Below, piece after piece: positions 1 through 64,000 of a stretch of DNA of 64,000 bases (position 1 is its first letter; every line of letters starts with the position of its first letter). Source of the stretch: Olivibacter jilunii (GTDB taxonomy: Bacteria > Bacteroidota > Bacteroidia > Sphingobacteriales > Sphingobacteriaceae). Under the pieces are notes generated by a model that worked only from the letters and a program-made list of their open reading frames with translations, was not told where the DNA came from and ran no database searches. The stretch lies in NCBI RefSeq assembly GCF_900607235.1, contig NZ_LR027850.1, forward strand, positions 512,043-576,042, given 5' to 3'. The position numbers were made by a program, and so were the translations under genes.

Positions 1-1
1 T

Positions 2-1735
2 GGTGGCTATACATTTACGAAGCGTAGAAATCAAACAATCGGAACAACTCGATTAACCAGTATTTATCAAAATCGGCAGATTAATTCCCTCGATGAAGTA
101 AAATCACTTTCAGATAATATCAAGCATAAGCTTACATGGACAGTGGAAGCGAATATTGATACGGCAAATTACTTGAAAATCACGCCTACGGCCTCCTATA
201 TTACAAATGATTTATTAAGTGAGAGCCACAGCGCAATAACGGATAAAAGAGTGTTCACAGACAGGCTTTATAAAACTTCGGGCACGTATAGTGATCCGAA
301 CTTTGATATCGATTTATTTTATAATCATCGTTTTCCGACAAGAGGTAGAAACCTAAGTGTAATCGCGAAGTTTGAGTATTATAAGCGTACCAGGAGCGAT
401 GTGGCAAATGATTTTTCAACGAGTATTGATTCAGGTTATAATAATCCTCAGGTCGGATACCGGCAGTTTTTACAGCGAGTAGGCAACTTCAGCTATAATA
501 GAAGTATGTTACTGGGCATGTCTTATATGGAGCCGGTAACCAAACGAAGTTATTTGGAGTTGAATTATCAATATGAATCTAACTCCATTGCAAATGCTAG
601 AAATACCTTCGATATAGATTCTGTTACTGCTCGGGAGTCGTTGGTAGATTCTTTAAGTATTGATTACGATTACCTCTTCCAGACGCATCAATTCGGTATT
701 AATTACCAGGGCAGTCTTGATCGACTGAAGTATACCGTTGGCTTTGCCTTGCAACCCACGAAGTTGGATGGGAAAACGCCTTCTAGAGACGTGGTAACGC
801 ATATAAATAATTTGAACTTTGTTCCCAGTGCCCGCTTGCAATATGCAATTAATAAGACCAGCAACCTCTCGTTAAATTATCGAGGGCAAAACAACCAGCC
901 TGCATTTACACAAATTCAACCAATTAGGGATGTATCAAATCCACAGTATATTGTAGTTGGAAATGCTAATTTGAAACCGGAGTTTATGAATATGGTGAGT
1001 GTTCAGTACAGAAGCTTCAACATACAAAATGGGAGTTCGCTTTTTACCAATTTCTCCTTTACGCATATACAGGATAAGGTAGTGACAAATCGGATAAGTA
1101 CACCTAATAGCACCATACAGGAAACAGCGTTTTTAAATGCAAATGGCTATTATGACTTAAGAGGCTTTTATCATTATAGTGCGCCGCTGGCAGGAAAGGT
1201 GCTGACGCTCAATTTGAATGGTTCAATGGATTACACCAATAATCTAACTTATATCAATAATGTGAGAAATGTTGGCCGAAACATGATATTTTCCCAAAAT
1301 TTGCAGGTCAACTTTCAAATTGAAGATTTGTTGGAGGCTGATTTACGGAGCAGTTATACGATAAATAAGATAAGGTATAATATTCCATCTTTTATGGACG
1401 CGGGCGCTAATACATTTAGTCTTGGTTTTGGTGGGAAAGGCTATCTTCCTAAAAAATGGATTATCAGTGCCGATTTTTCGCAAAATTTTAACTCCGGGTA
1501 TAGTAGTTCGATTAGCGCAAACCCAACGTTGCTCAATGTCTACATAGAGAAGTCTTTTCTACAAAATGATATGCTGGCGATCCGCTTACAGGGTTTTGAC
1601 CTGTTTAATAAAAATACAGGTGTTAGGAGAGAAATTTTAGGTAATAGTATTATGGATATGCAAAATAATCGACTCGCACGGTACTTTTTAGTTTCGCTCA
1701 ATATTCGCTTGCAGAAGTTTCCATCCGAAATTTAA
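2..1735 (+). CDS. Outer-membrane beta-barrel (TonB-dependent receptor-like) protein, 5' truncated by window edge
   Basis: The frame is open from base 2 to a TAA at 1733-1735, so the true start lies left of the window; the GTG at 143 is only the first internal start-like codon. The visible ~577 residues are aromatic-rich alternating beta strands typical of a receptor barrel. The stretch SNPQYIVVGNANLKPEF, near the middle, resembles the signature of the 'outer membrane protein beta-barrel' family (PF14905) of TonB-dependent receptors in Bacteroidota. The plug domain would be upstream and is not seen. The protein would sit in the outer membrane; its substrate cannot be inferred. The GH92 gene follows 196 bp later on the same strand, but no shared operon is evident. 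Confidence 0.8.
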   Translation, partial: GGYTFTKRRNQTIGTTRLTSIYQNRQINSLDEVKSLSDNIKHKLTWTVEANIDTANYLKITPTASYITNDLLSESHSAITDKRVFTDRLYKTSGTYSDPNFDIDLFYNHRFPTRGRNLSVIAKFEYYKRTRSDVANDFSTSIDSGYNNPQVGYRQFLQRVGNFSYNRSMLLGMSYMEPVTKRSYLELNYQYESNSIANARNTFDIDSVTARESLVDSLSIDYDYLFQTHQFGINYQGSLDRLKYTVGFALQPTKLDGKTPSRDVVTHINNLNFVPSARLQYAINKTSNLSLNYRGQNNQPAFTQIQPIRDVSNPQYIVVGNANLKPEFMNMVSVQYRSFNIQNGSSLFTNFSFTHIQDKVVTNRISTPNSTIQETAFLNANGYYDLRGFYHYSAPLAGKVLTLNLNGSMDYTNNLTYINNVRNVGRNMIFSQNLQVNFQIEDLLEADLRSSYTINKIRYNIPSFMDAGANTFSLGFGGKGYLPKKWIISADFSQNFNSGYSSSISANPTLLNVYIEKSFLQNDMLAIRLQGFDLFNKNTGVRREILGNSIMDMQNNRLARYFLVSLNIRLQKFPSEI

Positions 1736-1931
1736 TAGCGAATGCTAAACGTTGTTTGACGTTAAGAATGCTTCGTCAGCCATCTGTTCCGGAAAGAGCA
1801 TGCGGCTTCTAAGCAATTTATAGCTTTAACGTTTTAGCAATATTGAAAATTTTCTATATATTAGCTCCGTGAGCTTATTTTTCACTAACCAAAGTCAGCA
1901 CTATATTGAATCAAGCAAAAACTAAAATCTA

Positions 1932-4223
1932 ATGAAACGCATTATCCTTTTATTTTCTATGTACCTTGTTACTTCCACGCTTTGTGGGCAGGAAGTGAAA
2001 ACTGTGTCGAATCCTGTCGATTATGTAAGTACGCTTGTGGGTACCCTGTCAAAACACAGCCTATCAACCGGCAATACTTATCCGGCGATAGCTCGCCCTT
2101 GGGGTATGAATTTTTGGTCGCCGCAAACCGGAAAAATGGGCGACGGTTGGATGTATACATACGATGCTGATAAAATCAGGGGATTCAAGCAAACCCACCA
2201 ACCATCACCTTGGATGAATGATTATGGCCAGTTTGCGATTATGCCGGTTACCGGGGCAGCCCGTTTTAAAGAAGATGACCGTGCCAGCTGGTTTTCTCAT
2301 AAAGCAGAAGTCGCAACTCCATACTACTATAGTGTTTATTTAGCTGATCATGATGTAACAACAGAGATCGTTCCGACGGAGAGAGCAGCGCGGTTTAGAA
2401 TGAGCTTTCCGAAAACAGATAGTGCTTATGTCGTAATTGACGCTTTTGATAAAGGATCTTATATCAAAGTGATTCCGAATGAGAACAAAATTATTGGTTA
2501 TTCTACTAAGAATAGTGGAGGAGTACCGGAAAATTTCAAGAATTATTTTGTGATGGAATTTGATCGGGACTTCGACGGTGTTGCTGTTTTTAACGGAGAA
2601 ACACTTCGAAGTGGAATTTTAGAGTCTACCGGAGAACATGTTGGAGCGCTGATACACTTCAAAACTAGCAAAGCAGGTGAGCAGATCAACATCAAAGTCG
2701 CTTCCTCTTTTATAAGTCATGAGCAAGCGACATTAAATTTAAAGGAAATTGGGAATAAGAGTTTTGAAACCTTGAAACAGGAGGGTAAGGATGTTTGGAA
2801 TGAGGCTTTAAGTAGGGTAGAAGTAGGAGGGGGCAGTATTGACCAGGTGCGTACTTTTTATTCAAATTTATATCGTACACTTTTATTCCCACGCATGTTT
2901 TTTGAATATGATGCGAATGGAAAGGTAGTGCATTATAGCCCTTATAATGGAAAAGTACTTCCGGGGTATATGTTCACAGACACAGGCTTTTGGGATACGT
3001 TTCGGTGTCTATTCCCATTCCTGAATCTCGTGTACCCCGAAATGAATACCAAAATGCAAGAAGGCTTGGTAAACGCGTATAAAGAAAGTGGGTGGCTTCC
3101 TGAATGGGCAAGTCCCGGCTTAAGAAATGTCATGGTTGGTAATAATTCGGCGTCTGTAGTGGCTGATGCTTATATTAAAGGTCTACGCGGCTACGATATT
3201 GAAACCTTATATGAAGCTTTGCTGCATGGGGCCAATCATGCCGGTCCGCTAACTGCGGTAGGTCGTGCAGGAGCTGATTTTTACAATAAACTGGGCTACG
3301 TGCCTTATGATGTAAACATCAATGAAAATGCAGCTCGGACTTTGGAATATGCCTATGATGATTTTGCCATATATCAGCTTGCTAAGAAATTGAATAAACC
3401 AAAAAAGGAAATTGAACTGTATAAAAAAAGAAGTTTAAATTATAAGAAGTTATTCGATCCTGAAACGGGTTTAATGCGGGGTAAAAATCAAGATGGAAAT
3501 TTCCAAAAACCTTTTAATCCTTTCAAGTGGGGAGACGCTTTTACCGAAGGGAATAGTTGGCACTACACCTGGTCCGTATTTCATGATATACAAGGACTGA
3601 TCGATTTAATGGGGGGTAAAGAAGCATTTGCTAATAAACTGGATTCCGTATTTACGTTGCCGCCTATTTACGATGATAGTTATTACGGGCAGGTAATTCA
3701 TGAAATTCGAGAAATGCAGATTGCAAATATGGGTCAATATGCTCATGGGAATCAGCCAATTCAACACATGATTTATTTATACAACTATGCGAACGAGCCA
3801 TGGAAAACACAGTATTGGGTTCGCGAAACCATGAATAGAATGTACTTGCCTACCCCTGATGGGTATTGCGGTGATGAAGATAATGGGCAGACCTCGGCTT
3901 GGTATGTGTTTTCAGCATTGGGCTTTTATCCGGTGGCGCCTGCAACCGACCAGTATGTTATCGGAGCGCCTTTATTTAAGCATGCTAAGATTAAATTGCC
4001 CACAGGGAAGGAAATTAGCTTGGATGCCCCTAATAATAGTTTAGACAACAGGTTTATTGATAAGCTTTTACTTAATGGCAAAGCCTATACTAAAAATTTC
4101 TTTTCGCATGAAGAACTGGTAAAAGGAGCAACCATTCAGTTTGAGATGGGCAGTCAACCGAACAAGACACGTGGTGTCGGAAACGAGGACGTGCCTTATT
4201 CGCTTTCGAGAGAACGAAAATAA
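1932..4223 (+). CDS. GH92 family alpha-mannosidase, secreted, probably alpha-1,2-specific
   Basis: 763 residues with an N-terminal signal peptide (hydrophobic residues ~4-18, cleavage likely after LCG). Strong GH92 hallmarks: FTDTGFWDTFR (~residue 350), EGNSWHYTW, HGNQPIQHMIYLYNY and GYCGDEDNGQTSAWYVF. Glu539 and Asp648/Asp650 have the same relative spacing as the catalytic acid Glu533 and base Asp642/Asp644 of Bacteroides thetaiotaomicron Bt3990. His590-Glu591 fall where Bt3990 has the His-Glu pair that holds an alpha-1,2-linked mannose. GH92 enzymes are calcium-dependent exo-mannosidases acting on N-glycans or fungal mannan, normally periplasmic or on the cell surface. It stands alone here, without neighbouring SusCD genes. 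The Bt3990 alignment is from memory, so subsite specificity is an inference. Confidence 0.92.
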   Translation: MKRIILLFSMYLVTSTLCGQEVKTVSNPVDYVSTLVGTLSKHSLSTGNTYPAIARPWGMNFWSPQTGKMGDGWMYTYDADKIRGFKQTHQPSPWMNDYGQFAIMPVTGAARFKEDDRASWFSHKAEVATPYYYSVYLADHDVTTEIVPTERAARFRMSFPKTDSAYVVIDAFDKGSYIKVIPNENKIIGYSTKNSGGVPENFKNYFVMEFDRDFDGVAVFNGETLRSGILESTGEHVGALIHFKTSKAGEQINIKVASSFISHEQATLNLKEIGNKSFETLKQEGKDVWNEALSRVEVGGGSIDQVRTFYSNLYRTLLFPRMFFEYDANGKVVHYSPYNGKVLPGYMFTDTGFWDTFRCLFPFLNLVYPEMNTKMQEGLVNAYKESGWLPEWASPGLRNVMVGNNSASVVADAYIKGLRGYDIETLYEALLHGANHAGPLTAVGRAGADFYNKLGYVPYDVNINENAARTLEYAYDDFAIYQLAKKLNKPKKEIELYKKRSLNYKKLFDPETGLMRGKNQDGNFQKPFNPFKWGDAFTEGNSWHYTWSVFHDIQGLIDLMGGKEAFANKLDSVFTLPPIYDDSYYGQVIHEIREMQIANMGQYAHGNQPIQHMIYLYNYANEPWKTQYWVRETMNRMYLPTPDGYCGDEDNGQTSAWYVFSALGFYPVAPATDQYVIGAPLFKHAKIKLPTGKEISLDAPNNSLDNRFIDKLLLNGKAYTKNFFSHEELVKGATIQFEMGSQPNKTRGVGNEDVPYSLSRERK

Positions 4224-4240
4224 TTTAGAGATAAAGAGGT

Positions 4241-4278
4241 GTCAAAAAAGTGTTATTCGAACGTAGCACTTTTTTGAC
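4241..4278. terminator. Bidirectional hairpin terminator between GH92 gene and folC
   Basis: Perfect 12-bp inverted repeat GTCAAAAAAGTG / CACTTTTTTGAC with a 14-nt loop, lying between two convergent genes. The A/T runs are inside the stem arms, so it can act on either strand. Confidence 0.65.
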
Positions 4279-4307
4279 GCCATCTTATATTATTACCCTA
4301 ACAAATT

Positions 4308-5612
4308 TCATTGAAAGAGTGGCAAGGCTTCTGCCACCACAAAGGTGCTTCCCCCGATAAAAATCAGATCTTCTTTTGACGCGATTTGTCCGGCAGTTTC
4401 TACAGCATGCTGTACACTATCATAGGCCTCCCCAACTAATCCATAATTAGCGGCTTGTGACTGCAAATCTATTGCCGGAAGAGCCCGTTGGAAAGCGGGG
4501 CTACAAAAGTAGAAATTGGCTTCCTTAGGAAGCAAGGTTAGCATGTGCTCAAGGTCCTTATCGCGCATTACTCCAATAACCATATGAAGTTTTTCAAAGG
4601 GTGTACGGGTAATATTTTTAATTACTTCTTTCCAGCCGTCCTCATTGTGTCCCGTATCGCATATCGTTAAGGGTTGTGCCGACAACCTCTGCCAGCGGCC
4701 CATCAAACCGGTAAGTTTTTGAACCCCTTCTAAACCATCGACTAGTTCGTTTTCGGAAACGGTGAAACCAATTTCCTTCAATATACGGATCGTGCTAAGA
4801 ACACCAGGCAGATTTTTCTGTTGATAGCTTCCTCTTAAATCCAAACACAGCTCCAAGGTCTCAAACGGCTTTTCTTTTTCAGGTATTGCTTTTAGATATT
4901 GGAACTCGGTGTCCACTGCGATTTCATCTATTTTCCATTCATCACTGGCGAAGAAAATGGGTGCCACCAACTCTTGTGCTCGATTGATAAAAACGTGTTC
5001 TATAGCTTGTTGCCGCTCGCTGATAACAATGGGCGTATGACTTTTTATGATGCCGGCTTTTTCATAGGCAATTTCCGCTAGGCTATTCCCTAACATGTTC
5101 ATATGATCATAACCGATGTTGGTAATCAAAGTAGCGATCGGGCTGATGATGTTTGTGGAATCTAACCGACCACCTAGGCCGGTTTCAATAACCGCAATAT
5201 CAACATGCATATCAGCAAAATAACGAAAAGCCATGGCGACGGTAACCTCAAAAAAAGAAGGCTGTATCGTTTCGATCAACGATTGATTGTTTTTGACAAA
5301 ATCGATTACGTAGGCCTGCGGTATCAATACCCCGTTAATTTTTATTCGCTCCCTGAAATCCAAAAGGTGAGGAGAGGTATATAAACCGGTTCTATATCCA
5401 GCTGTTTGTAAAACCGCTGCCAGCATATGTGAGCTGCTCCCTTTGCCATTAGTGCCTGCTATATGTACAGCTTTGAATGCTTTTTCCGGGTTTTCCAAGG
5501 CCGCACAAAGTGCGCGAATATTGGTTAGATCTTTCTTAAAAGCAGAAGAGCCGTCCCGTGTAAACATCGGAAGACGGCCGTATAGATAATCAATTACCTC
5601 AATATAGTTCAT
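4308..5612 (-). CDS. folC: Bifunctional folylpolyglutamate synthase / dihydrofolate synthase
   Basis: 434 residues, the usual FolC length. ATP-binding P-loop AGTNGKGSSSHML lies near residue 53, followed by TSPHLLDFRERI, ETGLGGRLDSTN and the ITNIGYDHMNMLG segment, all Mur-ligase/FolC landmarks. A C-terminal ligase domain carries ICDTGHNEDGW. The enzyme adds glutamate to dihydropteroate and to folates in the cytosol. It is the last gene of the minus-strand cluster, 18 bp after the tonB stop, so it is probably co-transcribed with the Ton motor genes, a chance operon partner rather than a functional one. Confidence 0.95.
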   Translation of the reverse strand: MNYIEVIDYLYGRLPMFTRDGSSAFKKDLTNIRALCAALENPEKAFKAVHIAGTNGKGSSSHMLAAVLQTAGYRTGLYTSPHLLDFRERIKINGVLIPQAYVIDFVKNNQSLIETIQPSFFEVTVAMAFRYFADMHVDIAVIETGLGGRLDSTNIISPIATLITNIGYDHMNMLGNSLAEIAYEKAGIIKSHTPIVISERQQAIEHVFINRAQELVAPIFFASDEWKIDEIAVDTEFQYLKAIPEKEKPFETLELCLDLRGSYQQKNLPGVLSTIRILKEIGFTVSENELVDGLEGVQKLTGLMGRWQRLSAQPLTICDTGHNEDGWKEVIKNITRTPFEKLHMVIGVMRDKDLEHMLTLLPKEANFYFCSPAFQRALPAIDLQSQAANYGLVGEAYDSVQHAVETAGQIASKEDLIFIGGSTFVVAEALPLFQ

Positions 5613-5630
5613 GATATGGAAAACGAGTGC

Positions 5631-6449
5631 TTACTTTACTTTAAAGTTGAACACTACAATACCCGATTGAAATTCAGGTCCTCCGTCGGTTGCATTTAAC
5701 CGTGCATTTCTAACCGCCGCCTCACATTTTTCCCAAAGTGAAGCGTCTGACAAGGTGGTGCCCTTAGCACCTGCTCTCGCACGGGTTACTACGCCATTCC
5801 GATCTACTGTGATTTCTACCGCAATCCGACCGGAAAGCTGACCTTTATCTTCTATTTGCGGTCTTACTGCAAAAGATCTGTTGGGTAAGCCTACAAGGCC
5901 ATTACCCGAGCCACCCTCACCGTAATTAGTGGCCATATTATTCCCTTGCAAACTACCTTGATTCCCAGGGGTCGATCCCGTACCATCGCCAACACCCACT
6001 CCTTTATTCTTCTTGCCGGTATAAAGGGCGTTGGGGTTAACGGTCGGTTTGCTTTCTTTCTTCTCCGGTGTAATGGTAGGTGTAGTAGAAGTCGGTTTTG
6101 CTTTCTCTTTAGTCACGACGGCGGGGGCATCCTCTACGTCTTGTGTAACCACTGTTTTATCATTGGTTTCTTGCGAGGCTACCGGTGTAGGTTCTTCATT
6201 TGGTACAACTTTATCAGGTTGTGTTTGATTAGCGTTGGGATCCATTGAAGGCTCATCCAAGCTCATATAATCATCGCCCATTCCTTCGTCGACGGTACCA
6301 TAGTTCACAATTAACCCGCCGGTTCCAAACTCAACAGCTGGTTGGCTCAGCATCCAAAAAAAACTTAACAGCAGGAACGCAGCAAATACGCCTGCCGATA
6401 TTGCGAAAGCTTTGGGGTAATTGTTGTCTTGTTTATGCTGATGATTCAT
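5631..6449 (-). CDS. tonB: TonB-family energy transducer
   Basis: 272 residues. One membrane anchor near the N-terminus (~residues 15-35), then a long Pro/Glu/Lys/Thr-rich and Gly/Asn-rich periplasmic spacer (~40-190), then a C-terminal domain with GRIAVEITVDRNGVVTRA and a final VFNFKVK strand, matching TonB C-terminal domains. TonB transmits the proton-motive force harvested by ExbB-ExbD to outer-membrane receptors. It lies 23 bp after exbD and 18 bp before folC on the same strand. The C-terminal domain is diverged compared with enteric TonB, so the assignment rests on architecture plus the exbBD context. Confidence 0.88.
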   Translation of the reverse strand: MNHQHKQDNNYPKAFAISAGVFAAFLLLSFFWMLSQPAVEFGTGGLIVNYGTVDEGMGDDYMSLDEPSMDPNANQTQPDKVVPNEEPTPVASQETNDKTVVTQDVEDAPAVVTKEKAKPTSTTPTITPEKKESKPTVNPNALYTGKKNKGVGVGDGTGSTPGNQGSLQGNNMATNYGEGGSGNGLVGLPNRSFAVRPQIEDKGQLSGRIAVEITVDRNGVVTRARAGAKGTTLSDASLWEKCEAAVRNARLNATDGGPEFQSGIVVFNFKVK

Positions 6450-6472
6450 CGCACACTCTCCGATTTAAATGC

Positions 6473-6883
6473 CTAACTCTTCTCTTTTGGTTCGGTGGCC
6501 AAAACAAGCTTTATTTTTAACTTATTGGCAATGTCCATCACCTGAATCACATCTTCAATTGCTACTGTTCTATCAACATATAAAAGCACGGTCAATTCCT
6601 GCCCTTCCTGTACATAACTTTGTAGGGTGGGCATCAATTGATCGAGCAATACTTGTTTTTTTTCTACAAAGTACTGCAAATCTTTATTAATTGACAAGCT
6701 TATGGTTCGTTTAGCTACCGACTGTTCTCCCGACTGTGACCTGGGCAACAAGAGTTTCACTACTTGAGGGTTGGCAACTGCCGAGGCCAATAAAAAGAAT
6801 AGTAGCAAAAAGAACATGATATCGTTTAAGGCCGATGTGTGGACCTCTGCAGCTGGTCTATGGTGTCTTTTTCTTAAATTCAT
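6473..6883 (-). CDS. exbD: ExbD/TolR-family proton channel subunit
   Basis: 136 residues: short basic cytoplasmic N-terminus, one membrane helix (~residues 18-38) and a periplasmic domain. Asp21 in the segment ALNDIMFFLLLFF is at the position of the essential protonatable Asp of ExbD/TolR. It works with ExbB as the proton-driven motor for TonB. Only one ExbD is present here, whereas many Bacteroidota loci carry two. The gene lies 87 bp downstream of exbB and 23 bp upstream of tonB. Confidence 0.93.
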   Translation of the reverse strand: MNLRKRHHRPAAEVHTSALNDIMFFLLLFFLLASAVANPQVVKLLLPRSQSGEQSVAKRTISLSINKDLQYFVEKKQVLLDQLMPTLQSYVQEGQELTVLLYVDRTVAIEDVIQVMDIANKLKIKLVLATEPKEKS

Positions 6884-6970
6884 TGGAAATACATTTTTGA
6901 ATTAATGGCCCTGAACATTACCGGTGCCTGAAAGTTTCAAATCTCAGTGGAAGTAATGCCAAAAACCAAT

Positions 6971-7672
6971 TTAGCTGCCTGGTTCGTCCAATAGATCGAT
7001 AAACTCAATGGCATCTGTTTCCATGCGAAGAATTAAACGGTCAACCATCATATTCAATATATGATACCCTACATAGGCAATAATACCGATAATGAGTCCG
7101 GATGCAGAAGTAATCATTTTTGTATATAAGCCTCCGGATACGGTGCCGATTTCAATTACTCCTTTTATGGAGACCTCATGGAAAATTGTAATCACCCCAA
7201 TGATTGTACCAACAAAACCTAGCATTGGTGCAATACCTGCAATGATACCTAATATATTAATATTTTTCTCAAGTTTTGATACTTCCAGTTTACCGACGTT
7301 CTCAATCGCTCCTTCAATATCTTTAATGGGTCTACCGATACGGGTAAGCCCTTTTTGAAGCATGGCCCCTAAAGGTCCGTTACTATTCCTGCAAAGCGCC
7401 AATGCGGCCTCCAAACGGCCCGACATGATGTTCTGCTTGACCTGAATCATAAGATTCGAATCATAACGGGAAGCTTTTTTTATGGTCAAGTACCTTTCTA
7501 TAAAAATTACCAAACCCAAGAAAGCGAGAATGGCGATAGGAATCATCACCCATCCTCCTTTAATAAGCAGGTCTAACAAACTTAAATCTTCAATCGGTGC
7601 AGTAGAAGGGCCCGGTGCGGTAAGCATCGAGTCCAATGTAGCGGGTGTGTCTGTAACTTGTAATAAAAACAT
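6971..7672 (-). CDS. exbB: MotA/TolQ/ExbB-family proton channel protein
   Basis: 233 residues. A first membrane helix near residues 36-53 (GGWVMIPIAILAFLGLVIF), then a cytoplasmic segment with AALALCRNSNGPLGAM and IEGAIENVGKLEVSKLEKN, then two helices around 140-160 and 180-205 including GIIAGIAPMLGFVGTIIGV, the core MotA/ExbB motif. It forms the inner-membrane scaffold of the Ton motor. The position directly ahead of exbD and tonB supports ExbB over TolQ. Confidence 0.94.
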   Translation of the reverse strand: MFLLQVTDTPATLDSMLTAPGPSTAPIEDLSLLDLLIKGGWVMIPIAILAFLGLVIFIERYLTIKKASRYDSNLMIQVKQNIMSGRLEAALALCRNSNGPLGAMLQKGLTRIGRPIKDIEGAIENVGKLEVSKLEKNINILGIIAGIAPMLGFVGTIIGVITIFHEVSIKGVIEIGTVSGGLYTKMITSASGLIIGIIAYVGYHILNMMVDRLILRMETDAIEFIDLLDEPGS

Positions 7673-7752
7673 GTTTTATAAATAATAATTTTGTTTTACA
7701 CTGTTTGTTTAATATCGGTACCAAGATAAAATTTATTCCCGGCATTTATACA

Positions 7753-8790
7753 CTAGGGATATATATATGCTTCTTTCGTTATCTCGTTCCTAACTTTTTC
7801 CAATTGCTCCTTTGCAGCCTCTTTAGTTGGATAGGACCCATAGCATATCTTTTTTCTATTATTGGGCATATTGCTTTCCAGGACAAATGCATTAATACCG
7901 ATCGTTCTAAAATATTTTGCTTGTTCAATCGCTAATTTCATGGTTTTAAACGAGCCGATTACAATTGAAAACGGTTTTTCTTTTGATGCCTTTCGTACAA
8001 GCGGCTCTTTTTCCTCTTTAGATACACGCTGATTCAGCGAATCGGCTAAAGAGTCGGCCGGAAGGCCGGTTGTCGTTGTATCTGGTAGGTTAGTGGATGT
8101 GTCCTTTGCTGTGTTTGCTGAGCCATTCGTTGTATCTTTCAAGGCAACGTTAATTTCGTTTTGATGCGGCGGAATACCGGGCTCCTGACGCTTCCAGAAT
8201 AAAAATGCAGCTAGCCCGATAGCGATAATGCCGGTTACTACCCAAAGCCAAACATTATTATTTGTTTCCCTTTGGTTCGCTACGGTCTCATAGCTAATTT
8301 CAGGCTGTTCCGGCTCAGTAGGAATCGCAGGTTCTTGTAGTATCGTATCGGGCTGTTCCTGTACAGCCGGTAATTCTTCCGGTAAAGACTCTTCTTTATA
8401 ATCATCCACCGGCTGTAAGCCCCAAAACGATTGAAGTTCTTTTGAAACCAACGTATACGTTCCATCCATTTGCTTTAGATAACCTATTGGCTCTAACTTC
8501 GCTTCACCCTGTTCGTCAATATCAGTCAGCAAACGATTTACTGTTTTATCGACAACGTCAATTGCTTCCTCATTGGATAAGTGCATGGATTTAGCAACAT
8601 AGTCAACTAGGTAATTATCGGTCGTTGCGTGAGGAATGAGCGAATAGCTGCTTGTAGGAGGCAAAAACTTTTCTAATTGCTCATCGTATCGAGCTGCAAT
8701 GCGCGCTTTGGTGAAAACACCAATACCCGGTACCCCGACTTGTGGATGTATAAGTAAGAGTTGATGCAAGTATTGGCCTAAATTAAACAT
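7753..8790 (-). CDS. Membrane protein with N-terminal HU-like domains and C-terminal SPOR domain
   Basis: About 345 residues from the ATG at 8790; a TTG at 8832 in the same frame is also possible but would abut the upstream stop. Residues ~1-140 resemble the two bacterial CCDC81-type HU domains (GVPGIGVFTKARIAARYD; LEPIGYLKQMDGTYTL). An acidic Pro/Glu linker follows, then one membrane helix (~residues 205-225, VWLWVVTGIIAIGLAAFLFW), a Ser/Thr/Asp-rich linker, and a C-terminal SPOR domain starting FSIVIGSFKTMKLAIEQA. SPOR domains bind denuded septal peptidoglycan, and HU folds bind DNA or proteins. The layout puts the HU part in the cytosol and SPOR in the periplasm. Function is unproven; a role in envelope or division organisation is an inference. 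Confidence 0.8.
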   Translation of the reverse strand: MFNLGQYLHQLLLIHPQVGVPGIGVFTKARIAARYDEQLEKFLPPTSSYSLIPHATTDNYLVDYVAKSMHLSNEEAIDVVDKTVNRLLTDIDEQGEAKLEPIGYLKQMDGTYTLVSKELQSFWGLQPVDDYKEESLPEELPAVQEQPDTILQEPAIPTEPEQPEISYETVANQRETNNNVWLWVVTGIIAIGLAAFLFWKRQEPGIPPHQNEINVALKDTTNGSANTAKDTSTNLPDTTTTGLPADSLADSLNQRVSKEEKEPLVRKASKEKPFSIVIGSFKTMKLAIEQAKYFRTIGINAFVLESNMPNNRKKICYGSYPTKEAAKEQLEKVRNEITKEAYIYP

Positions 8791-8832
8791 TCCTTCTTTC
8801 GTTTGAGTCGGCAAATTTAGAAAGCTTAACAA

Positions 8833-10569
8833 TTAAAACGAAACGTTTACACCGCCTATTATATTAAAGCCTAAGCGTGGGTAGTATAAGAAGCGTTCGT
8901 AACCTTTGTTTAGTAAATTATTTCCCCTGACGTATACGCCAATCTGCTTTGTAGCGCGGTATTCCAATCCGGCACTAATATCAACAAACGATGGCATGGA
9001 TACAGTAACAGGTGCATTTGGATCTGTACCGCTTACACCGGCATATTGCTGATAACTTTTAGCTTTCATCGCATCGTTGAAGAAAAGCTCGCCATCTATG
9101 TATACCTTTTTGCTGATATTGATCCGAGTATTAGCAGCGAGGCGCAATTTTGGAATATACCAAGCTTCAGCTTCATTTTCCAAATCATACTCGTTAAACA
9201 ATAAATTACCGCCTAAGCTGACCGCTTCAGATACGCGGACGTTAATATCTCCTTCTAAACCAAAGACTTTATTCTTTTCTCCACGATCGTATATGATATC
9301 ATATCTTGAAGGTGAATTAGGCTGAATAGCGTAAAAAGGCAGGTCGCTGATTTGTTTGTAAAAGACGCCAACTTTATAACCAAAGGTAGCGCCGGCATTG
9401 CCTTTTAATCCTCCAAAAACGTGCAGTTTTTCCAACATATTACGTACAACTAGGCTATTGCTTGTTGTGTCCAGGAAAGGGCTTTCCGTAAGAAAAGGGT
9501 TTTCATTAGCTAATGACCGGAATGAGGTTTTAACCACATCTCCCTTCACACCGGCATATATGCTCGCATATTCTGGCACTAAGGCGAAATCAAAGTCGAC
9601 AGTTGGGAAAATATTGTTTCTATTCTCTTCCCCGCCAAATTCGCTCACTAAAGTAGCTCCCAAGGTCAATTTATAATTCTTTCCCTGAAAACGGATATAG
9701 GGATTCAAACGGGCGATATGATTTCCTAAGCTTAAGTCATTACTCTTGAGACTGGTAAAATCTCCCGAAACATTCGCCCCCACATTAAAAGCGTTAACTT
9801 TTTTGTTGATGTTGGCACTGAGGGCAAAGGAATTTTCTTTCGTTGAGAAAGCATTGCCGAACAGGTATCCATCTACTTTAAGCGAATAGCTTAACAACTC
9901 TTCGTTATCCTCATAATTACTATTCAATTCTCCTTTAAGGTAAAGGTCGTTATAATGCTGCTTCGTAGGGTCGGCGTTTAATTCCGGCTGAAGGGGAACA
10001 AAACCATAATATCGCGTTGCATAACGATTAAAGCCGATTTCTCCATTCAACGTTATTCTGTCTAAGATACTTCTTCCGAATAACCCGATTTTTTGCTCGC
10101 TAAAATTCTGCCCCTCGTAATCCGATCCTTTTTGACTGAGGTGTTTTGCAAAACCGCCTACTTGAAGTGCTTGATCTTCACCGTTACTAATGTAGACCTC
10201 CCCTAAGAGGGTGTTAAAGTTTCCGGCCCCTATTTTCGCGTAGTTATTGGTTAATATATCTGGTCGCATCGCAGGCAATTGTTGTATTTCTAAGCGATGT
10301 GTTCCCGTATTGATATCTAGTTTTCTGTCGAAAACGGAATAGTTAAGTTTAGATAGATATTTACGATTATTCGTGAGGTCGGGACTTTGTCTGATTTTTA
10401 CCGCATCAGCCAAAATAGGTTTGTAGTCCCGAACAACTTCAATTTCCCCTAAATTTCCTTTGGCTTCCTCTTGCGGTACTTGCTCTTCTTCTTGCGCAAA
10501 CGCAACGAAGGAACAAAAACCTAAGCCGATTAGTAATGTATATTTTAACATTGAAGAATTCAATATCAT
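8833..10569 (-). CDS. TonB-receptor-like outer-membrane beta-barrel protein
   Basis: 578 residues from ATG at 10569; a second ATG at 10551 (residue 7) gives a cleaner signal peptide ending near VAFAQ. After a short acidic stretch comes GEIEVVRDYKPILADAVKI, resembling a receptor plug start, then a barrel of alternating strands ending in a C-terminal Phe (GFNIIGGVNVSF). It is shorter than a full SusC or siderophore receptor and no complete plug is evident. In Bacteroidota such proteins are commonly encoded beside a large TPR protein, as here (37 bp downstream of it). Probable outer-membrane location; substrate unknown. Confidence 0.78.
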   Translation of the reverse strand: MILNSSMLKYTLLIGLGFCSFVAFAQEEEQVPQEEAKGNLGEIEVVRDYKPILADAVKIRQSPDLTNNRKYLSKLNYSVFDRKLDINTGTHRLEIQQLPAMRPDILTNNYAKIGAGNFNTLLGEVYISNGEDQALQVGGFAKHLSQKGSDYEGQNFSEQKIGLFGRSILDRITLNGEIGFNRYATRYYGFVPLQPELNADPTKQHYNDLYLKGELNSNYEDNEELLSYSLKVDGYLFGNAFSTKENSFALSANINKKVNAFNVGANVSGDFTSLKSNDLSLGNHIARLNPYIRFQGKNYKLTLGATLVSEFGGEENRNNIFPTVDFDFALVPEYASIYAGVKGDVVKTSFRSLANENPFLTESPFLDTTSNSLVVRNMLEKLHVFGGLKGNAGATFGYKVGVFYKQISDLPFYAIQPNSPSRYDIIYDRGEKNKVFGLEGDINVRVSEAVSLGGNLLFNEYDLENEAEAWYIPKLRLAANTRINISKKVYIDGELFFNDAMKAKSYQQYAGVSGTDPNAPVTVSMPSFVDISAGLEYRATKQIGVYVRGNNLLNKGYERFLYYPRLGFNIIGGVNVSF

Positions 10570-10605
10570 GGTATTTCGTTATTTAGATAGTATGAATGAA
10601 CTTAT

Positions 10606-13600
10606 TTATAAAGCTTGTTTCTCAACCGCGGATGAATCTAAAGTAGTACTGTCAGTTTCCGTACTGTCTACCGCAGTAGAATCGCTTTCTGTTTTTACAC
10701 TATCTGTTACTTTCTTAGTATCTATTTTTTTTCCGGTTAATTTTTCTAAACGTTCTTTTGCTGTAGGAATGATATCATCTTTACCTTCGTAATTCTCGAT
10801 AATACTCTGTAAAGTACTTTTCGCCTGGAATTCATCTTTTAGTTTTGTATAGCAGTCGGCTAATAAAATAAAGCTTTTCGCAACCCAGTAGTCATAAGAC
10901 GGCATATTCTTAATTAAATCGAAAGCGGTTTCCTGAGCGGCTTTATATTCGCCAGCTTCATATTGTAACTTACCGATATTGTATTTTGCTTCTGCACCGA
11001 CAATCGTTTGGCTGTTGGCTACCGCCTGATTTAATTCCTTTCGGGCAGTGCTTAAGTCGCCTTTTAACATATGCGCTTTTGCAGCATAAAGATCTGCTTT
11101 TGCCTTATCCTCAACAGAAGACTTTTCATATTCCTTCACATATCGCGCATACATAAGCGTATTGTCAAAGTCATGAATATTGAAATAGGCTACCATCAGG
11201 TTATTGATGGCAAAGTTATAGTGCGATTTATACTCAGCAGTAAGCTCTAATTTTTTCAGTGGTGCAATCGCCTCGTTATATTTCTTTTGATCAAGATATA
11301 AATTGGACACACTCAATAAGGTTCGTTCTGTGTAGGCACTTGTCCAATCGTTCAAAATAATGTTAAAGTCATGCAGAGCTTCTTGCGGATGCCCGGTTTT
11401 GTACAAACTTTCCGCGCGGATGAAACGTGCAAATTTTTCCTGTATCGGTTTCGGAAATTTATCGAAATAGGCATTCACTGCTTCAATAGCTGCTTGATAA
11501 TCACCTCTGGAGAAGTAATTGTTTGCTACTTGAAAAGTAATATTGTCTTGTTCAGCCGTCGACAAATCACCAATGGCCGTTGTGCCGGCATAATCCAAGA
11601 ATCCTTGCGCATCCCCTTTATCAATATAGATATTCTGTATCGACTTTAACGCCTGTTTTGCTTCTTCTGTTGTTGGATATTGTTCAACTACTCGTTGAAA
11701 GGTTCTGACCGCAGCGTCGTTGTTGTCACTATTGTACTGAACCAAACCAATGGTGACAAGTGCTCTCGGCACGTAGCTACTGCGTGGATATTTCTCAATC
11801 ATATCCTGTAAACCTTGAATCGCTATTTCATTTTCTCCCTTAAGGAAAAAAGTATAGGGTATCTCAAAGTTTGCGTCGTCTGCATAGTTGGAATTGGGAT
11901 ATCGCGCCAATAAATCCGTCATAATACTGATCTTGCCATCGGCGTCGCCCTGTAGGCCCCTGATAATACCACTTTGAAACAAAGCATAATCCTGTGTTTT
12001 AGCTTTTGTACTCATGAGCTTATTGTACTGCTCCATCGCATTACCATAATCCTTCAACATAAAATATGAATCGCCTAAACGCGCAATGGCATCATTTCTT
12101 GTATTCAGCTCAATGGGCTCTCCACTATTTAGAAATTTAGCAAAATAGTTGGCAGAAGTACGATAATTATCGTTACGGAAGGCCGCATAAGCAAGTGCAT
12201 AATTGGCGTAATTATAAACGTCTGTGTTTTTTGCTGCCGGATACTGCAGAAACTTGCTGAAATTTGTTGTGGCTTCACCGTATTTTCTGACTTCGTACAT
12301 CGCTTCCGCTTTCCAATAGGTTGCTAAAGCTAGGAGTTCCGGATCGTATGGGTTCTGTTCAGAACGCATAAAGATCGAAATGGCATTTTCAAAAGCCCGC
12401 TCATTGTAATATTCCAAACCGCGGAAGTAAGTCACTTTTTGATAAGCGGCATTTGCCTCTTTGGTCCTTTTCGGAATGGATTCCAGGATATCCACTGCCG
12501 ATCGATAATTCTTTGTACTCAATAAAACCTCTGCCAGCAACGTTTTCGCCTCGTCGAGGTTTTTAGAACGTGGGTAGGTTTTCAAGTACTCTTGGGTGGC
12601 GTCTAAGGCTACTTGGTGAAATTCCAGCTCATAAGACAACTTAGCGTAATTCAGCAGTCCCTGCTCTTTCATGGAAGGATCAAAATCAAGTTTCGATGCT
12701 CTGAAAAAAGCATTACGAGCACTCTCTTTGTTGCCTAATTTTAAAAAGGAATCCCCTAAAATGATCATTCCGCTTTGGAAATAAGCGTCCGGTTCCGTTA
12801 ACTTTTCCAGTTCTTTAATAGCTTTCTCATAATTGCCATTCTTGTAGGCAATATATCCTATCTGATAATCATCTTGATTATTTTGGGTCTTCCCTTGATC
12901 TTGGGCTTGAAATTTGTCATAGTATTCTTTCGCCTTGGCTAAGTCGTTCTTGGCAAAGTAGGTGGCACCTACGATACGGAAGATCTCTGTTTCGTTCTCT
13001 TGTTTAGTTCTTTCTAAAATGGGCAGTATATAAGAAAGAACATCATCATAACGTTTGTCGAGGAAGTAGAGCGCCGCGATGTAGTATGGATAGCTGTTCT
13101 CGTATGCTTTTGATCCCTTTAAACGCTCAAATTCTTTTAATGCGATTTTATATTCCGCATCCAGGTAGGACAGATAAGCATAATAGTAGATGGAAGCCTC
13201 TTGATATTGGCCTCTTTCTTCCTTTAGGCGCTCAAATAAGGGTTTTGCTGCTTTATAATCTTCTGTCATAAAGAGCGAATAACCCAATTTGAAGCGATAT
13301 TCGGTGTTTTCGGAACCGCTTAGATTTCCACCGTCTAATTTCTTGAACCATTCAATCGCTTTCGGATAATTCTTTTTTGCAAAATAGGATCGTCCTACCT
13401 GAAAGTAGGCCGCTTTCGTATTGGCACTTGTTGGATGATCTTTTATGAATTTTAGAAATAGGCCTTCGGCATCGTGATTGCCTAATTCAAGCGCACAAAC
13501 CGCTTGATAAAAACGTGCATTTTCTTTCAGTAATGAAATTTGGTCACTTTCATCTTGTTGTATAGTCGTATTGGTACGAATGGTTTCAACTTTACCAAGC

Positions 13601-13761
13601 TGGTTATAAGCCGAAGCATATTTTCCCCTTTCGTACAGCTCCATACCTGTTTTATAAGCTTGGTTAAGAGATTGCCAAGCACTTTGTTGGGCGAGGGCAC
13701 TGCTGGCGAAAAGACTAAGTGCTAGACTAATACGAGTGAATTTATTAAACATGTTGTTCAA
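10606..13761 (-). CDS. Large secreted tetratricopeptide-repeat protein
   Basis: 1,051 residues with signal peptide (cleavage near SSALAQQ) and TPR units along almost the whole length, for example YFAKKNYPKAIEWFKKL and YNIGKLQYEAGEYKAAQE. The C-terminus is a Ser/Thr/Asp/Glu-rich tail. TPR arrays bind proteins; periplasmic ones in this phylum often serve envelope assembly. It is the first gene of the minus-strand cluster running through the barrel protein, HU/SPOR protein, ExbB, ExbD, TonB and FolC. A second in-frame ATG occurs three codons in. No catalytic domain is visible. Confidence 0.85.
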   Translation of the reverse strand: MNNMFNKFTRISLALSLFASSALAQQSAWQSLNQAYKTGMELYERGKYASAYNQLGKVETIRTNTTIQQDESDQISLLKENARFYQAVCALELGNHDAEGLFLKFIKDHPTSANTKAAYFQVGRSYFAKKNYPKAIEWFKKLDGGNLSGSENTEYRFKLGYSLFMTEDYKAAKPLFERLKEERGQYQEASIYYYAYLSYLDAEYKIALKEFERLKGSKAYENSYPYYIAALYFLDKRYDDVLSYILPILERTKQENETEIFRIVGATYFAKNDLAKAKEYYDKFQAQDQGKTQNNQDDYQIGYIAYKNGNYEKAIKELEKLTEPDAYFQSGMIILGDSFLKLGNKESARNAFFRASKLDFDPSMKEQGLLNYAKLSYELEFHQVALDATQEYLKTYPRSKNLDEAKTLLAEVLLSTKNYRSAVDILESIPKRTKEANAAYQKVTYFRGLEYYNERAFENAISIFMRSEQNPYDPELLALATYWKAEAMYEVRKYGEATTNFSKFLQYPAAKNTDVYNYANYALAYAAFRNDNYRTSANYFAKFLNSGEPIELNTRNDAIARLGDSYFMLKDYGNAMEQYNKLMSTKAKTQDYALFQSGIIRGLQGDADGKISIMTDLLARYPNSNYADDANFEIPYTFFLKGENEIAIQGLQDMIEKYPRSSYVPRALVTIGLVQYNSDNNDAAVRTFQRVVEQYPTTEEAKQALKSIQNIYIDKGDAQGFLDYAGTTAIGDLSTAEQDNITFQVANNYFSRGDYQAAIEAVNAYFDKFPKPIQEKFARFIRAESLYKTGHPQEALHDFNIILNDWTSAYTERTLLSVSNLYLDQKKYNEAIAPLKKLELTAEYKSHYNFAINNLMVAYFNIHDFDNTLMYARYVKEYEKSSVEDKAKADLYAAKAHMLKGDLSTARKELNQAVANSQTIVGAEAKYNIGKLQYEAGEYKAAQETAFDLIKNMPSYDYWVAKSFILLADCYTKLKDEFQAKSTLQSIIENYEGKDDIIPTAKERLEKLTGKKIDTKKVTDSVKTESDSTAVDSTETDSTTLDSSAVEKQAL

Positions 13762-13896
13762 ATTCTTTTTATGCTAAATTAATGGGATGTTATGAAGTTT
13801 TGTACACTATTACTTAACAAATGTTAATAACCTCTTACTATAACGGCAATAATTGTGAAATAATGTGTACGATAAATATTTTTGATTGATGCTTCC

Positions 13897-14835
13897 TTAA
13901 ACACGTTTTCCGGCAAGGAGGTACAATACAGCCATTCTCACTGCTACGCCATTTTGAACCTGATCCAGAATAATCGAATGTTGGCTGTCGGCCACATCAC
14001 TTGTAATTTCTACACCACGATTAATCGGCCCGGGGTGCATGATGGTTATCTTTTTATCTAAGGATTCAAGTATCGTTTTATTCAAACCATACAGCATCGA
14101 ATATTCTCTTAAAGAGGGGAAATAATTGATATCCTGACGCTCCAGCTGAATTCGTAACATATTGGCTACGTCGCACCAGTGAAGCGCCTTGAGCAGGTCA
14201 TGCTCCACTTTAACGCCCAGCGAAGTAATATATTTAGGAATAAGCGTTGTAGGACCGCATACCAGTACTTCGGCCCCGAGCTTTTGTAAGCATAAAATAT
14301 TGGAAAGGGCGACCCTTGAATGTAAGATATCGCCAATAATGGCTACTTTTTTTCCGGCAACATCGCCATATTGCTCTCTTATAGAAAACGCATCGAGCAA
14401 GGCTTGTGTTGGATGCTCGTGTGCTCCATCTCCTGCATTTATAATTTGGGCATCGACATGTTTACTTAAAAAAACGCCTGCACCGGGATAAGGGTGTCGC
14501 ATAACAATCATATCTACCTTCATTGCCAAGATGTTATTTACCGTGTCAATGAGTGTTTCGCCTTTGCTGACTGAAGAAGAAGAAGCCGCAAAGTTGATGA
14601 CATCTGCCGACAGACGTTTTTCGGCGAGCTCAAAGGACAGTCTGGTGCGTGTCGAGTTCTCAAAAAAGACATTGGCAATTGTAATATCACGTAATGAAGG
14701 TACCTTTTTGATTGGGCGGTTGATGACATCCTTAAAAGTGGCTGCTGTGTCCAATATCAGGTGGATATCTTCTGCGGACAAGTCTTTTATGCCTAATAAG
14801 TGTTTGGTGCTTAGCTGTTGTGCTGTTTCTGCCAT
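13897..14835 (-). CDS. pyrB: Aspartate carbamoyltransferase catalytic subunit
   Basis: About 312 residues from ATG at 14835 (MAETAQQLS...); a TTG at 14850 is an alternative. Carbamoyl-phosphate loop [13 protein letters not shown], then [12 protein letters not shown] and [14 protein letters not shown], and an Asp-binding C-domain with MHPGPINRG. It condenses carbamoyl phosphate and aspartate in pyrimidine synthesis. It follows pyrR closely (21 bp). No pyrI regulatory subunit is adjacent. Confidence 0.96.
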
Positions 14836-14856
14836 TGTATATGCAATCAAAAATTT

Positions 14857-15408
14857 CTAATTGTTTTCTTCTGTTAGAAGGATGATTTGGTCTTGCGTGT
14901 CCGTTTCGTGCCAGTTAACAATGACCCGTTGCGAATTAATGGAATCCACTTGAATGCCAATATAGTCTGGCTGAATGGGCAGATGTCTTGAAAATCTGCG
15001 ATCAACAAGTACCAGTAATTCCACCTTTTCAGGGCGGCCAAAAGCTTGTATGGCATCTAACGAAGATCGGATCGTCCGGCCTGTCCACAGTACATCGTCG
15101 ATCAGGATGACTTTTTTGTTCTCGATCACAAAATTTATGTTTGTACTGTTAGGAACTAGCGGACCGTTTTCTTTGCGACGAAAATCATCCCGATAGAAAG
15201 TAATATCAAGCTCACCGAATAAAATGGAGTCGATCTGTAATATTCTTTGTAGTTCTTCCCGTATCCGTTTTGCCAAGTAAATGCCCCTCGGTTGGATACC
15301 GATGATCACTGAATTCTTGAAGTCATGATGATTTTCAATTAACTGTTGGCAAAGACGTTGAATGGTGATTTGAAACTTTAGACCACTTAATAATATAGAT
15401 TGTTGCAT
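14857..15408 (-). CDS. pyrR: PyrR-type pyrimidine regulator / uracil phosphoribosyltransferase
   Basis: 183 residues, typical of PyrR. The PRPP-binding motif is VILIDDVLWTGRTIRSS. The segment GIQPRGIYLAKRI and the C-terminal VDRRFSRHLPIQPDYIG match the family. In Bacilli PyrR binds pyr mRNA; in Bacteroidota it may act mainly as a uracil phosphoribosyltransferase. Its placement upstream of pyrB supports the pyrimidine role. The ~100-nt leader between the predicted promoter and the ATG shows no obvious antiterminator/terminator pair. Confidence 0.93.
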   Translation of the reverse strand: MQQSILLSGLKFQITIQRLCQQLIENHHDFKNSVIIGIQPRGIYLAKRIREELQRILQIDSILFGELDITFYRDDFRRKENGPLVPNSTNINFVIENKKVILIDDVLWTGRTIRSSLDAIQAFGRPEKVELLVLVDRRFSRHLPIQPDYIGIQVDSINSQRVIVNWHETDTQDQIILLTEENN

Positions 15409-15509
15409 TAGAAATCTGTTTGGTTGAGCGTATAAAACCTTGTTTTTTTCTTTTTCCCTGCTAATCCTCGTAATTGCCTCAAGCTAATGGAATTATTCTA
15501 TTTTATTTG

Positions 15510-15541
15510 CAAAAATAGATAAAATTGGTCTCATATGCAAT
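15510..15541 (-). promoter_or_regulatory. Predicted pyrR-pyrB promoter (Bacteroidota type)
   Basis: On the minus strand, ATTG (15541-15538) is followed after 20 nt by TATTTTTG (15517-15510), an exact match to TAnnTTTG. It leaves a leader of about 95-100 nt before the pyrR ATG. Confidence 0.5.
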
Positions 15542-15695
15542 GACCGAAAGGCTGTTCGTCATTCAATGAACATAAAAACATAGTTGACGGTAAGGGAGAA
15601 ATGAATGTGGATATGCGAATTGATTTATTGTGATGACCGATGCCGGAAAACAAAAGATATACTTAAATGGTTGTTCTTGTATTAGACAGGATATT

Positions 15696-15857
15696 ATGAG
15701 AGCGTTATTTTATATTATTGCTATTATATTGTTGATTGGGTGGGCTTTGGGTACTTTTGTATATGCCGTGGGAAACTTGATTTACATACTATTGGTGCTT
15801 GCCATTGTCGCGCTTGTTTTAGGCTTGGCACGCAGGAATATTCGAAAAAGCCAATAG
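15696..15857 (+). CDS. Small membrane protein, lmo0937 (DUF5670)-like
   Basis: 53 residues from ATG 15696 (MRALFYIIA...), preceded by an AGG-containing stretch. Two hydrophobic helices (~2-20 and ~26-43) with a Gly/Ala bend, then a short basic tail (ARRNIRKSQ). Composition and length fit the lmo0937-family small membrane proteins common in Bacteroidota. An in-frame ATG at 15630 would add 22 polar residues that do not fit the family. Function unknown. Confidence 0.7.
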   Translation: MRALFYIIAIILLIGWALGTFVYAVGNLIYILLVLAIVALVLGLARRNIRKSQ

Positions 15858-15867
15858 GTGCTGTTTT

Positions 15868-16287
15868 TTATGCAGGTGTCTGATCGTTTTTATTTCCTGA
15901 TAAATCCGGTCTATATTTGAGCGTCGGATCTAACCAATACATTTGTATAATGCGCGAGTATCGATAGTTGAGAGGAGCCAAAAGCAAAATTCCCGGAATG
16001 ATTATGCCAACATATAACCAGGGATTGTCGGATCCGCCGGATAAAATGAAAGTAGCTATTCCAAGCGTTACTATTTCTGCTACATTAAATACGTAGGTAA
16101 CGTACATGGCTGTATAAAAGTAGCCTGGGTTGCGTTCAAAAGTTAAACCACAATGGCCGCATTCTTCATACATGGTATTGGAGAAAAAGCTCTTGAACAT
16201 ATTGCCCTGTCTACAACGTGGACATTTTCCTTTCAACATGGCAGGAAAGGCGGGAATAAACTTGCTTGAACGGCTATCTTGAGTCAT
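15868..16287 (-). CDS. DUF983 family membrane protein
   Basis: 139 residues. A zinc-ribbon-like cytoplasmic part has two CxxC pairs (CPRCRQGNMF and CGHCG), followed by ERNPGYFYTAMYVTYVFNVA and two to three membrane helices (~65-110). This matches DUF983. Function unknown. Convergent with the lmo0937-like gene with 10 bp between stops. Confidence 0.85.
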   Translation of the reverse strand: MTQDSRSSKFIPAFPAMLKGKCPRCRQGNMFKSFFSNTMYEECGHCGLTFERNPGYFYTAMYVTYVFNVAEIVTLGIATFILSGGSDNPWLYVGIIIPGILLLAPLNYRYSRIIQMYWLDPTLKYRPDLSGNKNDQTPA

Positions 16288-16459
16288 GTAAATTGAACAA
16301 TTTGATTTGCTGAATGTGTGATTTTAAATCGTAATTATCACCCTGACTGGTCGAGGCTATTCTCAAATGCGAGAAATATCCATGCGACCCTCCCGCAAAC
16401 TTAGACAAATTTATTTTTATATGCATGAAAACGGTACGTATACAGGATAAATTTGCTTC

Positions 16460-16490
16460 TTACCTTCGCTGAGCTTGGTTCTCGTTGGCC
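16460..16490 (+). repeat. Divergent member of a dispersed intergenic repeat
   Basis: TTACCTTCGCTGAGCTTGG... here resembles 22614-22640 (TTACCTTCGGTGAGCTTCC...) and, more weakly, the repeat copies at 18581 and 36680. The alignment requires a short gap. Confidence 0.35.
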
Positions 16491-16580
16491 ACTAGTCTTT
16501 ATAGAAGAAATAGATAGAATCAAAGTCCGACTTTAGTCTTAACCCCTTTTAAAAAAATGACATTTAGGGCGCGGGAAGCT

Positions 16581-17426
16581 CTACCGATCGTTATTAAAAG
16601 TATCTCCCTGGTTAACATCCCCTGTTTGATAACCTTTTTTAAACCAGTAAACTCTTTGCGCTGATGTCCCGTGTGTAAAAGCGTCGGGAACAATCTGACC
16701 CTGAGCCTGCATTTGAAGTTTATCATCTCCTATTGCATTGGCCGCTTGTAAGCCGGCCTCAATGTCACCTTCCTCGAGTAGCTGTTCTAACTTATTGGCA
16801 TGATGTGCCCATACACCGGCTAAAAAATCCGCTTGTAGTTCTAGCTTAACGGATAATTTATTATACTCCTTCTCACTTAAACGGGTACGCATTTGTTGCA
16901 CCTTATTCATTGTGCCATTCAAATGCTGTATATGATGGCCAACTTCATGGGCAATAACGTAGGCCATTGCAAATTCTCCCGGAGCACCGAACCGGTTTTT
17001 TAGTTCATCGTTGAAACTTAGGTCAATAAAGAGTTTTTGATCGGCAGGGCAGTAGAAAGGTCCCATGGCGGTCATGCCTGCGCCGCATTCAGTAGCAGTT
17101 TGGTCGCGGAACACGACTAAAGTAGGCGTTTGATAGGCAGCGCCTTCTTGCTCAAAAAGATGACTCCAGACATCTTCAGTGCTAGCTAAAACCGTCCTGA
17201 CAAAGGATGTTAACTCTTTTTCTTCTTCACTGATTTCTACGGGTTGTTCCTGTTGCGGCGCAGCAGTTTGTAACTGTTGCAACACCTGTCCGGGATCACC
17301 TCCTAAAAAACTGACGATTAGCGCAATGACTATCGCCCCGATTCCGCCACCAACTGCTAAACCTCTTCCGGACATACCTCTTCGATCTTCGAAGTTGTCA
17401 CTTTCTCTTCTGCCTTTCCAGCGCAT
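16581..17426 (-). CDS. Neutral zinc metallopeptidase, YpfJ-like
   Basis: 281 residues. Starts with MRWKGRRESDNFEDRRGM, a typical basic start of the 'putative neutral zinc metallopeptidase' family (PF04228), then a Gly-rich membrane helix (~25-45). The zinc motif HEVGHHIQ (~residue 170) and downstream ELQADFLAGVWAH supply the HExxH and glutamate ligands. The C-terminus keeps HGTSAQRVYWFKKGYQTGD, a family signature. Probably membrane-anchored with the catalytic domain outside the cytosol. Substrates are unknown. Confidence 0.93.
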   Translation of the reverse strand: MRWKGRRESDNFEDRRGMSGRGLAVGGGIGAIVIALIVSFLGGDPGQVLQQLQTAAPQQEQPVEISEEEKELTSFVRTVLASTEDVWSHLFEQEGAAYQTPTLVVFRDQTATECGAGMTAMGPFYCPADQKLFIDLSFNDELKNRFGAPGEFAMAYVIAHEVGHHIQHLNGTMNKVQQMRTRLSEKEYNKLSVKLELQADFLAGVWAHHANKLEQLLEEGDIEAGLQAANAIGDDKLQMQAQGQIVPDAFTHGTSAQRVYWFKKGYQTGDVNQGDTFNNDR

Positions 17427-17460
17427 AAATATATAAGATTAATGGTTATGCTTGGTAAAC

Positions 17461-17486
17461 AAAAAAAGCCTCAAATGGTTGAGGCT
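17461..17486 (-). terminator. Rho-independent terminator of the DUF3276 gene
   Basis: AGCCTCAA / TTGAGGCT stem with a 4-nt loop, followed on the minus strand by seven T residues. It lies 30 bp after the stop of the DUF3276 gene. Confidence 0.85.
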
Positions 17487-17516
17487 CTTAATTGATTTTA
17501 GTCAATTAAGCAGTCT

Positions 17517-17843
17517 TTAGAACGAAAAATCGTCATCCTTTTTAGCGTCAGCTGTTATGCCATTTTCACTGAACTCATAACGTTTTTCAACTACTTCTTG
17601 ATGGGCCTTAATATAGTCAACAGTTTCATTAAGTCCTTCGGCAAACTTTTCAAAGTCTTCTTTGTACAAGAAAATCTTATGTTTTACAAACACGCCGTCT
17701 TCCAGTCTTTTTTTACTTTCTGTAATGGTTACATAGTAATCATTCGATCTCGTGGCCTTCACGTCAAAAAAATAGGTGCGCTTTCCTGCTCTAACCTTTT
17801 TTGAAAAAACTTCTTCCCGTTCTTTGTTGTCAAAATCTCCCAT
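17517..17843 (-). CDS. DUF3276 (PurA-like) small nucleic-acid-binding protein
   Basis: 108 residues from ATG 17843 (MGDFDNKEREEVFSKKV); a TTG two codons upstream is less likely. FSKKVRAGKRTYFFDVKA and DYYVTITESKKRLEDG are hallmarks of DUF3276, a family with a PUR-alpha-like fold widespread in Bacteroidota and spirochaetes and able to bind single-stranded nucleic acid. It ends in an acidic tail. Monocistronic with its own terminator. Confidence 0.9.
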   Translation of the reverse strand: MGDFDNKEREEVFSKKVRAGKRTYFFDVKATRSNDYYVTITESKKRLEDGVFVKHKIFLYKEDFEKFAEGLNETVDYIKAHQEVVEKRYEFSENGITADAKKDDDFSF

Positions 17844-18053
17844 TGTCAAATCTTTAAGTTTAAGTTCTCCGATTCGGTATAAATATAAATCAATATTTTC
17901 TAATAATGCAAATAGATTTTAACAATGGCTGAAAAAACTAGTTTATTAAAAGCTTCTTTTTTGAAAAAAAACGACCTGACAGCTCATTCTCGCTTTTTTT
18001 TCTCTTTTTTGGGGTCTAATAAAAAAATGAAAAAATATTATGCGTTTAAACGA

Positions 18054-18275
18054 CTATTTATCCAATAAATAGTCAAAGCGATCGCCAAAGTCCTCATCAT
18101 TTCGATGACTTTTAATCATGTCATCATCTAAATCTACACGGTAATTTCTAAATGGTATTTCCGCACCTAGACTTTTCAATAAAGTATAAAGCGAGTTTAG
18201 GTCAAATTCAGATCGCTGTAAACGTATCAAATATTGATTGTCAGTGATTTCAATTTTGAAGCTTTCCATGGTCAT
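18054..18275 (-). CDS. Small hypothetical protein
   Basis: About 73 residues from ATG 18275 (MTMESFKIEITDNQ); ATG 18269 and a GTG at 18305 are alternatives. The sequence alternates beta-like (YLIRLQRSEFDLNSLYTLLKSL) and acidic C-terminal parts (DEDFGDRFDYLLDK). No known domain was recognised. Length, codon use and composition look genuine. Confidence 0.6.
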   Translation of the reverse strand: MTMESFKIEITDNQYLIRLQRSEFDLNSLYTLLKSLGAEIPFRNYRVDLDDDMIKSHRNDEDFGDRFDYLLDK

Positions 18276-18380
18276 AAACGTGTTTTTACCAAAGTTTGGA
18301 ATCACGTATGAGCTGTGGATTAATTTTATGTGAAATTTTAGTTAAAAGACGAGTCGTTAAGGAGGGAGCATGGGGAAGTG

Positions 18381-18675
18381 GTTGAGACGTTAAGTTGTTG
18401 AGTAGGAAAATAGTTAATTAGCCAATTAGCCGATAAGCCAATGTGATGTGGTTACCAGCAGCACTGGCAGTAGTAGATGCCCTACTTAAAACCTATAACT
18501 TAGAACTTATAACTTGGTAATAGCTGAAGCTTATTGCCTAGGGCTTACAGCTTGATAATTAGCCGATGAGCCAATTATTTGTAAGTGTTTGCTTTTTTCG
18601 GTACTCATGAGCATCCTACGGTCGGTTACCACTGAAAGCTGACAGCTGATATCCGAAAGCTAATCGCTTATAGCA
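18381..18675 (+). repeat. Composite intergenic repeat: period-8 array, period-7 array, dispersed repeat, period-7 array
   Basis: 18381-18444 reads as eight 8-bp words (gttgagac, gttaagtt, gttgagta, ggaaaata, gttaatta, gccaatta, gccgataa, gccaatgt). 18484-18574 reads as thirteen 7-bp words (acttaaa, acctata, acttaga, acttata ... gaagctt, attgcct, agggctt, acagctt). The dispersed repeat occupies 18573-18628. 18634-18675 is again period 7 (gaaagct, gacagct, gatatcc, gaaagct, aatcgct, tatagca). The same order of parts recurs in inverted orientation near 36.5-36.8 kb. Confidence 0.8.
18581..18628 (+). repeat. Dispersed 47-48-bp repeat, copy 1
   Basis: Begins GTAAGTGTTTGC and ends CCTACGGTCGGTTA. 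The reverse complement of 36680-36726 is identical except for two substitutions and one T of a T-run. Flanks also match (AATTATT just before). Confidence 0.9.
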
Positions 18676-18718
18676 AAAAAAATAAAGGTGCTCCCCAAAG
18701 AGCACCTTTATTTTTTTT
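18675..18718 (-). terminator. Aconitase terminator overlapping the stop codon
   Basis: A perfect 19-bp stem (arms 18675-18693 and 18700-18718, core AAAGGTGCTC/GAGCACCTTT) with loop CCCAAA and T-run on the minus strand. The stop codon (18717-18719) is part of the stem base. Confidence 0.9.
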
Positions 18719-20990
18719 AAGCCTGTTGAGCTTGATTCTTGCGAATAATATTCAAAGCACCACCGGCTTTGAACCACTCTATTTGCTGTGCATTGTACGT
18801 GTGATTCACCTGAATGCGATCCTCACTTCCGTCTGTATGATGCAATACAACAGTTAATTGTTTATCAGGTGTAAAATCAGTTAGACCGATAATATCAATC
18901 GTATCGTCCTCCTTGATTAAATCATAATCAGCAGGATTGTTGAAGGTTAATGCCAACATGCCCTGCTTTTTAAGATTTGTCTCATGAATACGGGCGAAGG
19001 ATTTGACCAATATCACACGAACACCGAGATGACGAGGTTCCATGGCCGCGTGTTCTCTGGAAGAGCCTTCTCCATAGTTTTCGTCTCCTACAACGATTGT
19101 GTTTATTCCAGCCGCTTTGTAGGCACGTTGCGTCGCAGGAACTGGACCATATGACCCTGTTAACTGATTTTTAACATTATCAGCGGAGTCATTGAAATAG
19201 TTGATAGCCCCTATCAACATATTATTTGAAATATTGTCTAAGTGCCCACGGTATTTTAACCATGGTCCTGCCATTGAAATATGGTCCGTCGTACATTTAC
19301 CTTTTGCTTTGATAAGCAGCTTTAAGCCGGTAAGGTCTGTACCTTCCCATGCTTTAAATGGTTCAAGCAGTTGTAAGCGATCTGATGTTGGACTTACGAT
19401 TACCTGAACCTGGCTACCATCCTCGGCAGGGGCTTGATACCCGGCATCTTCAACAGCAAAACCTTTAACCGGTAGCTCAAGACCTTGTGGCTCGTCCAAT
19501 TTAACTTGCTCACCTTTTTCGTTTGTCAGTGTGTCCGTTAAAGGATTGAACAATAGCGATCCTGATATGGCCAAAGCCGTCACAATTTCAGGGGAAGCTA
19601 CAAAGGAATGCGTATTCGGATTCCCATCGGCGCGTTTCGCAAAGTTACGGTTGAAAGAAGTGATAATCGAGTTCCTTTCCTTCTTTTCGGCACCATGGCG
19701 AGCCCATTGACCAATACAAGGTCCGCAAGCGTTGGCCAAAACAACGCCGCCAATTTTATCGAAAGTTTCTAAGAAACCATCACGCTCAACGGTATAGCGA
19801 ACTTGTTCCGAGCCTGGCGTAACCGTGTATTCTGATTTAGCAACTAAATTCTTCTCTACTGCTTGTTGTGCCAATGAAGCTGCGCGGCTGATGTCTTCGT
19901 AAGATGAGTTTGTACAAGAACCGATTAAGCCTACTTCCAATTTTTCGGGCCAACCGTTTTCTTTAACAGCAGTTGCAAATTTTGAAATAGGCCAAGCCAA
20001 ATCAGGCGTGAAAGGACCGTTGATATGAGGCTCCAATTCGGAAAGGTTAATTTCAATTACCTGATCGAAATATTGTTCGGGATTTGCATACACCTCAGCG
20101 TCACCTGTAAGGTGTTCTTTAATGCCATTTGCTAAATCAGCTATATCGGCACGATCGGTACCACGTAAATAGGCCTCCGATTTTTCGTCATAACCAAAAA
20201 TCGAGGTTGTAGCACCAATTTCTGCACCCATATTACAAATAGTGCCTTTACCCGTTGCCGATAAAGAACGCGCACCCTCTCCGAAATACTCCACAATGGC
20301 ACCGGTTCCACCTTTTACAGTTAAAATGCCTGCAACTTTTAATATAACGTCTTTTGCTGCTGTCCAGCCACTTAATTTGCCGGTTAATTTTACACCGATC
20401 AGTTTAGGGAATTTTAGCTCCCAAGGGAGCCCGGCCATTACATCACAAGCATCAGCACCGCCGACGCCAATAGCAATCATACCTAAACCGCCCGCATTTG
20501 GTGTGTGTGAATCTGTTCCGATCATCATACCACCGGGAAACGCATAATTTTCTAATACGACCTGGTGAATGATACCTGCTCCCGGTTTCCAAAATCCGAT
20601 ACCATATTTATTTGACACCGAGGCTAAGAAATCATAAACCTCTTTGTTTTGATCGGTTGCTACTGCCAAATCAGTTTCTGCACCAACTTTGGCCTGGATT
20701 AAGTGATCACAATGTACAGTCGAAGGAACGGCTACTTGTGGCCGGCCAGCCTGCATAAATTGAAGTAAGGCCATCTGTGCTGTTGCATCCTGCATTGCTA
20801 CACGATCCGGGGCAAAATCTACATAAGATTTTCCACGGCCATAAGCCTCATTTGCTTCACCATCCCAAAGATGGGCATATAAAATTTTCTCAGTTAAAGT
20901 AAGAGGTTTACCGACAACTTTGCGGGCTGCTGCTATACGGCTCTCGTAGCGTCCGTAAACCGCTTTGATCATTTCAATGTCAAATGCCAT
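18717..20990 (-). CDS. acn: Aconitate hydratase, mitochondrial-type
   Basis: 757 residues. Cys359 (IGSCTNSS), Cys422 and Cys425 (ACGPCIGQW) are the three ligands of the 4Fe-4S cluster and sit one residue off the numbering of mammalian mitochondrial aconitase (358/421/424). Other landmarks are [13 protein letters not shown] and the swivel-domain [13 protein letters not shown]. It isomerises citrate to isocitrate in the TCA cycle. The gene has its own strong terminator and a long repeat-bearing gap upstream, so it is probably monocistronic. It is of the mitochondrial type rather than the longer AcnA/IRP1 or AcnB types. Confidence 0.97.
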
Positions 20991-21246
20991 TTTATAAATG
21001 TTTTATTTGGATTTTACAATGCTTTAGGGGCTGTTGTGGAGCAACAAACCCAGCTAAATTGCTTTGCTGCACTCATTATCAGCTATTAAAGCGAGGCGAA
21101 TTTACAAAAAAAAGAGATGAAATGCATATCTTTAGGACTTAAGGCCTTATTTGGAAATGTTCTAAACAGCGGTAAAGGTATAAGGTGTGAGGAGTAGGGT
21201 ATAGGCTATAAACAATAAGCTGTAGCTATAGGTATGGGGTATCGGA

Positions 21247-21435
21247 AGTAAGGGGTAAAAGAGTGCTCCTGTCTTGATACCTGTGTCCTGATACTTATGT
21301 CTAAGCCAATGTGTGGGGTGGTTTTAAGTTCTAAGTAATAGGTTATAGGTATGGACTTAGGATAAACCAAAGAGGAGTAAGGGGTAAAAGAGTGCTCCTG
21401 TCTTGATACCTGTGTCCTGATACTTATGTCTAAGC
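21247..21435 (+). repeat. Perfect 60-bp direct repeat pair
   Basis: 21247-21306 and 21376-21435 are identical over 60 bp (starting AGTAAGGGGTAAAAGAGTGC, ending ATACTTATGTCTAAGC), offset by 129 bp. The final ATGTCTAAGC appears a third time at 21444-21453. Confidence 0.95.
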
Positions 21436-21482
21436 GAAATACGTATGTCTAAGCCAAGGTGGGAGATAGTGACGAGAATAAA

Positions 21483-21555
21483 GCTGACCGCCGACTGCTG
21501 ACCGCCTAATACCTAATACCTAATACCTAAAACCTAACAGCTAACACCTATTACC
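21483..21555 (+). repeat. Period-7 word array upstream of accA
   Basis: Reads gctgacc, gccgact, gctgacc, then after gcc: taatacc x3, taaaacc, taacagc, taacacc, tattacc, in a nearly continuous 7-bp register. Confidence 0.85.
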
Positions 21556-21624
21556 GCCCTACATTGAAAGAATTTTTAGGCTAATAAAAAAATATCCGTA
21601 CCTTAGCAACCCCAAATTTTCTTT

Positions 21625-22578
21625 ATGGAAACAACATTTGATTTTGAAAAGCCGATTGCTGATTTATTAATGCAAATTGAGAAGGTGAACCAAGTGGCTG
21701 AGAAGACAAAGGTGGATATGTCTGCCACGATCACCGAACTGCAAGGGAAATTAGAGGAAACCCGCAAGGAAATTTATAGCAATCTGAACGGCTGGCAAAA
21801 AGTGCAAATGGCACGTCATGCAGATCGACCGCAAACGCTTGATTATATTCAGATGATCTGTGAAGATTTTGTAGAATTACATGGTGACCGCAATGTGCGT
21901 GACGATAAGGCCATCGTTGGCGGCTTAGCGAAACTGGGCGGTCATTCCGTAATGATTATTGGTCATCAGAAAGGGAAAAACACCAAAGAACGTCAATTCC
22001 GTAACTTCGGTATGGCTAACCCGGAAGGATATCGGAAAGCTTTAAGGTTAATGCGCATGGCTGAAAAGTTTGGAAAACCAGTTATTACATTCGTTGATAC
22101 CATGGGTGCCTATCCGGGTATTGAGGCCGAAGAGCGTGGGCAGGCTGAAGCGATTGCCAGAAACCTACTGGAAATGTCGGTTTTAAAGGTCCCTGTTATC
22201 TGTATTATTATAGGTGAAGGTGCTTCCGGTGGAGCGATCGGTATCGGTATAGGAGATAAAGTATATATGTTAGAGCACTCCTGGTATTCGGTTATATCGC
22301 CCGAGTCCTGCTCCTCCATATTGTGGCGAAGCTGGGATTATAAAGAAAAAGCTGCGGAGTGCTTAAAACTCACTGCGGAGAATATGTACAGCAATGGTCT
22401 TATTGACGGTATATTGCCTGAACCCTTAGGCGGTGCTCATCAAGACCCTGAGCAAATGGCAAACACAATAAAAGAACAGCTTATAAAAGATATCGTCGAA
22501 CTAAATGATAGACAGATTGATACACTTGTGAATGACCGTATCGAGAAATTCTGTTCGATGGGAGTAATCGTAGAGTAA
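21625..22578 (+). CDS. accA: Acetyl-CoA carboxylase carboxyltransferase subunit alpha
   Basis: 317 residues, standard length. An N-terminal coiled region ([20 protein letters not shown]) leads into the carboxyltransferase domain with [40 protein letters not shown] and [11 protein letters not shown] (oxyanion-hole loop). It pairs with AccD to transfer CO2 from carboxybiotin to acetyl-CoA. accD, accB and accC are not in this window. Monocistronic here. Confidence 0.97.
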
Positions 22579-22613
22579 TTTTGCCTTTTTACCAGCTAAA
22601 CAACAGCCAGAGA

Positions 22614-22640
22614 TTACCTTCGGTGAGCTTCCCGTTGGTC
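22614..22640 (+). repeat. Dispersed repeat, partial copy
   Basis: TTACCTTCGGTGAGCTTCCCGT... followed by TGGTCGG. It shares TTCGGT, GAGCTTCC and GGTCGGTT with the 18581 copy after a 5-nt gap, and resembles 16460-16490. Confidence 0.45.
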
Positions 22641-23075
22641 GGTTTCGCTTTAAAAGGAACATTTTTTTTAATGAACTTTTCTTGATAAAAGTTGAATAAA
22701 CCGAAGAGTGGAACAATGAGCTCATGAACTCATCTGAAAACAAGCACGAGTGAATAAATCAAGGTAGTGTAGGCTACTTTGCAACTGATTGCAAAGCATC
22801 ACTAGCGCGTATTGGAGGCGTTTCACTTCCTCAATCCGCTTAGATAGTGCAATATGAGCAGAAACTACACATGTTTTGCTGCTCGTTGCATGAGTATCCT
22901 CCAAGGCCGTTTTTCCCGTGCGCAAGGCTTATTAGGGCTAAAGAAATAATGCGTCCGGTTAAAAGCATCAACTGTTGGTTTCTGAAGATGTCGCCTAGGA
23001 AATTTGCGGTTTGCACGTTGATGCACTACCGTTGTAGCAAAGGTCCAAGCGACGAGTTTTTGCGTCACTTTTTGC

Positions 23076-23101
23076 GGAAACCACGAAGTAGCATGAGTAC
23101 C
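23076..23101 (-). repeat. Dispersed repeat, partial copy
   Basis: On the minus strand GGTACTCATGCTACTTCGTG is followed by GTTTCC. It shares the GGTACTCATG core with the 18581 and 36680 copies. Confidence 0.35.
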
Positions 23102-23245
23102 TTTTAAAACAAACAATAACGAATAAAAGTGACTAAAAAAAACGTTCTTATAATATATACACCTTCATCCAAAGGTTAAAGGCGAATTCCTTAAGACTAC
23201 AGCAAGCTTTTTGTTTTTTTGCCATAAAAAAGTAAACAAAATACC

Positions 23246-23253
23246 TAACTTTG
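23246..23253 (+). promoter_or_regulatory. guaA -7 element
   Basis: TAACTTTG matches TAnnTTTG exactly and ends 4 nt before the guaA ATG, implying transcription begins at or next to the start codon. A TTTG at 23218-23221 lies 24 nt upstream, a slightly long spacer for a -33 element. Confidence 0.5.
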
Positions 23254-23257
23254 GCCC

Positions 23258-24808
23258 ATGCAAGAAAAAATTATTATTCTTGACTTTGGTTCGCAGTACA
23301 CACAGTTGATCGCTCGCCGGGTCAGAGAGCTAAATGTATATTGTGAAATACATCCTTTCAACCATCTTCCAACATTTGACGAGTATGTAAAAGGTGTAAT
23401 TTTGTCGGGCAGTCCTTCATCTGTTCGTCAGGATGATGCTCCACAAATCAACTTTAATCAATTTCACGGAAAAATTCCGCTATTAGGCGTTTGCTATGGA
23501 GCCCAGTATATCGCACAACATTCGGGAGGCGAAGTAACGCCTTCTGAAATCAGAGAATATGGGCGTGCAAACTTACTGTTCGTTAATCAAGAAAGTGCCC
23601 TGCTTAAAGGTATTCCTTTAGATTCTCAGGTATGGATGTCACACGGTGATACCATTAAATATGTGCCGGAGGGTTTCGAGATTATCGCGAGTACGGATAA
23701 AGTGCAGGTAGCGGCGTATCATATTAAGGATTCTAATACCTATGGTATTCAATTCCATCCCGAAGTGACCCATAGTTTAGACGGGAAAAAGTTGTTGGAG
23801 AATTTCGTGCTGAATATCTGTGGCTGCAGCCAGGACTGGACGCCGGATACTTTTATTGAAACAACAATTGCAGAGCTAAAAGATAAACTTCAAAATGACC
23901 ATGTAATTTTAGCACTATCGGGAGGGGTAGACTCTTCCGTGGCAGCCGTGCTTTTACACCAGGCAATTGGAAAGAACCTGCACTGCATTTTTGTCGATAA
24001 TGGTTTGCTTCGTAAAGACGAATTCGAACAAGTGCTCGATTCGTATAAACACATGGGATTAAACATCAAAGGTATCGATGCAAAAGCACTTTTCTATGAT
24101 AAGTTGAAAGGGGTAACCGATCCCGAGAGAAAGCGAAAGATCATTGGCGGTGCCTTTATTGACGTGTTCGACAGTGCAGCGCACGAAGTGCAGCAAGAGC
24201 TGCCGGAAGGCGTGGAAGTGAAGTGGTTGGGGCAGGGAACTATTTATCCGGACGTCATTGAATCGGTATCCGTTAAAGGTCCTTCCGCCACCATTAAATC
24301 GCATCATAACGTAGGGGGCCTTCCCGATTTTATGAAACTGAAAGTGGTGGAGCCTTTAAATACCCTATTTAAGGATGAAGTGCGAAGGGTAGGAGCTGCC
24401 TTGGGAATCGATCCACTTATTTTAGGCCGCCATCCTTTTCCGGGACCTGGATTGGGCATACGAATCCTGGGCGAAATTACCGCCGAAAAAGTTAATATCT
24501 TACAGCAAGCCGATGCCATTTATATCAGAAACTTACGCGAGTCGGGCTGGTATAATAAAGTTTGGCAGGCTGGTGCTATCTTTTTGCCCGTGCAATCGGT
24601 AGGAGTAATGGGGGATGAGCGTACATATGAATACGTTATTGCGCTCAGAGCCGTTGGATCTTTGGATGGGATGACAGCAGACTGGATTCACCTTCCTTAT
24701 GATCTTTTAGCAAAAATATCAAACGAAATTATTAATCACGTAAAAGGGATAAACCGAGTTGTTTATGATATTAGTTCAAAACCACCGGCTACCATTGAGT
24801 GGGAGTAA
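23258..24808 (+). CDS. guaA: GMP synthase (glutamine-hydrolysing)
   Basis: 516 residues. Class I glutamine amidotransferase domain with nucleophile Cys79 in [12 protein letters not shown] and His/Glu in [14 protein letters not shown]-pyrophosphatase domain with P-loop [14 protein letters not shown] (~residue 222), and dimerisation domain with [14 protein letters not shown] and the C-terminal KPPATIEWE. It aminates XMP to GMP. The start codon sits just behind a -7 element. The next gene overlaps its 3' end. Confidence 0.98.
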
Positions 24809-26012
24809 AATACTGGTTTTTGCACTGCTTTTGAGTGTGCTGGGAGCTTGTTCGCCTAAGGTCCTGAGACCGGGAGGCCGTAAGGAGACAAAAGAACCCA
24901 CTAAGGAAACGCCGGACAAGAAAGTTAAAGATCGGGAGAAAGAGGCTGTGGAGAAGCGTGCACATTTCAATAATATTGCACTGTTACTACCTTTCCAGTT
25001 GGACAAAGTGATCGATTCTGTACCGAATAAACGGGATGTGGAGCGGTCTAGCTTAGCCTTGGATTTTTACCAGGGTTTCAAGTTAGGCTTGGATAACCTT
25101 ACGTCAAGCGGCGATAATTTTAAACTTGATGTGTTGGACACGCGTGATAATGTTGCTGAGGTCAGAAAAATAGCGGTAGGGAAAAGCATAACAGAGGCCG
25201 CATTAGTTGTAGGCCCGGTCTTTCCAACTGAAATCAACGCTTTCAGTGATGTGGCGAATCTTAGCGGTAAATTGCAGATTTCACCCTTGGCGGCTCGTAG
25301 CCCCTCTCAATATCAGACAAACAAATTGGTAACGGTAACGCCTCCGATTGACATGCATGCGCAGACCTTGGCAAATTATATTGCCTCGGAATATGAAATC
25401 GGAGATCACGTAGTAATATTAAACAATATTGATGAGGATAGTGAAAAGCTCCTCGTTCCTCTTCGTGCAGCACTGGATAAAAAAGAGGTGAAATACAGCG
25501 AACTCAATGAATTAAGCGAGATAGAGGCTAGTTTAAATACCGTTGGAAAAAATATAGTTATAAATGCTTCGACTAACCAATTTTTTATTGCTCAGCTGTT
25601 GGCAAGTTTAAATAAGTTGAAAACGGAGAGTGCTTATGACATTTCACTTATCGGTCATCCCAACTGGAGTAAGCTGGATTTAAATCCGGAATATTTATCG
25701 GCACTTCGTACCTGTATAAGCTCTTCCTATTTTATTGATGAAAAAAAACCGGAAGTACAGCAGTTTAGAAAAGACTATTTTTCGCTCTTTAAAGTGATTC
25801 CTTCAGAATTTGCCTTTAAGGGATACGATACCGGCGTATTCTTCGGCCGCTTATTAGCTAAATATCCAACGGATTATGCCGAGAAGCTTGTCAAAGAGAA
25901 ACATATGGGGGCCTCCATTGGCTTTGAATTCGTACATGATCCAGCGTTAGGTTACATCAATACCAGTGTACGTTTATTGCGCTTTAATGGCCAATTTTAT
26001 AGACCCTTTTAG
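24765..26012 (+). CDS. ABC-type periplasmic binding-fold lipoprotein
   Basis: About 415 residues from ATG 24765, overlapping guaA by 44 bp. A TTG at 24795 would give a shorter, more typical lipoprotein signal. Lipobox LLSVLGAC, then a charged Lys/Glu/Pro-rich linker, then a Leu/Ile/Val-binding (PBP1) fold: [34 protein letters not shown] and a C-terminal [14 protein letters not shown]. Similar proteins are annotated as amino-acid ABC binding proteins or LpoA-like factors. No transporter genes are adjacent, so a peptidoglycan-synthase-activator or sensor role is as likely as transport. Confidence 0.75.
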
Positions 26013-26021
26013 GAAAAATTA

Positions 26022-27194
26022 ATGAATGAAAAACGTCTTTCACAGCAACTAAGAAGCTTTGAACGTCTTTTAGATACCTATGTAAAGGGTAAGGAGCCAC
26101 TTTCCAGGTTTCTTACCCTTTTTTTTAAGGAAAACCGACAAATGGGATCGAATGATAGGCGTACGCTATCTCGATGGAGCTATAATTATTTTCGGTTAGG
26201 TGAGGGGCTACCGGCTTTGCCGGTATTGGAACGTCTAACTATTGCCGAATACCTGTGCTGCACGGAAAGCGATGTCGTGGCTCTGTTAGATCCTGCTTTG
26301 AGTCATACAATAACAGAGACGATTGATGGAAAATTACTTCTATTAGCCAATCGTTTTTCTTTTGATGTTCATGAGGTTTTTCCTTTGATAGCGCACGTCT
26401 CAGCAGATTTGGATACCGGTCTTTTCCTAAAGAGTCTGTTTCGACAGCCCAAGCTTTTTTTAAGGCTTCGTCCGGGAGCTGAAAGCATTGTCTTAAAGTG
26501 CTTAGAACGTAACCAAATCAATTATGAGCGAATCGGGCGGTCGTGCCTTGCGCTGGAAAATGGGACGAAGCTTGATCAGTATGAAGAACTTCGTGGGATG
26601 TATGAGGTGCAAGATCGATCGTCGCAGCAAACCGGCGACTATTTTGAGGCGAAAGCGGGTGAAAAATGGTGGGATGCATGTGCCGCTTCGGGAGGAAAAT
26701 CGCTCTTGTTAATGCAAACTTACCCAGGGGTCAATTTATTAGTGAGCGATGTTCGATCCAGCATATTGAGAAATTTGGATGAACGTTTTGAGAAAGCAGC
26801 CATTAAGGATTATCGGAGAAAAATTATTGATCTTACCAAAGATCCGTCCATTATTCTTGGGAACGATACTTTCGATGGTATTATACTGGATGCGCCGTGC
26901 TCAGGGTCGGGAACTTGGGGTAGGACCCCGGAAATGATGCAACAGTTTAGCGAGGGGAAGTTGCGTTATTTTGTTGATTTGCAGCGGCGTATTTTGCAAA
27001 ATGTTATACGACATTTGAAAGTGAATAAGCCCTTAATCTATATTACTTGTTCTGTATATGGAGCGGAAAATGAAGAACAAGTCGCTTTTGCAGAAAAATT
27101 AGGTTTGCGCCTTGAGCGGGCGACGCTCTTAAAAGGGTATGAAAACCGGGCGGATACCATGTTCGTTGCCCGGCTCATTAAAAATCCGTTGTAA
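26022..27194 (+). CDS. RsmB/NOP-family RNA m5C methyltransferase
   Basis: 390 residues. An N-terminal NusB-like helical part is followed by a Rossmann methyltransferase with MYEVQDRSSQQTGDYFEAK, a weak SAM loop (WWDACAASGGKSLL), the motif IV cysteine in LDAPCSGSGTWGRTPEM and the catalytic cysteine in ITCSVYGAENEEQV. This pair of cysteines is diagnostic of RNA cytosine-5 methyltransferases. The target (16S C967-like or another) cannot be assigned. Starts 9 bp after the lipoprotein gene, so the two may be co-transcribed. Confidence 0.92.
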   Translation: MNEKRLSQQLRSFERLLDTYVKGKEPLSRFLTLFFKENRQMGSNDRRTLSRWSYNYFRLGEGLPALPVLERLTIAEYLCCTESDVVALLDPALSHTITETIDGKLLLLANRFSFDVHEVFPLIAHVSADLDTGLFLKSLFRQPKLFLRLRPGAESIVLKCLERNQINYERIGRSCLALENGTKLDQYEELRGMYEVQDRSSQQTGDYFEAKAGEKWWDACAASGGKSLLLMQTYPGVNLLVSDVRSSILRNLDERFEKAAIKDYRRKIIDLTKDPSIILGNDTFDGIILDAPCSGSGTWGRTPEMMQQFSEGKLRYFVDLQRRILQNVIRHLKVNKPLIYITCSVYGAENEEQVAFAEKLGLRLERATLLKGYENRADTMFVARLIKNPL

Positions 27195-27198
27195 CTTA

Positions 27199-28452
27199 CT
27201 AAACGTCTTCGGTTGCAATTTGCCGGGCCTTATTGGTTAGCTTACCAATTGTTAAACCCTGTACAAGGATGGAGAAAAGAACAACATAGTAAGTAATCGA
27301 AAGCAATAAATCTTTATTCAAATGGCTATCTATAGAGAGTGCCAACGCTACGGATACACCACCTCTTAGACCTCCCCATACAAGAATGGTAATCGTTGCC
27401 CTATTAAATTTAGTCTTCATCGGAATGATATTAACCGGCAGCCATATCGAAACAAAGCGAGCTAGCAAAACCATTGCGATGCTTATTATACCGATCAACC
27501 AATAGTCACCAATATTCGTTATAAGAATGAGTTCAAAGCCAATAATCAAGAATAATATGGCATTCATGATTTCATCGATTAATTCCCAGAACTTATCTAA
27601 ATAATCTTTAGACACTTCGCTTAGCGCAAAGCTACGTCCGTAGTTTCCAACCACTAACCCGGAAGCTACCATAGCTAAGGGGCCGGACATATGTATCGCA
27701 CTTGCCACCAGGTGGCCACCCATTACCACCGCAAGGGTAATCAGAACTTCCACTTTATAATTGTCGATTTTTCCTATTGTTTTAGAGGCGATATAACCTA
27801 GTAGTAATCCCAGTGCTACACCGCCAAGCGCTTCTTTCGCGAGCAACCAGGAGATGCTACCGAACGATAAATCTACATCTTCACCTTGCGCAAGCTGTAA
27901 CATAATAATGAAAACTACAACAGCAATCCCATCATTGAAGAGGGATTCACCGGCAACTTTTGTCTCCAATGATTTGGGAACACCTGCTTGTTTTAAAATA
28001 CCTAAAACGGCTATTGGATCAGTTGGTGAGATCAGTGCGCCAAAGAGTAAACATTGAATGAGCGGTATTCCCATGTGTAACCATTGCAAGATGTAAAATA
28101 GCATAAAGCCGACGGCAAAAGTAGAGATGATAACACTTACAGTAGAAAAGACCATTACCGGCGCCTTTTGCTCTTTCAAGTCACTTAACCGGATATGGAT
28201 TGCCCCGGCAAATAATAAAAAATTTAACATCGCTCCCATGAGCACTTCTGTAAAATCAACGGAGGAGATAAAGGTGGAGAATTCCTGAAAGGTATGAGGG
28301 AAAATCTTGTCGGTCAGAATAAGACCCAATGATACCAAAAGGGCAATCACCATAACGCCAATAGTAGAAGGCAGTTTTAAAAACCGTTCGTTTATATAAG
28401 AGAAAACGGCTGAAAGGACGATAAGTACAGAGAATGAGTAGTATAATTCCAT
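27199..28452 (-). CDS. CPA1-family sodium:proton antiporter
   Basis: 417 residues with ~12 hydrophobic helices. LFGALISPTDPIAVLGIL and GESLFNDGIAVVVF are the conserved CPA1 segments; the Asn-Asp pair in LFND marks electroneutral exchangers of the NhaP/NHE type. The C-terminal WGGLRGGVSVALALS is also a CPA1 hallmark. It exchanges Na+ (or K+) for H+ at the inner membrane. There is no long cytoplasmic tail. Convergent with the methyltransferase gene, 4 bp between stops. Confidence 0.93.
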   Translation of the reverse strand: MELYYSFSVLIVLSAVFSYINERFLKLPSTIGVMVIALLVSLGLILTDKIFPHTFQEFSTFISSVDFTEVLMGAMLNFLLFAGAIHIRLSDLKEQKAPVMVFSTVSVIISTFAVGFMLFYILQWLHMGIPLIQCLLFGALISPTDPIAVLGILKQAGVPKSLETKVAGESLFNDGIAVVVFIIMLQLAQGEDVDLSFGSISWLLAKEALGGVALGLLLGYIASKTIGKIDNYKVEVLITLAVVMGGHLVASAIHMSGPLAMVASGLVVGNYGRSFALSEVSKDYLDKFWELIDEIMNAILFLIIGFELILITNIGDYWLIGIISIAMVLLARFVSIWLPVNIIPMKTKFNRATITILVWGGLRGGVSVALALSIDSHLNKDLLLSITYYVVLFSILVQGLTIGKLTNKARQIATEDV

Positions 28453-28504
28453 ATAAAATTCGGTTTTCCCGTAAAATACGAATTTTTCCCCTGCTTAGCA
28501 AGTT

Positions 28505-28718
28505 GAAGTAGCTAGTAGTGAGTAGGGAATAGTTAGTAGTGAGCTAGTAGGGAGTAGGGGATAGTTAATAGTGAGGGTCGTGGCAGTCGGTTTGTAATAG
28601 TGGCAGTAGCAGTAACACTGGCGAAAGCCGATAGCCGAGCGCTGAAAACAAGTTGTAGAATCGCTACGGAGGCAGGCTTTTGACTTTTGACTTTTGACTT
28701 TTGGCTTTTTACTTTTGA
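28505..28718 (+). repeat. Period-8 and period-7 arrays between the marC-like and antiporter genes
   Basis: 28513-28544 and 28545-28576 form a 32-bp direct repeat (28 of 32 identical), itself made of 8-bp words (tagtagtg, agtaggga, atagttag...). 28594-28625 contains gcagtag/gccgata words. 28677-28718 is six 7-bp units of CTTTTGA and variants. Confidence 0.85.
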
Positions 28719-28720
28719 AT

Positions 28721-29287
28721 TTACAATCCTGTATTGCTTCTGAAAAGTTTGATAGCAATAGCCAGCAGGATTACTCCGAAAGCTTTTCTTAACACAGCTA
28801 ATCCCGTACGCCCCAAAAGCTTTTCCAAGCGATATGTGTTTTTTAATACAATATAAATGATAGCTATGTTAATCAGTATGCCGACAATGATATTCTGTGT
28901 GGCGTATTCTGATTTAAGAGAGAGAATGGTGGTCATGGTTCCGGCTCCGGCGATCAGCGGGAAGGCTAAAGGCACGATGGAAGCCGTTTCAAAGCTGTCA
29001 TCCTTAAAGAAAGTCATCCCTAAAACCATTTCCATAGCAATAAAGAAAATAACCAATGAGCCGGCAATTGCAAAAGAAGCAACATCAATTCCGATAAGCT
29101 TCAGCATACTTTCACCTATGAAGAGAAAAGCGATCATGAGTATCATGGCCACAATGCTTGCTTTTCCTGATTCAATTTTTCCTGCTTTTTGACGGAGATC
29201 AATAATAATCGGAATGGATCCTAATATATCGATGATCGCAAAAAGGATCATCGTAACAGACGCAATTTCCTTAATGTTGAAAAACAT
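28721..29287 (-). CDS. MarC-family integral membrane protein
   Basis: 188 residues from ATG 29287 (MFFNIKEIASVTMILFAIID); a TTG at 29308 overlaps the predicted -7 element and is unlikely. Six hydrophobic helices, with IDILGSIPIII and VPLAFPLIAGAGTMTTILSL typical of MarC (UPF0056/NAAT family). Members were once linked to multiple antibiotic resistance, but the function is unresolved; some archaeal relatives transport neutral amino acids. Confidence 0.9.
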   Translation of the reverse strand: MFFNIKEIASVTMILFAIIDILGSIPIIIDLRQKAGKIESGKASIVAMILMIAFLFIGESMLKLIGIDVASFAIAGSLVIFFIAMEMVLGMTFFKDDSFETASIVPLAFPLIAGAGTMTTILSLKSEYATQNIIVGILINIAIIYIVLKNTYRLEKLLGRTGLAVLRKAFGVILLAIAIKLFRSNTGL

Positions 29288-29305
29288 GTTTTTGGTTTTA
29301 TAAAT

Positions 29306-29337
29306 CAAACTTATATAAAACTTGGTTTATATCCAAT
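29306..29337 (-). promoter_or_regulatory. Promoter of the marC-like gene
   Basis: On the minus strand ATTG (29337-29334), 20-nt spacer, then TAAGTTTG (29313-29306), an exact TAnnTTTG. The layout is the same as upstream of pyrR. Confidence 0.5.
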
Positions 29338-29472
29338 GGCTATATTTTCCTGCCGTAATTGAATCGAATATTTAGCTGACCGGATTGTTAGAGAACGTTT
29401 AAGTTGCCCATTTGATGTACGGCGACGCAACACAAAAGCAGGCGTTGGCTATTTACGGTTTCCTTATTCACA

Positions 29473-29498
29473 ATAAAAGGGCCGGCCGGCCCTTTTAT
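29473..29498 (-). terminator. Terminator of the amino-acid permease gene
   Basis: A perfect 26-bp palindrome around GGGCCGGCCGGCCC with A/T runs on both sides, starting immediately after the permease stop codon. Confidence 0.8.
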
Positions 29499-30980
29499 TT
29501 ATGGAGTGTTATCACGTTCAGCTGCCAGTCGTGCAAGGCTATGTGATTTACTATAACCGAAATAGATGATAATACCCAACGCCATCCAGATCGCTAAACG
29601 CTCCCAGCTTTCTATGGGAAGGCCAGCCATCATCGTAACACAAATAATAATACCCAAGATTGGAATGAGGGGTACAAGCGGCGTTTTAAAAGGCCGATCT
29701 AACTGCGGGTCTTTTTTTCTAAGTATAATTACACCAATGCAGACAAGCGTGAAAGCAAATAATGTCCCTATACTTACCATATGGCCTAAATCAGAAACAG
29801 GTACAAAACCGGCAAAAATACTGACGAAGACCATGAAAAGTAAATTAGATTTCCATGGTGTTTGGTTTTTAGAGAGATCAGAGAAGAACTTTGGCAATAA
29901 ACCGTCTTTACTCATGCTATAAAATACGCGGCTCTGTCCCAGTAACATCACCAGAATAACGGAAGTATAGCCGGCCAGAATCGCTATCATTAACGCTAAA
30001 TTCAAAAATGTATAACCGGTTTTAGCAAACGCTGTAGCTACAGGTTTTGCATCACCTTCAAAGGCGGTATAATGTTCCAATCCTGTCATCACATAAGAAA
30101 ATGCCACATATAATAGTGTACAGACAAGTAATGAACCGATAATACCGATAGGCATTCCTTTTTGAGGATTTTTAGCTTCTTGTGCCGCAGTACTGACGGC
30201 ATCGAATCCAATAAATGCGAAGAATACAACACCTGCACCTCTTAGCACACCGCTAATGCCAAAATGCCCAAAGTCGGGGCTACTAAAAAAGTCGAAGAAA
30301 CCTATTTTGCCGGCTTTTAAAGCTTCCTCTCCGGCATTTGCAGGGATAAAAGGACTGTGGTTTGCCGGGTTGATAAACTTCCAGCCTAAGGCGATAAATA
30401 TTAATACAACCGCTATTTTCACGATCACAAGAAGGTTGTTCACAAAAGAAGATTCCTGTGTTCCTCGCATCAATAAGAGCGATAAAAGACATACGATGAC
30501 GATAGCCGGGATATTGATCATACCACCTTCCCACGGGCCATGTAAGAGAGAAGCAGGCAAGTGGATGCCGATTTCGGCTAAAAATTGAGAAAAATATTGC
30601 GACCAGCTTACCGATACGGTTGCTGCGGCCAAGGCATATTCCAGGACAAGGTCCCAACCGATAATCCAGGCAATAAACTCACCCATGGTGGCATAAGAAT
30701 AGGTATAAGCGCTCCCGGCAACCGGGATCATAGATGCAAATTCAGCATAACATAAACCGGCAAAGCCGCACCCGATAGCTGCAATGATAAACGAAAGTAT
30801 AACAGCCGGTCCGGCATTATCCGCAGCAGCAATGCCCGTCAGTGAAAAAAGTCCCGCACCGATGATAGCGCCAACTCCTAAAGCTACTAGATGATAACTT
30901 GATAAGGTTCGTTTTAAGGTGCCTTCTCCACTTTCTTGTGCTTCCTTAATCAGTGAGGGGATCGATTTTTTATAAAACAT
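29499..30980 (-). CDS. APC-superfamily amino-acid permease, CAT-like
   Basis: 493 residues, ~12 membrane helices. LVALGVGAIIGAGLFSLTGIAAADNAGPAV near the N-terminus (helix 1 with the Gly-rich substrate motif), FAFIGFDAVSTAAQEAKNPQ and the C-terminal IILRKKDPQLDRPFKTPLVP match cationic amino-acid transporter-type APC permeases. It imports amino acids across the inner membrane; specificity is not evident. Own terminator; upstream gap of ~200 bp. Confidence 0.92.
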   Translation of the reverse strand: MFYKKSIPSLIKEAQESGEGTLKRTLSSYHLVALGVGAIIGAGLFSLTGIAAADNAGPAVILSFIIAAIGCGFAGLCYAEFASMIPVAGSAYTYSYATMGEFIAWIIGWDLVLEYALAAATVSVSWSQYFSQFLAEIGIHLPASLLHGPWEGGMINIPAIVIVCLLSLLLMRGTQESSFVNNLLVIVKIAVVLIFIALGWKFINPANHSPFIPANAGEEALKAGKIGFFDFFSSPDFGHFGISGVLRGAGVVFFAFIGFDAVSTAAQEAKNPQKGMPIGIIGSLLVCTLLYVAFSYVMTGLEHYTAFEGDAKPVATAFAKTGYTFLNLALMIAILAGYTSVILVMLLGQSRVFYSMSKDGLLPKFFSDLSKNQTPWKSNLLFMVFVSIFAGFVPVSDLGHMVSIGTLFAFTLVCIGVIILRKKDPQLDRPFKTPLVPLIPILGIIICVTMMAGLPIESWERLAIWMALGIIIYFGYSKSHSLARLAAERDNTP

Positions 30981-31140
30981 AAATGTGGTTTTTACTTTGT
31001 GGTTGTGTGAATTGTATTTATTGTTAAAATATGGTGTGATTTTGCTAAAATAATGTAATGTTTGGGTGATTTGATGTCTTTTTTACTTAAAATCATTATC
31101 TTTTATTAAAAGAAAGTCAAACCTACAACTTTTATTTGAG

Positions 31141-31175
31141 AAACAAAGAAGGCGCTAAGTTATTTTAGCGCCTTC
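31141..31175 (-). terminator. Terminator of hppA
   Basis: GAAGGCGCTAA / TTAGCGCCTTC stem (11 bp) with a 6-nt loop and TTTGTTT following on the minus strand, just after the hppA stop. Confidence 0.85.
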
Positions 31176-31181
31176 GAAGGG

Positions 31182-33398
31182 TTATAGGTCGTATTTTTGT
31201 GTATTTGTTACATTCTGTCGGCTGGTTGCCGTCTGAAAGGCTTCTGTTTTTGGCTTTGCTTGTTTACTGCTAATCGTATGTTTGTTAACATTGATATGAG
31301 GAGCGATGATAAGTGACACAATTGACATCAATTTAATTAAAATATTCATTGACGGACCGGAAGTGTCTTTGAAAGGATCTCCCACTGTATCGCCCGTAAC
31401 AGATGCTTTATGAGGTTCTGATTTTTTATAATAAATTTCGCCGTTAATATGAGCGCCTTTTTCGAAAGACTTTTTGGCATTGTCCCAGGCGCCACCTGCA
31501 TTGGACTGAAACATTCCCATGAGGACACCTGAAACCGTGACGCCCGCTAACAAGCCTCCCAATACTTCCGGACCAAAACTGAAACCAACTACAATCGGCA
31601 CAATAAGAGCAATGGCGCCGGGTAACATCATTTCCCGGATCGAGGCTTTGGTCGAAATTTCAACGCATCGGTTATACTCGGGTTTGGCCTTATATTCCAT
31701 GATTCCAGGTATTTCCCTAAATTGCCTCCTAACCTCTTGTACCATATCCATGGCGGCCCTACCTACGGCTGAAATACATAAAGCGGAAAAGATAAAAGGA
31801 ATCATACCGCCAACAAATAAGCCGGCAAGCACATCGGCTTTGTAAATATCTATCTGATCGATGCCGGCAATTCCAACGAAAGCTGCAAATAAAGCTAAAG
31901 AGGTTAGGGCGGCAGAGGCAATGGCGAAACCTTTACCGGTTGCTGCGGTGGTATTTCCGACGGCATCCAGGTTATCGGTCCTGCCGCGCACCTCCTCTGG
32001 GAGCTGGCTCATCTCAGCAATCCCCCCTGCATTGTCGGCGATGGGTCCGAAGGCATCGATAGCTAGTTGCATAGCTGTGGTCGCCATCATGCCCGCCGCT
32101 GCTATTGCAACCCCGTATAAGCCGGCAAAATGGTAAGATCCGTAAATACCTGAGGCTAAGACAAGAATAGGAAGAACAGTAGATTCCATCCCTACTGCTA
32201 AACCTGCAATAATATTGGTTGCATGACCGGTCGATGATTGTTGAACAATAGATCTTACCGGCCTTTTAGACATGGCTGTATAATATTCAGTGATAATACT
32301 CATGAGTGCCCCTACAATCAAACCAACAACGATGGCTAAATAAGTGTCGGTTTTGGTGAATTCAAATCCCCGGATAACCATTGTGTCCGGTAATAACCAG
32401 TTTACCGCGAAAAAAGATGCGATCGCTGTCAATACAATGGAGCTCCAGTTGCCCACATTTAGTGCCTTTTGTACATTTCCGTTTTCGTTGGAGATCTTTA
32501 CCAAAGATGCACCGACGATAGAAAATAATAGGCCTAGGCCCGCAATGAGCATGGGTAGCAGAATTGGTGCAATGCCGCCGAAATTATCGTCGGAGACAAT
32601 TTCTCTTCCTAAGACCATCGTAGCAAGGATGGTAGCCACAAAAAAACCAAATAAGTCGGCTCCCATGCCCGCCACATCGCCCACATTATCGCCTACATTA
32701 TCGGCAATGGTTGCAGGGTTCCTTACGTCATCTTCCGGAATGCCCGCTTCTACTTTTCCGACAAGGTCTGCGCCCACATCAGCAGCTTTGGTATAGATGC
32801 CGCCTCCAACACGTGCAAATAGCGCAATGGATTCGGCCCCTAGAGAAAATCCTGCCAATACTTCCAATGCTCTCTCCATCTCTAGCCCATTGATGTCGCC
32901 ATTTGTATTGATAACGTAAATGGTATAAAAGACAATAAATAGAGAACCAAGACCTAAGACGGCTAAACCGGCTACGCCGAGTCCCATAACCGTACCACCG
33001 GTAAAAGACACTTTCAAGGCTTTCGCCAAACTCGTGCGAGCCGCCTGGGTAGTCCGTACATTGGCTTTCGTTGCAATATTCATCCCGATGTAGCCGGCAA
33101 AGGCCGACGTAACCGCTCCAATCACAAATGAGACTGCGATAACCCAACTGGAATACGGACTTAAGGTGCCCGACCACGCTAATAATATACCTGCAATAAC
33201 GACAAAATAAGACAATATCTTCCATTCGGCCTTTAAAAATGCCATGGCACCATTCGCAATATGACCAGCTAATTCCTGCATGGTTGAATCACCTGCATCC
33301 TGCCTGCTGACCCATCTTGATTTGCCGATCATGACCAAAATTCCTATAAGCCCTAACATCGGTATGATGTAAATTAAATTACTGTGTAGAAAATCCAT
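31182..33398 (-). CDS. hppA: Membrane-bound cation-pumping pyrophosphatase, K+-dependent type
   Basis: 738 residues, about 16 membrane helices. Pyrophosphate/Mg site motifs are [20 protein letters not shown] and DNAGGIAEM. In [10 protein letters not shown] the residue after the two threonines is Ala485; K+-independent H+-PPases have Lys there, so this one is predicted K+-dependent. The enzyme couples PPi hydrolysis to H+ and/or Na+ export; the ion cannot be fixed by eye. The family core ends near [20 protein letters not shown]; about 45 extra polar residues follow, an unusual soluble tail. Confidence 0.96.
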
Positions 33399-33464
33399 AA
33401 TTTCAATTGAGTTTATAATGTATCTAAAGGTTTTATCTAAATGGCTCCGTTACCCAACGTAAGG

Positions 33465-33569
33465 TAAAATAATTCGCTGAAACCGAGATGTAAATAATAT
33501 TGACACAGATGGCAATCATTATTTACTCGAGCTCTCAGCAGCAAATACAAATAAAATAATTCGCTGAAA
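33465..33569. repeat. 18-bp direct repeat and imperfect inverted repeat in the hppA/permease promoter gap
   Basis: TAAAATAATTCGCTGAAA occurs at 33465-33482 and again at 33552-33569. Between them, 33476-33539 forms a long imperfect inverted repeat (GCTGA...GTAAATAAT...ATTATTTAC...TCAGC). Confidence 0.75.
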
Positions 33570-33660
33570 ATAAACAGGGTTATCGAGATAATCAAATTTA
33601 TTTTTTTAAAAAATCACAAAAATATTTTTCTACATTCGTTTTGAATAACCCGAAGCCACG

Positions 33661-35073
33661 ATGAATCAAGCACAATCCGAAAATCATATGAAAAAAGAGT
33701 TAGGCCTATTAGATGCGACCATGTTGGTGGTTGGATCCATGATAGGCTCAGGCATATTTATTGTTAGCGCCGATATTGTACGTCAGGTTGGAAGTGCCGG
33801 ATGGTTGATTATTATATGGCTGCTTACCGGTGCCATTACGCTTACGGCAGCCTTAAGCTATGGTGAACTTTCTGCCATGTTCCCCAAGGCCGGAGGACAA
33901 TATGTTTATCTTCGGGAGGCCTATAATCGACTGATTGCTTTTCTGTACGGTTGGGCTTTGTTTGCCGTTGTTCAAACAGGGACTATTGCAGCGGTTGGTG
34001 TTGCGTTCGCTAAATTTACGGCTTACCTTTTTCCGGCAGTAAGTGATGAGCACATCTTATATCAGTATAATATATTTCAGTTAAATGCGGCCCAAATCAC
34101 AGCAATTGCCGTGATTGTCTTGCTCACATGGCTTAATACAAGAGGCGTAAAAAATGGTAAGATTTTGCAAACAGTGCTTACCATCGTTAAGATACTCTCT
34201 TTAGGGGGATTGACTATCCTGGGATTGATAACTGCTTTTAAATCGGAAATATGGAATTTGAACTGGACAGATGCCTGGACGCCTAAAACATGGGATTTCA
34301 GTGGCGAGATGTTTGTCAATATCAGCGGAGCCGCACTTTTTGCAGCAATTGTATCAGCGATGGTGGGTTCTTTGTTTTCCAGTGATGCCTGGAACAATGT
34401 GACATTCATAGCAGGGGAAATAAGAAACCCTGAACGCAATATAGGGTTAAGCCTTTTTTTAGGCACATTGATCGTGACAGTTATTTATGTGTCTACCAAT
34501 GTCATGTATTTAGCTACGGTTTCTTTACAGGATATCGCTTTTGCACCGGCTGATCGCGTCGCTGTTGTGGCTTCTCATGCCATTTTCGGCAATGTCGGTA
34601 CCGTCGTAATCGCTGTTATGATTATGATTTCGACTTTTGGCTGCGACAACGGACTCATATTATCCGGAGCACGCGTTTACTATACCATGGCAAATGATGG
34701 TGTTTTTTTTAAACAAGCAGGAAAGCTGAACAGGTTCGAAGTACCTGGCTGGGGGCTATGGGCTCAATGCGTTTGGGCTTCGGCACTCTGCTTGACAGGT
34801 AAGTATGGCGACTTATTGAACTATGTGATTTTTGTCGTATTGATCTTCTATGCGTTAACGATCATCGGCGTATTTATTCTTCGTAAGAAACGACCTGATA
34901 TACCCCGGACCTATAAAGCCTTTGGGTATCCGGTGCTTCCTGCTATTTACGTCATAGCTGCGTTCTCAATTTGTATCGGACTGCTAATTTACCAGCCTAC
35001 CTTTACTTGGCCGGGACTGATTATTGTATTGATGGGCATTCCTGTATATTATTTAATTGGGAATAAAAACTAA
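33661..35073 (+). CDS. APC-superfamily amino-acid permease, LAT/SteT-like
   Basis: 470 residues, 12 hydrophobic helices. LGLLDATMLVVGSMIGSGIF is the helix-1 signature and MFPKAGGQYVYLREAYN the following loop of the L-amino-acid-transporter branch. VGSLFSSDAWNNVTFIAGE and a C-terminal FILRKKRPDIPRTYKAFGYP support the call. Probably an amino-acid exchanger or importer. Divergent from hppA; six bp separate it from the next gene, so the two are likely co-transcribed. Confidence 0.9.
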   Translation: MNQAQSENHMKKELGLLDATMLVVGSMIGSGIFIVSADIVRQVGSAGWLIIIWLLTGAITLTAALSYGELSAMFPKAGGQYVYLREAYNRLIAFLYGWALFAVVQTGTIAAVGVAFAKFTAYLFPAVSDEHILYQYNIFQLNAAQITAIAVIVLLTWLNTRGVKNGKILQTVLTIVKILSLGGLTILGLITAFKSEIWNLNWTDAWTPKTWDFSGEMFVNISGAALFAAIVSAMVGSLFSSDAWNNVTFIAGEIRNPERNIGLSLFLGTLIVTVIYVSTNVMYLATVSLQDIAFAPADRVAVVASHAIFGNVGTVVIAVMIMISTFGCDNGLILSGARVYYTMANDGVFFKQAGKLNRFEVPGWGLWAQCVWASALCLTGKYGDLLNYVIFVVLIFYALTIIGVFILRKKRPDIPRTYKAFGYPVLPAIYVIAAFSICIGLLIYQPTFTWPGLIIVLMGIPVYYLIGNKN

Positions 35074-35079
35074 TCAAAA

Positions 35080-35997
35080 ATGTTGAGAAGACTGCAAAGG
35101 CATTTTGGCTTTCACAGAAGAGAGTTGAACGGCATTTCCGGTTTACTTTTTTTAATCGTGGTTATATGGCTGATTCCGCTTCTGTACAGTATGTTTTATG
35201 AACCGGATAGTCCCCGTATCGAAGTCTTGGAAGCGGATTGGAAGGATGTGGAGATTGACCGCTCCGAAGAGCTTGGCGCACAAGCATCAAAGCAAGAGGC
35301 CGTCGCACATTATTTCAAATTCGATCCGAATGATCTACCAATAATCAAGTGGCAACAGCTGGGACTTAAAGAACGCCAAATTAAGAATATTAAGAATTTT
35401 GAGGCGAAGGGAGGCCGTTTTAGGAAAAAAGATGACCTACTTAAAATATATACAATTTCACAGGATGATTATAAACGTCTCGAACCCTATATAACTATCA
35501 AAAGCGTAGAGACAGCAACGCGATCTCAAAGTGATTTCCCTATTCGTCATCCTATAGAAAAAATACCTACATCCGGCAAGGCGCAGATCGTGCTTTCCGT
35601 ATTGGATTTAAACAAGATAGACAGCCTTTCCTTGCTTCCCTTGCCTGGAATTGGACCGGTGTTCGCCTCGCGCATCATTCGTTACCGCGATTTATTAGGC
35701 GGTTTCTATTCAGTTTCGCAACTTCGGGAGGTATATGGAATGGATACGATAAGATACCAACAAATTGAACCCTATTTAAAAGTTGATAGTACCGATGTAA
35801 AACGCATCGCGATTAACAGCATAAGTCTTGACGAGTTACGGAAGCATCCTTATATCAAAGCGAAGTATGCACGGCTGATCGTCGCTTATAGAAATCAACA
35901 CGGTAACTATAAAAACTTGGAAGATTTATCACGAATTCCTGTATTCGATGGGAAATATTTGCGTAAAATTGCACCCTATATAATATTTGATCAATGA
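35080..35997 (+). CDS. Helix-hairpin-helix (ComEA-like) membrane-anchored protein
   Basis: 305 residues. One membrane helix near the N-terminus (GLLFLIVVIWLIPLLYSMF), then repeated HhH units: KNFEAKGGRFRKKDDLLKI, LPLPGIGPVFASRIIRYRDL with FYSVSQLREVYGM, and ISLDELRKHPYIKAKYARL. HhH domains of this type bind DNA; in competence proteins they face the periplasm. The stop codon overlaps the apt start (ATGA), implying translational coupling. A DNA-uptake role is only an inference. Confidence 0.88.
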   Translation: MLRRLQRHFGFHRRELNGISGLLFLIVVIWLIPLLYSMFYEPDSPRIEVLEADWKDVEIDRSEELGAQASKQEAVAHYFKFDPNDLPIIKWQQLGLKERQIKNIKNFEAKGGRFRKKDDLLKIYTISQDDYKRLEPYITIKSVETATRSQSDFPIRHPIEKIPTSGKAQIVLSVLDLNKIDSLSLLPLPGIGPVFASRIIRYRDLLGGFYSVSQLREVYGMDTIRYQQIEPYLKVDSTDVKRIAINSISLDELRKHPYIKAKYARLIVAYRNQHGNYKNLEDLSRIPVFDGKYLRKIAPYIIFDQ

Positions 35998-36521
35998 TTG
36001 ACAATCTGCTGAAAGCTACTATTCGAGATATTGTAGATTTTCCCAAGCCCGGTATCGTATTCAAAGATATTACCCCAATACTAAAAAATGCCCATCTGTG
36101 TAATCTCGTGATTGAGGAGTTTGCAACACGCTTAAAAGAGGTACACTTCGATGTAGTCGCCGGCATTGAAAGTAGGGGCTTTTTGTTCGGTTTGATGTTG
36201 GCAAATCATCTAGGAATACCGTTCGTTCCGATAAGGAAGGAGGGGAAATTACCTGCTCAAACAACCAAGCAATCCTACGATCTGGAATACGGTTCAGCTA
36301 CTATAGAGATGCATACCGATGCTTTTGAACCAGGCGCTCGCGTTTTGATTCATGACGATTTGCTGGCAACCGGGGGAACGGTAGTCGCTGCTAGTAAGCT
36401 GATTCAGCAACTTGGTGGAATAATAGCAGGATATAGTTTTGTAATAAGTTTAGATTTTTTAAACGGGAGACAACGTCTCTTGCCCTATAGCAATCAGCTT
36501 ATCTCCCTTGTTAGTTATTAA
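35994..36521 (+). CDS. apt: Adenine phosphoribosyltransferase
   Basis: 175 residues, the usual length. FPKPGIVFKDITPIL at the N-terminus, IESRGFLFG and the PRPP-binding VLIHDDLLATGGTVVAA are Apt signatures. It salvages adenine to AMP. The ATG overlaps the previous stop by 4 bp. The stop codon is followed at once by a period-8 repeat array. Confidence 0.96.
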   Translation: MIDNLLKATIRDIVDFPKPGIVFKDITPILKNAHLCNLVIEEFATRLKEVHFDVVAGIESRGFLFGLMLANHLGIPFVPIRKEGKLPAQTTKQSYDLEYGSATIEMHTDAFEPGARVLIHDDLLATGGTVVAASKLIQQLGGIIAGYSFVISLDFLNGRQRLLPYSNQLISLVSY

Positions 36522-36527
36522 TTATTA

Positions 36528-36797
36528 GTTGAGTTGTTGAATAGTGAAGTCGTTGAATAGTAGTTACAGCTCGCTACTTAAAGACTTCCAAACTTATCTA
36601 CTAGCAGCTTTCGAAGTTGGCTTTCGGCTTTCGGAAATCAGTTTTCGGTCGCACCGGCCCTTCCCACTATCACATCGGCTAACCGACCGTAGGAAGCTCA
36701 TGAGTGCCGAAAAAGCAAACACTTACGAATAATTAACTACTTTCCTACTCAACTATTTCCCTATTTAACGACTTCCAAACTTAACTACTCAGCAACC
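36528..36797 (-). repeat. Composite intergenic repeat, inverted counterpart of 18381-18675
   Basis: 36528-36607 is a period-8 array (gttgagtt, gttgaata, gtgaagtc, gttgaata, gtagttac...). 36608-36649 has 7-bp words with tttcgg spaced 7 and 14 bp. 36680-36726 is dispersed repeat copy 2 in inverted orientation. 36735-36790 is a period-8 array (aactactt, tcctactc, aactattt, ccctattt, aacgactt, ccaaactt, aactactc). The whole gap between the two convergent genes is repeat material. Confidence 0.8.
36680..36726 (-). repeat. Dispersed 47-bp repeat, copy 2
   Basis: The reverse complement matches 18581-18628 with two substitutions and one indel in a T-run. Confidence 0.9.
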
Positions 36798-37709
36798 CTA
36801 CAACGCTTTTCCCGTTAATGTAATTTTAGAGGTAATCTTCATAGGAATCTTCATCCCCTGTGCGGAGATGTCACCACTGATTTGCTGATTTATTGTGCTC
36901 GAGTTGATAAGACCAGTGGAGCTGTCCACTTGAACCTTGCCATCCTGAGTCCCTGTAAGGTTGATTTGCATATTGCCCAAAGGGCTTTCAGAGTTGAGAG
37001 GGCTTAATTTAATCGTTGAATGTACCGAAATATCAGCTTGTTTTCCATTGATGGCGGTTAAGGTGTATTGGTTTTGCAGGTCCATCTCCATCATACCGGC
37101 CATTGGCATTTTGAAGTCTTTCTGCCAGCTTTCATTGGGTTGAATTTCTTTGTTTGGGTAGATATTTAATGAGACATTCATCATGTTCATGAAAGCCGAA
37201 TCACTAAATTGCTGTTTCAACAACTGTTGCGTGCTTGCTTCTCCACCGATGGAATTCAAAACATCCTGCATGCCTTCGACTTTCGTCACTTCCCCTTCGG
37301 GACTTAAATACATAAAAAAGCTTTTGCCAACCATTTTTCCAACTGCTTTTAGCGGGCTTTCCGGATTGTCTGTACGCTTTGAGTCGAAATGAAAATTTCC
37401 TTGAGGTGTTTCCATGTTGATTGCCATCGTTTGATAAGTGCTCTTGATTTTCATACCCTGAGTATTGCTCTCAACCACTTCATAGATATAATCTACCTGC
37501 GTTTGTTGCTTGATGTCCATCTGATTTCCCATCACTTCCTGATTGACGAGTTGGTCAATGCTGGTGCTAAAAAGATAAGAAGCACCTTTTTTTAGGTTCA
37601 TCTTTAATAGCACGGATTGTTTGCCTTGTTCTTCTGCCGTTTTATTATGGGCTTTTACAATGGTTAAGGCAGATAATAAGAGTAAGAATATGGAAATTTT
37701 CTTTATCAT
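36798..37709 (-). CDS. DUF6263-like secreted protein
   Basis: 303 residues with a signal peptide (hydrophobic ~5-20, cleavage near VKAHN). The rest is beta-rich and Gln/Met-rich: LKMNLKKGASYLFSTSIDQ, TQVDYIYEVVESNTQGMKI, NESWQKDFKMPMAGMMEMD. This fits the DUF6263 family of Bacteroidota periplasmic or exported proteins of unknown function. Monocistronic. Confidence 0.75.
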   Translation of the reverse strand: MIKKISIFLLLLSALTIVKAHNKTAEEQGKQSVLLKMNLKKGASYLFSTSIDQLVNQEVMGNQMDIKQQTQVDYIYEVVESNTQGMKIKSTYQTMAINMETPQGNFHFDSKRTDNPESPLKAVGKMVGKSFFMYLSPEGEVTKVEGMQDVLNSIGGEASTQQLLKQQFSDSAFMNMMNVSLNIYPNKEIQPNESWQKDFKMPMAGMMEMDLQNQYTLTAINGKQADISVHSTIKLSPLNSESPLGNMQINLTGTQDGKVQVDSSTGLINSSTINQQISGDISAQGMKIPMKITSKITLTGKAL

Positions 37710-37851
37710 TTTGATTGCATTAAATGTGTTTAACGAATATAAGACACGTGTTTAGAAAGAATGTTACGAAAATCTCTCCTAAACGCTGATCAATTGTTAA
37801 GAGTGGATAGTAAAGTATTGCTGCACTACTAACCCTTACGTATCACACAAA

Positions 37852-37872
37852 ACTTATAACTTACAACTTAAT
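37852..37872 (+). repeat. Short period-7 run
   Basis: Three 7-bp words acttata, acttaca, acttaat in the gap upstream of the acyl-CoA dehydrogenase. The rest of the 37710-37999 gap is AT-rich with no exact promoter element recognised. Confidence 0.5.
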
Positions 37873-37999
37873 ACGATTCTAAACGAATAGGCTTTGATTT
37901 TATACCAAATACTGTTTTGTTATTTTTAAATATTGATTTTATATTCTTTTTTAAGATATAATTTGGTTATTATTGTATATTACCATATTATAAATTATT

Positions 38000-39172
38000 A
38001 TGCTTGAAAATAGAGAAACATCTTATTTCTCGTCGGACCATCAATCCATGATTCGGGAAATGGTACGTGACTTTGCACAAAAAAATATTCTTCCACATGT
38101 TATGGAATGGGACGAAGAGCAGATTTTTCCTCGCGAATTGTTTGGTCAAATGGGGGCTTTGGGACTAATGGGGGTATTGGTGCCTGAGCATTACGGCGGG
38201 GCTGGACTCGGTTATCACGAATATGTTGATGTAATAGTCGAAATTGCGCGTGTGTGTGGAGGGATCGGCCTTTCCCTGGCAGCGCATAATTCACTCTGCA
38301 CCGGACACCTGCTTACTTTTGGAAATGAAGAGCAAAAGGCCCGCTGGTTGCCGAAGCTAGCTTCGGGGGAATGGATCGGTGCTTGGGGGCTCACTGAGGC
38401 GAATACAGGGTCTGATGCATTAAATATGCTTACAACTGCTGTTTTAGAGGGCGACCATTATGTTATCAATGGAACCAAAAATTGGATTACCCACGGAAAG
38501 AGCGGGGATATTGCGGTGGTGATGGCCCGTACGGGTAATAAAGGTGAGTCAGGTGGAATTTCTGCGTTCATGATCGAAAAGGGTACACCTGGCTTTACGC
38601 ATGGAAAAAAAGAAAATAAGTTGGGGATGCGTGCATCCGAAACAACTGAACTTATTTTAGACAATGTTCGTGTACCAAAAAGCAATTTATTGGGCGTGGA
38701 GGGAGAAGGGTTTAAGCAAGCGATGAAGGTATTGGATGGCGGACGAATATCAATAGCGGCTCTAGCCTTGGGAATTGCCAAAGGGGCACTGGATGCAGCT
38801 ATCACATATAGTCAGCAACGCCATCAATTCGGACAGCCAATAGCAAATTTCCAAGCGATATCGTTCAAAATAGCGGATATGGCTACTGAAGTAGAAGCGG
38901 CTGAACTCTTAATACAAAGAGCTGCAGAATGGAAGAACAAGGGAATCCCTGTAACGAAAGCTTCCGCTATGGCTAAATATTATGCCTCTGAAGTGGCTGT
39001 GAAGGTTGCTACAGAAGCCGTTCAGATTTTTGGTGGATATGGATACACCAAGGATTTTCCAGTGGAAAAGTTTTACCGGGACGCGAAACTTTGTACGATA
39101 GGAGAAGGTACTTCCGAAATACAAAAAATGGTCATTTCCAGAGAAGTGCTCCGAGCTGGAAAAAGCGATTAA
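38000..39172 (+). CDS. Acyl-CoA dehydrogenase
   Basis: 390 residues, standard for short/medium/branched-chain acyl-CoA dehydrogenases. FAD/substrate segments AWGLTEANTGSDALNM and WITHGKSGDIAVVMAR, then RHQFGQPIANFQAISFKIADMA and the C-terminal EGTSEIQKMVISREVL. Glu369 in TIGEGTSEIQ is the position of the catalytic base of MCAD-type enzymes. It oxidises acyl-CoA to enoyl-CoA, passing electrons to ETF. Chain length cannot be assigned. Confidence 0.95.
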   Translation: MLENRETSYFSSDHQSMIREMVRDFAQKNILPHVMEWDEEQIFPRELFGQMGALGLMGVLVPEHYGGAGLGYHEYVDVIVEIARVCGGIGLSLAAHNSLCTGHLLTFGNEEQKARWLPKLASGEWIGAWGLTEANTGSDALNMLTTAVLEGDHYVINGTKNWITHGKSGDIAVVMARTGNKGESGGISAFMIEKGTPGFTHGKKENKLGMRASETTELILDNVRVPKSNLLGVEGEGFKQAMKVLDGGRISIAALALGIAKGALDAAITYSQQRHQFGQPIANFQAISFKIADMATEVEAAELLIQRAAEWKNKGIPVTKASAMAKYYASEVAVKVATEAVQIFGGYGYTKDFPVEKFYRDAKLCTIGEGTSEIQKMVISREVLRAGKSD

Positions 39173-39310
39173 AAATCATGATTGCTGTATTGGATAAAAA
39201 AATGGCGGTAACGAATAATTGCAAAACCATGACGGAAGTCACTTTGTATTATATATGTAAATAATTCTGTTCTTTTGTTATTTTTTTAAGAAAATGTAAT
39301 CGGATGGTGT

Positions 39311-39318
39311 TATTTTTG
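39311..39318 (+). promoter_or_regulatory. Possible mqo -7 element
   Basis: TATTTTTG matches TAnnTTTG and ends 16 nt before the mqo ATG. No clear TTTG lies at the usual 19-21 nt upstream, so support is partial. Confidence 0.35.
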
Positions 39319-39334
39319 CAAACCATAGATTGAA

Positions 39335-40849
39335 ATGACTAAAAGTAACAAAAACACCATTCAAGAAAAGGATGCTGTATTGATAGGTGCGGGAATCATG
39401 AGCGCTACCTTGGGCATCATGTTAAACCAGATTCAGCCAGAAGCTAGTATAGAGGTTTTTGAACGTTTAGACGAAGTAGCAGCGGAAAGTTCAGATGCAT
39501 GGAACAATGCAGGGACCGGACACTCTGCCCTGTGTGAATTAAACTATACGCCACAATTACCGGACGGTTCCGTCGAAATTAAAAAAGCCATTAATATTGC
39601 AGAACAATTTGAAGTCTCAAAAGAATTTTGGGCGCAATTGATAAGCAAGGGAGTTCTGAAGAATCCGGCTCAATTTATAAGAAGTGTGCCTCATATGAGT
39701 TTTGTTTGGGGAGATGCTAATGTCTCTTACCTTCGAAAGAGATATGAGACAATGAAGGATCATCATCTTTTTAGAGGAATGGAATATTCCGAGGATCAGC
39801 TTACCATCAAGGAATGGATTCCTTTGATTATGGAAGGTAGAAGCCCTGATCAACCGGTTGCAGCTACAAAAATGGATATTGGTACGGATGTCAATTTCGG
39901 AGCACTTACTCGTTGTCTATTTGAATATTTAAAGAAGCAGCCTAATTTTAAACTTCGTTTAGCTCATGAGGTGCGCGATTTAGAGCGTTTATCGGATGGT
40001 AGGTGGAAGATTGAAGTGAGGAATAGCACAACCAAGCGTAAACGCACGGTTATTGCAAAGTTTGTATTTATCGGTGCTGGTGGAGGTGCTTTGCCTTTAC
40101 TCGAGAAATCAGATATTAAAGAAGGGAAAGGCTTCGGTGGCTTCCCGGTAAGCGGTCAATGGCTTCGATGCACCAACCCGGACGTCATCGCTCAACATGA
40201 AGCGAAAGTTTATGGAAAGGCAGCGGTTGGATCTCCACCGATGTCTGTTCCGCATCTTGATACACGTATCATCGATGGTAAGAAGGCCTTACTTTTCGGT
40301 CCTTACGCTGGCTTTTCCACAAAGTTCCTTAAAAATGGATCATGGTTGGATTTACCGGCTTCCATCAAGATTAATAATATTAGACCGATGTTGGCGGCAG
40401 GACTGGATAACCTGAAGCTGACTAAATATTTAATAGATCAGGTTAGACAATCACCGGACGATAGAATAGAGGCGCTGCGGGAATACGTGCCGACGGCTCG
40501 TAAAGAAGATTGGGAATTAGAAATAGCCGGACAGCGTGTACAGGTTATTAAAAAAGATCCGGTGCACGGCGGCGTGCTCGAATTCGGTACCGAGGTGGTA
40601 AGCAGTGCAGACGGTTCTATTTCTGCTCTACTTGGTGCTTCTCCCGGTGCATCAACTTCAGTTTCTATTAGGATCAAACTGTTGCAAAAATGCTTCCCCG
40701 AACAAGTCAAAACCTGGGAACATAAATTTAAAGAGATGATCCCATCTTACGGTAAATCGCTAGCTACTGATGCAAAATTGGCCGGTGAAACCCGGAGGAG
40801 AAGCAGTGAAATATTAGAGCTACAACAGCTAGTCGAAGAAAATATTTAG
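39335..40849 (+). CDS. mqo: Malate:quinone oxidoreductase
   Basis: 504 residues. FAD-binding AVLIGAGIMSATLGIML, then SSDAWNNAGTGHSALCELNY, FGALTRCLFEYL, FVFIGAGGGALPLLEKS and a C-terminal LGASPGASTSVSI are Mqo signatures. The peripheral membrane flavoenzyme oxidises malate to oxaloacetate and reduces quinone, an alternative to NAD-dependent malate dehydrogenase in the TCA cycle. Monocistronic with a strong terminator. Confidence 0.97.
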   Translation: MTKSNKNTIQEKDAVLIGAGIMSATLGIMLNQIQPEASIEVFERLDEVAAESSDAWNNAGTGHSALCELNYTPQLPDGSVEIKKAINIAEQFEVSKEFWAQLISKGVLKNPAQFIRSVPHMSFVWGDANVSYLRKRYETMKDHHLFRGMEYSEDQLTIKEWIPLIMEGRSPDQPVAATKMDIGTDVNFGALTRCLFEYLKKQPNFKLRLAHEVRDLERLSDGRWKIEVRNSTTKRKRTVIAKFVFIGAGGGALPLLEKSDIKEGKGFGGFPVSGQWLRCTNPDVIAQHEAKVYGKAAVGSPPMSVPHLDTRIIDGKKALLFGPYAGFSTKFLKNGSWLDLPASIKINNIRPMLAAGLDNLKLTKYLIDQVRQSPDDRIEALREYVPTARKEDWELEIAGQRVQVIKKDPVHGGVLEFGTEVVSSADGSISALLGASPGASTSVSIRIKLLQKCFPEQVKTWEHKFKEMIPSYGKSLATDAKLAGETRRRSSEILELQQLVEENI

Positions 40850-40860
40850 TATTATTTAAT

Positions 40861-40906
40861 AAAAAGAAACGGGCCGAAAGATCTTTCGGCCCGTTTCTTT
40901 TTTATA
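40861..40906 (+). terminator. mqo terminator
   Basis: A perfect palindrome spanning 40861-40902 with GC-rich core CGGGCCGAAAG/CTTTCGGCCCG and a T-run, 12 bp after the mqo stop. Confidence 0.9.
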
Positions 40907-40911
40907 TTTGA

Positions 40912-40950
40912 TTGTCCGTTAATGAACAATTAATGTTCATTAACGGACAA
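40912..40950. promoter_or_regulatory. Perfect 17-bp inverted repeat, possible operator or second terminator
   Basis: TTGTCCGTTAATGAACA, loop ATTAA, then its exact reverse complement. It is not followed by a T-run on either strand. It lies 10 bp beyond the mqo terminator and ~250 bp upstream of the ROK regulator. Confidence 0.6.
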
Positions 40951-41197
40951 CGTCTAAATGAAATAGTTGTTTGAGAGGGAGTAAGGTCGATTTCTGAATT
41001 TGGCAACGCTATTGCTGCATGGAGGATGATAAATGAACTGCTTGGCTGCCGCTCAAAAGGATATGGGTAAATAAGCGCAGTCGGCACAGGTAAGCAAACT
41101 TCATTACCTTTTAAAGACGGATTATTCGAATGAAAATCAATATTAGGACAATACGTGATTATTGTTTAATTTTAGATAATTATTAATACTAACCGGT

Positions 41198-42379
41198 TTG
41201 ACAGCAAAAATACTAAAACAACAACACCTTAGAAAAGCTATTCTAAGGCAACTATATTATAATGGTGCCTTATCGCTGGCCGATTTATGTACGATGACAT
41301 CTAAAAGTTTACCCGTTGTGTCATCGTCTGTATTAGCACTATTGGAAGAAAGATATATTGTTGAGTATGGATTAGCTCCTTCAACAGGAGGAAGGCGCCC
41401 AATTACCTATCTTTTGAACCGGGAAAAAAACAGCTTTATTTTAGCAGTAGCTGTTGATCAGCTTGAAACACGGATCTGTATATTTAATCTCGGAAATGAG
41501 CTTGTTCAACCCATAAAATCCTTTCGCTTAGAAATTTCGCAGAATCCGATCGCAATTGATAATCTTGTTGCCTGTATCAAGCAAGTTCTTACGGAAAGCA
41601 AGCTGCCGGCCGATCAGATTTTAGGTGTAGGAATTGCCATGCCCGGTGTATACAATATGAAGGAGGGGATTAATCATACGTTTTTCCCCGATCATCAGCA
41701 TTTGCCAAAACATTTAAGCAGAAAGCTGGGACTCCCTGTTTATGTTGACAATGATTCACGTGCTATTGCGATGGCTGAATTAAACTTTGGCACGGCTAAA
41801 GGTTATAAAGATGTAATGGTAGTCAACATCGGCTGGGGTATCGGATTGGGCATGATTGTAGATGGCGCGCTTTTTAGTGGGCATAACGGTTACGCCGGGG
41901 AGTTTAGCCATATCCCTTTGGCAAATAGTAATAACCTATGTTCCTGCGGCAAACGCGGATGTTTGGAAGTGGATGCCTCCCTGTTGGTTTTAGTTGAAAA
42001 AGCGAAGAGAGAGATGATGATAGGCGCAAAGTCTAAATTGGAACAACTTTTTCAGGACGATCATAATCTTTCCGGCGAACATTTATTGAATGCAGCGAGA
42101 TCGGGTGATCCCTTGGCGGTTTCTCTACTTGCTGAGGGCGGCTTTATGATTGGCAAAGGTCTGGCAACACTGATTCATATCATGAATCCGGAACGAATTG
42201 TGTTAAGTGGACGAGGGGCAGCGGCCGGTAAGATATGGTTGGCTCCGATTCATCAAGCAATTAACGAGTTCTGCATTCCCAGGTTATCGGAACAAACCAC
42301 CATTGCCGTGTCTGACTTGTCTAAAGAAGTGCAGCTGCTGGGAGCAGCAGCCCTAGTTGTTGAGCAATGTGACTTTTAA
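41198..42379 (+). CDS. ROK-family transcriptional regulator / sugar kinase homologue
   Basis: 393 residues from TTG 41198; no in-frame ATG exists between the upstream stop (41177) and the helix-turn-helix, so a TTG start is likely. N-terminal winged HTH (LRKAILRQLYYNGALSLADL ... STGGRRPITYLL) resembles NagC/Mlc-type regulators. The ROK domain has GVGIAMPGVYN, VYVDNDSRAIAMAELNFG (catalytic Asp region) and zinc-binding CSCGKRGCLE. Probably represses or senses sugar-utilisation genes; the target is unknown. The inverted repeat at 40912-40950 could be a binding site. Confidence 0.9.
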   Translation: MTAKILKQQHLRKAILRQLYYNGALSLADLCTMTSKSLPVVSSSVLALLEERYIVEYGLAPSTGGRRPITYLLNREKNSFILAVAVDQLETRICIFNLGNELVQPIKSFRLEISQNPIAIDNLVACIKQVLTESKLPADQILGVGIAMPGVYNMKEGINHTFFPDHQHLPKHLSRKLGLPVYVDNDSRAIAMAELNFGTAKGYKDVMVVNIGWGIGLGMIVDGALFSGHNGYAGEFSHIPLANSNNLCSCGKRGCLEVDASLLVLVEKAKREMMIGAKSKLEQLFQDDHNLSGEHLLNAARSGDPLAVSLLAEGGFMIGKGLATLIHIMNPERIVLSGRGAAAGKIWLAPIHQAINEFCIPRLSEQTTIAVSDLSKEVQLLGAAALVVEQCDF

Positions 42380-42619
42380 TACCAAAGCATATTCTCTTTC
42401 AAACCTATTTCAAAGTCAACTAAATCAGCTGAGATTCAGGGATTCGCATTTAATATTTTAAACTCGAAACCGACCAAATGACGAAGGTAATCGCCGCACT
42501 GGCCGAACTGAATCTGCGCATGTGAAAATCTGTGTATCTTTGGCAAGAAATTTGCTACAACAGGACAAAATACATCTGGTGGATGTAAAAAAATTAGTTT
42601 AAAAACAAAATTATTTATT

Positions 42620-43096
42620 ATGAGAAATCGATTTTTATCTTTATTAACTGTTTTTTTATTTGTATTCTTAGCACAGGAATCCAAAGCGCAATACCGCAAT
42701 GCCTTGGGTTTAGGTATTGATTTAGGGGATGGACGTACTTTGGTTGGACCGCAATTAAAGCATTTTTTTAACTCAAAAGATGCTGCTAATGTGCAAGTTT
42801 TATTTGCCGATAACCATGTGTTGCTTGGAGCGGATTATTCGTATAACCAAGCGATTAGCGGAGCGAGAGGGCTTAACTGGTATATCGGTGTAGGTCCGCA
42901 ACTAAGCTTTATTGACCGTGGACCTTTTGGCAATAAAACGTATTTTGCAATCCGTCCAGCTTTAGGTTTGGAATATAAAGTGCCTTCCGCGCCTTTAGCT
43001 TTCCATTTTGATTGGAAACCTTGGTGGACCCTAACGGACGAGTCGGATTTTGAACCTTCCCGTTTCAGTATTGGGTTTAAGTATACTTTTAACTAA
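42620..43096 (+). CDS. Small outer-membrane beta-barrel protein
   Basis: 158 residues with signal peptide (cleavage near SKAQYR). The mature part consists of amphipathic strands with glycine/aromatic endings (ALGLGIDLGDGRTLVGPQ, LNWYIGVGPQLSFIDRG) and ends FSIGFKYTFN, the C-terminal aromatic strand of small OM barrels. No specific family assigned. Followed by a strong terminator. Confidence 0.72.
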   Translation: MRNRFLSLLTVFLFVFLAQESKAQYRNALGLGIDLGDGRTLVGPQLKHFFNSKDAANVQVLFADNHVLLGADYSYNQAISGARGLNWYIGVGPQLSFIDRGPFGNKTYFAIRPALGLEYKVPSAPLAFHFDWKPWWTLTDESDFEPSRFSIGFKYTFN

Positions 43097-43108
43097 GCGA
43101 AAGAGAAC

Positions 43109-43157
43109 ATACTATAAAAAGTCCCCGTCATTTCCGGCGGGGATTTTTTTATAGTAT
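43109..43157 (+). terminator. Terminator of the small barrel gene
   Basis: Extended stem from ATACTATAAAAA and TCCCCG with matching CGGGGA and TTTTTTATAGTAT, including a T-run on the plus strand. Confidence 0.85.
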
Positions 43158-43330
43158 TGCTAAAATTCATTGGCGTGAAATGATGTTTTAACCAAATTGC
43201 TTCACCTTGTTCATATGGCGTGCTTTAGCCTTCCAATGTGTTTACTGAAACACTGATATCTTAGAACAATATACTAGGGAAGATTATTGAGACAATGGCC
43301 GATAAGTGAAAAAGCGGATCAAAAGAGCAT

Positions 43331-43354
43331 AAAAAATCCCGCCGGTTGCGGGAT
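43331..43354 (-). terminator. Terminator of tRNA-Ala
   Basis: ATCCCGC / GCGGGAT stem with 5-nt loop, followed on the minus strand by TTTTT, 9 bp beyond the tRNA 3' end. Confidence 0.8.
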
Positions 43355-43362
43355 CATTTTAG

Positions 43363-43436
<74 letters not shown>

Positions 43437-43583
43437 AAAAGAATTTGTGTCGGCAAAGATAGTAATTCACTTTATAACTGCAAATTATTTGTAAAACAAG
43501 AGAAAGTCTTCCCTCATGGTTTTTGTACATTGAAACAATTCAAAAATCCTGCTGTTACGTTATAAATCAAAACTTGTATCTTA

Positions 43584-44060
43584 ATGAAAGCAATTACAAT
43601 AACTGGCTTTTCAGTAATACTCTCTTTCTTTTTATTCGCAGCTTGCAATAACAATAAAACAACAGATCAGACTAATGAAACCGACGCTGCCGACATTGAT
43701 AAATCAACCACCTCAGTGGCACCACTTGAGGACAATAGAGATTCCATTAATCTACAACTGATTAATGGGGAGGCGGCCCAAGAAGCCAAGATGGAAAAGG
43801 GAAAACATGTGGTATTTTCATTTAATGTAAAAACCCTTGGAAAGTTATCCGCTTCTGTTAAACCCAGCGAACCCAATGGAAATGTTCGTATTGCTCAGAT
43901 CTTTCTTCCCAATAATGTAGCAGACGGGCCTTTTGGCCCAACCATGGAGTATAACATAAAAGAACCCGGAGTCTACCGTATCGTTGTTAGCGAAAATCAA
44001 ATGGCAGGTGAACCCTATAATGGTCCTTTTACTTTTTTATTGAAAATAACGCCACGATAA
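43584..44060 (+). CDS. Hypothetical lipoprotein
   Basis: 158 residues. Signal peptide with lipobox LFAAC (Cys21), then a polar Asn/Thr/Asp-rich linker (~22-55), then a small beta-rich domain (KGKHVVFSFNVKTLGKLSAS ... GVYRIVVSENQMAGEPYNGPF). No known family recognised. Stops adjoin those of the following convergent gene exactly. Confidence 0.75.
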   Translation: MKAITITGFSVILSFFLFAACNNNKTTDQTNETDAADIDKSTTSVAPLEDNRDSINLQLINGEAAQEAKMEKGKHVVFSFNVKTLGKLSASVKPSEPNGNVRIAQIFLPNNVADGPFGPTMEYNIKEPGVYRIVVSENQMAGEPYNGPFTFLLKITPR

Positions 44061-44270
44061 CTAATGCCGGTGTTGCGTCATATTGGTTAACTTTTCGACA
44101 ATTGGTGTATTGTTACCCGATATGTCATATCGGCCGTCATTATAATCGATACGAGCAACCTCATTCTTTAGGTTGTCAAAGACAATGAACGATTGTTTGT
44201 CATAAGTGGTGGAATAGCCCGTCCATTCATGGTCTATTTCATGGGCCCATTTTGCAAATCTTTCTAACAT
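44061..44270 (-). CDS. Small hypothetical protein
   Basis: 69 residues from ATG 44270: MLERFAKWAHEIDHEWTGYS, then beta-like SFIVFDNLKNEVARIDY and NDGRYDISGNN. Reads as a genuine small cytosolic protein, but no family is recognised. Its stop abuts the stop of the convergent lipoprotein gene. Confidence 0.55.
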   Translation of the reverse strand: MLERFAKWAHEIDHEWTGYSTTYDKQSFIVFDNLKNEVARIDYNDGRYDISGNNTPIVEKLTNMTQHRH

Positions 44271-44463
44271 AACAGTAATTTGATCAATAATTTTTACGTT
44301 TCGCCCCCTTTCACTATCTACTATTGTCTAAAACAAGAAGTAGCGCAAAAAGTTTAGCCTTCCATCGAATTGTTGTTGTAGGTGCAGGTGATTTTATCTA
44401 TGTTTGAGCAAAAAGTTATAGTTTTTTTAATAGCTACTTATTGGCAAGCTAAACCTTTGTTTT

Positions 44464-45837
44464 ATGACACTAGAGCCCATATTTGCACTTCTCCTGATTA
44501 GTTTCCTTAAAAAGAAGGTCAACTATCAAAAGGTAGATTACGATTTGGCTAAATATCTTCAGTTTGGCTTTTATGTGAGTATCGCATTGATCATCCTTGA
44601 CGTTGTTTCAAGCACTTATTTGGTTACCTTGCTTGTACAGGTCTTCCTATTTGCTCTATTGTACCTTGTTTACCGGAGACAGGAATTACAGGCGGGAAGG
44701 CACATGATTTTTTCGATATTGCCTTATGCTATCCTTTCATTTATCAGCTCTTTTGTCCAGGAGTTTTTTCCATCATTTTACAAAAAAACGGATGATTTTT
44801 TCGAGAGTGCCGTGTTGTTTGGCGTTCTTTGGTACGGAGGCATGTGGCTCGTGAACAGAAATCAACGGAAAGCTTTAGAGAGGGAACGAGCTAGACGCGA
44901 AGCGGAAGAGGCGCAACATCGGATTATGGCGCAGCTGAAAGTCGATTTAGAACACGAAGTAGCACAACGCACGGCCGAGCTGGTTAAACAAAAAGAAGAG
45001 TTGCAAGTGACGCTCGACGAATTAAGAAATACCCAAGCCCAACTTATTCAATCGGAAAAAATGGCCTCTCTAGGAGAGCTCACGGCCGGTATTGCCCATG
45101 AGATACAGAATCCCCTGAATTTTGTGAACAATTTTTCGGAAGTGAGTATCGAGCTATTGGACGAATTGAAAGGAGGGCCTCTGAAGGCACTGGAAGGAGC
45201 TCGACAAGAGGAGGCAGAAGAAATTATAGCAGACCTAACGCAGAACTTAGACAAGATTAATTTTCATGGTAAAAGGGCTGACGGTATCGTCAAAAGTATG
45301 CTCCAACATTCTCGTAGCAGCAGTGGAAAAAAAGAAATGACCGATATTAATGCACTAGCGGATGAATATGTTAGATTGAGTTATCACGGCTTGAGAGCCA
45401 AGGATAAATCGTTCAATGCCACTATCGATACCCAATTTGACACCGCCTTGCCTTCCATTGAAGTGGTACCGCAGGATCTCGGCCGTGTGCTGCTTAATCT
45501 TTTCAATAATGCTTTTTATTCTGTCAACGAGAAGAGAAAACACATAGGTGGGAGTTTTATGCCAAGAGTAACCGTTATTACCGAACATATAGTTGATGAT
45601 GCTCAAGAAGCATCGATTAAGATTACGGTGGCCGATAATGGCCTAGGCATACCAAGTGCCGTCTTAGAAAAAATATATCAGCCCTTCTTCACGACCAAGC
45701 CAACTGGTCAAGGCACCGGTTTGGGATTATCTATGAGCTATGATATTATTACAAAAATGCACGGAGGAGAGTTAAAAGTGGAAACAATAGAAGGAGAATA
45801 CGCAAAATTTATTATTATCATACCCGACAAGCAATGA
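44464..45837 (+). CDS. Membrane-bound sensor histidine kinase
   Basis: 457 residues. Four or five hydrophobic segments in the first ~130 residues, with no recognised ligand-binding domain, then a long coiled coil (~135-205, Glu/Arg/Gln-rich). Dimerisation/phosphoacceptor box with His212 in AGIAHEIQNPLNFVNNF. ATPase domain with N box (LGRVLLNLFNNAFYSVNE), G1 (VADNGLGIP) and G2 (GQGTGLGLSMSYDII). Its stop overlaps the next start (ATGA). An imperfect -7 element AACCTTTG ends 4 nt before the ATG. Confidence 0.95.
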   Translation: MTLEPIFALLLISFLKKKVNYQKVDYDLAKYLQFGFYVSIALIILDVVSSTYLVTLLVQVFLFALLYLVYRRQELQAGRHMIFSILPYAILSFISSFVQEFFPSFYKKTDDFFESAVLFGVLWYGGMWLVNRNQRKALERERARREAEEAQHRIMAQLKVDLEHEVAQRTAELVKQKEELQVTLDELRNTQAQLIQSEKMASLGELTAGIAHEIQNPLNFVNNFSEVSIELLDELKGGPLKALEGARQEEAEEIIADLTQNLDKINFHGKRADGIVKSMLQHSRSSSGKKEMTDINALADEYVRLSYHGLRAKDKSFNATIDTQFDTALPSIEVVPQDLGRVLLNLFNNAFYSVNEKRKHIGGSFMPRVTVITEHIVDDAQEASIKITVADNGLGIPSAVLEKIYQPFFTTKPTGQGTGLGLSMSYDIITKMHGGELKVETIEGEYAKFIIIIPDKQ

Positions 45838-46217
45838 AAGTATTAGTTGTTGACGACGAGATCGATATACAGCCCTTATTCCGACAGCGATTTCGTAAGG
45901 AAATCAAAACGGGATCCATCATTTTTGAGTTCGCATTGTCTGGAGAAGAAGCTGTTCAGTATCTTCTTCACGATGGTTCCGAAGTTGTTCTTATCCTGTC
46001 CGACGTCAATATGCCAGGTATGAGTGGGTTGGACTTGTTATCGCATATCAGGCAGAAACACGGAGGGACACCACCTTTTGTGATGATGATTACGGCCTAT
46101 GGAGACGAAGAAAACTATCGGCAATCGATGCAATTAGGTGCTGATGACTTTTTGACGAAACCACTTGATTTTAACTTGTTAAGGGAAAAATTAAAAAATT
46201 TAGAAGAGCATGGCTAA
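45834..46217 (+). CDS. Single-domain response regulator
   Basis: 127 residues, receiver domain only. Acidic pair in LVVDDEIDIQP, phosphoacceptor Asp57 in ILSDVNMPGMSG, Thr in MMITAYGDEE and Lys in FLTKPLDF. No output domain, so it acts by protein contact or as a phosphate shuttle. Translationally coupled to both neighbours (4-bp overlap with the kinase, 8-bp overlap with the receiver-cyclase). Confidence 0.95.
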   Translation: MKVLVVDDEIDIQPLFRQRFRKEIKTGSIIFEFALSGEEAVQYLLHDGSEVVLILSDVNMPGMSGLDLLSHIRQKHGGTPPFVMMITAYGDEENYRQSMQLGADDFLTKPLDFNLLREKLKNLEEHG

Positions 46218-47253
46218 GATATTAGTTGTAGACGACGAGGCAGATCTCGAACTTTTGATCAGGCAAAAATTTAGAAAGAAAATCCGAGAGCAAATCTATT
46301 CATTTGTTTTTGCCAAGGATGGCTTGGAGGCGCTCCAATTGTTAAAAGAAGAAGAAGATATTGATATTATTTTGAGTGATATCAATATGCCTGGTATGGA
46401 TGGATTGACCTTGCTTACTAAACTCCCGGAGGCCAATCCCGTAATCAAAGCCGTGATGGTTTCGGCCTATGGAGATATGGAAAATATCCGTACGGCAATG
46501 AATCGAGGTGCGTTTGATTTTGTCTGCAAACCGGTGAATTTTGATGATCTGGATGTAACAATAGAAAAAACACTGGGACATGTGGAACAGATCAAAAGCA
46601 CATTAAAGGCCATTAAAGAGAATAATATCCTAAAGATGTATGTGGATGAGAATGTGCTCAATTTTATGACGCATCAGGAATTTGAAAAAAGCTTATTGAT
46701 CAATGAGACCATTGAGGCAACAGTTGTGTTTATTGATATTTGTGGTTTTACGGCCATTACGGAAACTGTCGCCGCTGATGATGTCGTAAAACTGATTAAC
46801 GACCTGTTCGATGTAATCGTGAAAGAAATTATCAGTTACAATGGACACATCGATAAATTTATGGGCGATGCGGTGATGGCTGTCTTTAAAGGGGAGTATC
46901 ACTTGGACCGGGCAATTGATGCGGCGCTGGCAACGAAAGAAAAGATTGCAGCTATTGAGGCGATTCGATCCGGCGATCACACCTTTAAGCCCGACGTCTC
47001 TATAGGCATCAATACCGGCGAGGTAATTTCCGGTAATATTGGATCAGCTTCACTGAAACGCTTAGATTATACCGTTATAGGTGATGCCGTTAACTTAGCC
47101 CAACGCTTACAGTCCATAGCCAAAGCCGGTCAAATCGTTGTTGCTGAACATGTTTATGAACAGGCCAAGCAATCGTTCGGCTTTTCATCGCTTGGAACCG
47201 TAAACTTGAAAAACAAAGCGAATCCTGTCAATATTTATGAAGTGACTGCATAG
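46210..47253 (+). CDS. Receiver-domain class III adenylate cyclase
   Basis: 347 residues. N-terminal receiver (Asp57 in IILSDINMPGMDG; Lys in FVCKPVNF), short helical linker (~125-165), then a class III cyclase catalytic domain. Metal-binding Asp176 (FIDICGFT) and Asp220 (MGDAVMAVF) are present, as are the adenine-selecting pair Lys216/Asp286 and transition-state Asn295/Arg299. All catalytic residues are therefore present and ATP is the predicted substrate. Production of cAMP under phosphorelay control by the upstream kinase is the likely role. Confidence 0.93.
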   Translation: MAKILVVDDEADLELLIRQKFRKKIREQIYSFVFAKDGLEALQLLKEEEDIDIILSDINMPGMDGLTLLTKLPEANPVIKAVMVSAYGDMENIRTAMNRGAFDFVCKPVNFDDLDVTIEKTLGHVEQIKSTLKAIKENNILKMYVDENVLNFMTHQEFEKSLLINETIEATVVFIDICGFTAITETVAADDVVKLINDLFDVIVKEIISYNGHIDKFMGDAVMAVFKGEYHLDRAIDAALATKEKIAAIEAIRSGDHTFKPDVSIGINTGEVISGNIGSASLKRLDYTVIGDAVNLAQRLQSIAKAGQIVVAEHVYEQAKQSFGFSSLGTVNLKNKANPVNIYEVTA

Positions 47254-47260
47254 TAAGGGA

Positions 47261-48130
47261 TTAATGTTCCCTTGCTCTTCTCTTCAATATACCGCCCGCT
47301 GCTTCCTTAATGGTATTCGTATATACGAAGGCTTGCGGATCAACTTGATGTACCATATTCTTGAGCCTTCGTACTTCAAATCGAGTTACCACCGTAAAAA
47401 CAATATCAACGGGGTGGCTCACATCAAAACTTTCTTTTAAGAAGCCGCGCTCACCTTTATAGACCGTAATGCCTTTTCCCATGTCTTTTACTAACCTTTC
47501 CTTAATCAGTTCGCTATGGGCTGATATAATATTAACCGCTGTATATTCTTCGAGCCCTTCAATTACGAAAGTAATAGCCCTTGATGCGGTATAATAAGTC
47601 AGAATGGAATAGAGTGCAGTCGGAAGTCCCAAATGAACCGCTGCAATCAAGAAAATAATAATGTTGATACCTAAAATAATCTCACTGATGGTAAAGCTGC
47701 TCCGTTTAAGGGTATAAAGGGCGAGCACCTCAATACCGTCCAAAGCGCAACCGCCTCGCATGGATAAACCGACGCCAATTCCCATAAAAACACCTCCAAA
47801 AATAGAAACCAGTAGTTTATCGGATGTGATAATCGGGTAAGGAACATATAGCAAACATATACCTAACAATATAACGCAGGCCAATGTTTTTAAAGCGAAT
47901 TTCTTGCTTACCTGGAAGGCGCCCATTATAATGAGGGGTAGGTTGGCGAGTACGATGACATAAGCGATGTTAACATGGTAGATTTCGTGTATTAATAAAG
48001 ATATTCCGGTGATACCACCATCAAAAAACTGATTAGGGACCAAAAAACCTTTTAAGGCAAAACCACAGAATAAAATACCCGTAACTACATAAATAATGTC
48101 ACGGGCGATCGCCGTCGATTTTGAGTTCAT
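47261..48130 (-). CDS. YitT-family membrane protein
   Basis: 289 residues. Five or six hydrophobic helices (~12-170) with GITGISLLIHEIYHVNIAY and MRGGCALDGIEVLAL typical of the YitT/DUF161 family, and a C-terminal cytosolic DUF2179 domain (GITVYKGERGFLKE ... VVTRFEVRRLKNMVHQVDP). Function unknown. Convergent with the cyclase gene, 7 bp apart; the HD-domain gene lies 4 bp upstream on the same strand and is likely co-transcribed. Confidence 0.92.
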   Translation of the reverse strand: MNSKSTAIARDIIYVVTGILFCGFALKGFLVPNQFFDGGITGISLLIHEIYHVNIAYVIVLANLPLIIMGAFQVSKKFALKTLACVILLGICLLYVPYPIITSDKLLVSIFGGVFMGIGVGLSMRGGCALDGIEVLALYTLKRSSFTISEIILGINIIIFLIAAVHLGLPTALYSILTYYTASRAITFVIEGLEEYTAVNIISAHSELIKERLVKDMGKGITVYKGERGFLKESFDVSHPVDIVFTVVTRFEVRRLKNMVHQVDPQAFVYTNTIKEAAGGILKRRAREH

Positions 48131-48134
48131 ATTG

Positions 48135-48716
48135 CTAAGATTCCGAATTTGTCTTTAATTTGGTTAAATTTTCTTCTTTTAATTTATTACGTAATGCTTT
48201 TGCGGTATTGCTAAAATATCGATGATTTGAGAGAAACTCCAATTGTAGCTGCATATACTCCTGATGAGAAGATACGGTGCCAAGCGCTAACATTTCACGA
48301 TAGAGTTTTTCGCTTATCTCAAAAAAATCTGCTCGCCCCAAATAATCTAAATCTGCATCGCAGATAATTTCTTCCAGGTGATTTTTTGGTTGCTGTGGCA
48401 CTTTCGTCGCCATGATTAAGTCGCTAATTTGGCTGATATCCTGCTCGCTATAGGAATAATGAGGGAGATACCTGCGCGCCATATGGCATGAGTGTAGTTC
48501 GTGATTTTTAGTAGATATTAAGAAACCCGTATCATGAAAAAGTGCCGCAGTCGATAACAGCTGTAATTCATTCTCGGTAATATGTTCCTGTGAGCCGATT
48601 TCTTTTACGGCATGCATAACATCTTGCGTATGGTCCACATTGTGATAGCTAAAAGAGGCAGTAAGCTCGTGCCTTAACTTATCTAAAATGAATGTAGTAA
48701 CCCGTTCAAGTTGCAT
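48135..48716 (-). CDS. HD-domain protein, predicted phosphohydrolase
   Basis: 193 residues. Metal-binding residues of the HD fold: SYHNVDHTQDV (first His), LFHDTGFL (His-Asp), ESHS-like helix with HSCHMARRYLP and CDADLDYLG (final Asp). Resembles HD-type metal-dependent phosphohydrolases, some of which act on nucleotides. Substrate unknown. Only 4 bp precede the YitT gene. Confidence 0.88.
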   Translation of the reverse strand: MQLERVTTFILDKLRHELTASFSYHNVDHTQDVMHAVKEIGSQEHITENELQLLSTAALFHDTGFLISTKNHELHSCHMARRYLPHYSYSEQDISQISDLIMATKVPQQPKNHLEEIICDADLDYLGRADFFEISEKLYREMLALGTVSSHQEYMQLQLEFLSNHRYFSNTAKALRNKLKEENLTKLKTNSES

Positions 48717-49137
48717 TTCTATTGTTATAGAAGGCTAAGATATTAAAATTTCTTAAATGGTGAGGAAATGCTCGTAAGATCGTGAAGCTCCTAGTTAGCG
48801 CCGGATTTGCTTTTTAAAGAGCTGATTGGGCTTGAAATGAGTGGCAGAAAGCTTCTTGCTATCCTATTAAAAAAACATAACAAAAAAGGAATAAAAAATT
48901 ATAAAGACAATAGTTAAATATCCAATTTCATAGTTTTTTAATAGTTTTGTTATCGTAAAATGATCGTAAAATATACGATGAATTTACGATAACGAAACGA
49001 TAACTTTACGATAAATCTGCACTTTTTATATATTTCTTTTTCTATTCAAACTTATTTTTTTCTACTTTTATTGTAAACGATAGGTATAAGTCCTATCAAC
49101 AGAGAGAAAAGCGTTATTTAGCATTTAAATCTAAATT
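48717..49137. other. 421-bp AT-rich gap upstream of the DUF6266 pair
   Basis: No coding frame. The right half contains six 11-bp phased ACGAT/ATCGT units and a seventh related site at 49074-49084. Confidence 0.75.
48950..49015 (+). repeat. Six 11-bp phased iteron-like repeats
   Basis: Units start at 48950, 48961, 48972, 48983, 48994 and 49005: TTATCGTAAAA, TGATCGTAAAA, TATACGATGAA, TTTACGATAAC, GAAACGATAAC, TTTACGATAAA. The first two are the inverse of the last three. A seventh, TAAACGATAGG, is at 49074. Confidence 0.9.
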
Positions 49138-49785
49138 ATGGGAACTTACAACAAAGGCATAAATGGACCTTTTAGTGGTAAAACAGGTAGCATTATTGGC
49201 AGTCGTTGGCGAGGTGTAAATTATATTAAAGGCTTTTCGCGGACTTACAAGAATAAAGGTAAACCAAGTGAAGAGCAAGTTTTGCATTATAAAAAATTCA
49301 AATTACTAAATGAGTTTTTTATTCCTATAAAAAAAGTGGTGGAGGTGGGTTTCGGAAATTACTTACGCAAAGCTACTGCGCGTAATATTGCTTTTCAGCA
49401 GAATTTTGATCATGCTTTTTCACTTGACGAAAATAACGAGCCGCATTTAAACTATAGTTTGATTCAATTCAGCAAGGGAACTTTATTTACCGCGGGGGCT
49501 GAAAAATTGGAGATAGTGAAGCCTGGGCAGATAAAAGTAACCTGGAATCCGAAAACCTATGGATTGGGTGGTTCCTTAGATGATCAGGTTCATATTTTAT
49601 GTTATACAGCGAGTAGTGACCTATTTGATTCACCAGACACCACGCCTTTGCGCTATCAAGCGGAAGCTACGGTTAGATACGAGGCATTAGAAGGCGAGTG
49701 TATTCATGTATGGTTATTTCTTAGCGATAGCCAAAAAAAACGAGTATCTCCTACCAAATATCTTTCTATAACCAACAACCAATAA
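49138..49785 (+). CDS. DUF6266 family protein
   Basis: 215 residues. Gly-rich N-terminus INGPFSGKTGSIIGSRWRGV followed by YIKGFSRTYKNKGKPSEEQ is characteristic of DUF6266, a family of unknown function frequent in Sphingobacteriaceae. The core has KKVVEVGFGNYLRKATARNI, then beta-rich segments (LEIVKPGQIKVTWNPKT). No signal peptide. Preceded by the phased repeats; its last codons (ITNNQ-stop) are already part of a 7-bp repeat array. Confidence 0.8.
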   Translation: MGTYNKGINGPFSGKTGSIIGSRWRGVNYIKGFSRTYKNKGKPSEEQVLHYKKFKLLNEFFIPIKKVVEVGFGNYLRKATARNIAFQQNFDHAFSLDENNEPHLNYSLIQFSKGTLFTAGAEKLEIVKPGQIKVTWNPKTYGLGGSLDDQVHILCYTASSDLFDSPDTTPLRYQAEATVRYEALEGECIHVWLFLSDSQKKRVSPTKYLSITNNQ

Positions 49786-49846
49786 CCAACAACCAACAAC
49801 CAATAACTAATAACCAACAACCAATAACCAACAACCAATAACCAAT
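49770..49846 (+). repeat. Eleven-unit period-7 array AACCAAC/AACCAAT
   Basis: Eleven consecutive 7-bp words (aaccaac, aaccaat, one aactaat). It starts inside the 3' end of the first DUF6266 gene, whose stop codon (49783-49785) is part of the array, and ends 11 bp before the second gene. Confidence 0.95.
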
Positions 49847-49857
49847 AATATTAGCTT

Positions 49858-50469
49858 ATGGAATTTTTCTTTGATGCAAATATACCGAAAAAGGAAAAAG
49901 AACCTTATGGAAAGCTTGCCAGCCAACAGCGCATGAGATTGGCAATGGCCTTTTTGAACCCTTTACGGCCTGTTATCAACGAGGGTTGGAGCCAATATGG
50001 CAATGGTAAAAAGAGTAAAGCCTTTGGGCAAGCATTAAAAAAAGTAATACAGGAGGCGGTTGCAGGCACCTATCCTGATCAAATGATTGTTCCTGAAAGG
50101 GTAATGATCAGCATGGGAGCTTTACCCCCGCCTGCCATAGCCGATGTGGTGCGATCGCCCGGTATATTGGAAGTCTTTTTTACGAACGAACCACATCCAA
50201 TGGCAAGAGATAGCGATGAACTGGTATTAATTGTAATCAGTCCCGAGCTCGGCATAGGCGCCAAGAGTGATCAGGTTTGGTATCGTAAAGACGGACGTAT
50301 CGAAGTAGAACTTCCACCACAATTTGAAGAAGGCTCTTTTCATGCTTATACCTACTGTCATAACCGAAAAAAAACCAGCTATTCAAAAAGTTATTATTTA
50401 GGTTATTTTGAGGCGCTTCTTGATCAAAAGAGGGGCGACGGAAATATTCATGCTCAGATAAAACATTAA
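49858..50469 (+). CDS. DUF6266-like protein, second copy
   Basis: 203 residues. LASQQRMRLAMAFLNPLRPVI and KVIQEAVAGTYPDQMIVPERV match the central part of DUF6266 proteins, but the Gly-rich N-terminal module of the first copy is missing. The C-terminal half is beta-rich (GILEVFFTNEPHPMARDSDE). In the same reading frame as the upstream gene, separated by the 7-bp array. Function unknown. Confidence 0.7.
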   Translation: MEFFFDANIPKKEKEPYGKLASQQRMRLAMAFLNPLRPVINEGWSQYGNGKKSKAFGQALKKVIQEAVAGTYPDQMIVPERVMISMGALPPPAIADVVRSPGILEVFFTNEPHPMARDSDELVLIVISPELGIGAKSDQVWYRKDGRIEVELPPQFEEGSFHAYTYCHNRKKTSYSKSYYLGYFEALLDQKRGDGNIHAQIKH

Positions 50470-50501
50470 GATTTATTCATGATTTATTAATAAAGGGACT
50501 T

Positions 50502-50509
50502 TAGTTTTG
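50502..50509 (+). promoter_or_regulatory. Possible sigma-factor gene -7 element
   Basis: TAGTTTTG matches TAnnTTTG, 34 nt before the sigma gene ATG. No good -33 element at standard spacing. Confidence 0.35.
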
Positions 50510-50543
50510 ATGATTGGAAATATTCTGTTGGTAATTCAACGCT

Positions 50544-51146
50544 ATGACGACCTCCTTTTCAACTGTGCTTGCCGAGAAAAAGCTTATAGATCAAATGAAA
50601 GCCGGTGATCCGGTAGCTTTCGGAAAAATTTATGATCATTACAGCCAGGCGATTTATGGTAAATTGCTGAAATTTGTGAAGATCAGTGCTGTTGCCGATG
50701 AAATGCTTCAGGACGTCTTCTTAAAAGTTTGGGAAAATCGCCATACATTGGATTCAAATTATTCGCTTAAGCCTTGGTTGTATAGGGTTACTGAAAACGA
50801 AATTTATAAGTTCTATCGAAAGGTGGCATTGGATGTCAAACTACAAACGCATATTCTACAGACCTTTGATGAACTTTACACCCATACTGAAGAGGACTAT
50901 TACCTCAAAGAAAGCCGCAAACTATTACAGGATGCAATGACCGATATGCCACCACGTTGTCGCGAGGTTTTTGAGTTATGCCGTTTGCAAGGAAAAAGCT
51001 ATGAAGAAGCGGCATTACAATTAGATATATCGATATCAACCGTTAGCAATCATCTTGTTCGCGCAACCGCTATCGTTCGAAAAACCCTATTTCAGTCCAC
51101 CGACATGGCAATGATCGTTGTAACCGCCTATATGGTTTATCGCTAG
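50544..51146 (+). CDS. ECF RNA polymerase sigma factor (FecI-like)
   Basis: 200 residues. Region 2: AFGKIYDHYSQAIYGKLLKF and VADEMLQDVFLKVWENRHTL, with LKPWLYRVTENEIYKFYRK. Region 4 HTH: DMPPRCREVFELCRLQGKSY and AALQLDISISTVSNHLVRA. No region 3, so ECF type. It directs polymerase to promoters of a TonB-dependent uptake system, and the anti-sigma, SusC and SusD genes follow in order. Confidence 0.95.
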   Translation: MTTSFSTVLAEKKLIDQMKAGDPVAFGKIYDHYSQAIYGKLLKFVKISAVADEMLQDVFLKVWENRHTLDSNYSLKPWLYRVTENEIYKFYRKVALDVKLQTHILQTFDELYTHTEEDYYLKESRKLLQDAMTDMPPRCREVFELCRLQGKSYEEAALQLDISISTVSNHLVRATAIVRKTLFQSTDMAMIVVTAYMVYR

Positions 51147-51301
51147 GTGATAAATTTAAGAAGCTTCATCCCTAACTTTTTCCTCCATGAAAAATCGAAA
51201 TAAGACGATTGCATTTCGTTAAATCAGGAAAAAATAAAAAAAATCAAAAGTGATTAGTGTGTTTTTCCTGCTCGCGCATATTGGTAATAAAAGAGCAAAA
51301 A

Positions 51302-52360
51302 GTGGATAAACAGCGACGCCCTATTACCTCCTTACTTAAAAAGTATATTGAAAATGCATGTACGCCGGAGGAACTACATGCTCTCTTCGCGTACTTTGGC
51401 ACCGCTGACGAAGGAGAATTACGTTTACAGATCCGGGAATTGATCGATCAGGAGGATGTGACTATGAAGAGAGAGCAAGACCACCTTCAAACGATCAAAT
51501 ACCGATTGATGGAACAGATTACCGCGAAAACACCTAAAAACAGAAGTTACTATTCTTTCCGTTACATAAAGTATGCTGCTGCTATATTTCTGTTCGCACT
51601 TATAGCAAGAGCGCTGGTTGGACACTTTTCAAAAGCCCCTGAAAAAAAGGAAACGTTGTTAACCGAAAATAAGCACCGGTCAAAGATTTTTCAACAACAG
51701 AATTTTTCAAAGGATGTGCGTGAGCTTAGACTCGTGGACGGATCGAAAGTAACGCTATACCCGCAAAGCGTTTTTCTGTATAACGAAGATTTTGGCAAAG
51801 ACAATCGGAACATTGAGCTGGTGAAGGGGCATGCCCGCTTTGAGGTGGAGCCAAACCCAGGAATTCCGTTTATTGTGAAAAGTAAAAGTTTAATCACGAA
51901 GGTGCTGGGGACCGTATTTGATGTTAACCTAGCGCGCAAAAACGCTGCTGATGTTAAACTTCTCAAAGGTAAGGTAGTCGTTTATAGTGGCAAAGATTTC
52001 AAGAAAGAGACGTATTTAATACCTGGGAAAAAACTCAGTTTAAACTTGGAAACAGGTTTAGTGGAGGTTACTGCAATTAAACGGACACAATCACTTAAGA
52101 AAATACCATCTTTAAAAACCGAAGAATCGGCTGTTTCTCTTTCATTTCGAAATACCTCGATTTCAGAAACATTCAGAACCTTAGAAAAATACTATAAGGT
52201 ATCAATTGATTATAAGGATCGGGATGTCAAGAATCTGTATTTTACCGGTAACCTCGACGAAGATATGCCACTGTTAACTACACTTTCTATTATCTGTAAT
52301 ATGAATAATCTATTATTTGATCAACGTGGGGATACTATCCTGATTCATAGAAAACAATAA
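51302..52360 (+). CDS. FecR-type anti-sigma factor
   Basis: About 352 residues from GTG 51302 (VDKQRRPITSLLKKYIE); GTG 51257 and TTG 51281 are also possible. Cytosolic N-terminus (LLKKYIENACTPEELHALF) that would hold the sigma factor, one membrane helix (~85-100, IKYAAAIFLFALIARAL), then the periplasmic FecR domain (RELRLVDGSKVTLYPQSVF ... FEVEPNPGIPFIVKSK) and a C-terminal DUF4974/STN-like domain (FRNTSISETFRTLEKYYKVS). It relays outer-membrane signals to the ECF sigma factor. Confidence 0.93.
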   Translation: MDKQRRPITSLLKKYIENACTPEELHALFAYFGTADEGELRLQIRELIDQEDVTMKREQDHLQTIKYRLMEQITAKTPKNRSYYSFRYIKYAAAIFLFALIARALVGHFSKAPEKKETLLTENKHRSKIFQQQNFSKDVRELRLVDGSKVTLYPQSVFLYNEDFGKDNRNIELVKGHARFEVEPNPGIPFIVKSKSLITKVLGTVFDVNLARKNAADVKLLKGKVVVYSGKDFKKETYLIPGKKLSLNLETGLVEVTAIKRTQSLKKIPSLKTEESAVSLSFRNTSISETFRTLEKYYKVSIDYKDRDVKNLYFTGNLDEDMPLLTTLSIICNMNNLLFDQRGDTILIHRKQ

Positions 52361-52450
52361 ATAATCAAAATATAAACAGCGATGAACTGCAAAAATTGCG
52401 GTATGGCTTCTTATTGTGTAAAAAATTAAAATAAGATAAACAGACAATTT

Positions 52451-55400
52451 ATGAAGAAACAAACTTTTGAGTGTTGCTTTTGGCTACTGTTGCTGCTCGT
52501 GTTGGCAAAACCGGGATTTGCGCAGCAACAAGCAAGTATTAAAGGGGTAGTTGTTGATACTGCCGGTAGACAGTTGGAAGGGGTAACGGTAACTGTTCAA
52601 TTGAGGGAAAATCAGCCTGTAAAAACCACAATTACAGACAAACAGGGGCTATTTCAAGTTAACGGCTTACAAAATAGTGCTACCTATAGACTTAATTTTC
52701 GGCTGGTGGGGTATAGGCCATATAGCGAAGAGGTGCTTACCAATCAGGGGTCTATCAGCTCCATATATATCAAATTAAAGCCTCAGGAGACCATGTTGGA
52801 TGAAGTGGTGCTAATTGGGTATGGTACAAGCAAGAGAAAGGACCTTACCGGTTCGGTAAGTACCATCTCAACGGAAAAGTTAGCAGATTTACCTGCAACC
52901 AGAATTGATCAGATGTTGCAGGGGCGCGCAGCAGGCGTATATATTAAATCAACAAACGGCGCCCCAGGAAGTCCTACCACCATCCGTGTCAGAGGCTCCA
53001 GATCCATAAGTGCGACCAACGAACCCATTTATGTCATTGATGGTATTGTTGATCCAAGTGGAACAAACCTGAACTCAATTAACCCCGCCGATATCGAAAG
53101 CATTGATATCCTTAAAGATGCTTCTACAACAGCTATTTACGGCTCCCGAGCCGCCAATGGGGTAGTACTGGTTACGACTAAAAAAGGGAAGGTGGGTAGA
53201 AATGATTTTCGTTTTTCTACGAATCAGGGGGTATCGCAACTAGCAAAGCGGCCGGAAATGATGAATGCGAGAGAGTTTGCTGAGTTTATAAACGAAGCCC
53301 GTATATTCGGGAAGCAGCCGGCGCTATATCCGAATGTAGATTCAGTCATCAATATAGTCGGCGAAGAAGGTACAAATTGGATAGATGCGGTAACTCGTGA
53401 CGCTCCGTTTTCAAGTTATGACTTATCAGCGTCGGGAGGAGCAGGAGGGGATCATGGTTATACTTATTATTTGTCCGGTAATGTATTAAACCAGCAGGGT
53501 ATTATTGAGAATACCGATTTTAAGCGTTATCAGGGGCGTCTTAACTTTACGAAGAACCTCTCGTCCAAGGTTAATCTTGGCGTTAATCTTAATATCAGCC
53601 GCGAAAACAAGAAGCTTAGTAGCATGAATTTAGGATCGAATACGGGCTGGTCATCCTCTTATGTTTTTTTAGCACCTACTATACCTATCTATAAAGCGGA
53701 CGGAAGCTATGAGACATTCAATCCTATCTGGTATACAGGAGGACATATTGATAATCCGGTAGCGATTGTGAATAAGATCACCAATAAGCAGCTCGCTAAC
53801 AACGTTATTGGAAACTTTTACCTTCAGTACGAACCGATTCCGGGGTTAAAGCTAAGGTCTTCCTTGGGTATCAATTTTATCAATCAGCGTGCGGATTACT
53901 ACAGTCCTTCGGATATGCCAAGCAAGATTTATAACAAGGTTATGTACGGCTCGGCCTCTTCTGATATCTACAATACCAGTAGCTTAATTAATGAAAACAC
54001 AGCGAATTATACGAAAAGCTTCGGAGAGCATCACTTCGATTTTCTTCTTGGAACGAGCTACCAGACCAGGGATATCGACCGCTTATATGCTTCGGGTTCG
54101 CGACTTACGAATGATATTACGCAATACAATAACCTAGGGATTACAGAACAGGAGAATCGGGGCATCGCTTCCAACCTGGATGAAAATACGATTGCCTCTT
54201 TCTTGGGACGCATTAATTACGATTACAAAAATCGTTACTATTTTACCTTTACAGGTCGTAGAGACGGCGCCTCCAATTTTGCCGCAGGAAAGAAGTGGGG
54301 CTTTTTCCCATCAGGTGCTGTCAAATGGAGAATCTCTAATGAATCCTTCTTTGAGCATGCTAAGATCCGTAGCGCGATATCCGATCTTTCCCTCCGGGTC
54401 AGCTACGGTTTATCGGGAAATCAGGGTATTGCCAACTACCAGTCTTTGGCTTCATTATCGGCAAACAGTAATGCGTATATTTTCGGAGGTACGCAGGCGT
54501 TGGGTTATACGCAGGGAAACATTGGCAATGACGGGTTGACATGGGAGACCACCTCTCAATTGGACGCTGGACTTGATGTTGAATTCCTTAATGGAAGAGC
54601 GAGCTTTACGGCCGACTATTATCGGATGGTGAGCAAAGATTTGTTACTGACCGTTCAGATTCCATCACAAACCGGGTACGGATCACGTATTGTTAATCTC
54701 GGAAAATCATTAAATGAGGGTTTTGATTTTTCACTAAGTGGCGATGTGATCCGAAATCGTAATTTCACATGGAACGCACTCATCAACCTCTCAACAAACC
54801 GACAGGAAGTAACCGATATCGGTCCGCTCAGCAGAGTTTCTTTAGATGCCGGCATCGGTTACGGCGTACTTACGAGTTATTTAGAAAAAGGTGTACCCAT
54901 CGGTGCTAATTATGGTGTTGAATATGCAGGAACCTGGAAAAGTCAGGAAGAAATAGATGCCGAATTGAGCAAGCCTGCCGGCGAGAGAACCCTGGTCTCA
55001 ACGGCCAATCTTTATAGACCTGGAGGACCACGATATGTTGATTACAACCAGGATGGGGCACTAAACGCGATGGACTACCATTACCTTGCGCCGGCAAATC
55101 CTAAATTGTTTGGTGGATTTGGAAGTACATTTACTTACAAACGGGCTATGCTTGATTTCTTTTTTCAGTTTAGTCAAGGCCATAAAATGTTCAATGCCAT
55201 GGAATTTTTCGCAGGGATGGGTTCTTCTTTAACGAACCAGTACAAGTATATGGTTGACCGTTGGTCGCCAAATAATCCAACTTCGGATATTCCGGCAGTG
55301 GAATCACGTGATAACATACCGGGCGACCGATTATTGCATGATGCTTCTATCCTTCGGCTTAAATCAGCTCAGCTCAGTTATAACCTAAAGGGTTTGTTGT

Positions 55401-55585
55401 TGAAACGGCTTGTTAAAGATATGAAGGTGTTTGTCAGTGGCACGAACCTGTTTCTGCTGACAAAGTATAATGGATTTGATCCCGAAGTAAATAGTGGCGG
55501 TAGTAGTTCAACAATCATTGCTACTGACAATGGGAACTATCCGAATAGTAGAACAATAACCCTCGGACTAAATATGACCTTTTAA
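52451..55585 (+). CDS. SusC/RagA-family TonB-linked outer-membrane transporter
   Basis: 1,044 residues. Signal peptide ending near PGFAQQ, carboxypeptidase-regulatory-like domain (~27-105: IKGVVVDTAGRQLEGVTVTV), TonB box region and plug (VVLIGYGTSKRKDLTGSVST; PTTIRVRGSRSI; EPIYVIDGI; SIDILKDASTTAIYGSRAA), then a ~22-strand barrel ending ITLGLNMTF. Imports large nutrients in partnership with SusD. It has no N-terminal STN signalling domain before the regulatory-like domain, notable for a gene next to a FecR pair. Six bp before the susD gene region. Confidence 0.96.
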   Translation: MKKQTFECCFWLLLLLVLAKPGFAQQQASIKGVVVDTAGRQLEGVTVTVQLRENQPVKTTITDKQGLFQVNGLQNSATYRLNFRLVGYRPYSEEVLTNQGSISSIYIKLKPQETMLDEVVLIGYGTSKRKDLTGSVSTISTEKLADLPATRIDQMLQGRAAGVYIKSTNGAPGSPTTIRVRGSRSISATNEPIYVIDGIVDPSGTNLNSINPADIESIDILKDASTTAIYGSRAANGVVLVTTKKGKVGRNDFRFSTNQGVSQLAKRPEMMNAREFAEFINEARIFGKQPALYPNVDSVINIVGEEGTNWIDAVTRDAPFSSYDLSASGGAGGDHGYTYYLSGNVLNQQGIIENTDFKRYQGRLNFTKNLSSKVNLGVNLNISRENKKLSSMNLGSNTGWSSSYVFLAPTIPIYKADGSYETFNPIWYTGGHIDNPVAIVNKITNKQLANNVIGNFYLQYEPIPGLKLRSSLGINFINQRADYYSPSDMPSKIYNKVMYGSASSDIYNTSSLINENTANYTKSFGEHHFDFLLGTSYQTRDIDRLYASGSRLTNDITQYNNLGITEQENRGIASNLDENTIASFLGRINYDYKNRYYFTFTGRRDGASNFAAGKKWGFFPSGAVKWRISNESFFEHAKIRSAISDLSLRVSYGLSGNQGIANYQSLASLSANSNAYIFGGTQALGYTQGNIGNDGLTWETTSQLDAGLDVEFLNGRASFTADYYRMVSKDLLLTVQIPSQTGYGSRIVNLGKSLNEGFDFSLSGDVIRNRNFTWNALINLSTNRQEVTDIGPLSRVSLDAGIGYGVLTSYLEKGVPIGANYGVEYAGTWKSQEEIDAELSKPAGERTLVSTANLYRPGGPRYVDYNQDGALNAMDYHYLAPANPKLFGGFGSTFTYKRAMLDFFFQFSQGHKMFNAMEFFAGMGSSLTNQYKYMVDRWSPNNPTSDIPAVESRDNIPGDRLLHDASILRLKSAQLSYNLKGLLLKRLVKDMKVFVSGTNLFLLTKYNGFDPEVNSGGSSSTIIATDNGNYPNSRTITLGLNMTF

Positions 55586-55597
55586 TCCAAATTGACA

Positions 55598-57094
55598 ATG
55601 AAAACAAGAATAATAACAATGAAAATATATCTGTTTATGTTCCTGCTAACTGGGAGCATGCTGATTGGAGGATGCGAAAAAGCCTTGGACGAAGATGCGA
55701 AGACCTTCATTGCTCCGGATAAGTTTTTTACCAACGGCGAGCAATGTACACAAGCCGTCAACGGCGTCTATGGATCTTTAAACACGATTTATGGATCGCC
55801 GGAATTTTGGCGGATTGTAGATCTGGGTACCGATCTTTCTTATACGGAAGATGCAAACAATCTCGTCCCGCATGAATATACCTTCACTTCCGGAAATACA
55901 GGTACCGGTGGCGTTTGGAGCGCAGCCTATACGGCTATTAAGAACGCAAATATGGTAGTCAACCGCGTATCACAAGCTCCTATTGACGAACAATTAAAAG
56001 GACGGCTTGTTGGGGAAGCAAAATTTCTACGGGCCCTTTATTACTTCATACTATCTAATTTTTGGGGAGATGTTCCGCTATGGACGGACGAGCTGAATGT
56101 AGATGCGGTAAGTCAGCTTGCACGAACACCACTAGTTGAAGTTCGAGCTCAGATTATAAAAGACTTGAGCGAGGCTGCTGAGACACTTCCATTAAGTTAT
56201 GGCACGAGTGATGTAGGTAGGGCAACTAAAGGAGCGGCCTTGACCCTTTTGGCTAAAGTATATCTTTATAACAAAGAGTGGACAAATGCGCAGCAAACCG
56301 CACTACAGGTTGTTCAAAGCGGCCAATATTCGCTGTTGCCAAATTATGCCGATGTTTTTGATGTGCATAATCGTTTTAAAAACAATGCGGAGTCCATTTT
56401 CGAAGTTCAATTTCTTCGTGATGCTGCCACTGCCACCAATATCAAAACACACCAGCAGGTATCCTATTATATGCCTGCGAGAGATCCGGGCAAAAGCACG
56501 TATGCAGGTGTAGACTTCGGGAACTATATTATCGATGGATGGAGCGTTTGCAGGCCAACGCTTAAATTAGCGAAGATGTTCGAATCGAACGATCAACGTA
56601 AGGATGTTGTGCTCGGCTATGGTTATAATGGGCAGACCTTTACCAAATGGCCGAGACCGGACCACCCCTGGTTCGGGCCTAAATTTTGGGATCTGGATGC
56701 CAATGCGCAAGCAAGTGGTAAGAACCTTTATATATTACGTTACGTAGATGTCTTATTGATTCTGGCAGAGGCTTATAATGAAGATGGAAATATAGCAGAA
56801 AGTACAAAATGGCTTAATGAAGTAAGGAAACGCGCTAAATTGAATGAGCTCGCAAACCCGTCACAGGAAAACCTACGTGAGGAGATCATGAAAGAACGTG
56901 CCATTGAATTTGCCGGTGAATTTCAACGAAGATGGGATTTAGTTAGATGGAATAAGCTGGTGGAGGCCGTTAAATCGGTTGCTGACGACAATCCGATCGG
57001 AGCGGCAAATATCAAACCGTTTCACAACTATTATCCGATTTCTGCGGAGGAGATTATAAAAAATCCAAATCTAACGCAAAATCCGGGTTACTAG
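55598..57094 (+). CDS. SusD/RagB-family nutrient-binding lipoprotein
   Basis: 498 residues from ATG 55598; a TTG at 55592 and an ATG at 55619 are also in frame. Lipobox MLIGGC, then the SusD helical TPR-like fold: CTQAVNGVYGSLNTIYGSP, RALYYFILSNFWGDVPLW, LRYVDVLLILAEAYNE and EIMKERAIEFAGEFQRRWD. It caps the SusC barrel on the cell surface and binds the substrate. Substrate unknown; no glycosidase is encoded beside it. Confidence 0.96.
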   Translation: MKTRIITMKIYLFMFLLTGSMLIGGCEKALDEDAKTFIAPDKFFTNGEQCTQAVNGVYGSLNTIYGSPEFWRIVDLGTDLSYTEDANNLVPHEYTFTSGNTGTGGVWSAAYTAIKNANMVVNRVSQAPIDEQLKGRLVGEAKFLRALYYFILSNFWGDVPLWTDELNVDAVSQLARTPLVEVRAQIIKDLSEAAETLPLSYGTSDVGRATKGAALTLLAKVYLYNKEWTNAQQTALQVVQSGQYSLLPNYADVFDVHNRFKNNAESIFEVQFLRDAATATNIKTHQQVSYYMPARDPGKSTYAGVDFGNYIIDGWSVCRPTLKLAKMFESNDQRKDVVLGYGYNGQTFTKWPRPDHPWFGPKFWDLDANAQASGKNLYILRYVDVLLILAEAYNEDGNIAESTKWLNEVRKRAKLNELANPSQENLREEIMKERAIEFAGEFQRRWDLVRWNKLVEAVKSVADDNPIGAANIKPFHNYYPISAEEIIKNPNLTQNPGY

Positions 57095-57103
57095 GTTTTT
57101 ACG

Positions 57104-58180
57104 ATGAGTAAGTTTATTAATCTACATAATTCAATGAAAAGATTATTAATTTTTTGCATGGTTTTTATTTTTGCCTGCTGCAAAGAAGATAAACAAGCTT
57201 TTTTACAGAAAAGCACCACCATGTCAGCTCAAGCTAAAGGAGTGACGGAAGCGGTTACTGACGACTGGATATGGGCCGGTAATCAGGCTACTAATAAAAT
57301 TGAAATCTATGATCCGGGGGTCGAAGACTGGAATAGCTCCACTGCGCTGAAATGGTCGTGGAAACCGGAGGCAGCTAAAGGCTATTCTCAATATGCGCTA
57401 GACAATTGGGGGCTGCCGACAGATTTCAAAGTCCGCACTGTTAACGTATGGGGAGGAAACCATTTAGTTGCTTCCTGTTCAAATGGTTTAGTTACGATTG
57501 CTTCTTATCCTGGGGGGATAAAGAAATGGGCATATAATCTCGGATTTAATCCGCATGGTGTAGAATTGTTACCAAATGGAAACATCGCCGTTGCTGCTAC
57601 AGATAAAGATTCGGTATTGCTTTTCGCCTCTTCAGTTGGAACGGACAATTTGGCCCATGCAGCCATTCGGCTTAATAAAGCGCATGCCGTTTTATATGAT
57701 CCGGTGGAGCATATTCTTTGGGCAACCGGTAATGATTTTGTGATGGCCATGCAGGTAGGCGGAACAGATGCCGCTCCTACCTTGACGGAAATCCCTGAAA
57801 GACGGGGGCGTTTGAACACAACCAGCAGTGCTAATCCCTATGGGCATGATCTATCCCGAGACCTAAATGATCCTAATATATTATGGGTGAGCACCAATGG
57901 GGGCGTTTATCGCTTTGATAAAACAACAAAAGCGTTTACGGACGCTCCTAATCTGCTTAACAAGACTTTTGTGAAAGGCATCAGCCGACAGCAGTCCGGT
58001 CTATTTGTACTTACACGTCCAGATTCGGAGAAGACAACCGAGCTACCCGATCCTGTTACCAGTCCAACTTGGTGTACACGCTATGTGGATATTTATTCCA
58101 GCGATGGCTACTTTCAATATTATCGGACAAAGAACGGTGCAAAGTTTTACAAGGCGAAAATTTTTCGTACGCCCTATTGA
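57104..58180 (+). CDS. DUF6528-like secreted lipoprotein
   Basis: 358 residues from ATG 57104; ATG 57134 (MKRLLIFCMVFIFACC) gives the better lipoprotein signal with Cys in FACC. The mature part looks like a beta-propeller: DDWIWAGNQATNKIEIYDP, FNPHGVELLPNGNIAVAAT, HILWATGNDFVMAM, LWVSTNGGVYRFDKTT. This fits DUF6528, often encoded behind SusCD pairs. Probably a surface protein assisting substrate binding or processing. No catalytic motif recognised. Confidence 0.8.
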   Translation: MSKFINLHNSMKRLLIFCMVFIFACCKEDKQAFLQKSTTMSAQAKGVTEAVTDDWIWAGNQATNKIEIYDPGVEDWNSSTALKWSWKPEAAKGYSQYALDNWGLPTDFKVRTVNVWGGNHLVASCSNGLVTIASYPGGIKKWAYNLGFNPHGVELLPNGNIAVAATDKDSVLLFASSVGTDNLAHAAIRLNKAHAVLYDPVEHILWATGNDFVMAMQVGGTDAAPTLTEIPERRGRLNTTSSANPYGHDLSRDLNDPNILWVSTNGGVYRFDKTTKAFTDAPNLLNKTFVKGISRQQSGLFVLTRPDSEKTTELPDPVTSPTWCTRYVDIYSSDGYFQYYRTKNGAKFYKAKIFRTPY

Positions 58181-58263
58181 AAAGGAACGTAAAGAATCAC
58201 CGGAAAATAAAAAAGGTGTTTATCAGGATCAAATGAATAGTCTATCTCAGATGGATATAAGCA

Positions 58264-58294
58264 ACAAACCCCTCGTAAAGAGGGGTTTGTTTTG
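58264..58294. terminator. Terminator between DUF6528 gene and tRNA-Met
   Basis: ACAAACCCCTC / GAGGGGTTTGT stem (11 bp) with a 5-nt loop and TTTT on the plus side; also 5 bp past the tRNA 3' end on the minus strand. Likely serves both. Confidence 0.75.
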
Positions 58295-58368
58295 TGCTCC
58301 CACCTGGGCTCGAACCAGGGACCAAAAGATTATGAGTCTTCTACTCTAACCAACTGAGCTATAGGAGC
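58295..58368 (-). tRNA. tRNA-Met (CAT)
   Basis: 74 nt on the minus strand. Acceptor GCTCCTA/TGGGAGC, D-arm GCTC/GAGT, anticodon arm GAAGA-CTCATAA-TCTTT with anticodon CAT, T-arm CCTGG-TTCGAGC-CCAGG, discriminator A. Acceptor pair G1-C72 argues against initiator. A tRNA-Ile2 with lysidine-modified CAT cannot be fully excluded by eye but seems less likely. Confidence 0.92.
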
Positions 58369-58431
58369 GGCAACCATTGCTGATTTGCGAGTGCAATTTT
58401 ACATATTTGTAGGCACATTTTAAAATTAATT

Positions 58432-59064
58432 ATGCAAAATATTGAAAATATTATCTTCGATTACGGCAATGTAATCTTCATGATCGACTTCGCTAAGGCG
58501 CATAAAGCCTTTACCGATTTGGGTGTCAAGGGAGTAGAAAAAGTGTTTGCGCATACCGAACAAAATGCTTTATTTGATGATTTTGATATGGGAAGAGTTT
58601 CTGCCGCGCAATTTAGAGATGGGATACGTGAAGTTACGGGAAAAGCTGACTTAACAGACCAACAAATTGATAATGCATGGAACTCCTTGTTAATCGGTGT
58701 ACCTAAAGGCAGACACGAATTATTATGGCAACTAAAAGATCGATACAACACCTTTTTACTTAGTAATAACAATGAAATCCACTATCAATCCATTATGGAG
58801 TACCTGAAAAAAGAACATGCCTTGGAAGATAACAGCAGCTTTTTTATCAAAGATTATTACTCTCATTTATTAGGCATGAGAAAGCCAAATTCGAATATTT
58901 TTGAATTTGTTTTGCAGACACACCAGCTCGAGCCGGAAAAGACATTATTTATTGATGATAGCCCCCAGCATCTTGTTACAGCCAAAAAGCTGGGAATACA
59001 GACGGAATTATTGACCGCTCCTGATACCTTAGAACTCTTGGTTCAACGGCGAAAGCTTCTTTGA
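58432..59064 (+). CDS. HAD-IA family hydrolase (YihX-like)
   Basis: 210 residues. Motif I IIFDYGNVIF (nucleophile Asp10), with Gly instead of the usual second Asp, as in YihX-type phosphatases; motif II FLLSNNNEIH; Lys in MRKPNSNIFEFVL; motif IV TLFIDDSPQHL. A helical cap lies between motifs I and II. Likely a sugar-phosphate phosphatase. The stop codon is part of the following terminator hairpin base. Confidence 0.9.
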   Translation: MQNIENIIFDYGNVIFMIDFAKAHKAFTDLGVKGVEKVFAHTEQNALFDDFDMGRVSAAQFRDGIREVTGKADLTDQQIDNAWNSLLIGVPKGRHELLWQLKDRYNTFLLSNNNEIHYQSIMEYLKKEHALEDNSSFFIKDYYSHLLGMRKPNSNIFEFVLQTHQLEPEKTLFIDDSPQHLVTAKKLGIQTELLTAPDTLELLVQRRKLL

Positions 59065-59097
59065 AAAATAGCCGATGGTCTCATCGGCTATTTTTTT
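59064..59097. terminator. Bidirectional terminator between HAD gene and proline dehydrogenase
   Basis: AAAAATAGCCGATG / CATCGGCTATTTTT stem (14 bp) with a GTCT loop and T-run on the plus strand. It overlaps the proline dehydrogenase stop codon. Confidence 0.9.
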
Positions 59098-60293
59098 CTG
59101 CGATTTTTTTCTTTTATGATAAGGCTCAGTTCGCGGCCTGTTTGTCCGGCAACAGAGGTATTCTCTTGCGCTCTTCTAAAGAGGTAGGGCATTACCGCTT
59201 TTACCGGCCCGTAAGGCATATACTTTGCCACATTGTATCCGGCAGCGGATAAATTAAAGCTAAGATTGTCACTCATGCCCAATAATTGGGCAAAATAGAC
59301 TCGGCGATCACCTCTCGCTATTCCTCTTTTATCTAATTCCGTTGCTAGGAGGTAACTGCTGGCCTCGTTATGCGTGCCAGCCATAAAACCTATTCGATCA
59401 AGGTTGTCCAAACAAAAATGGATAGCCTCATTATAATCACGATCAGCGGCTTCTTTATTTGGTTGTATGGGGGATGGATAGCCCCTTTCTTCAGCTCGCT
59501 TTCGTTCAATTTCCATATAGGCGCCACGCACTAACTTAGCCCCAACATAAAAATTATCAGTTTGAGCTAAGTAGACATCTGCCTTTAAAGCAGCCAAAAT
59601 ATCGTGGCGGTAAAGCTGATAGGTGTTGTATACGATTGCTTTTTCCGTATTGTATTTTCGCATCATGTCTCTAGCCAAGTCATCAATGGTATCCTGTATC
59701 CATGAATGTTCGGCATCGACTAACACGGCAACGCCTGCTTGATGTGCAAATGCACATATTTTTTCCACCCGGTTTTTTACACGTGCAAATTCAGCCGCTT
59801 CTGTTTCCGTCAATGGTTCGCCTGCATTTACCTTCGCCAGCAAATCAAAGCGGCCCAGGCCCGTTACTTTAAAAACGGAAAACGGAATGTTTGTATCCTT
59901 TTTGGCGCGCTCGATCGTGCGAATGGTCTCAGCCAACACGTGATCAAAAGCTTGTTCACTTTCTTCACCCTCTACCGAATAGTCGAGGATGGTTCCAACG
60001 TGTTGAGAAGCCAATTGTTGAATGGTTTTTTCGCAGCCTTCAATTGTTTCTCCGCCACAGAAATGTTCAAATATCGTTTTCTTGATGAGACTTGTAATAG
60101 GTAGGCCGATATTAAGCGCAAAGTTCGTTACCGGAGGACCTACTTTAGTCAAAAAATTACTGGAAATAATTTTAAACAGCCAATAAGCTCTGTTTAATTC
60201 GGCATTGCTTTTACTGCGAAAAGCGATTTCAGTGTTGTCGAAAGTAAGATCACTCGCGGCAACAGATTGTGGTTCTTTTGATGGCGAAATCAT
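59088..60293 (-). CDS. Proline dehydrogenase
   Basis: 401 residues, monofunctional. TIM-barrel landmarks: LDYSVEGEESEQAFDHVL, GVAVLVDAEHSWIQD, VYLAQTDNFYVGAKLVRGAYMEIER (residues around 245) and the FAD-proximal C-terminal YGPVKAVMPYLFRRAQENT. Oxidises proline to pyrroline-5-carboxylate, passing electrons to quinone. The P5C dehydrogenase half of PutA is absent. A perfect -7 element lies 4 nt upstream of the ATG. Divergent from the S4 gene (91-bp gap). Confidence 0.94.
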   Translation of the reverse strand: MISPSKEPQSVAASDLTFDNTEIAFRSKSNAELNRAYWLFKIISSNFLTKVGPPVTNFALNIGLPITSLIKKTIFEHFCGGETIEGCEKTIQQLASQHVGTILDYSVEGEESEQAFDHVLAETIRTIERAKKDTNIPFSVFKVTGLGRFDLLAKVNAGEPLTETEAAEFARVKNRVEKICAFAHQAGVAVLVDAEHSWIQDTIDDLARDMMRKYNTEKAIVYNTYQLYRHDILAALKADVYLAQTDNFYVGAKLVRGAYMEIERKRAEERGYPSPIQPNKEAADRDYNEAIHFCLDNLDRIGFMAGTHNEASSYLLATELDKRGIARGDRRVYFAQLLGMSDNLSFNLSAAGYNVAKYMPYGPVKAVMPYLFRRAQENTSVAGQTGRELSLIIKEKNRRKK

Positions 60294-60297
60294 GGAG

Positions 60298-60305
60298 CAA
60301 ACTTA
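60298..60305 (-). promoter_or_regulatory. Proline dehydrogenase -7 element
   Basis: TAAGTTTG on the minus strand, exact TAnnTTTG, ending 4 nt before the ATG. The -33 element is not clear. Confidence 0.45.
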
Positions 60306-60347
60306 GAGAAAAAATCGATGGCTTAATAGCAGAAAATGTTATTTTCG

Positions 60348-60380
60348 TTTGCTTTCATCTAAGAATTTTATGTAGGTTTG
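60348..60380 (+). promoter_or_regulatory. S4-protein gene promoter, leaderless layout
   Basis: TTTG (60348-60351), 21-nt spacer, TAGGTTTG (60373-60380): full match to the Bacteroidota promoter consensus, ending 4 nt before the ATG at 60385. Confidence 0.6.
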
Positions 60381-60384
60381 GTTT

Positions 60385-60591
60385 ATGATAAATTTTACGC
60401 TTGATAGTGAATATATCCATCTTATTCAATTGCTAAAGGCTGTCAATGTAGTGGAGAACGGTGGAGAAGCACAAGCTGTTGTAAGTGAGGGGCTCGTGAG
60501 CTGTAATGGCGTCACGGAGTTCAGGAAGCGCTATAAAGTTAGAAAGGGTGATGTCATTGAGTTTTTACAATATAAAATAGTGGTTGACTAG
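60385..60591 (+). CDS. S4-domain RNA-binding protein (YbcJ-like)
   Basis: 68 residues. LIQLLKAVNVVENGGEAQAVV, then SEGLVSCNGVTEFRKRYKVR and KGDVIEF is the S4 alpha-L fold with the basic RNA-binding loop. Free-standing S4 proteins of this size (YbcJ/YaaA type) bind structured RNA; exact role unknown. Apparently transcribed from its own promoter. Confidence 0.9.
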   Translation: MINFTLDSEYIHLIQLLKAVNVVENGGEAQAVVSEGLVSCNGVTEFRKRYKVRKGDVIEFLQYKIVVD

Positions 60592-60601
60592 TTATCTGCC
60601 G

Positions 60602-60656
60602 TCAGAAATCGGATATCGGCTGATTTCTGAGAGCTGAAAGCTGAGAGCTAATAAGC
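60602..60656 (+). repeat. Hairpin and period-7 words between S4 gene and aroB
   Basis: TCAGAAATC / GATTTCTGA (9-bp stem, 11-nt loop, 60602-60630), then gagagct, gaaagct, gagagct, aataagc running up to the aroB ATG. Confidence 0.75.
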
Positions 60657-61724
60657 ATGATCAAAGAAATAAAAAGTAATACTTATTCCGTATATTTTGA
60701 GAGACAGTTCAACGCTTTGCGCGAATTTTTAAATAAAAACACTTATTCCAAAATTTTTATCTTAACCGATCGTAATACCAGCGAGCACTGCTTGCCCGTG
60801 TTTACATCATCGATGCCGGAATTAACGGCATACGATTTAATAGAAATTGATCCTGGAGAAGAGAATAAAAATATTGATTTCTGTATCGGTATCTGGAAAA
60901 TGCTCTTGGATTTTGGTGCTGACAGAAAGAGCTTACTCATTAATCTGGGGGGAGGGGTTATAACGGATATCGGTGGTTTCGCTGCGTCGACCTTTAAACG
61001 AGGAATTGATTTTATTCAAATACCTACAACCTTATTATCGCAAGTCGATGCCTCGGTAGGGGGGAAGACCGGAATTGATATGGATGGGGTAAAAAATATT
61101 ATCGGCACGTTCACACAGCCAAAAGCGGTACTTATTAATAGCGACTTCTTAGCTACTTTAGACGAACGGCAAATGGTTTCTGGCTTTGCTGAAATGATAA
61201 AACATGGGTTGATCTATGACCAGAGTTATTTTGGAGAGTTACAAAGAGTTGATTTAAAAGAATTGAATGAGGATTATATTTACCGCTCCGTTGCCATAAA
61301 AAATGATGTTGTTACAAAGGATCCAACGGAAAAAGGACTTCGAAAGATTTTAAACTTTGGGCATACAATTGGACATGCGGTTGAAAGTTATTCTTTAGCA
61401 AACGACTCCTTTCCTTTGCTTCATGGGGAAGCAATTGCCGTAGGCATGATCTGTGAAGCTTATTTGTCTCATCGTCATAACGGGTTGTCTCTGGAATCGT
61501 TGAACGAGATCCGAAGCTATATCATGCATCTGTTCCCAAGCTATTCATTTGGCGAAGCCATATATGAGTTTTTATATACTTATATGCTGAATGATAAAAA
61601 GAACACCGGTGATAAAATTGGTTTTGCGCTTCTAAATAAAATAGGAAGTTGCGATTTTGACCTATATATTCAAAAAGAACAAATTTTTGAAAGCTTGGAT
61701 TATTATCGTTCATTATTGAATTAA
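60657..61724 (+). CDS. aroB: 3-dehydroquinate synthase
   Basis: 355 residues. NAD/phosphate-binding LINLGGGVITDIGGFAAST, substrate segment FIQIPTTLLSQVDASVGGKTG, and zinc ligands in the region KILNFGHTIGHAVESY and LLHGEAIAVGM. Converts DAHP to 3-dehydroquinate in the shikimate pathway. No other aro gene adjacent. A 16-bp sequence over its stop is duplicated 62 bp downstream. Confidence 0.96.
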   Translation: MIKEIKSNTYSVYFERQFNALREFLNKNTYSKIFILTDRNTSEHCLPVFTSSMPELTAYDLIEIDPGEENKNIDFCIGIWKMLLDFGADRKSLLINLGGGVITDIGGFAASTFKRGIDFIQIPTTLLSQVDASVGGKTGIDMDGVKNIIGTFTQPKAVLINSDFLATLDERQMVSGFAEMIKHGLIYDQSYFGELQRVDLKELNEDYIYRSVAIKNDVVTKDPTEKGLRKILNFGHTIGHAVESYSLANDSFPLLHGEAIAVGMICEAYLSHRHNGLSLESLNEIRSYIMHLFPSYSFGEAIYEFLYTYMLNDKKNTGDKIGFALLNKIGSCDFDLYIQKEQIFESLDYYRSLLN

Positions 61725-61833
61725 AAAGTCAAAACCCCGAAGGGCTCATTGATACCTTAAGAAACAAACAAGATATCAATAATTAAAAAGTCAAAAGCTT
61801 GGCTCCCGAGAGGACTCGTGAGACCCCTCGGGA
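61719..61833 (+). repeat. Duplicated segment after aroB with hairpin
   Basis: AATTAAAAAGTCAAAA at 61719-61734 and 61781-61796 (the first includes the aroB stop). Each is followed by a CCCGA(G)AGG(G/A)CTC word. The second word forms a stem CCCGAG/CTCGGG (61805-61832) just upstream of the ThuA gene. Confidence 0.7.
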
Positions 61834-61887
61834 TGCTCTGTCTTCAAGGGATGTTTTTATTAACTGATTAATAACTTTATAAAACTT

Positions 61888-62646
61888 ATGAAACTAAAAC
61901 GTTATGCATCTATCTTCGCCCTCATTTGGGTTGCGGGTATTTGCTTTTCCTTTTGTAAATCGGAAAAGAATATCGACCATTCGCAAGTGAAACCGCTGGT
62001 ACTCGTGTTTTCAAAAACCGCGGGATTTAGGCATGACTCCATTGAAAAGGGGGCGAAAACCATCGAAGAACTTGGCGAAGATAATGGCTTTGCTACAGAA
62101 CATACAGAAGATGCTTCCGTTTTTACAGAAGATAATTTGAAAAAATATAAGGCAGTTGTTTTTTTAAGTACAACAGGCGATATCTTAAATGGTGCACAAC
62201 AAACGGCATTTGAGCATTATATACAGCAAGGTGGAGGATTTGTGGGGATCCATGCAGCAGCCGATACCGAATATGATTGGCCGTGGTATAACAAATTGGT
62301 GGGAGCATGGTTTCTGAGTCACCCAAAGCAACAGGACGCAACCCTATTGGTGTTGGATAAAAATCATCCAGCTACTGAACATTTAGCAGATACTTGGCGC
62401 AGATGGGATGAATGGTACAATTATAAAGATATAAATCCAGATACAAAAGTATTAATGAAACTGGATGAAACCAGCTATGAAGGTGGTAAAAATGGAGATA
62501 ATCATCCTATTGCCTGGTATCATAACTATGATGGTGGAAGAGCTTTCTATACAGGCTTGGGACACACGAAAGAAAGTTATGATGAGGTGGATTTTCGGAA
62601 ACATCTCTTGGGGGGCATTGTTTATGCAATGGGTATTAGTAAGTAG
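61888..62646 (+). CDS. ThuA-domain lipoprotein
   Basis: 252 residues. Signal peptide with lipobox CFSFC (Cys23). The rest is a ThuA-like (glutamine-amidotransferase fold) domain: LVLVFSKTAGFRHDSIEKGA, YKAVVFLSTTGDILN, FEHYIQQGGGFVGIHAAADT, RAFYTGLGHTKESYDE. Such proteins occur with glycoside-utilisation genes and may bind or modify sugars; biochemical role is uncertain. The stop codon begins a period-8 array. Confidence 0.9.
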   Translation: MKLKRYASIFALIWVAGICFSFCKSEKNIDHSQVKPLVLVFSKTAGFRHDSIEKGAKTIEELGEDNGFATEHTEDASVFTEDNLKKYKAVVFLSTTGDILNGAQQTAFEHYIQQGGGFVGIHAAADTEYDWPWYNKLVGAWFLSHPKQQDATLLVLDKNHPATEHLADTWRRWDEWYNYKDINPDTKVLMKLDETSYEGGKNGDNHPIAWYHNYDGGRAFYTGLGHTKESYDEVDFRKHLLGGIVYAMGISK

Positions 62647-62768
62647 TTGAGTAGGGAAATCGTTGAGTGGGGAAATCGTTGAGTAGTTGAATAGGGAAAT
62701 AGTTAAGTAATTAAATAGTCGTTAAACTACTCAACCACTTAACTACTCAACTATTCTACAACTCAACC
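62646..62768. repeat. Period-8 array filling a convergent gap, with inverted halves
   Basis: Fifteen 8-bp words: gttgagta, gggaaatc, gttgagtg, gggaaatc, gttgagta, gttgaata, gggaaata, gttaagta, attaaata, gtcgttaa, actactca, accactta, actactca, actattct, acaactca. The second part (actactca...) is the reverse-complement type of the first, so the gap could fold into a long hairpin. Confidence 0.9.
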
Positions 62769-64000
62769 TTATATCAAATACTCAAACAAAGTCTGGTCGG
62801 TATTAACTTCTTTGAAATCAAAACGATGTTGACGCATGCGGCTCAACAAAGCATCATAATCTTCTGCTTTATGAAGTTCGATACCTACAAGTGCAGGTCC
62901 TCTTTCGCGCTCTGTTTTCTTGATGAATTCAAAACGGGTGATGTCATCATGAGGTCCCAATACTTCGTTTACAAACAGCTTCAATGCACCGGGACGTTGC
63001 GGAAAACGAACGATGAAGTAATGTTTGAGGCCTTCGTATAAAAGGGATAACTCTTTTATTTCTGCCATCCGATCGATATCATTGTTGCCTCCGCTAATGA
63101 TACAGACCACTGTTTTGCCTTTTATATCTTCTTTACAGAAATCCAAAGCTGCTACTGAAAGCGCTCCTGCAGGCTCTACAACAATGGCGTCTTCATTGTA
63201 AAGTTTCAAAATGTTCGTACATACTTTTCCTTCTGGAACCAATATTACTTTTTCTAGGATCTCCTTACAGAGCGGAAATGTCAACTCACCAATCCGTTTA
63301 ACAGCAGCGCCATCTACAAAGCGATTGATTTCACTGAGTGTTACGGGTTGCTCCGCTTTTAATGCTTCCGTCATGGAAGGGGCACCGGCTGGCTCCACAC
63401 CTAAGATTTTGATGGCAGGATTTTCGCTTTTTAAATAATTTCCAACTCCCGCGGCAAGGCCTCCTCCTCCAATCGGTATAACTACAATATCGATATCAGG
63501 CTGATCTTCCAAAATTTCGACCCCCACGGTGCCTTGTCCTTCGATAACGCGATAGTCATCGAACGGAGGAATAAAGGTCATGTTATTGGCGGCAGTGTAG
63601 GCGAGGGCCTCTTTTAAACAATCGTCAAACGTATCACCTACGAGCACAATTTCGATCTGTCCATTCCCAAACATGGTCGTTTGCGTTACCTTCTGTTTTG
63701 GAGTGATTTCCGGCATAAAAACCACCCCTTTCACGCCTAACTTATTACAAGAGTAGGCAAAGCCCTGCGCATGGTTACCCGCACTGGCGCATACGACGCC
63801 CCGTTTAAGTTGGTCATCACTTAGCGAACTTACCATATTATAAGCCCCGCGAAGTTTATAGGATCTTACCAGTTGTAAATCCTCCCGTTTTAAATAAACG
63901 TGACAAGCATATTTTTCCGAAAGCCTGGGGTGGTATACCAGCGGGGTGCGATTTATTACGCCGCTTAAACGGGTGGTTGCCGTTTTATAGTTTAATGTTA
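62769..64000 (-). CDS. ilvA: Threonine dehydratase, 5' end cut by window edge
   Basis: The frame stays open to base 64000, so the start lies to the right, probably only a few codons away. PLP lysine in VRSYKLRGAYN (residues encoded near 63855), serine-type loop CASAGNHAQGFAY, phosphate loop PIGGGGLAAGVGN, and a C-terminal ACT-like regulatory domain (LKHYFIVRFPQRPGALKLF). About 410 residues visible, fitting the single-ACT class. Converts threonine to 2-oxobutyrate for isoleucine synthesis. Convergent with the ThuA gene. Confidence 0.95.
   Translation of the reverse strand, partial: TLNYKTATTRLSGVINRTPLVYHPRLSEKYACHVYLKREDLQLVRSYKLRGAYNMVSSLSDDQLKRGVVCASAGNHAQGFAYSCNKLGVKGVVFMPEITPKQKVTQTTMFGNGQIEIVLVGDTFDDCLKEALAYTAANNMTFIPPFDDYRVIEGQGTVGVEILEDQPDIDIVVIPIGGGGLAAGVGNYLKSENPAIKILGVEPAGAPSMTEALKAEQPVTLSEINRFVDGAAVKRIGELTFPLCKEILEKVILVPEGKVCTNILKLYNEDAIVVEPAGALSVAALDFCKEDIKGKTVVCIISGGNNDIDRMAEIKELSLLYEGLKHYFIVRFPQRPGALKLFVNEVLGPHDDITRFEFIKKTERERGPALVGIELHKAEDYDALLSRMRQHRFDFKEVNTDQTLFEYLI

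Follow-up and report, generated by a model that had tools for sequence, protein, structure and literature searches.

In a 64,000-nucleotide stretch of the Olivibacter jilunii genome (hereafter the window), two adjacent DUF6266 genes are preceded by a mirror-symmetric array of short, 11-bp-phased units. We found that phased arrays accompany DUF6266 genes at many loci in Bacteroidota, that the repeated unit differs from one DUF6266 paralogue to the next, and that intact arrays also occur without the genes. These results suggest a new family in which DNA sites are paired with genes for DNA recognition.

The window array consists of four reverse units (ATCGT-type) followed by four forward units (ACGAT-type), spaced in 11-bp steps with a single 12-bp step where the orientation inverts (Table 1). 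The sequence-only reading of this DNA described six units at exact 11-bp steps, and we confirmed unit starts at 48950, 48961, 48972, 48983, 48994, and 49005. Six was too few, however, as two ATAGT units extend the phase upstream and bring the count to eight, at 48930-49012. The inverted orientations also held up, except that a unit at 48972 described as ‘intermediate’ is an ordinary forward ACGAT unit. A proposed seventh site (a decamer from 49074) begins 69 bp past the last decamer and so is out of phase; its ACGAT is probably an isolated copy outside the array.

We compared the intergenic region with dinucleotide shuffles of itself. Its lag-11/22/33 statistic was 0.256 (maximum of 0.151 in 2000 shuffles), and 38 of 40 bases matched the 4+4 architecture (maximum of 24 in 1000 shuffles). 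A chance origin is ruled out, since periodicity and architecture both exceeded every shuffle. No second 11-bp array was found across the 64 kb of the window. Sequence comparison identified an AT-rich element resembling TACTTTTATTG beside many sister arrays; the window copy is a possible Bacteroidota -7 promoter box, a weak candidate picked out by eye. Separately, a 7-bp minisatellite (ATAACCA, 49768-49848) covers the end of the first DUF6266 gene and the gap before the second, and further 7-bp tandem repeats occur at 21505 and 28677.

Table 1. Phased arrays and neighbouring features. Positions refer to the window unless a genome, contig, or neighbouring gene is named.
Feature	Position	Strand	Basis
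Whole phased array, 4 reverse + 4 forward units	48930..49018	.	Sequence and shuffles
Outer pair of degenerate, in-phase units (ATAGT, 48930 and 48941)	48930..48945	-	Sequence; TRF row 48926-48948, period 11
Two reverse units, ATCGT at 48952 and 48963	48952..48967	-	Sequence
Four forward units, ACGAT at 48975, 48986, 48997, and 49008	48975..49012	+	Sequence
TACTTTTATTG, AT-rich element, candidate -7 box	49063..49073	+	Sequence comparison, inference
Lone ACGAT, out of phase	49077..49081	+	Sequence
DUF6266 gene a, 215 aa	49138..49785	+	Profile and structure model
DUF6266 gene b, 203 aa, lacking the conserved N-terminus	49858..50469	+	Profile and comparison
Extra own-genome array 1	Upstream of ybeY, adjoining tRNA-Pro		
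Extra own-genome array 2	Between a two-component regulator gene and a converging gene		
Extra own-genome array 3	Beside a lipoprotein-like gene		
ybeY arrays near putative origin	G000:C1:646308 (L107), G002:C1:1465669 (L112), G003:C99:144986 (L117)		

We observed orthologues of the window pair with an array just upstream in seven searched genomes (the window’s own included) from two genera, Olivibacter and Parapedobacter. As in the window, these are 4+4 ATCGT/ACGAT arrays that lie about 170-230 bp upstream, and named Parapedobacter records agree. Scanning 64 Bacteroidota DUF6266 loci collected by homology search with an 11-bp periodicity detector, we identified a phased array within 700 bp upstream in 37 and, in 4 further loci, an array ahead of an additional upstream gene in the operon; 23 had no array within 1.4 kb at the detector threshold used. 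Run at the same threshold over about 1.6 Mb of background from the window’s own genome (G000) and a complete genome (G002), the detector returned 3 arrays. That homologous loci retain the array strongly supports the link to the DUF6266 pair proposed in the sequence-only reading. At four loci (L205, L206, L209, L211) a further gene, about 280-297 aa long and with a GKKGD-like N-terminus, lies between the array and DUF6266; this gene is perhaps a third cassette component.

Between 1 and 15 DUF6266 copies were present in each of the ten genomes counted. In the window’s own genome every a-type paralogue is preceded by a periodic array built on a unit of its own, giving seven different arrays (units CGAT, TCGG/CCGA, TTACC, TTCG, TTCGGA, ATAGGG, and AAGGG), two of them weak (L005, L006). 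A single host regulator does not easily explain a different unit for each paralogue. GC-rich arrays in the same 11-bp phase lie ahead of other DUF6266 genes (L199-L204, L318, L326). Genus g28 arrays are longer, with outer TTCG and inner ACCGT units on each side (L127, L128, L134, L315); L315 is a DUF6266 locus with this two-block array type. An 11-bp array with the unit TCCACG, for which we saw no matching DUF6266 array, lies between frr and a thrA-like gene (G000:C1:487165; L276, about 9565).

Arrays also occur apart from DUF6266 genes. The pattern ACGATN6ACGAT has 28 sites in the window’s own genome – versus 8 for a reversed control – and the search exposed three more 4+4 arrays there (Table 1). 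A sequence-only model (R1) counted four arrays in this genome, five in G002, three in the Olivibacter genome G003, and two in O. domesticus (G004), as well as weaker arrays in Parapedobacter. A fifth own-genome candidate (G000:C13:25811, E 8e-4) was judged spurious, with an architecture score of 23/40. Where a genome has ATCGT arrays, typically one is at a DUF6266 pair and several are ‘orphans’ without the genes. An orphan is often found 100-280 bp ahead of a housekeeping gene (ybeY, carA, hutH, ahcY, alaS, oxyR), and a few lie between converging genes (L108, L296, L307). The ybeY orphan is kept in three species with no DUF6266 at the locus, which suggests that another reader may exist.

Comparisons between relatives point to turnover of the genes. 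At three loci (oxyR/HD, mnmG, and carA) relatives share the array and its neighbours and differ in the presence of the gene pair. The P. luteus oxyR/HD locus lacks the pair except for the final 17 codons of DUF6266b, the second gene, which persist before the neighbouring gene (E 2e-5, 88% over 17 residues) – on this evidence a deletion that left the array in place. No DUF6266 remnants were found at the mnmG and carA loci, and the remnant search beside orphan arrays gave a single positive locus, with the rest at control level. In O. domesticus two intact ATCGT arrays sit close to dnaA, though the best DUF6266 there reaches just 41% identity and an ATCGT array was not detected ahead of it. Both O. 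domesticus arrays (G004:C15, L120; G004:C23, L119) lie at contig ends and have a common inverted flank of about 45 bp. In genome G059 a tRNA gene, recognised by eye, lies just past a DUF6266 pair (L294, 2700-2770); the ybeY array of the window’s own genome likewise adjoins a tRNA.

These observations recast the earlier proposal that the array serves a regulator of the DUF6266 genes. The tie to the pair stands, but a plain two-gene operator is too narrow a description given the arrays without DUF6266, the paralogue-specific units, and a gene pair that comes and goes between species.

We compared units with linkers among 12 Olivibacter arrays, a small sample uncorrected for shared descent. Unit identity was 0.85 within a genome versus 0.78 between orthologous arrays, whereas linker identity was 0.59 within a genome versus 0.66 between orthologous arrays. 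The variable unit base likewise follows the genome, with A/T:G/C ratios of 28:3 in G000, 13:27 in G002, and 7:15 in G003. Units that are alike within a genome, with linkers that are not, suggest that a trans-acting reader keeps the units alike; gene conversion is disfavoured, as it should homogenise the linkers too.

Both window genes pass the Pfam gathering cut-off for DUF6266 (PF19781; 61.2 and 37.9 bits against 23.4). The structure model of the first protein, DUF6266a, comprises a basic, low-confidence N-terminal hairpin, a helical middle, and a C-terminal fibronectin-III-like domain. Its N-terminus is poorly ordered in the model and has a mean net charge of +6.5 over about 47 residues. Foldseek matched the full model to FnIII domains only, and the N-terminal half alone gave no hit at E<=0.001. 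The structure model and Foldseek thus revealed no known DNA-binding fold in DUF6266, though one could still exist. PADLOC, PHROGs, and NCBIfam returned no significant family for either protein. An origin in phages or plasmids was rejected, since DUF6266a had no match in phage, plasmid, or viral collections.

The best reading of these results, held tentatively and at a little under even confidence, is that the array serves a two-gene DUF6266 cassette as its recognition site in cis, bound cooperatively by a cassette-encoded factor that would regulate its own expression, with orphan arrays left behind. By association only, we infer that DUF6266 itself is probably the binder. A cassette protein, in the simplest case DUF6266a by itself or together with DUF6266b, would bind the double-stranded array with one protomer per 11-bp unit, so that two head-to-tail protein blocks converge and meet at the dyad. 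The bound protein would control the cassette’s own promoter. Paralogous cassettes would have diverged in unit sequence, giving several separate gene/array pairs per genome, and cassettes would be gained and lost while their arrays stay as orphans that the same protein could still recognise. The basic, poorly ordered N-terminus of DUF6266a also speaks for this reading. We count against it the lack of a recognised DNA-binding fold, the 23 loci without a detected array, the O. domesticus arrays, and conserved orphans such as that of ybeY. Covariation between the inner linkers (see below) also counts against it, since simple recognition of units has no need of such covariation.

Other explanations account for parts of these data. 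CarH and BldC place MerR-type wings on tandem 11-bp repeats, and a host-encoded regulator from outside the cassette could bind the arrays in this way, with the DUF6266 pair and the genes beside orphan arrays as its targets. CarH operators are tandem 11-bp repeats at promoters with the consensus nnnnTnnACAn (PMC9304148), and the window array resembles them in its spacing and in its suitability for head-to-tail cooperative binding. The positions of orphans ahead of housekeeping genes also favour a host regulator, as does the persistence of arrays in O. domesticus, where no ATCGT-type DUF6266 was found. However, a CarH operator has 3-4 direct repeats rather than two inverted blocks of four, and the window units (ATCGT/ACGAT with AT-rich linkers) do not fit its consensus. 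No MerR-family gene was present among the six proteins scanned beside the window array, and the cassette has none. Paralogue-specific units would require many regulators, all aimed at DUF6266, and the few orphans between converging genes also count against this explanation. We consider a host regulator unlikely. A hairpin or cruciform, formed in RNA or single-stranded DNA, is also improbable as the functional form, yet we retain it as a serious rival because the inner linkers covary as a hairpin’s would. Under this explanation the array would be a REPIN-like palindrome mobilised or processed with the cassette, and the 11-bp step one A-form turn. The two inner linkers of 14 Olivibacter arrays had 24 double-sided changes versus 13.4 in shuffles (0 of 500 as high), also exceeding slid controls; this signal comes largely from G002 (p 0.008) and is absent from G000 and G003 taken singly. 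As expected from its mirror symmetry, the window array folds well as RNA (z -5.4), and the ybeY arrays fold better (z -7 to -8). Several other arrays (L007, L205, L206, L318, L319, and L326) form almost perfect palindromes of 17-29 bp, though many well-phased DUF6266 arrays mirror poorly (z<2; e.g., L004, L194, L213, L242). The outermost linkers are unpaired, and the excess of G-T over A-C mismatches is slight (200:159), with no strand clearly favoured. No Rfam family reached its gathering score; sub-threshold matches were to eukaryotic microRNAs only and were taken as chance. In RAYT/REPIN systems a low-copy gene sits beside its own palindromic repeat, gene-less repeats are dispersed, and each paralogue has its own repeat type (PMC3116915). 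The DUF6266 arrays share all three features. They differ in numbering about 2-5 per genome, in having many short units held strictly to an 11-bp phase, and in their gene: only DUF6266 matched the gene adjacent to the array in Pfam at E<=1, with no HUH (Y1) transposase domain.

Two further explanations appear very improbable. One holds that the arrays are chromosome-organising sites linked to partition or the origin. In ParR/parC-type centromeres, short direct repeats form arrays close to the promoter of the operon that encodes the binder, and specificity differs between coexisting systems. DUF6266 arrays are alike in both respects; they differ in being chromosomal, in their mirror-symmetric blocks and many orphan copies, and in having no actin-like or ParA ATPase nearby. 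The ybeY array of G002 (1,465.7 kb) lies about 3 kb from a local cumulative GC-skew minimum, those of G000 and G003 lie about 11 kb from a parS or one-mismatch parS, and the O. domesticus arrays are near dnaA. Other arrays, though, are far from the putative origin (0.66, 0.95, and 3.05 Mb in G002), which does not favour an origin role, and most array positions differ between species. Chromosome organisation also leaves the DUF6266 association unexplained. Iterons of a partition or replication protein, raised in the sequence-only reading, were rejected: the proteins near the window array are DUF6266, HD, YitT, ECF sigma, and FecR, with no partition ATPase or ParB gene among the tested neighbours and no plasmid Rep gene nearby, and the canonical 16-bp parS palindrome (TGTTNCACGTGNAACA) is absent from the array and has its matches elsewhere. 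The other explanation dispenses with a specific reader: phased A-tracts would curve the DNA, and the repeats would arise by slippage. The window array is indeed AT-rich and phased. The GC-rich arrays indicate that curvature alone is not the point, and pure curvature was rejected on this basis; the explanation without a reader is also made unlikely by the uniformity of units, but not linkers, across unlinked loci, which have the 4+4 inverted build in common.

Our literature search found no paper on DUF6266 and none pairing any two of Bacteroidetes, ‘11-bp repeats’, and ‘helically phased’. It is plausible, if doubtful, that these loci constitute a new type of sequence-specific nucleic-acid-binding cassette in Bacteroidota, in which coexisting paralogues would act as address systems, each with its own 11-bp-phased mirror array – read by a protein filament or as a hairpin – while cassettes turn over and orphan arrays persist in host promoters. 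For DUF6266, a family without a known role, the arrays offer a first clue to function, and their paralogue-specific units provide a natural set for studying how binding specificity and sites co-evolve. If the proposed binding is true, the coexisting systems could be put to use as DNA-binding modules that work separately. The orphans ahead of housekeeping genes could then be a so far hidden layer of regulation, or else footprints left by gene cassettes of a new class.
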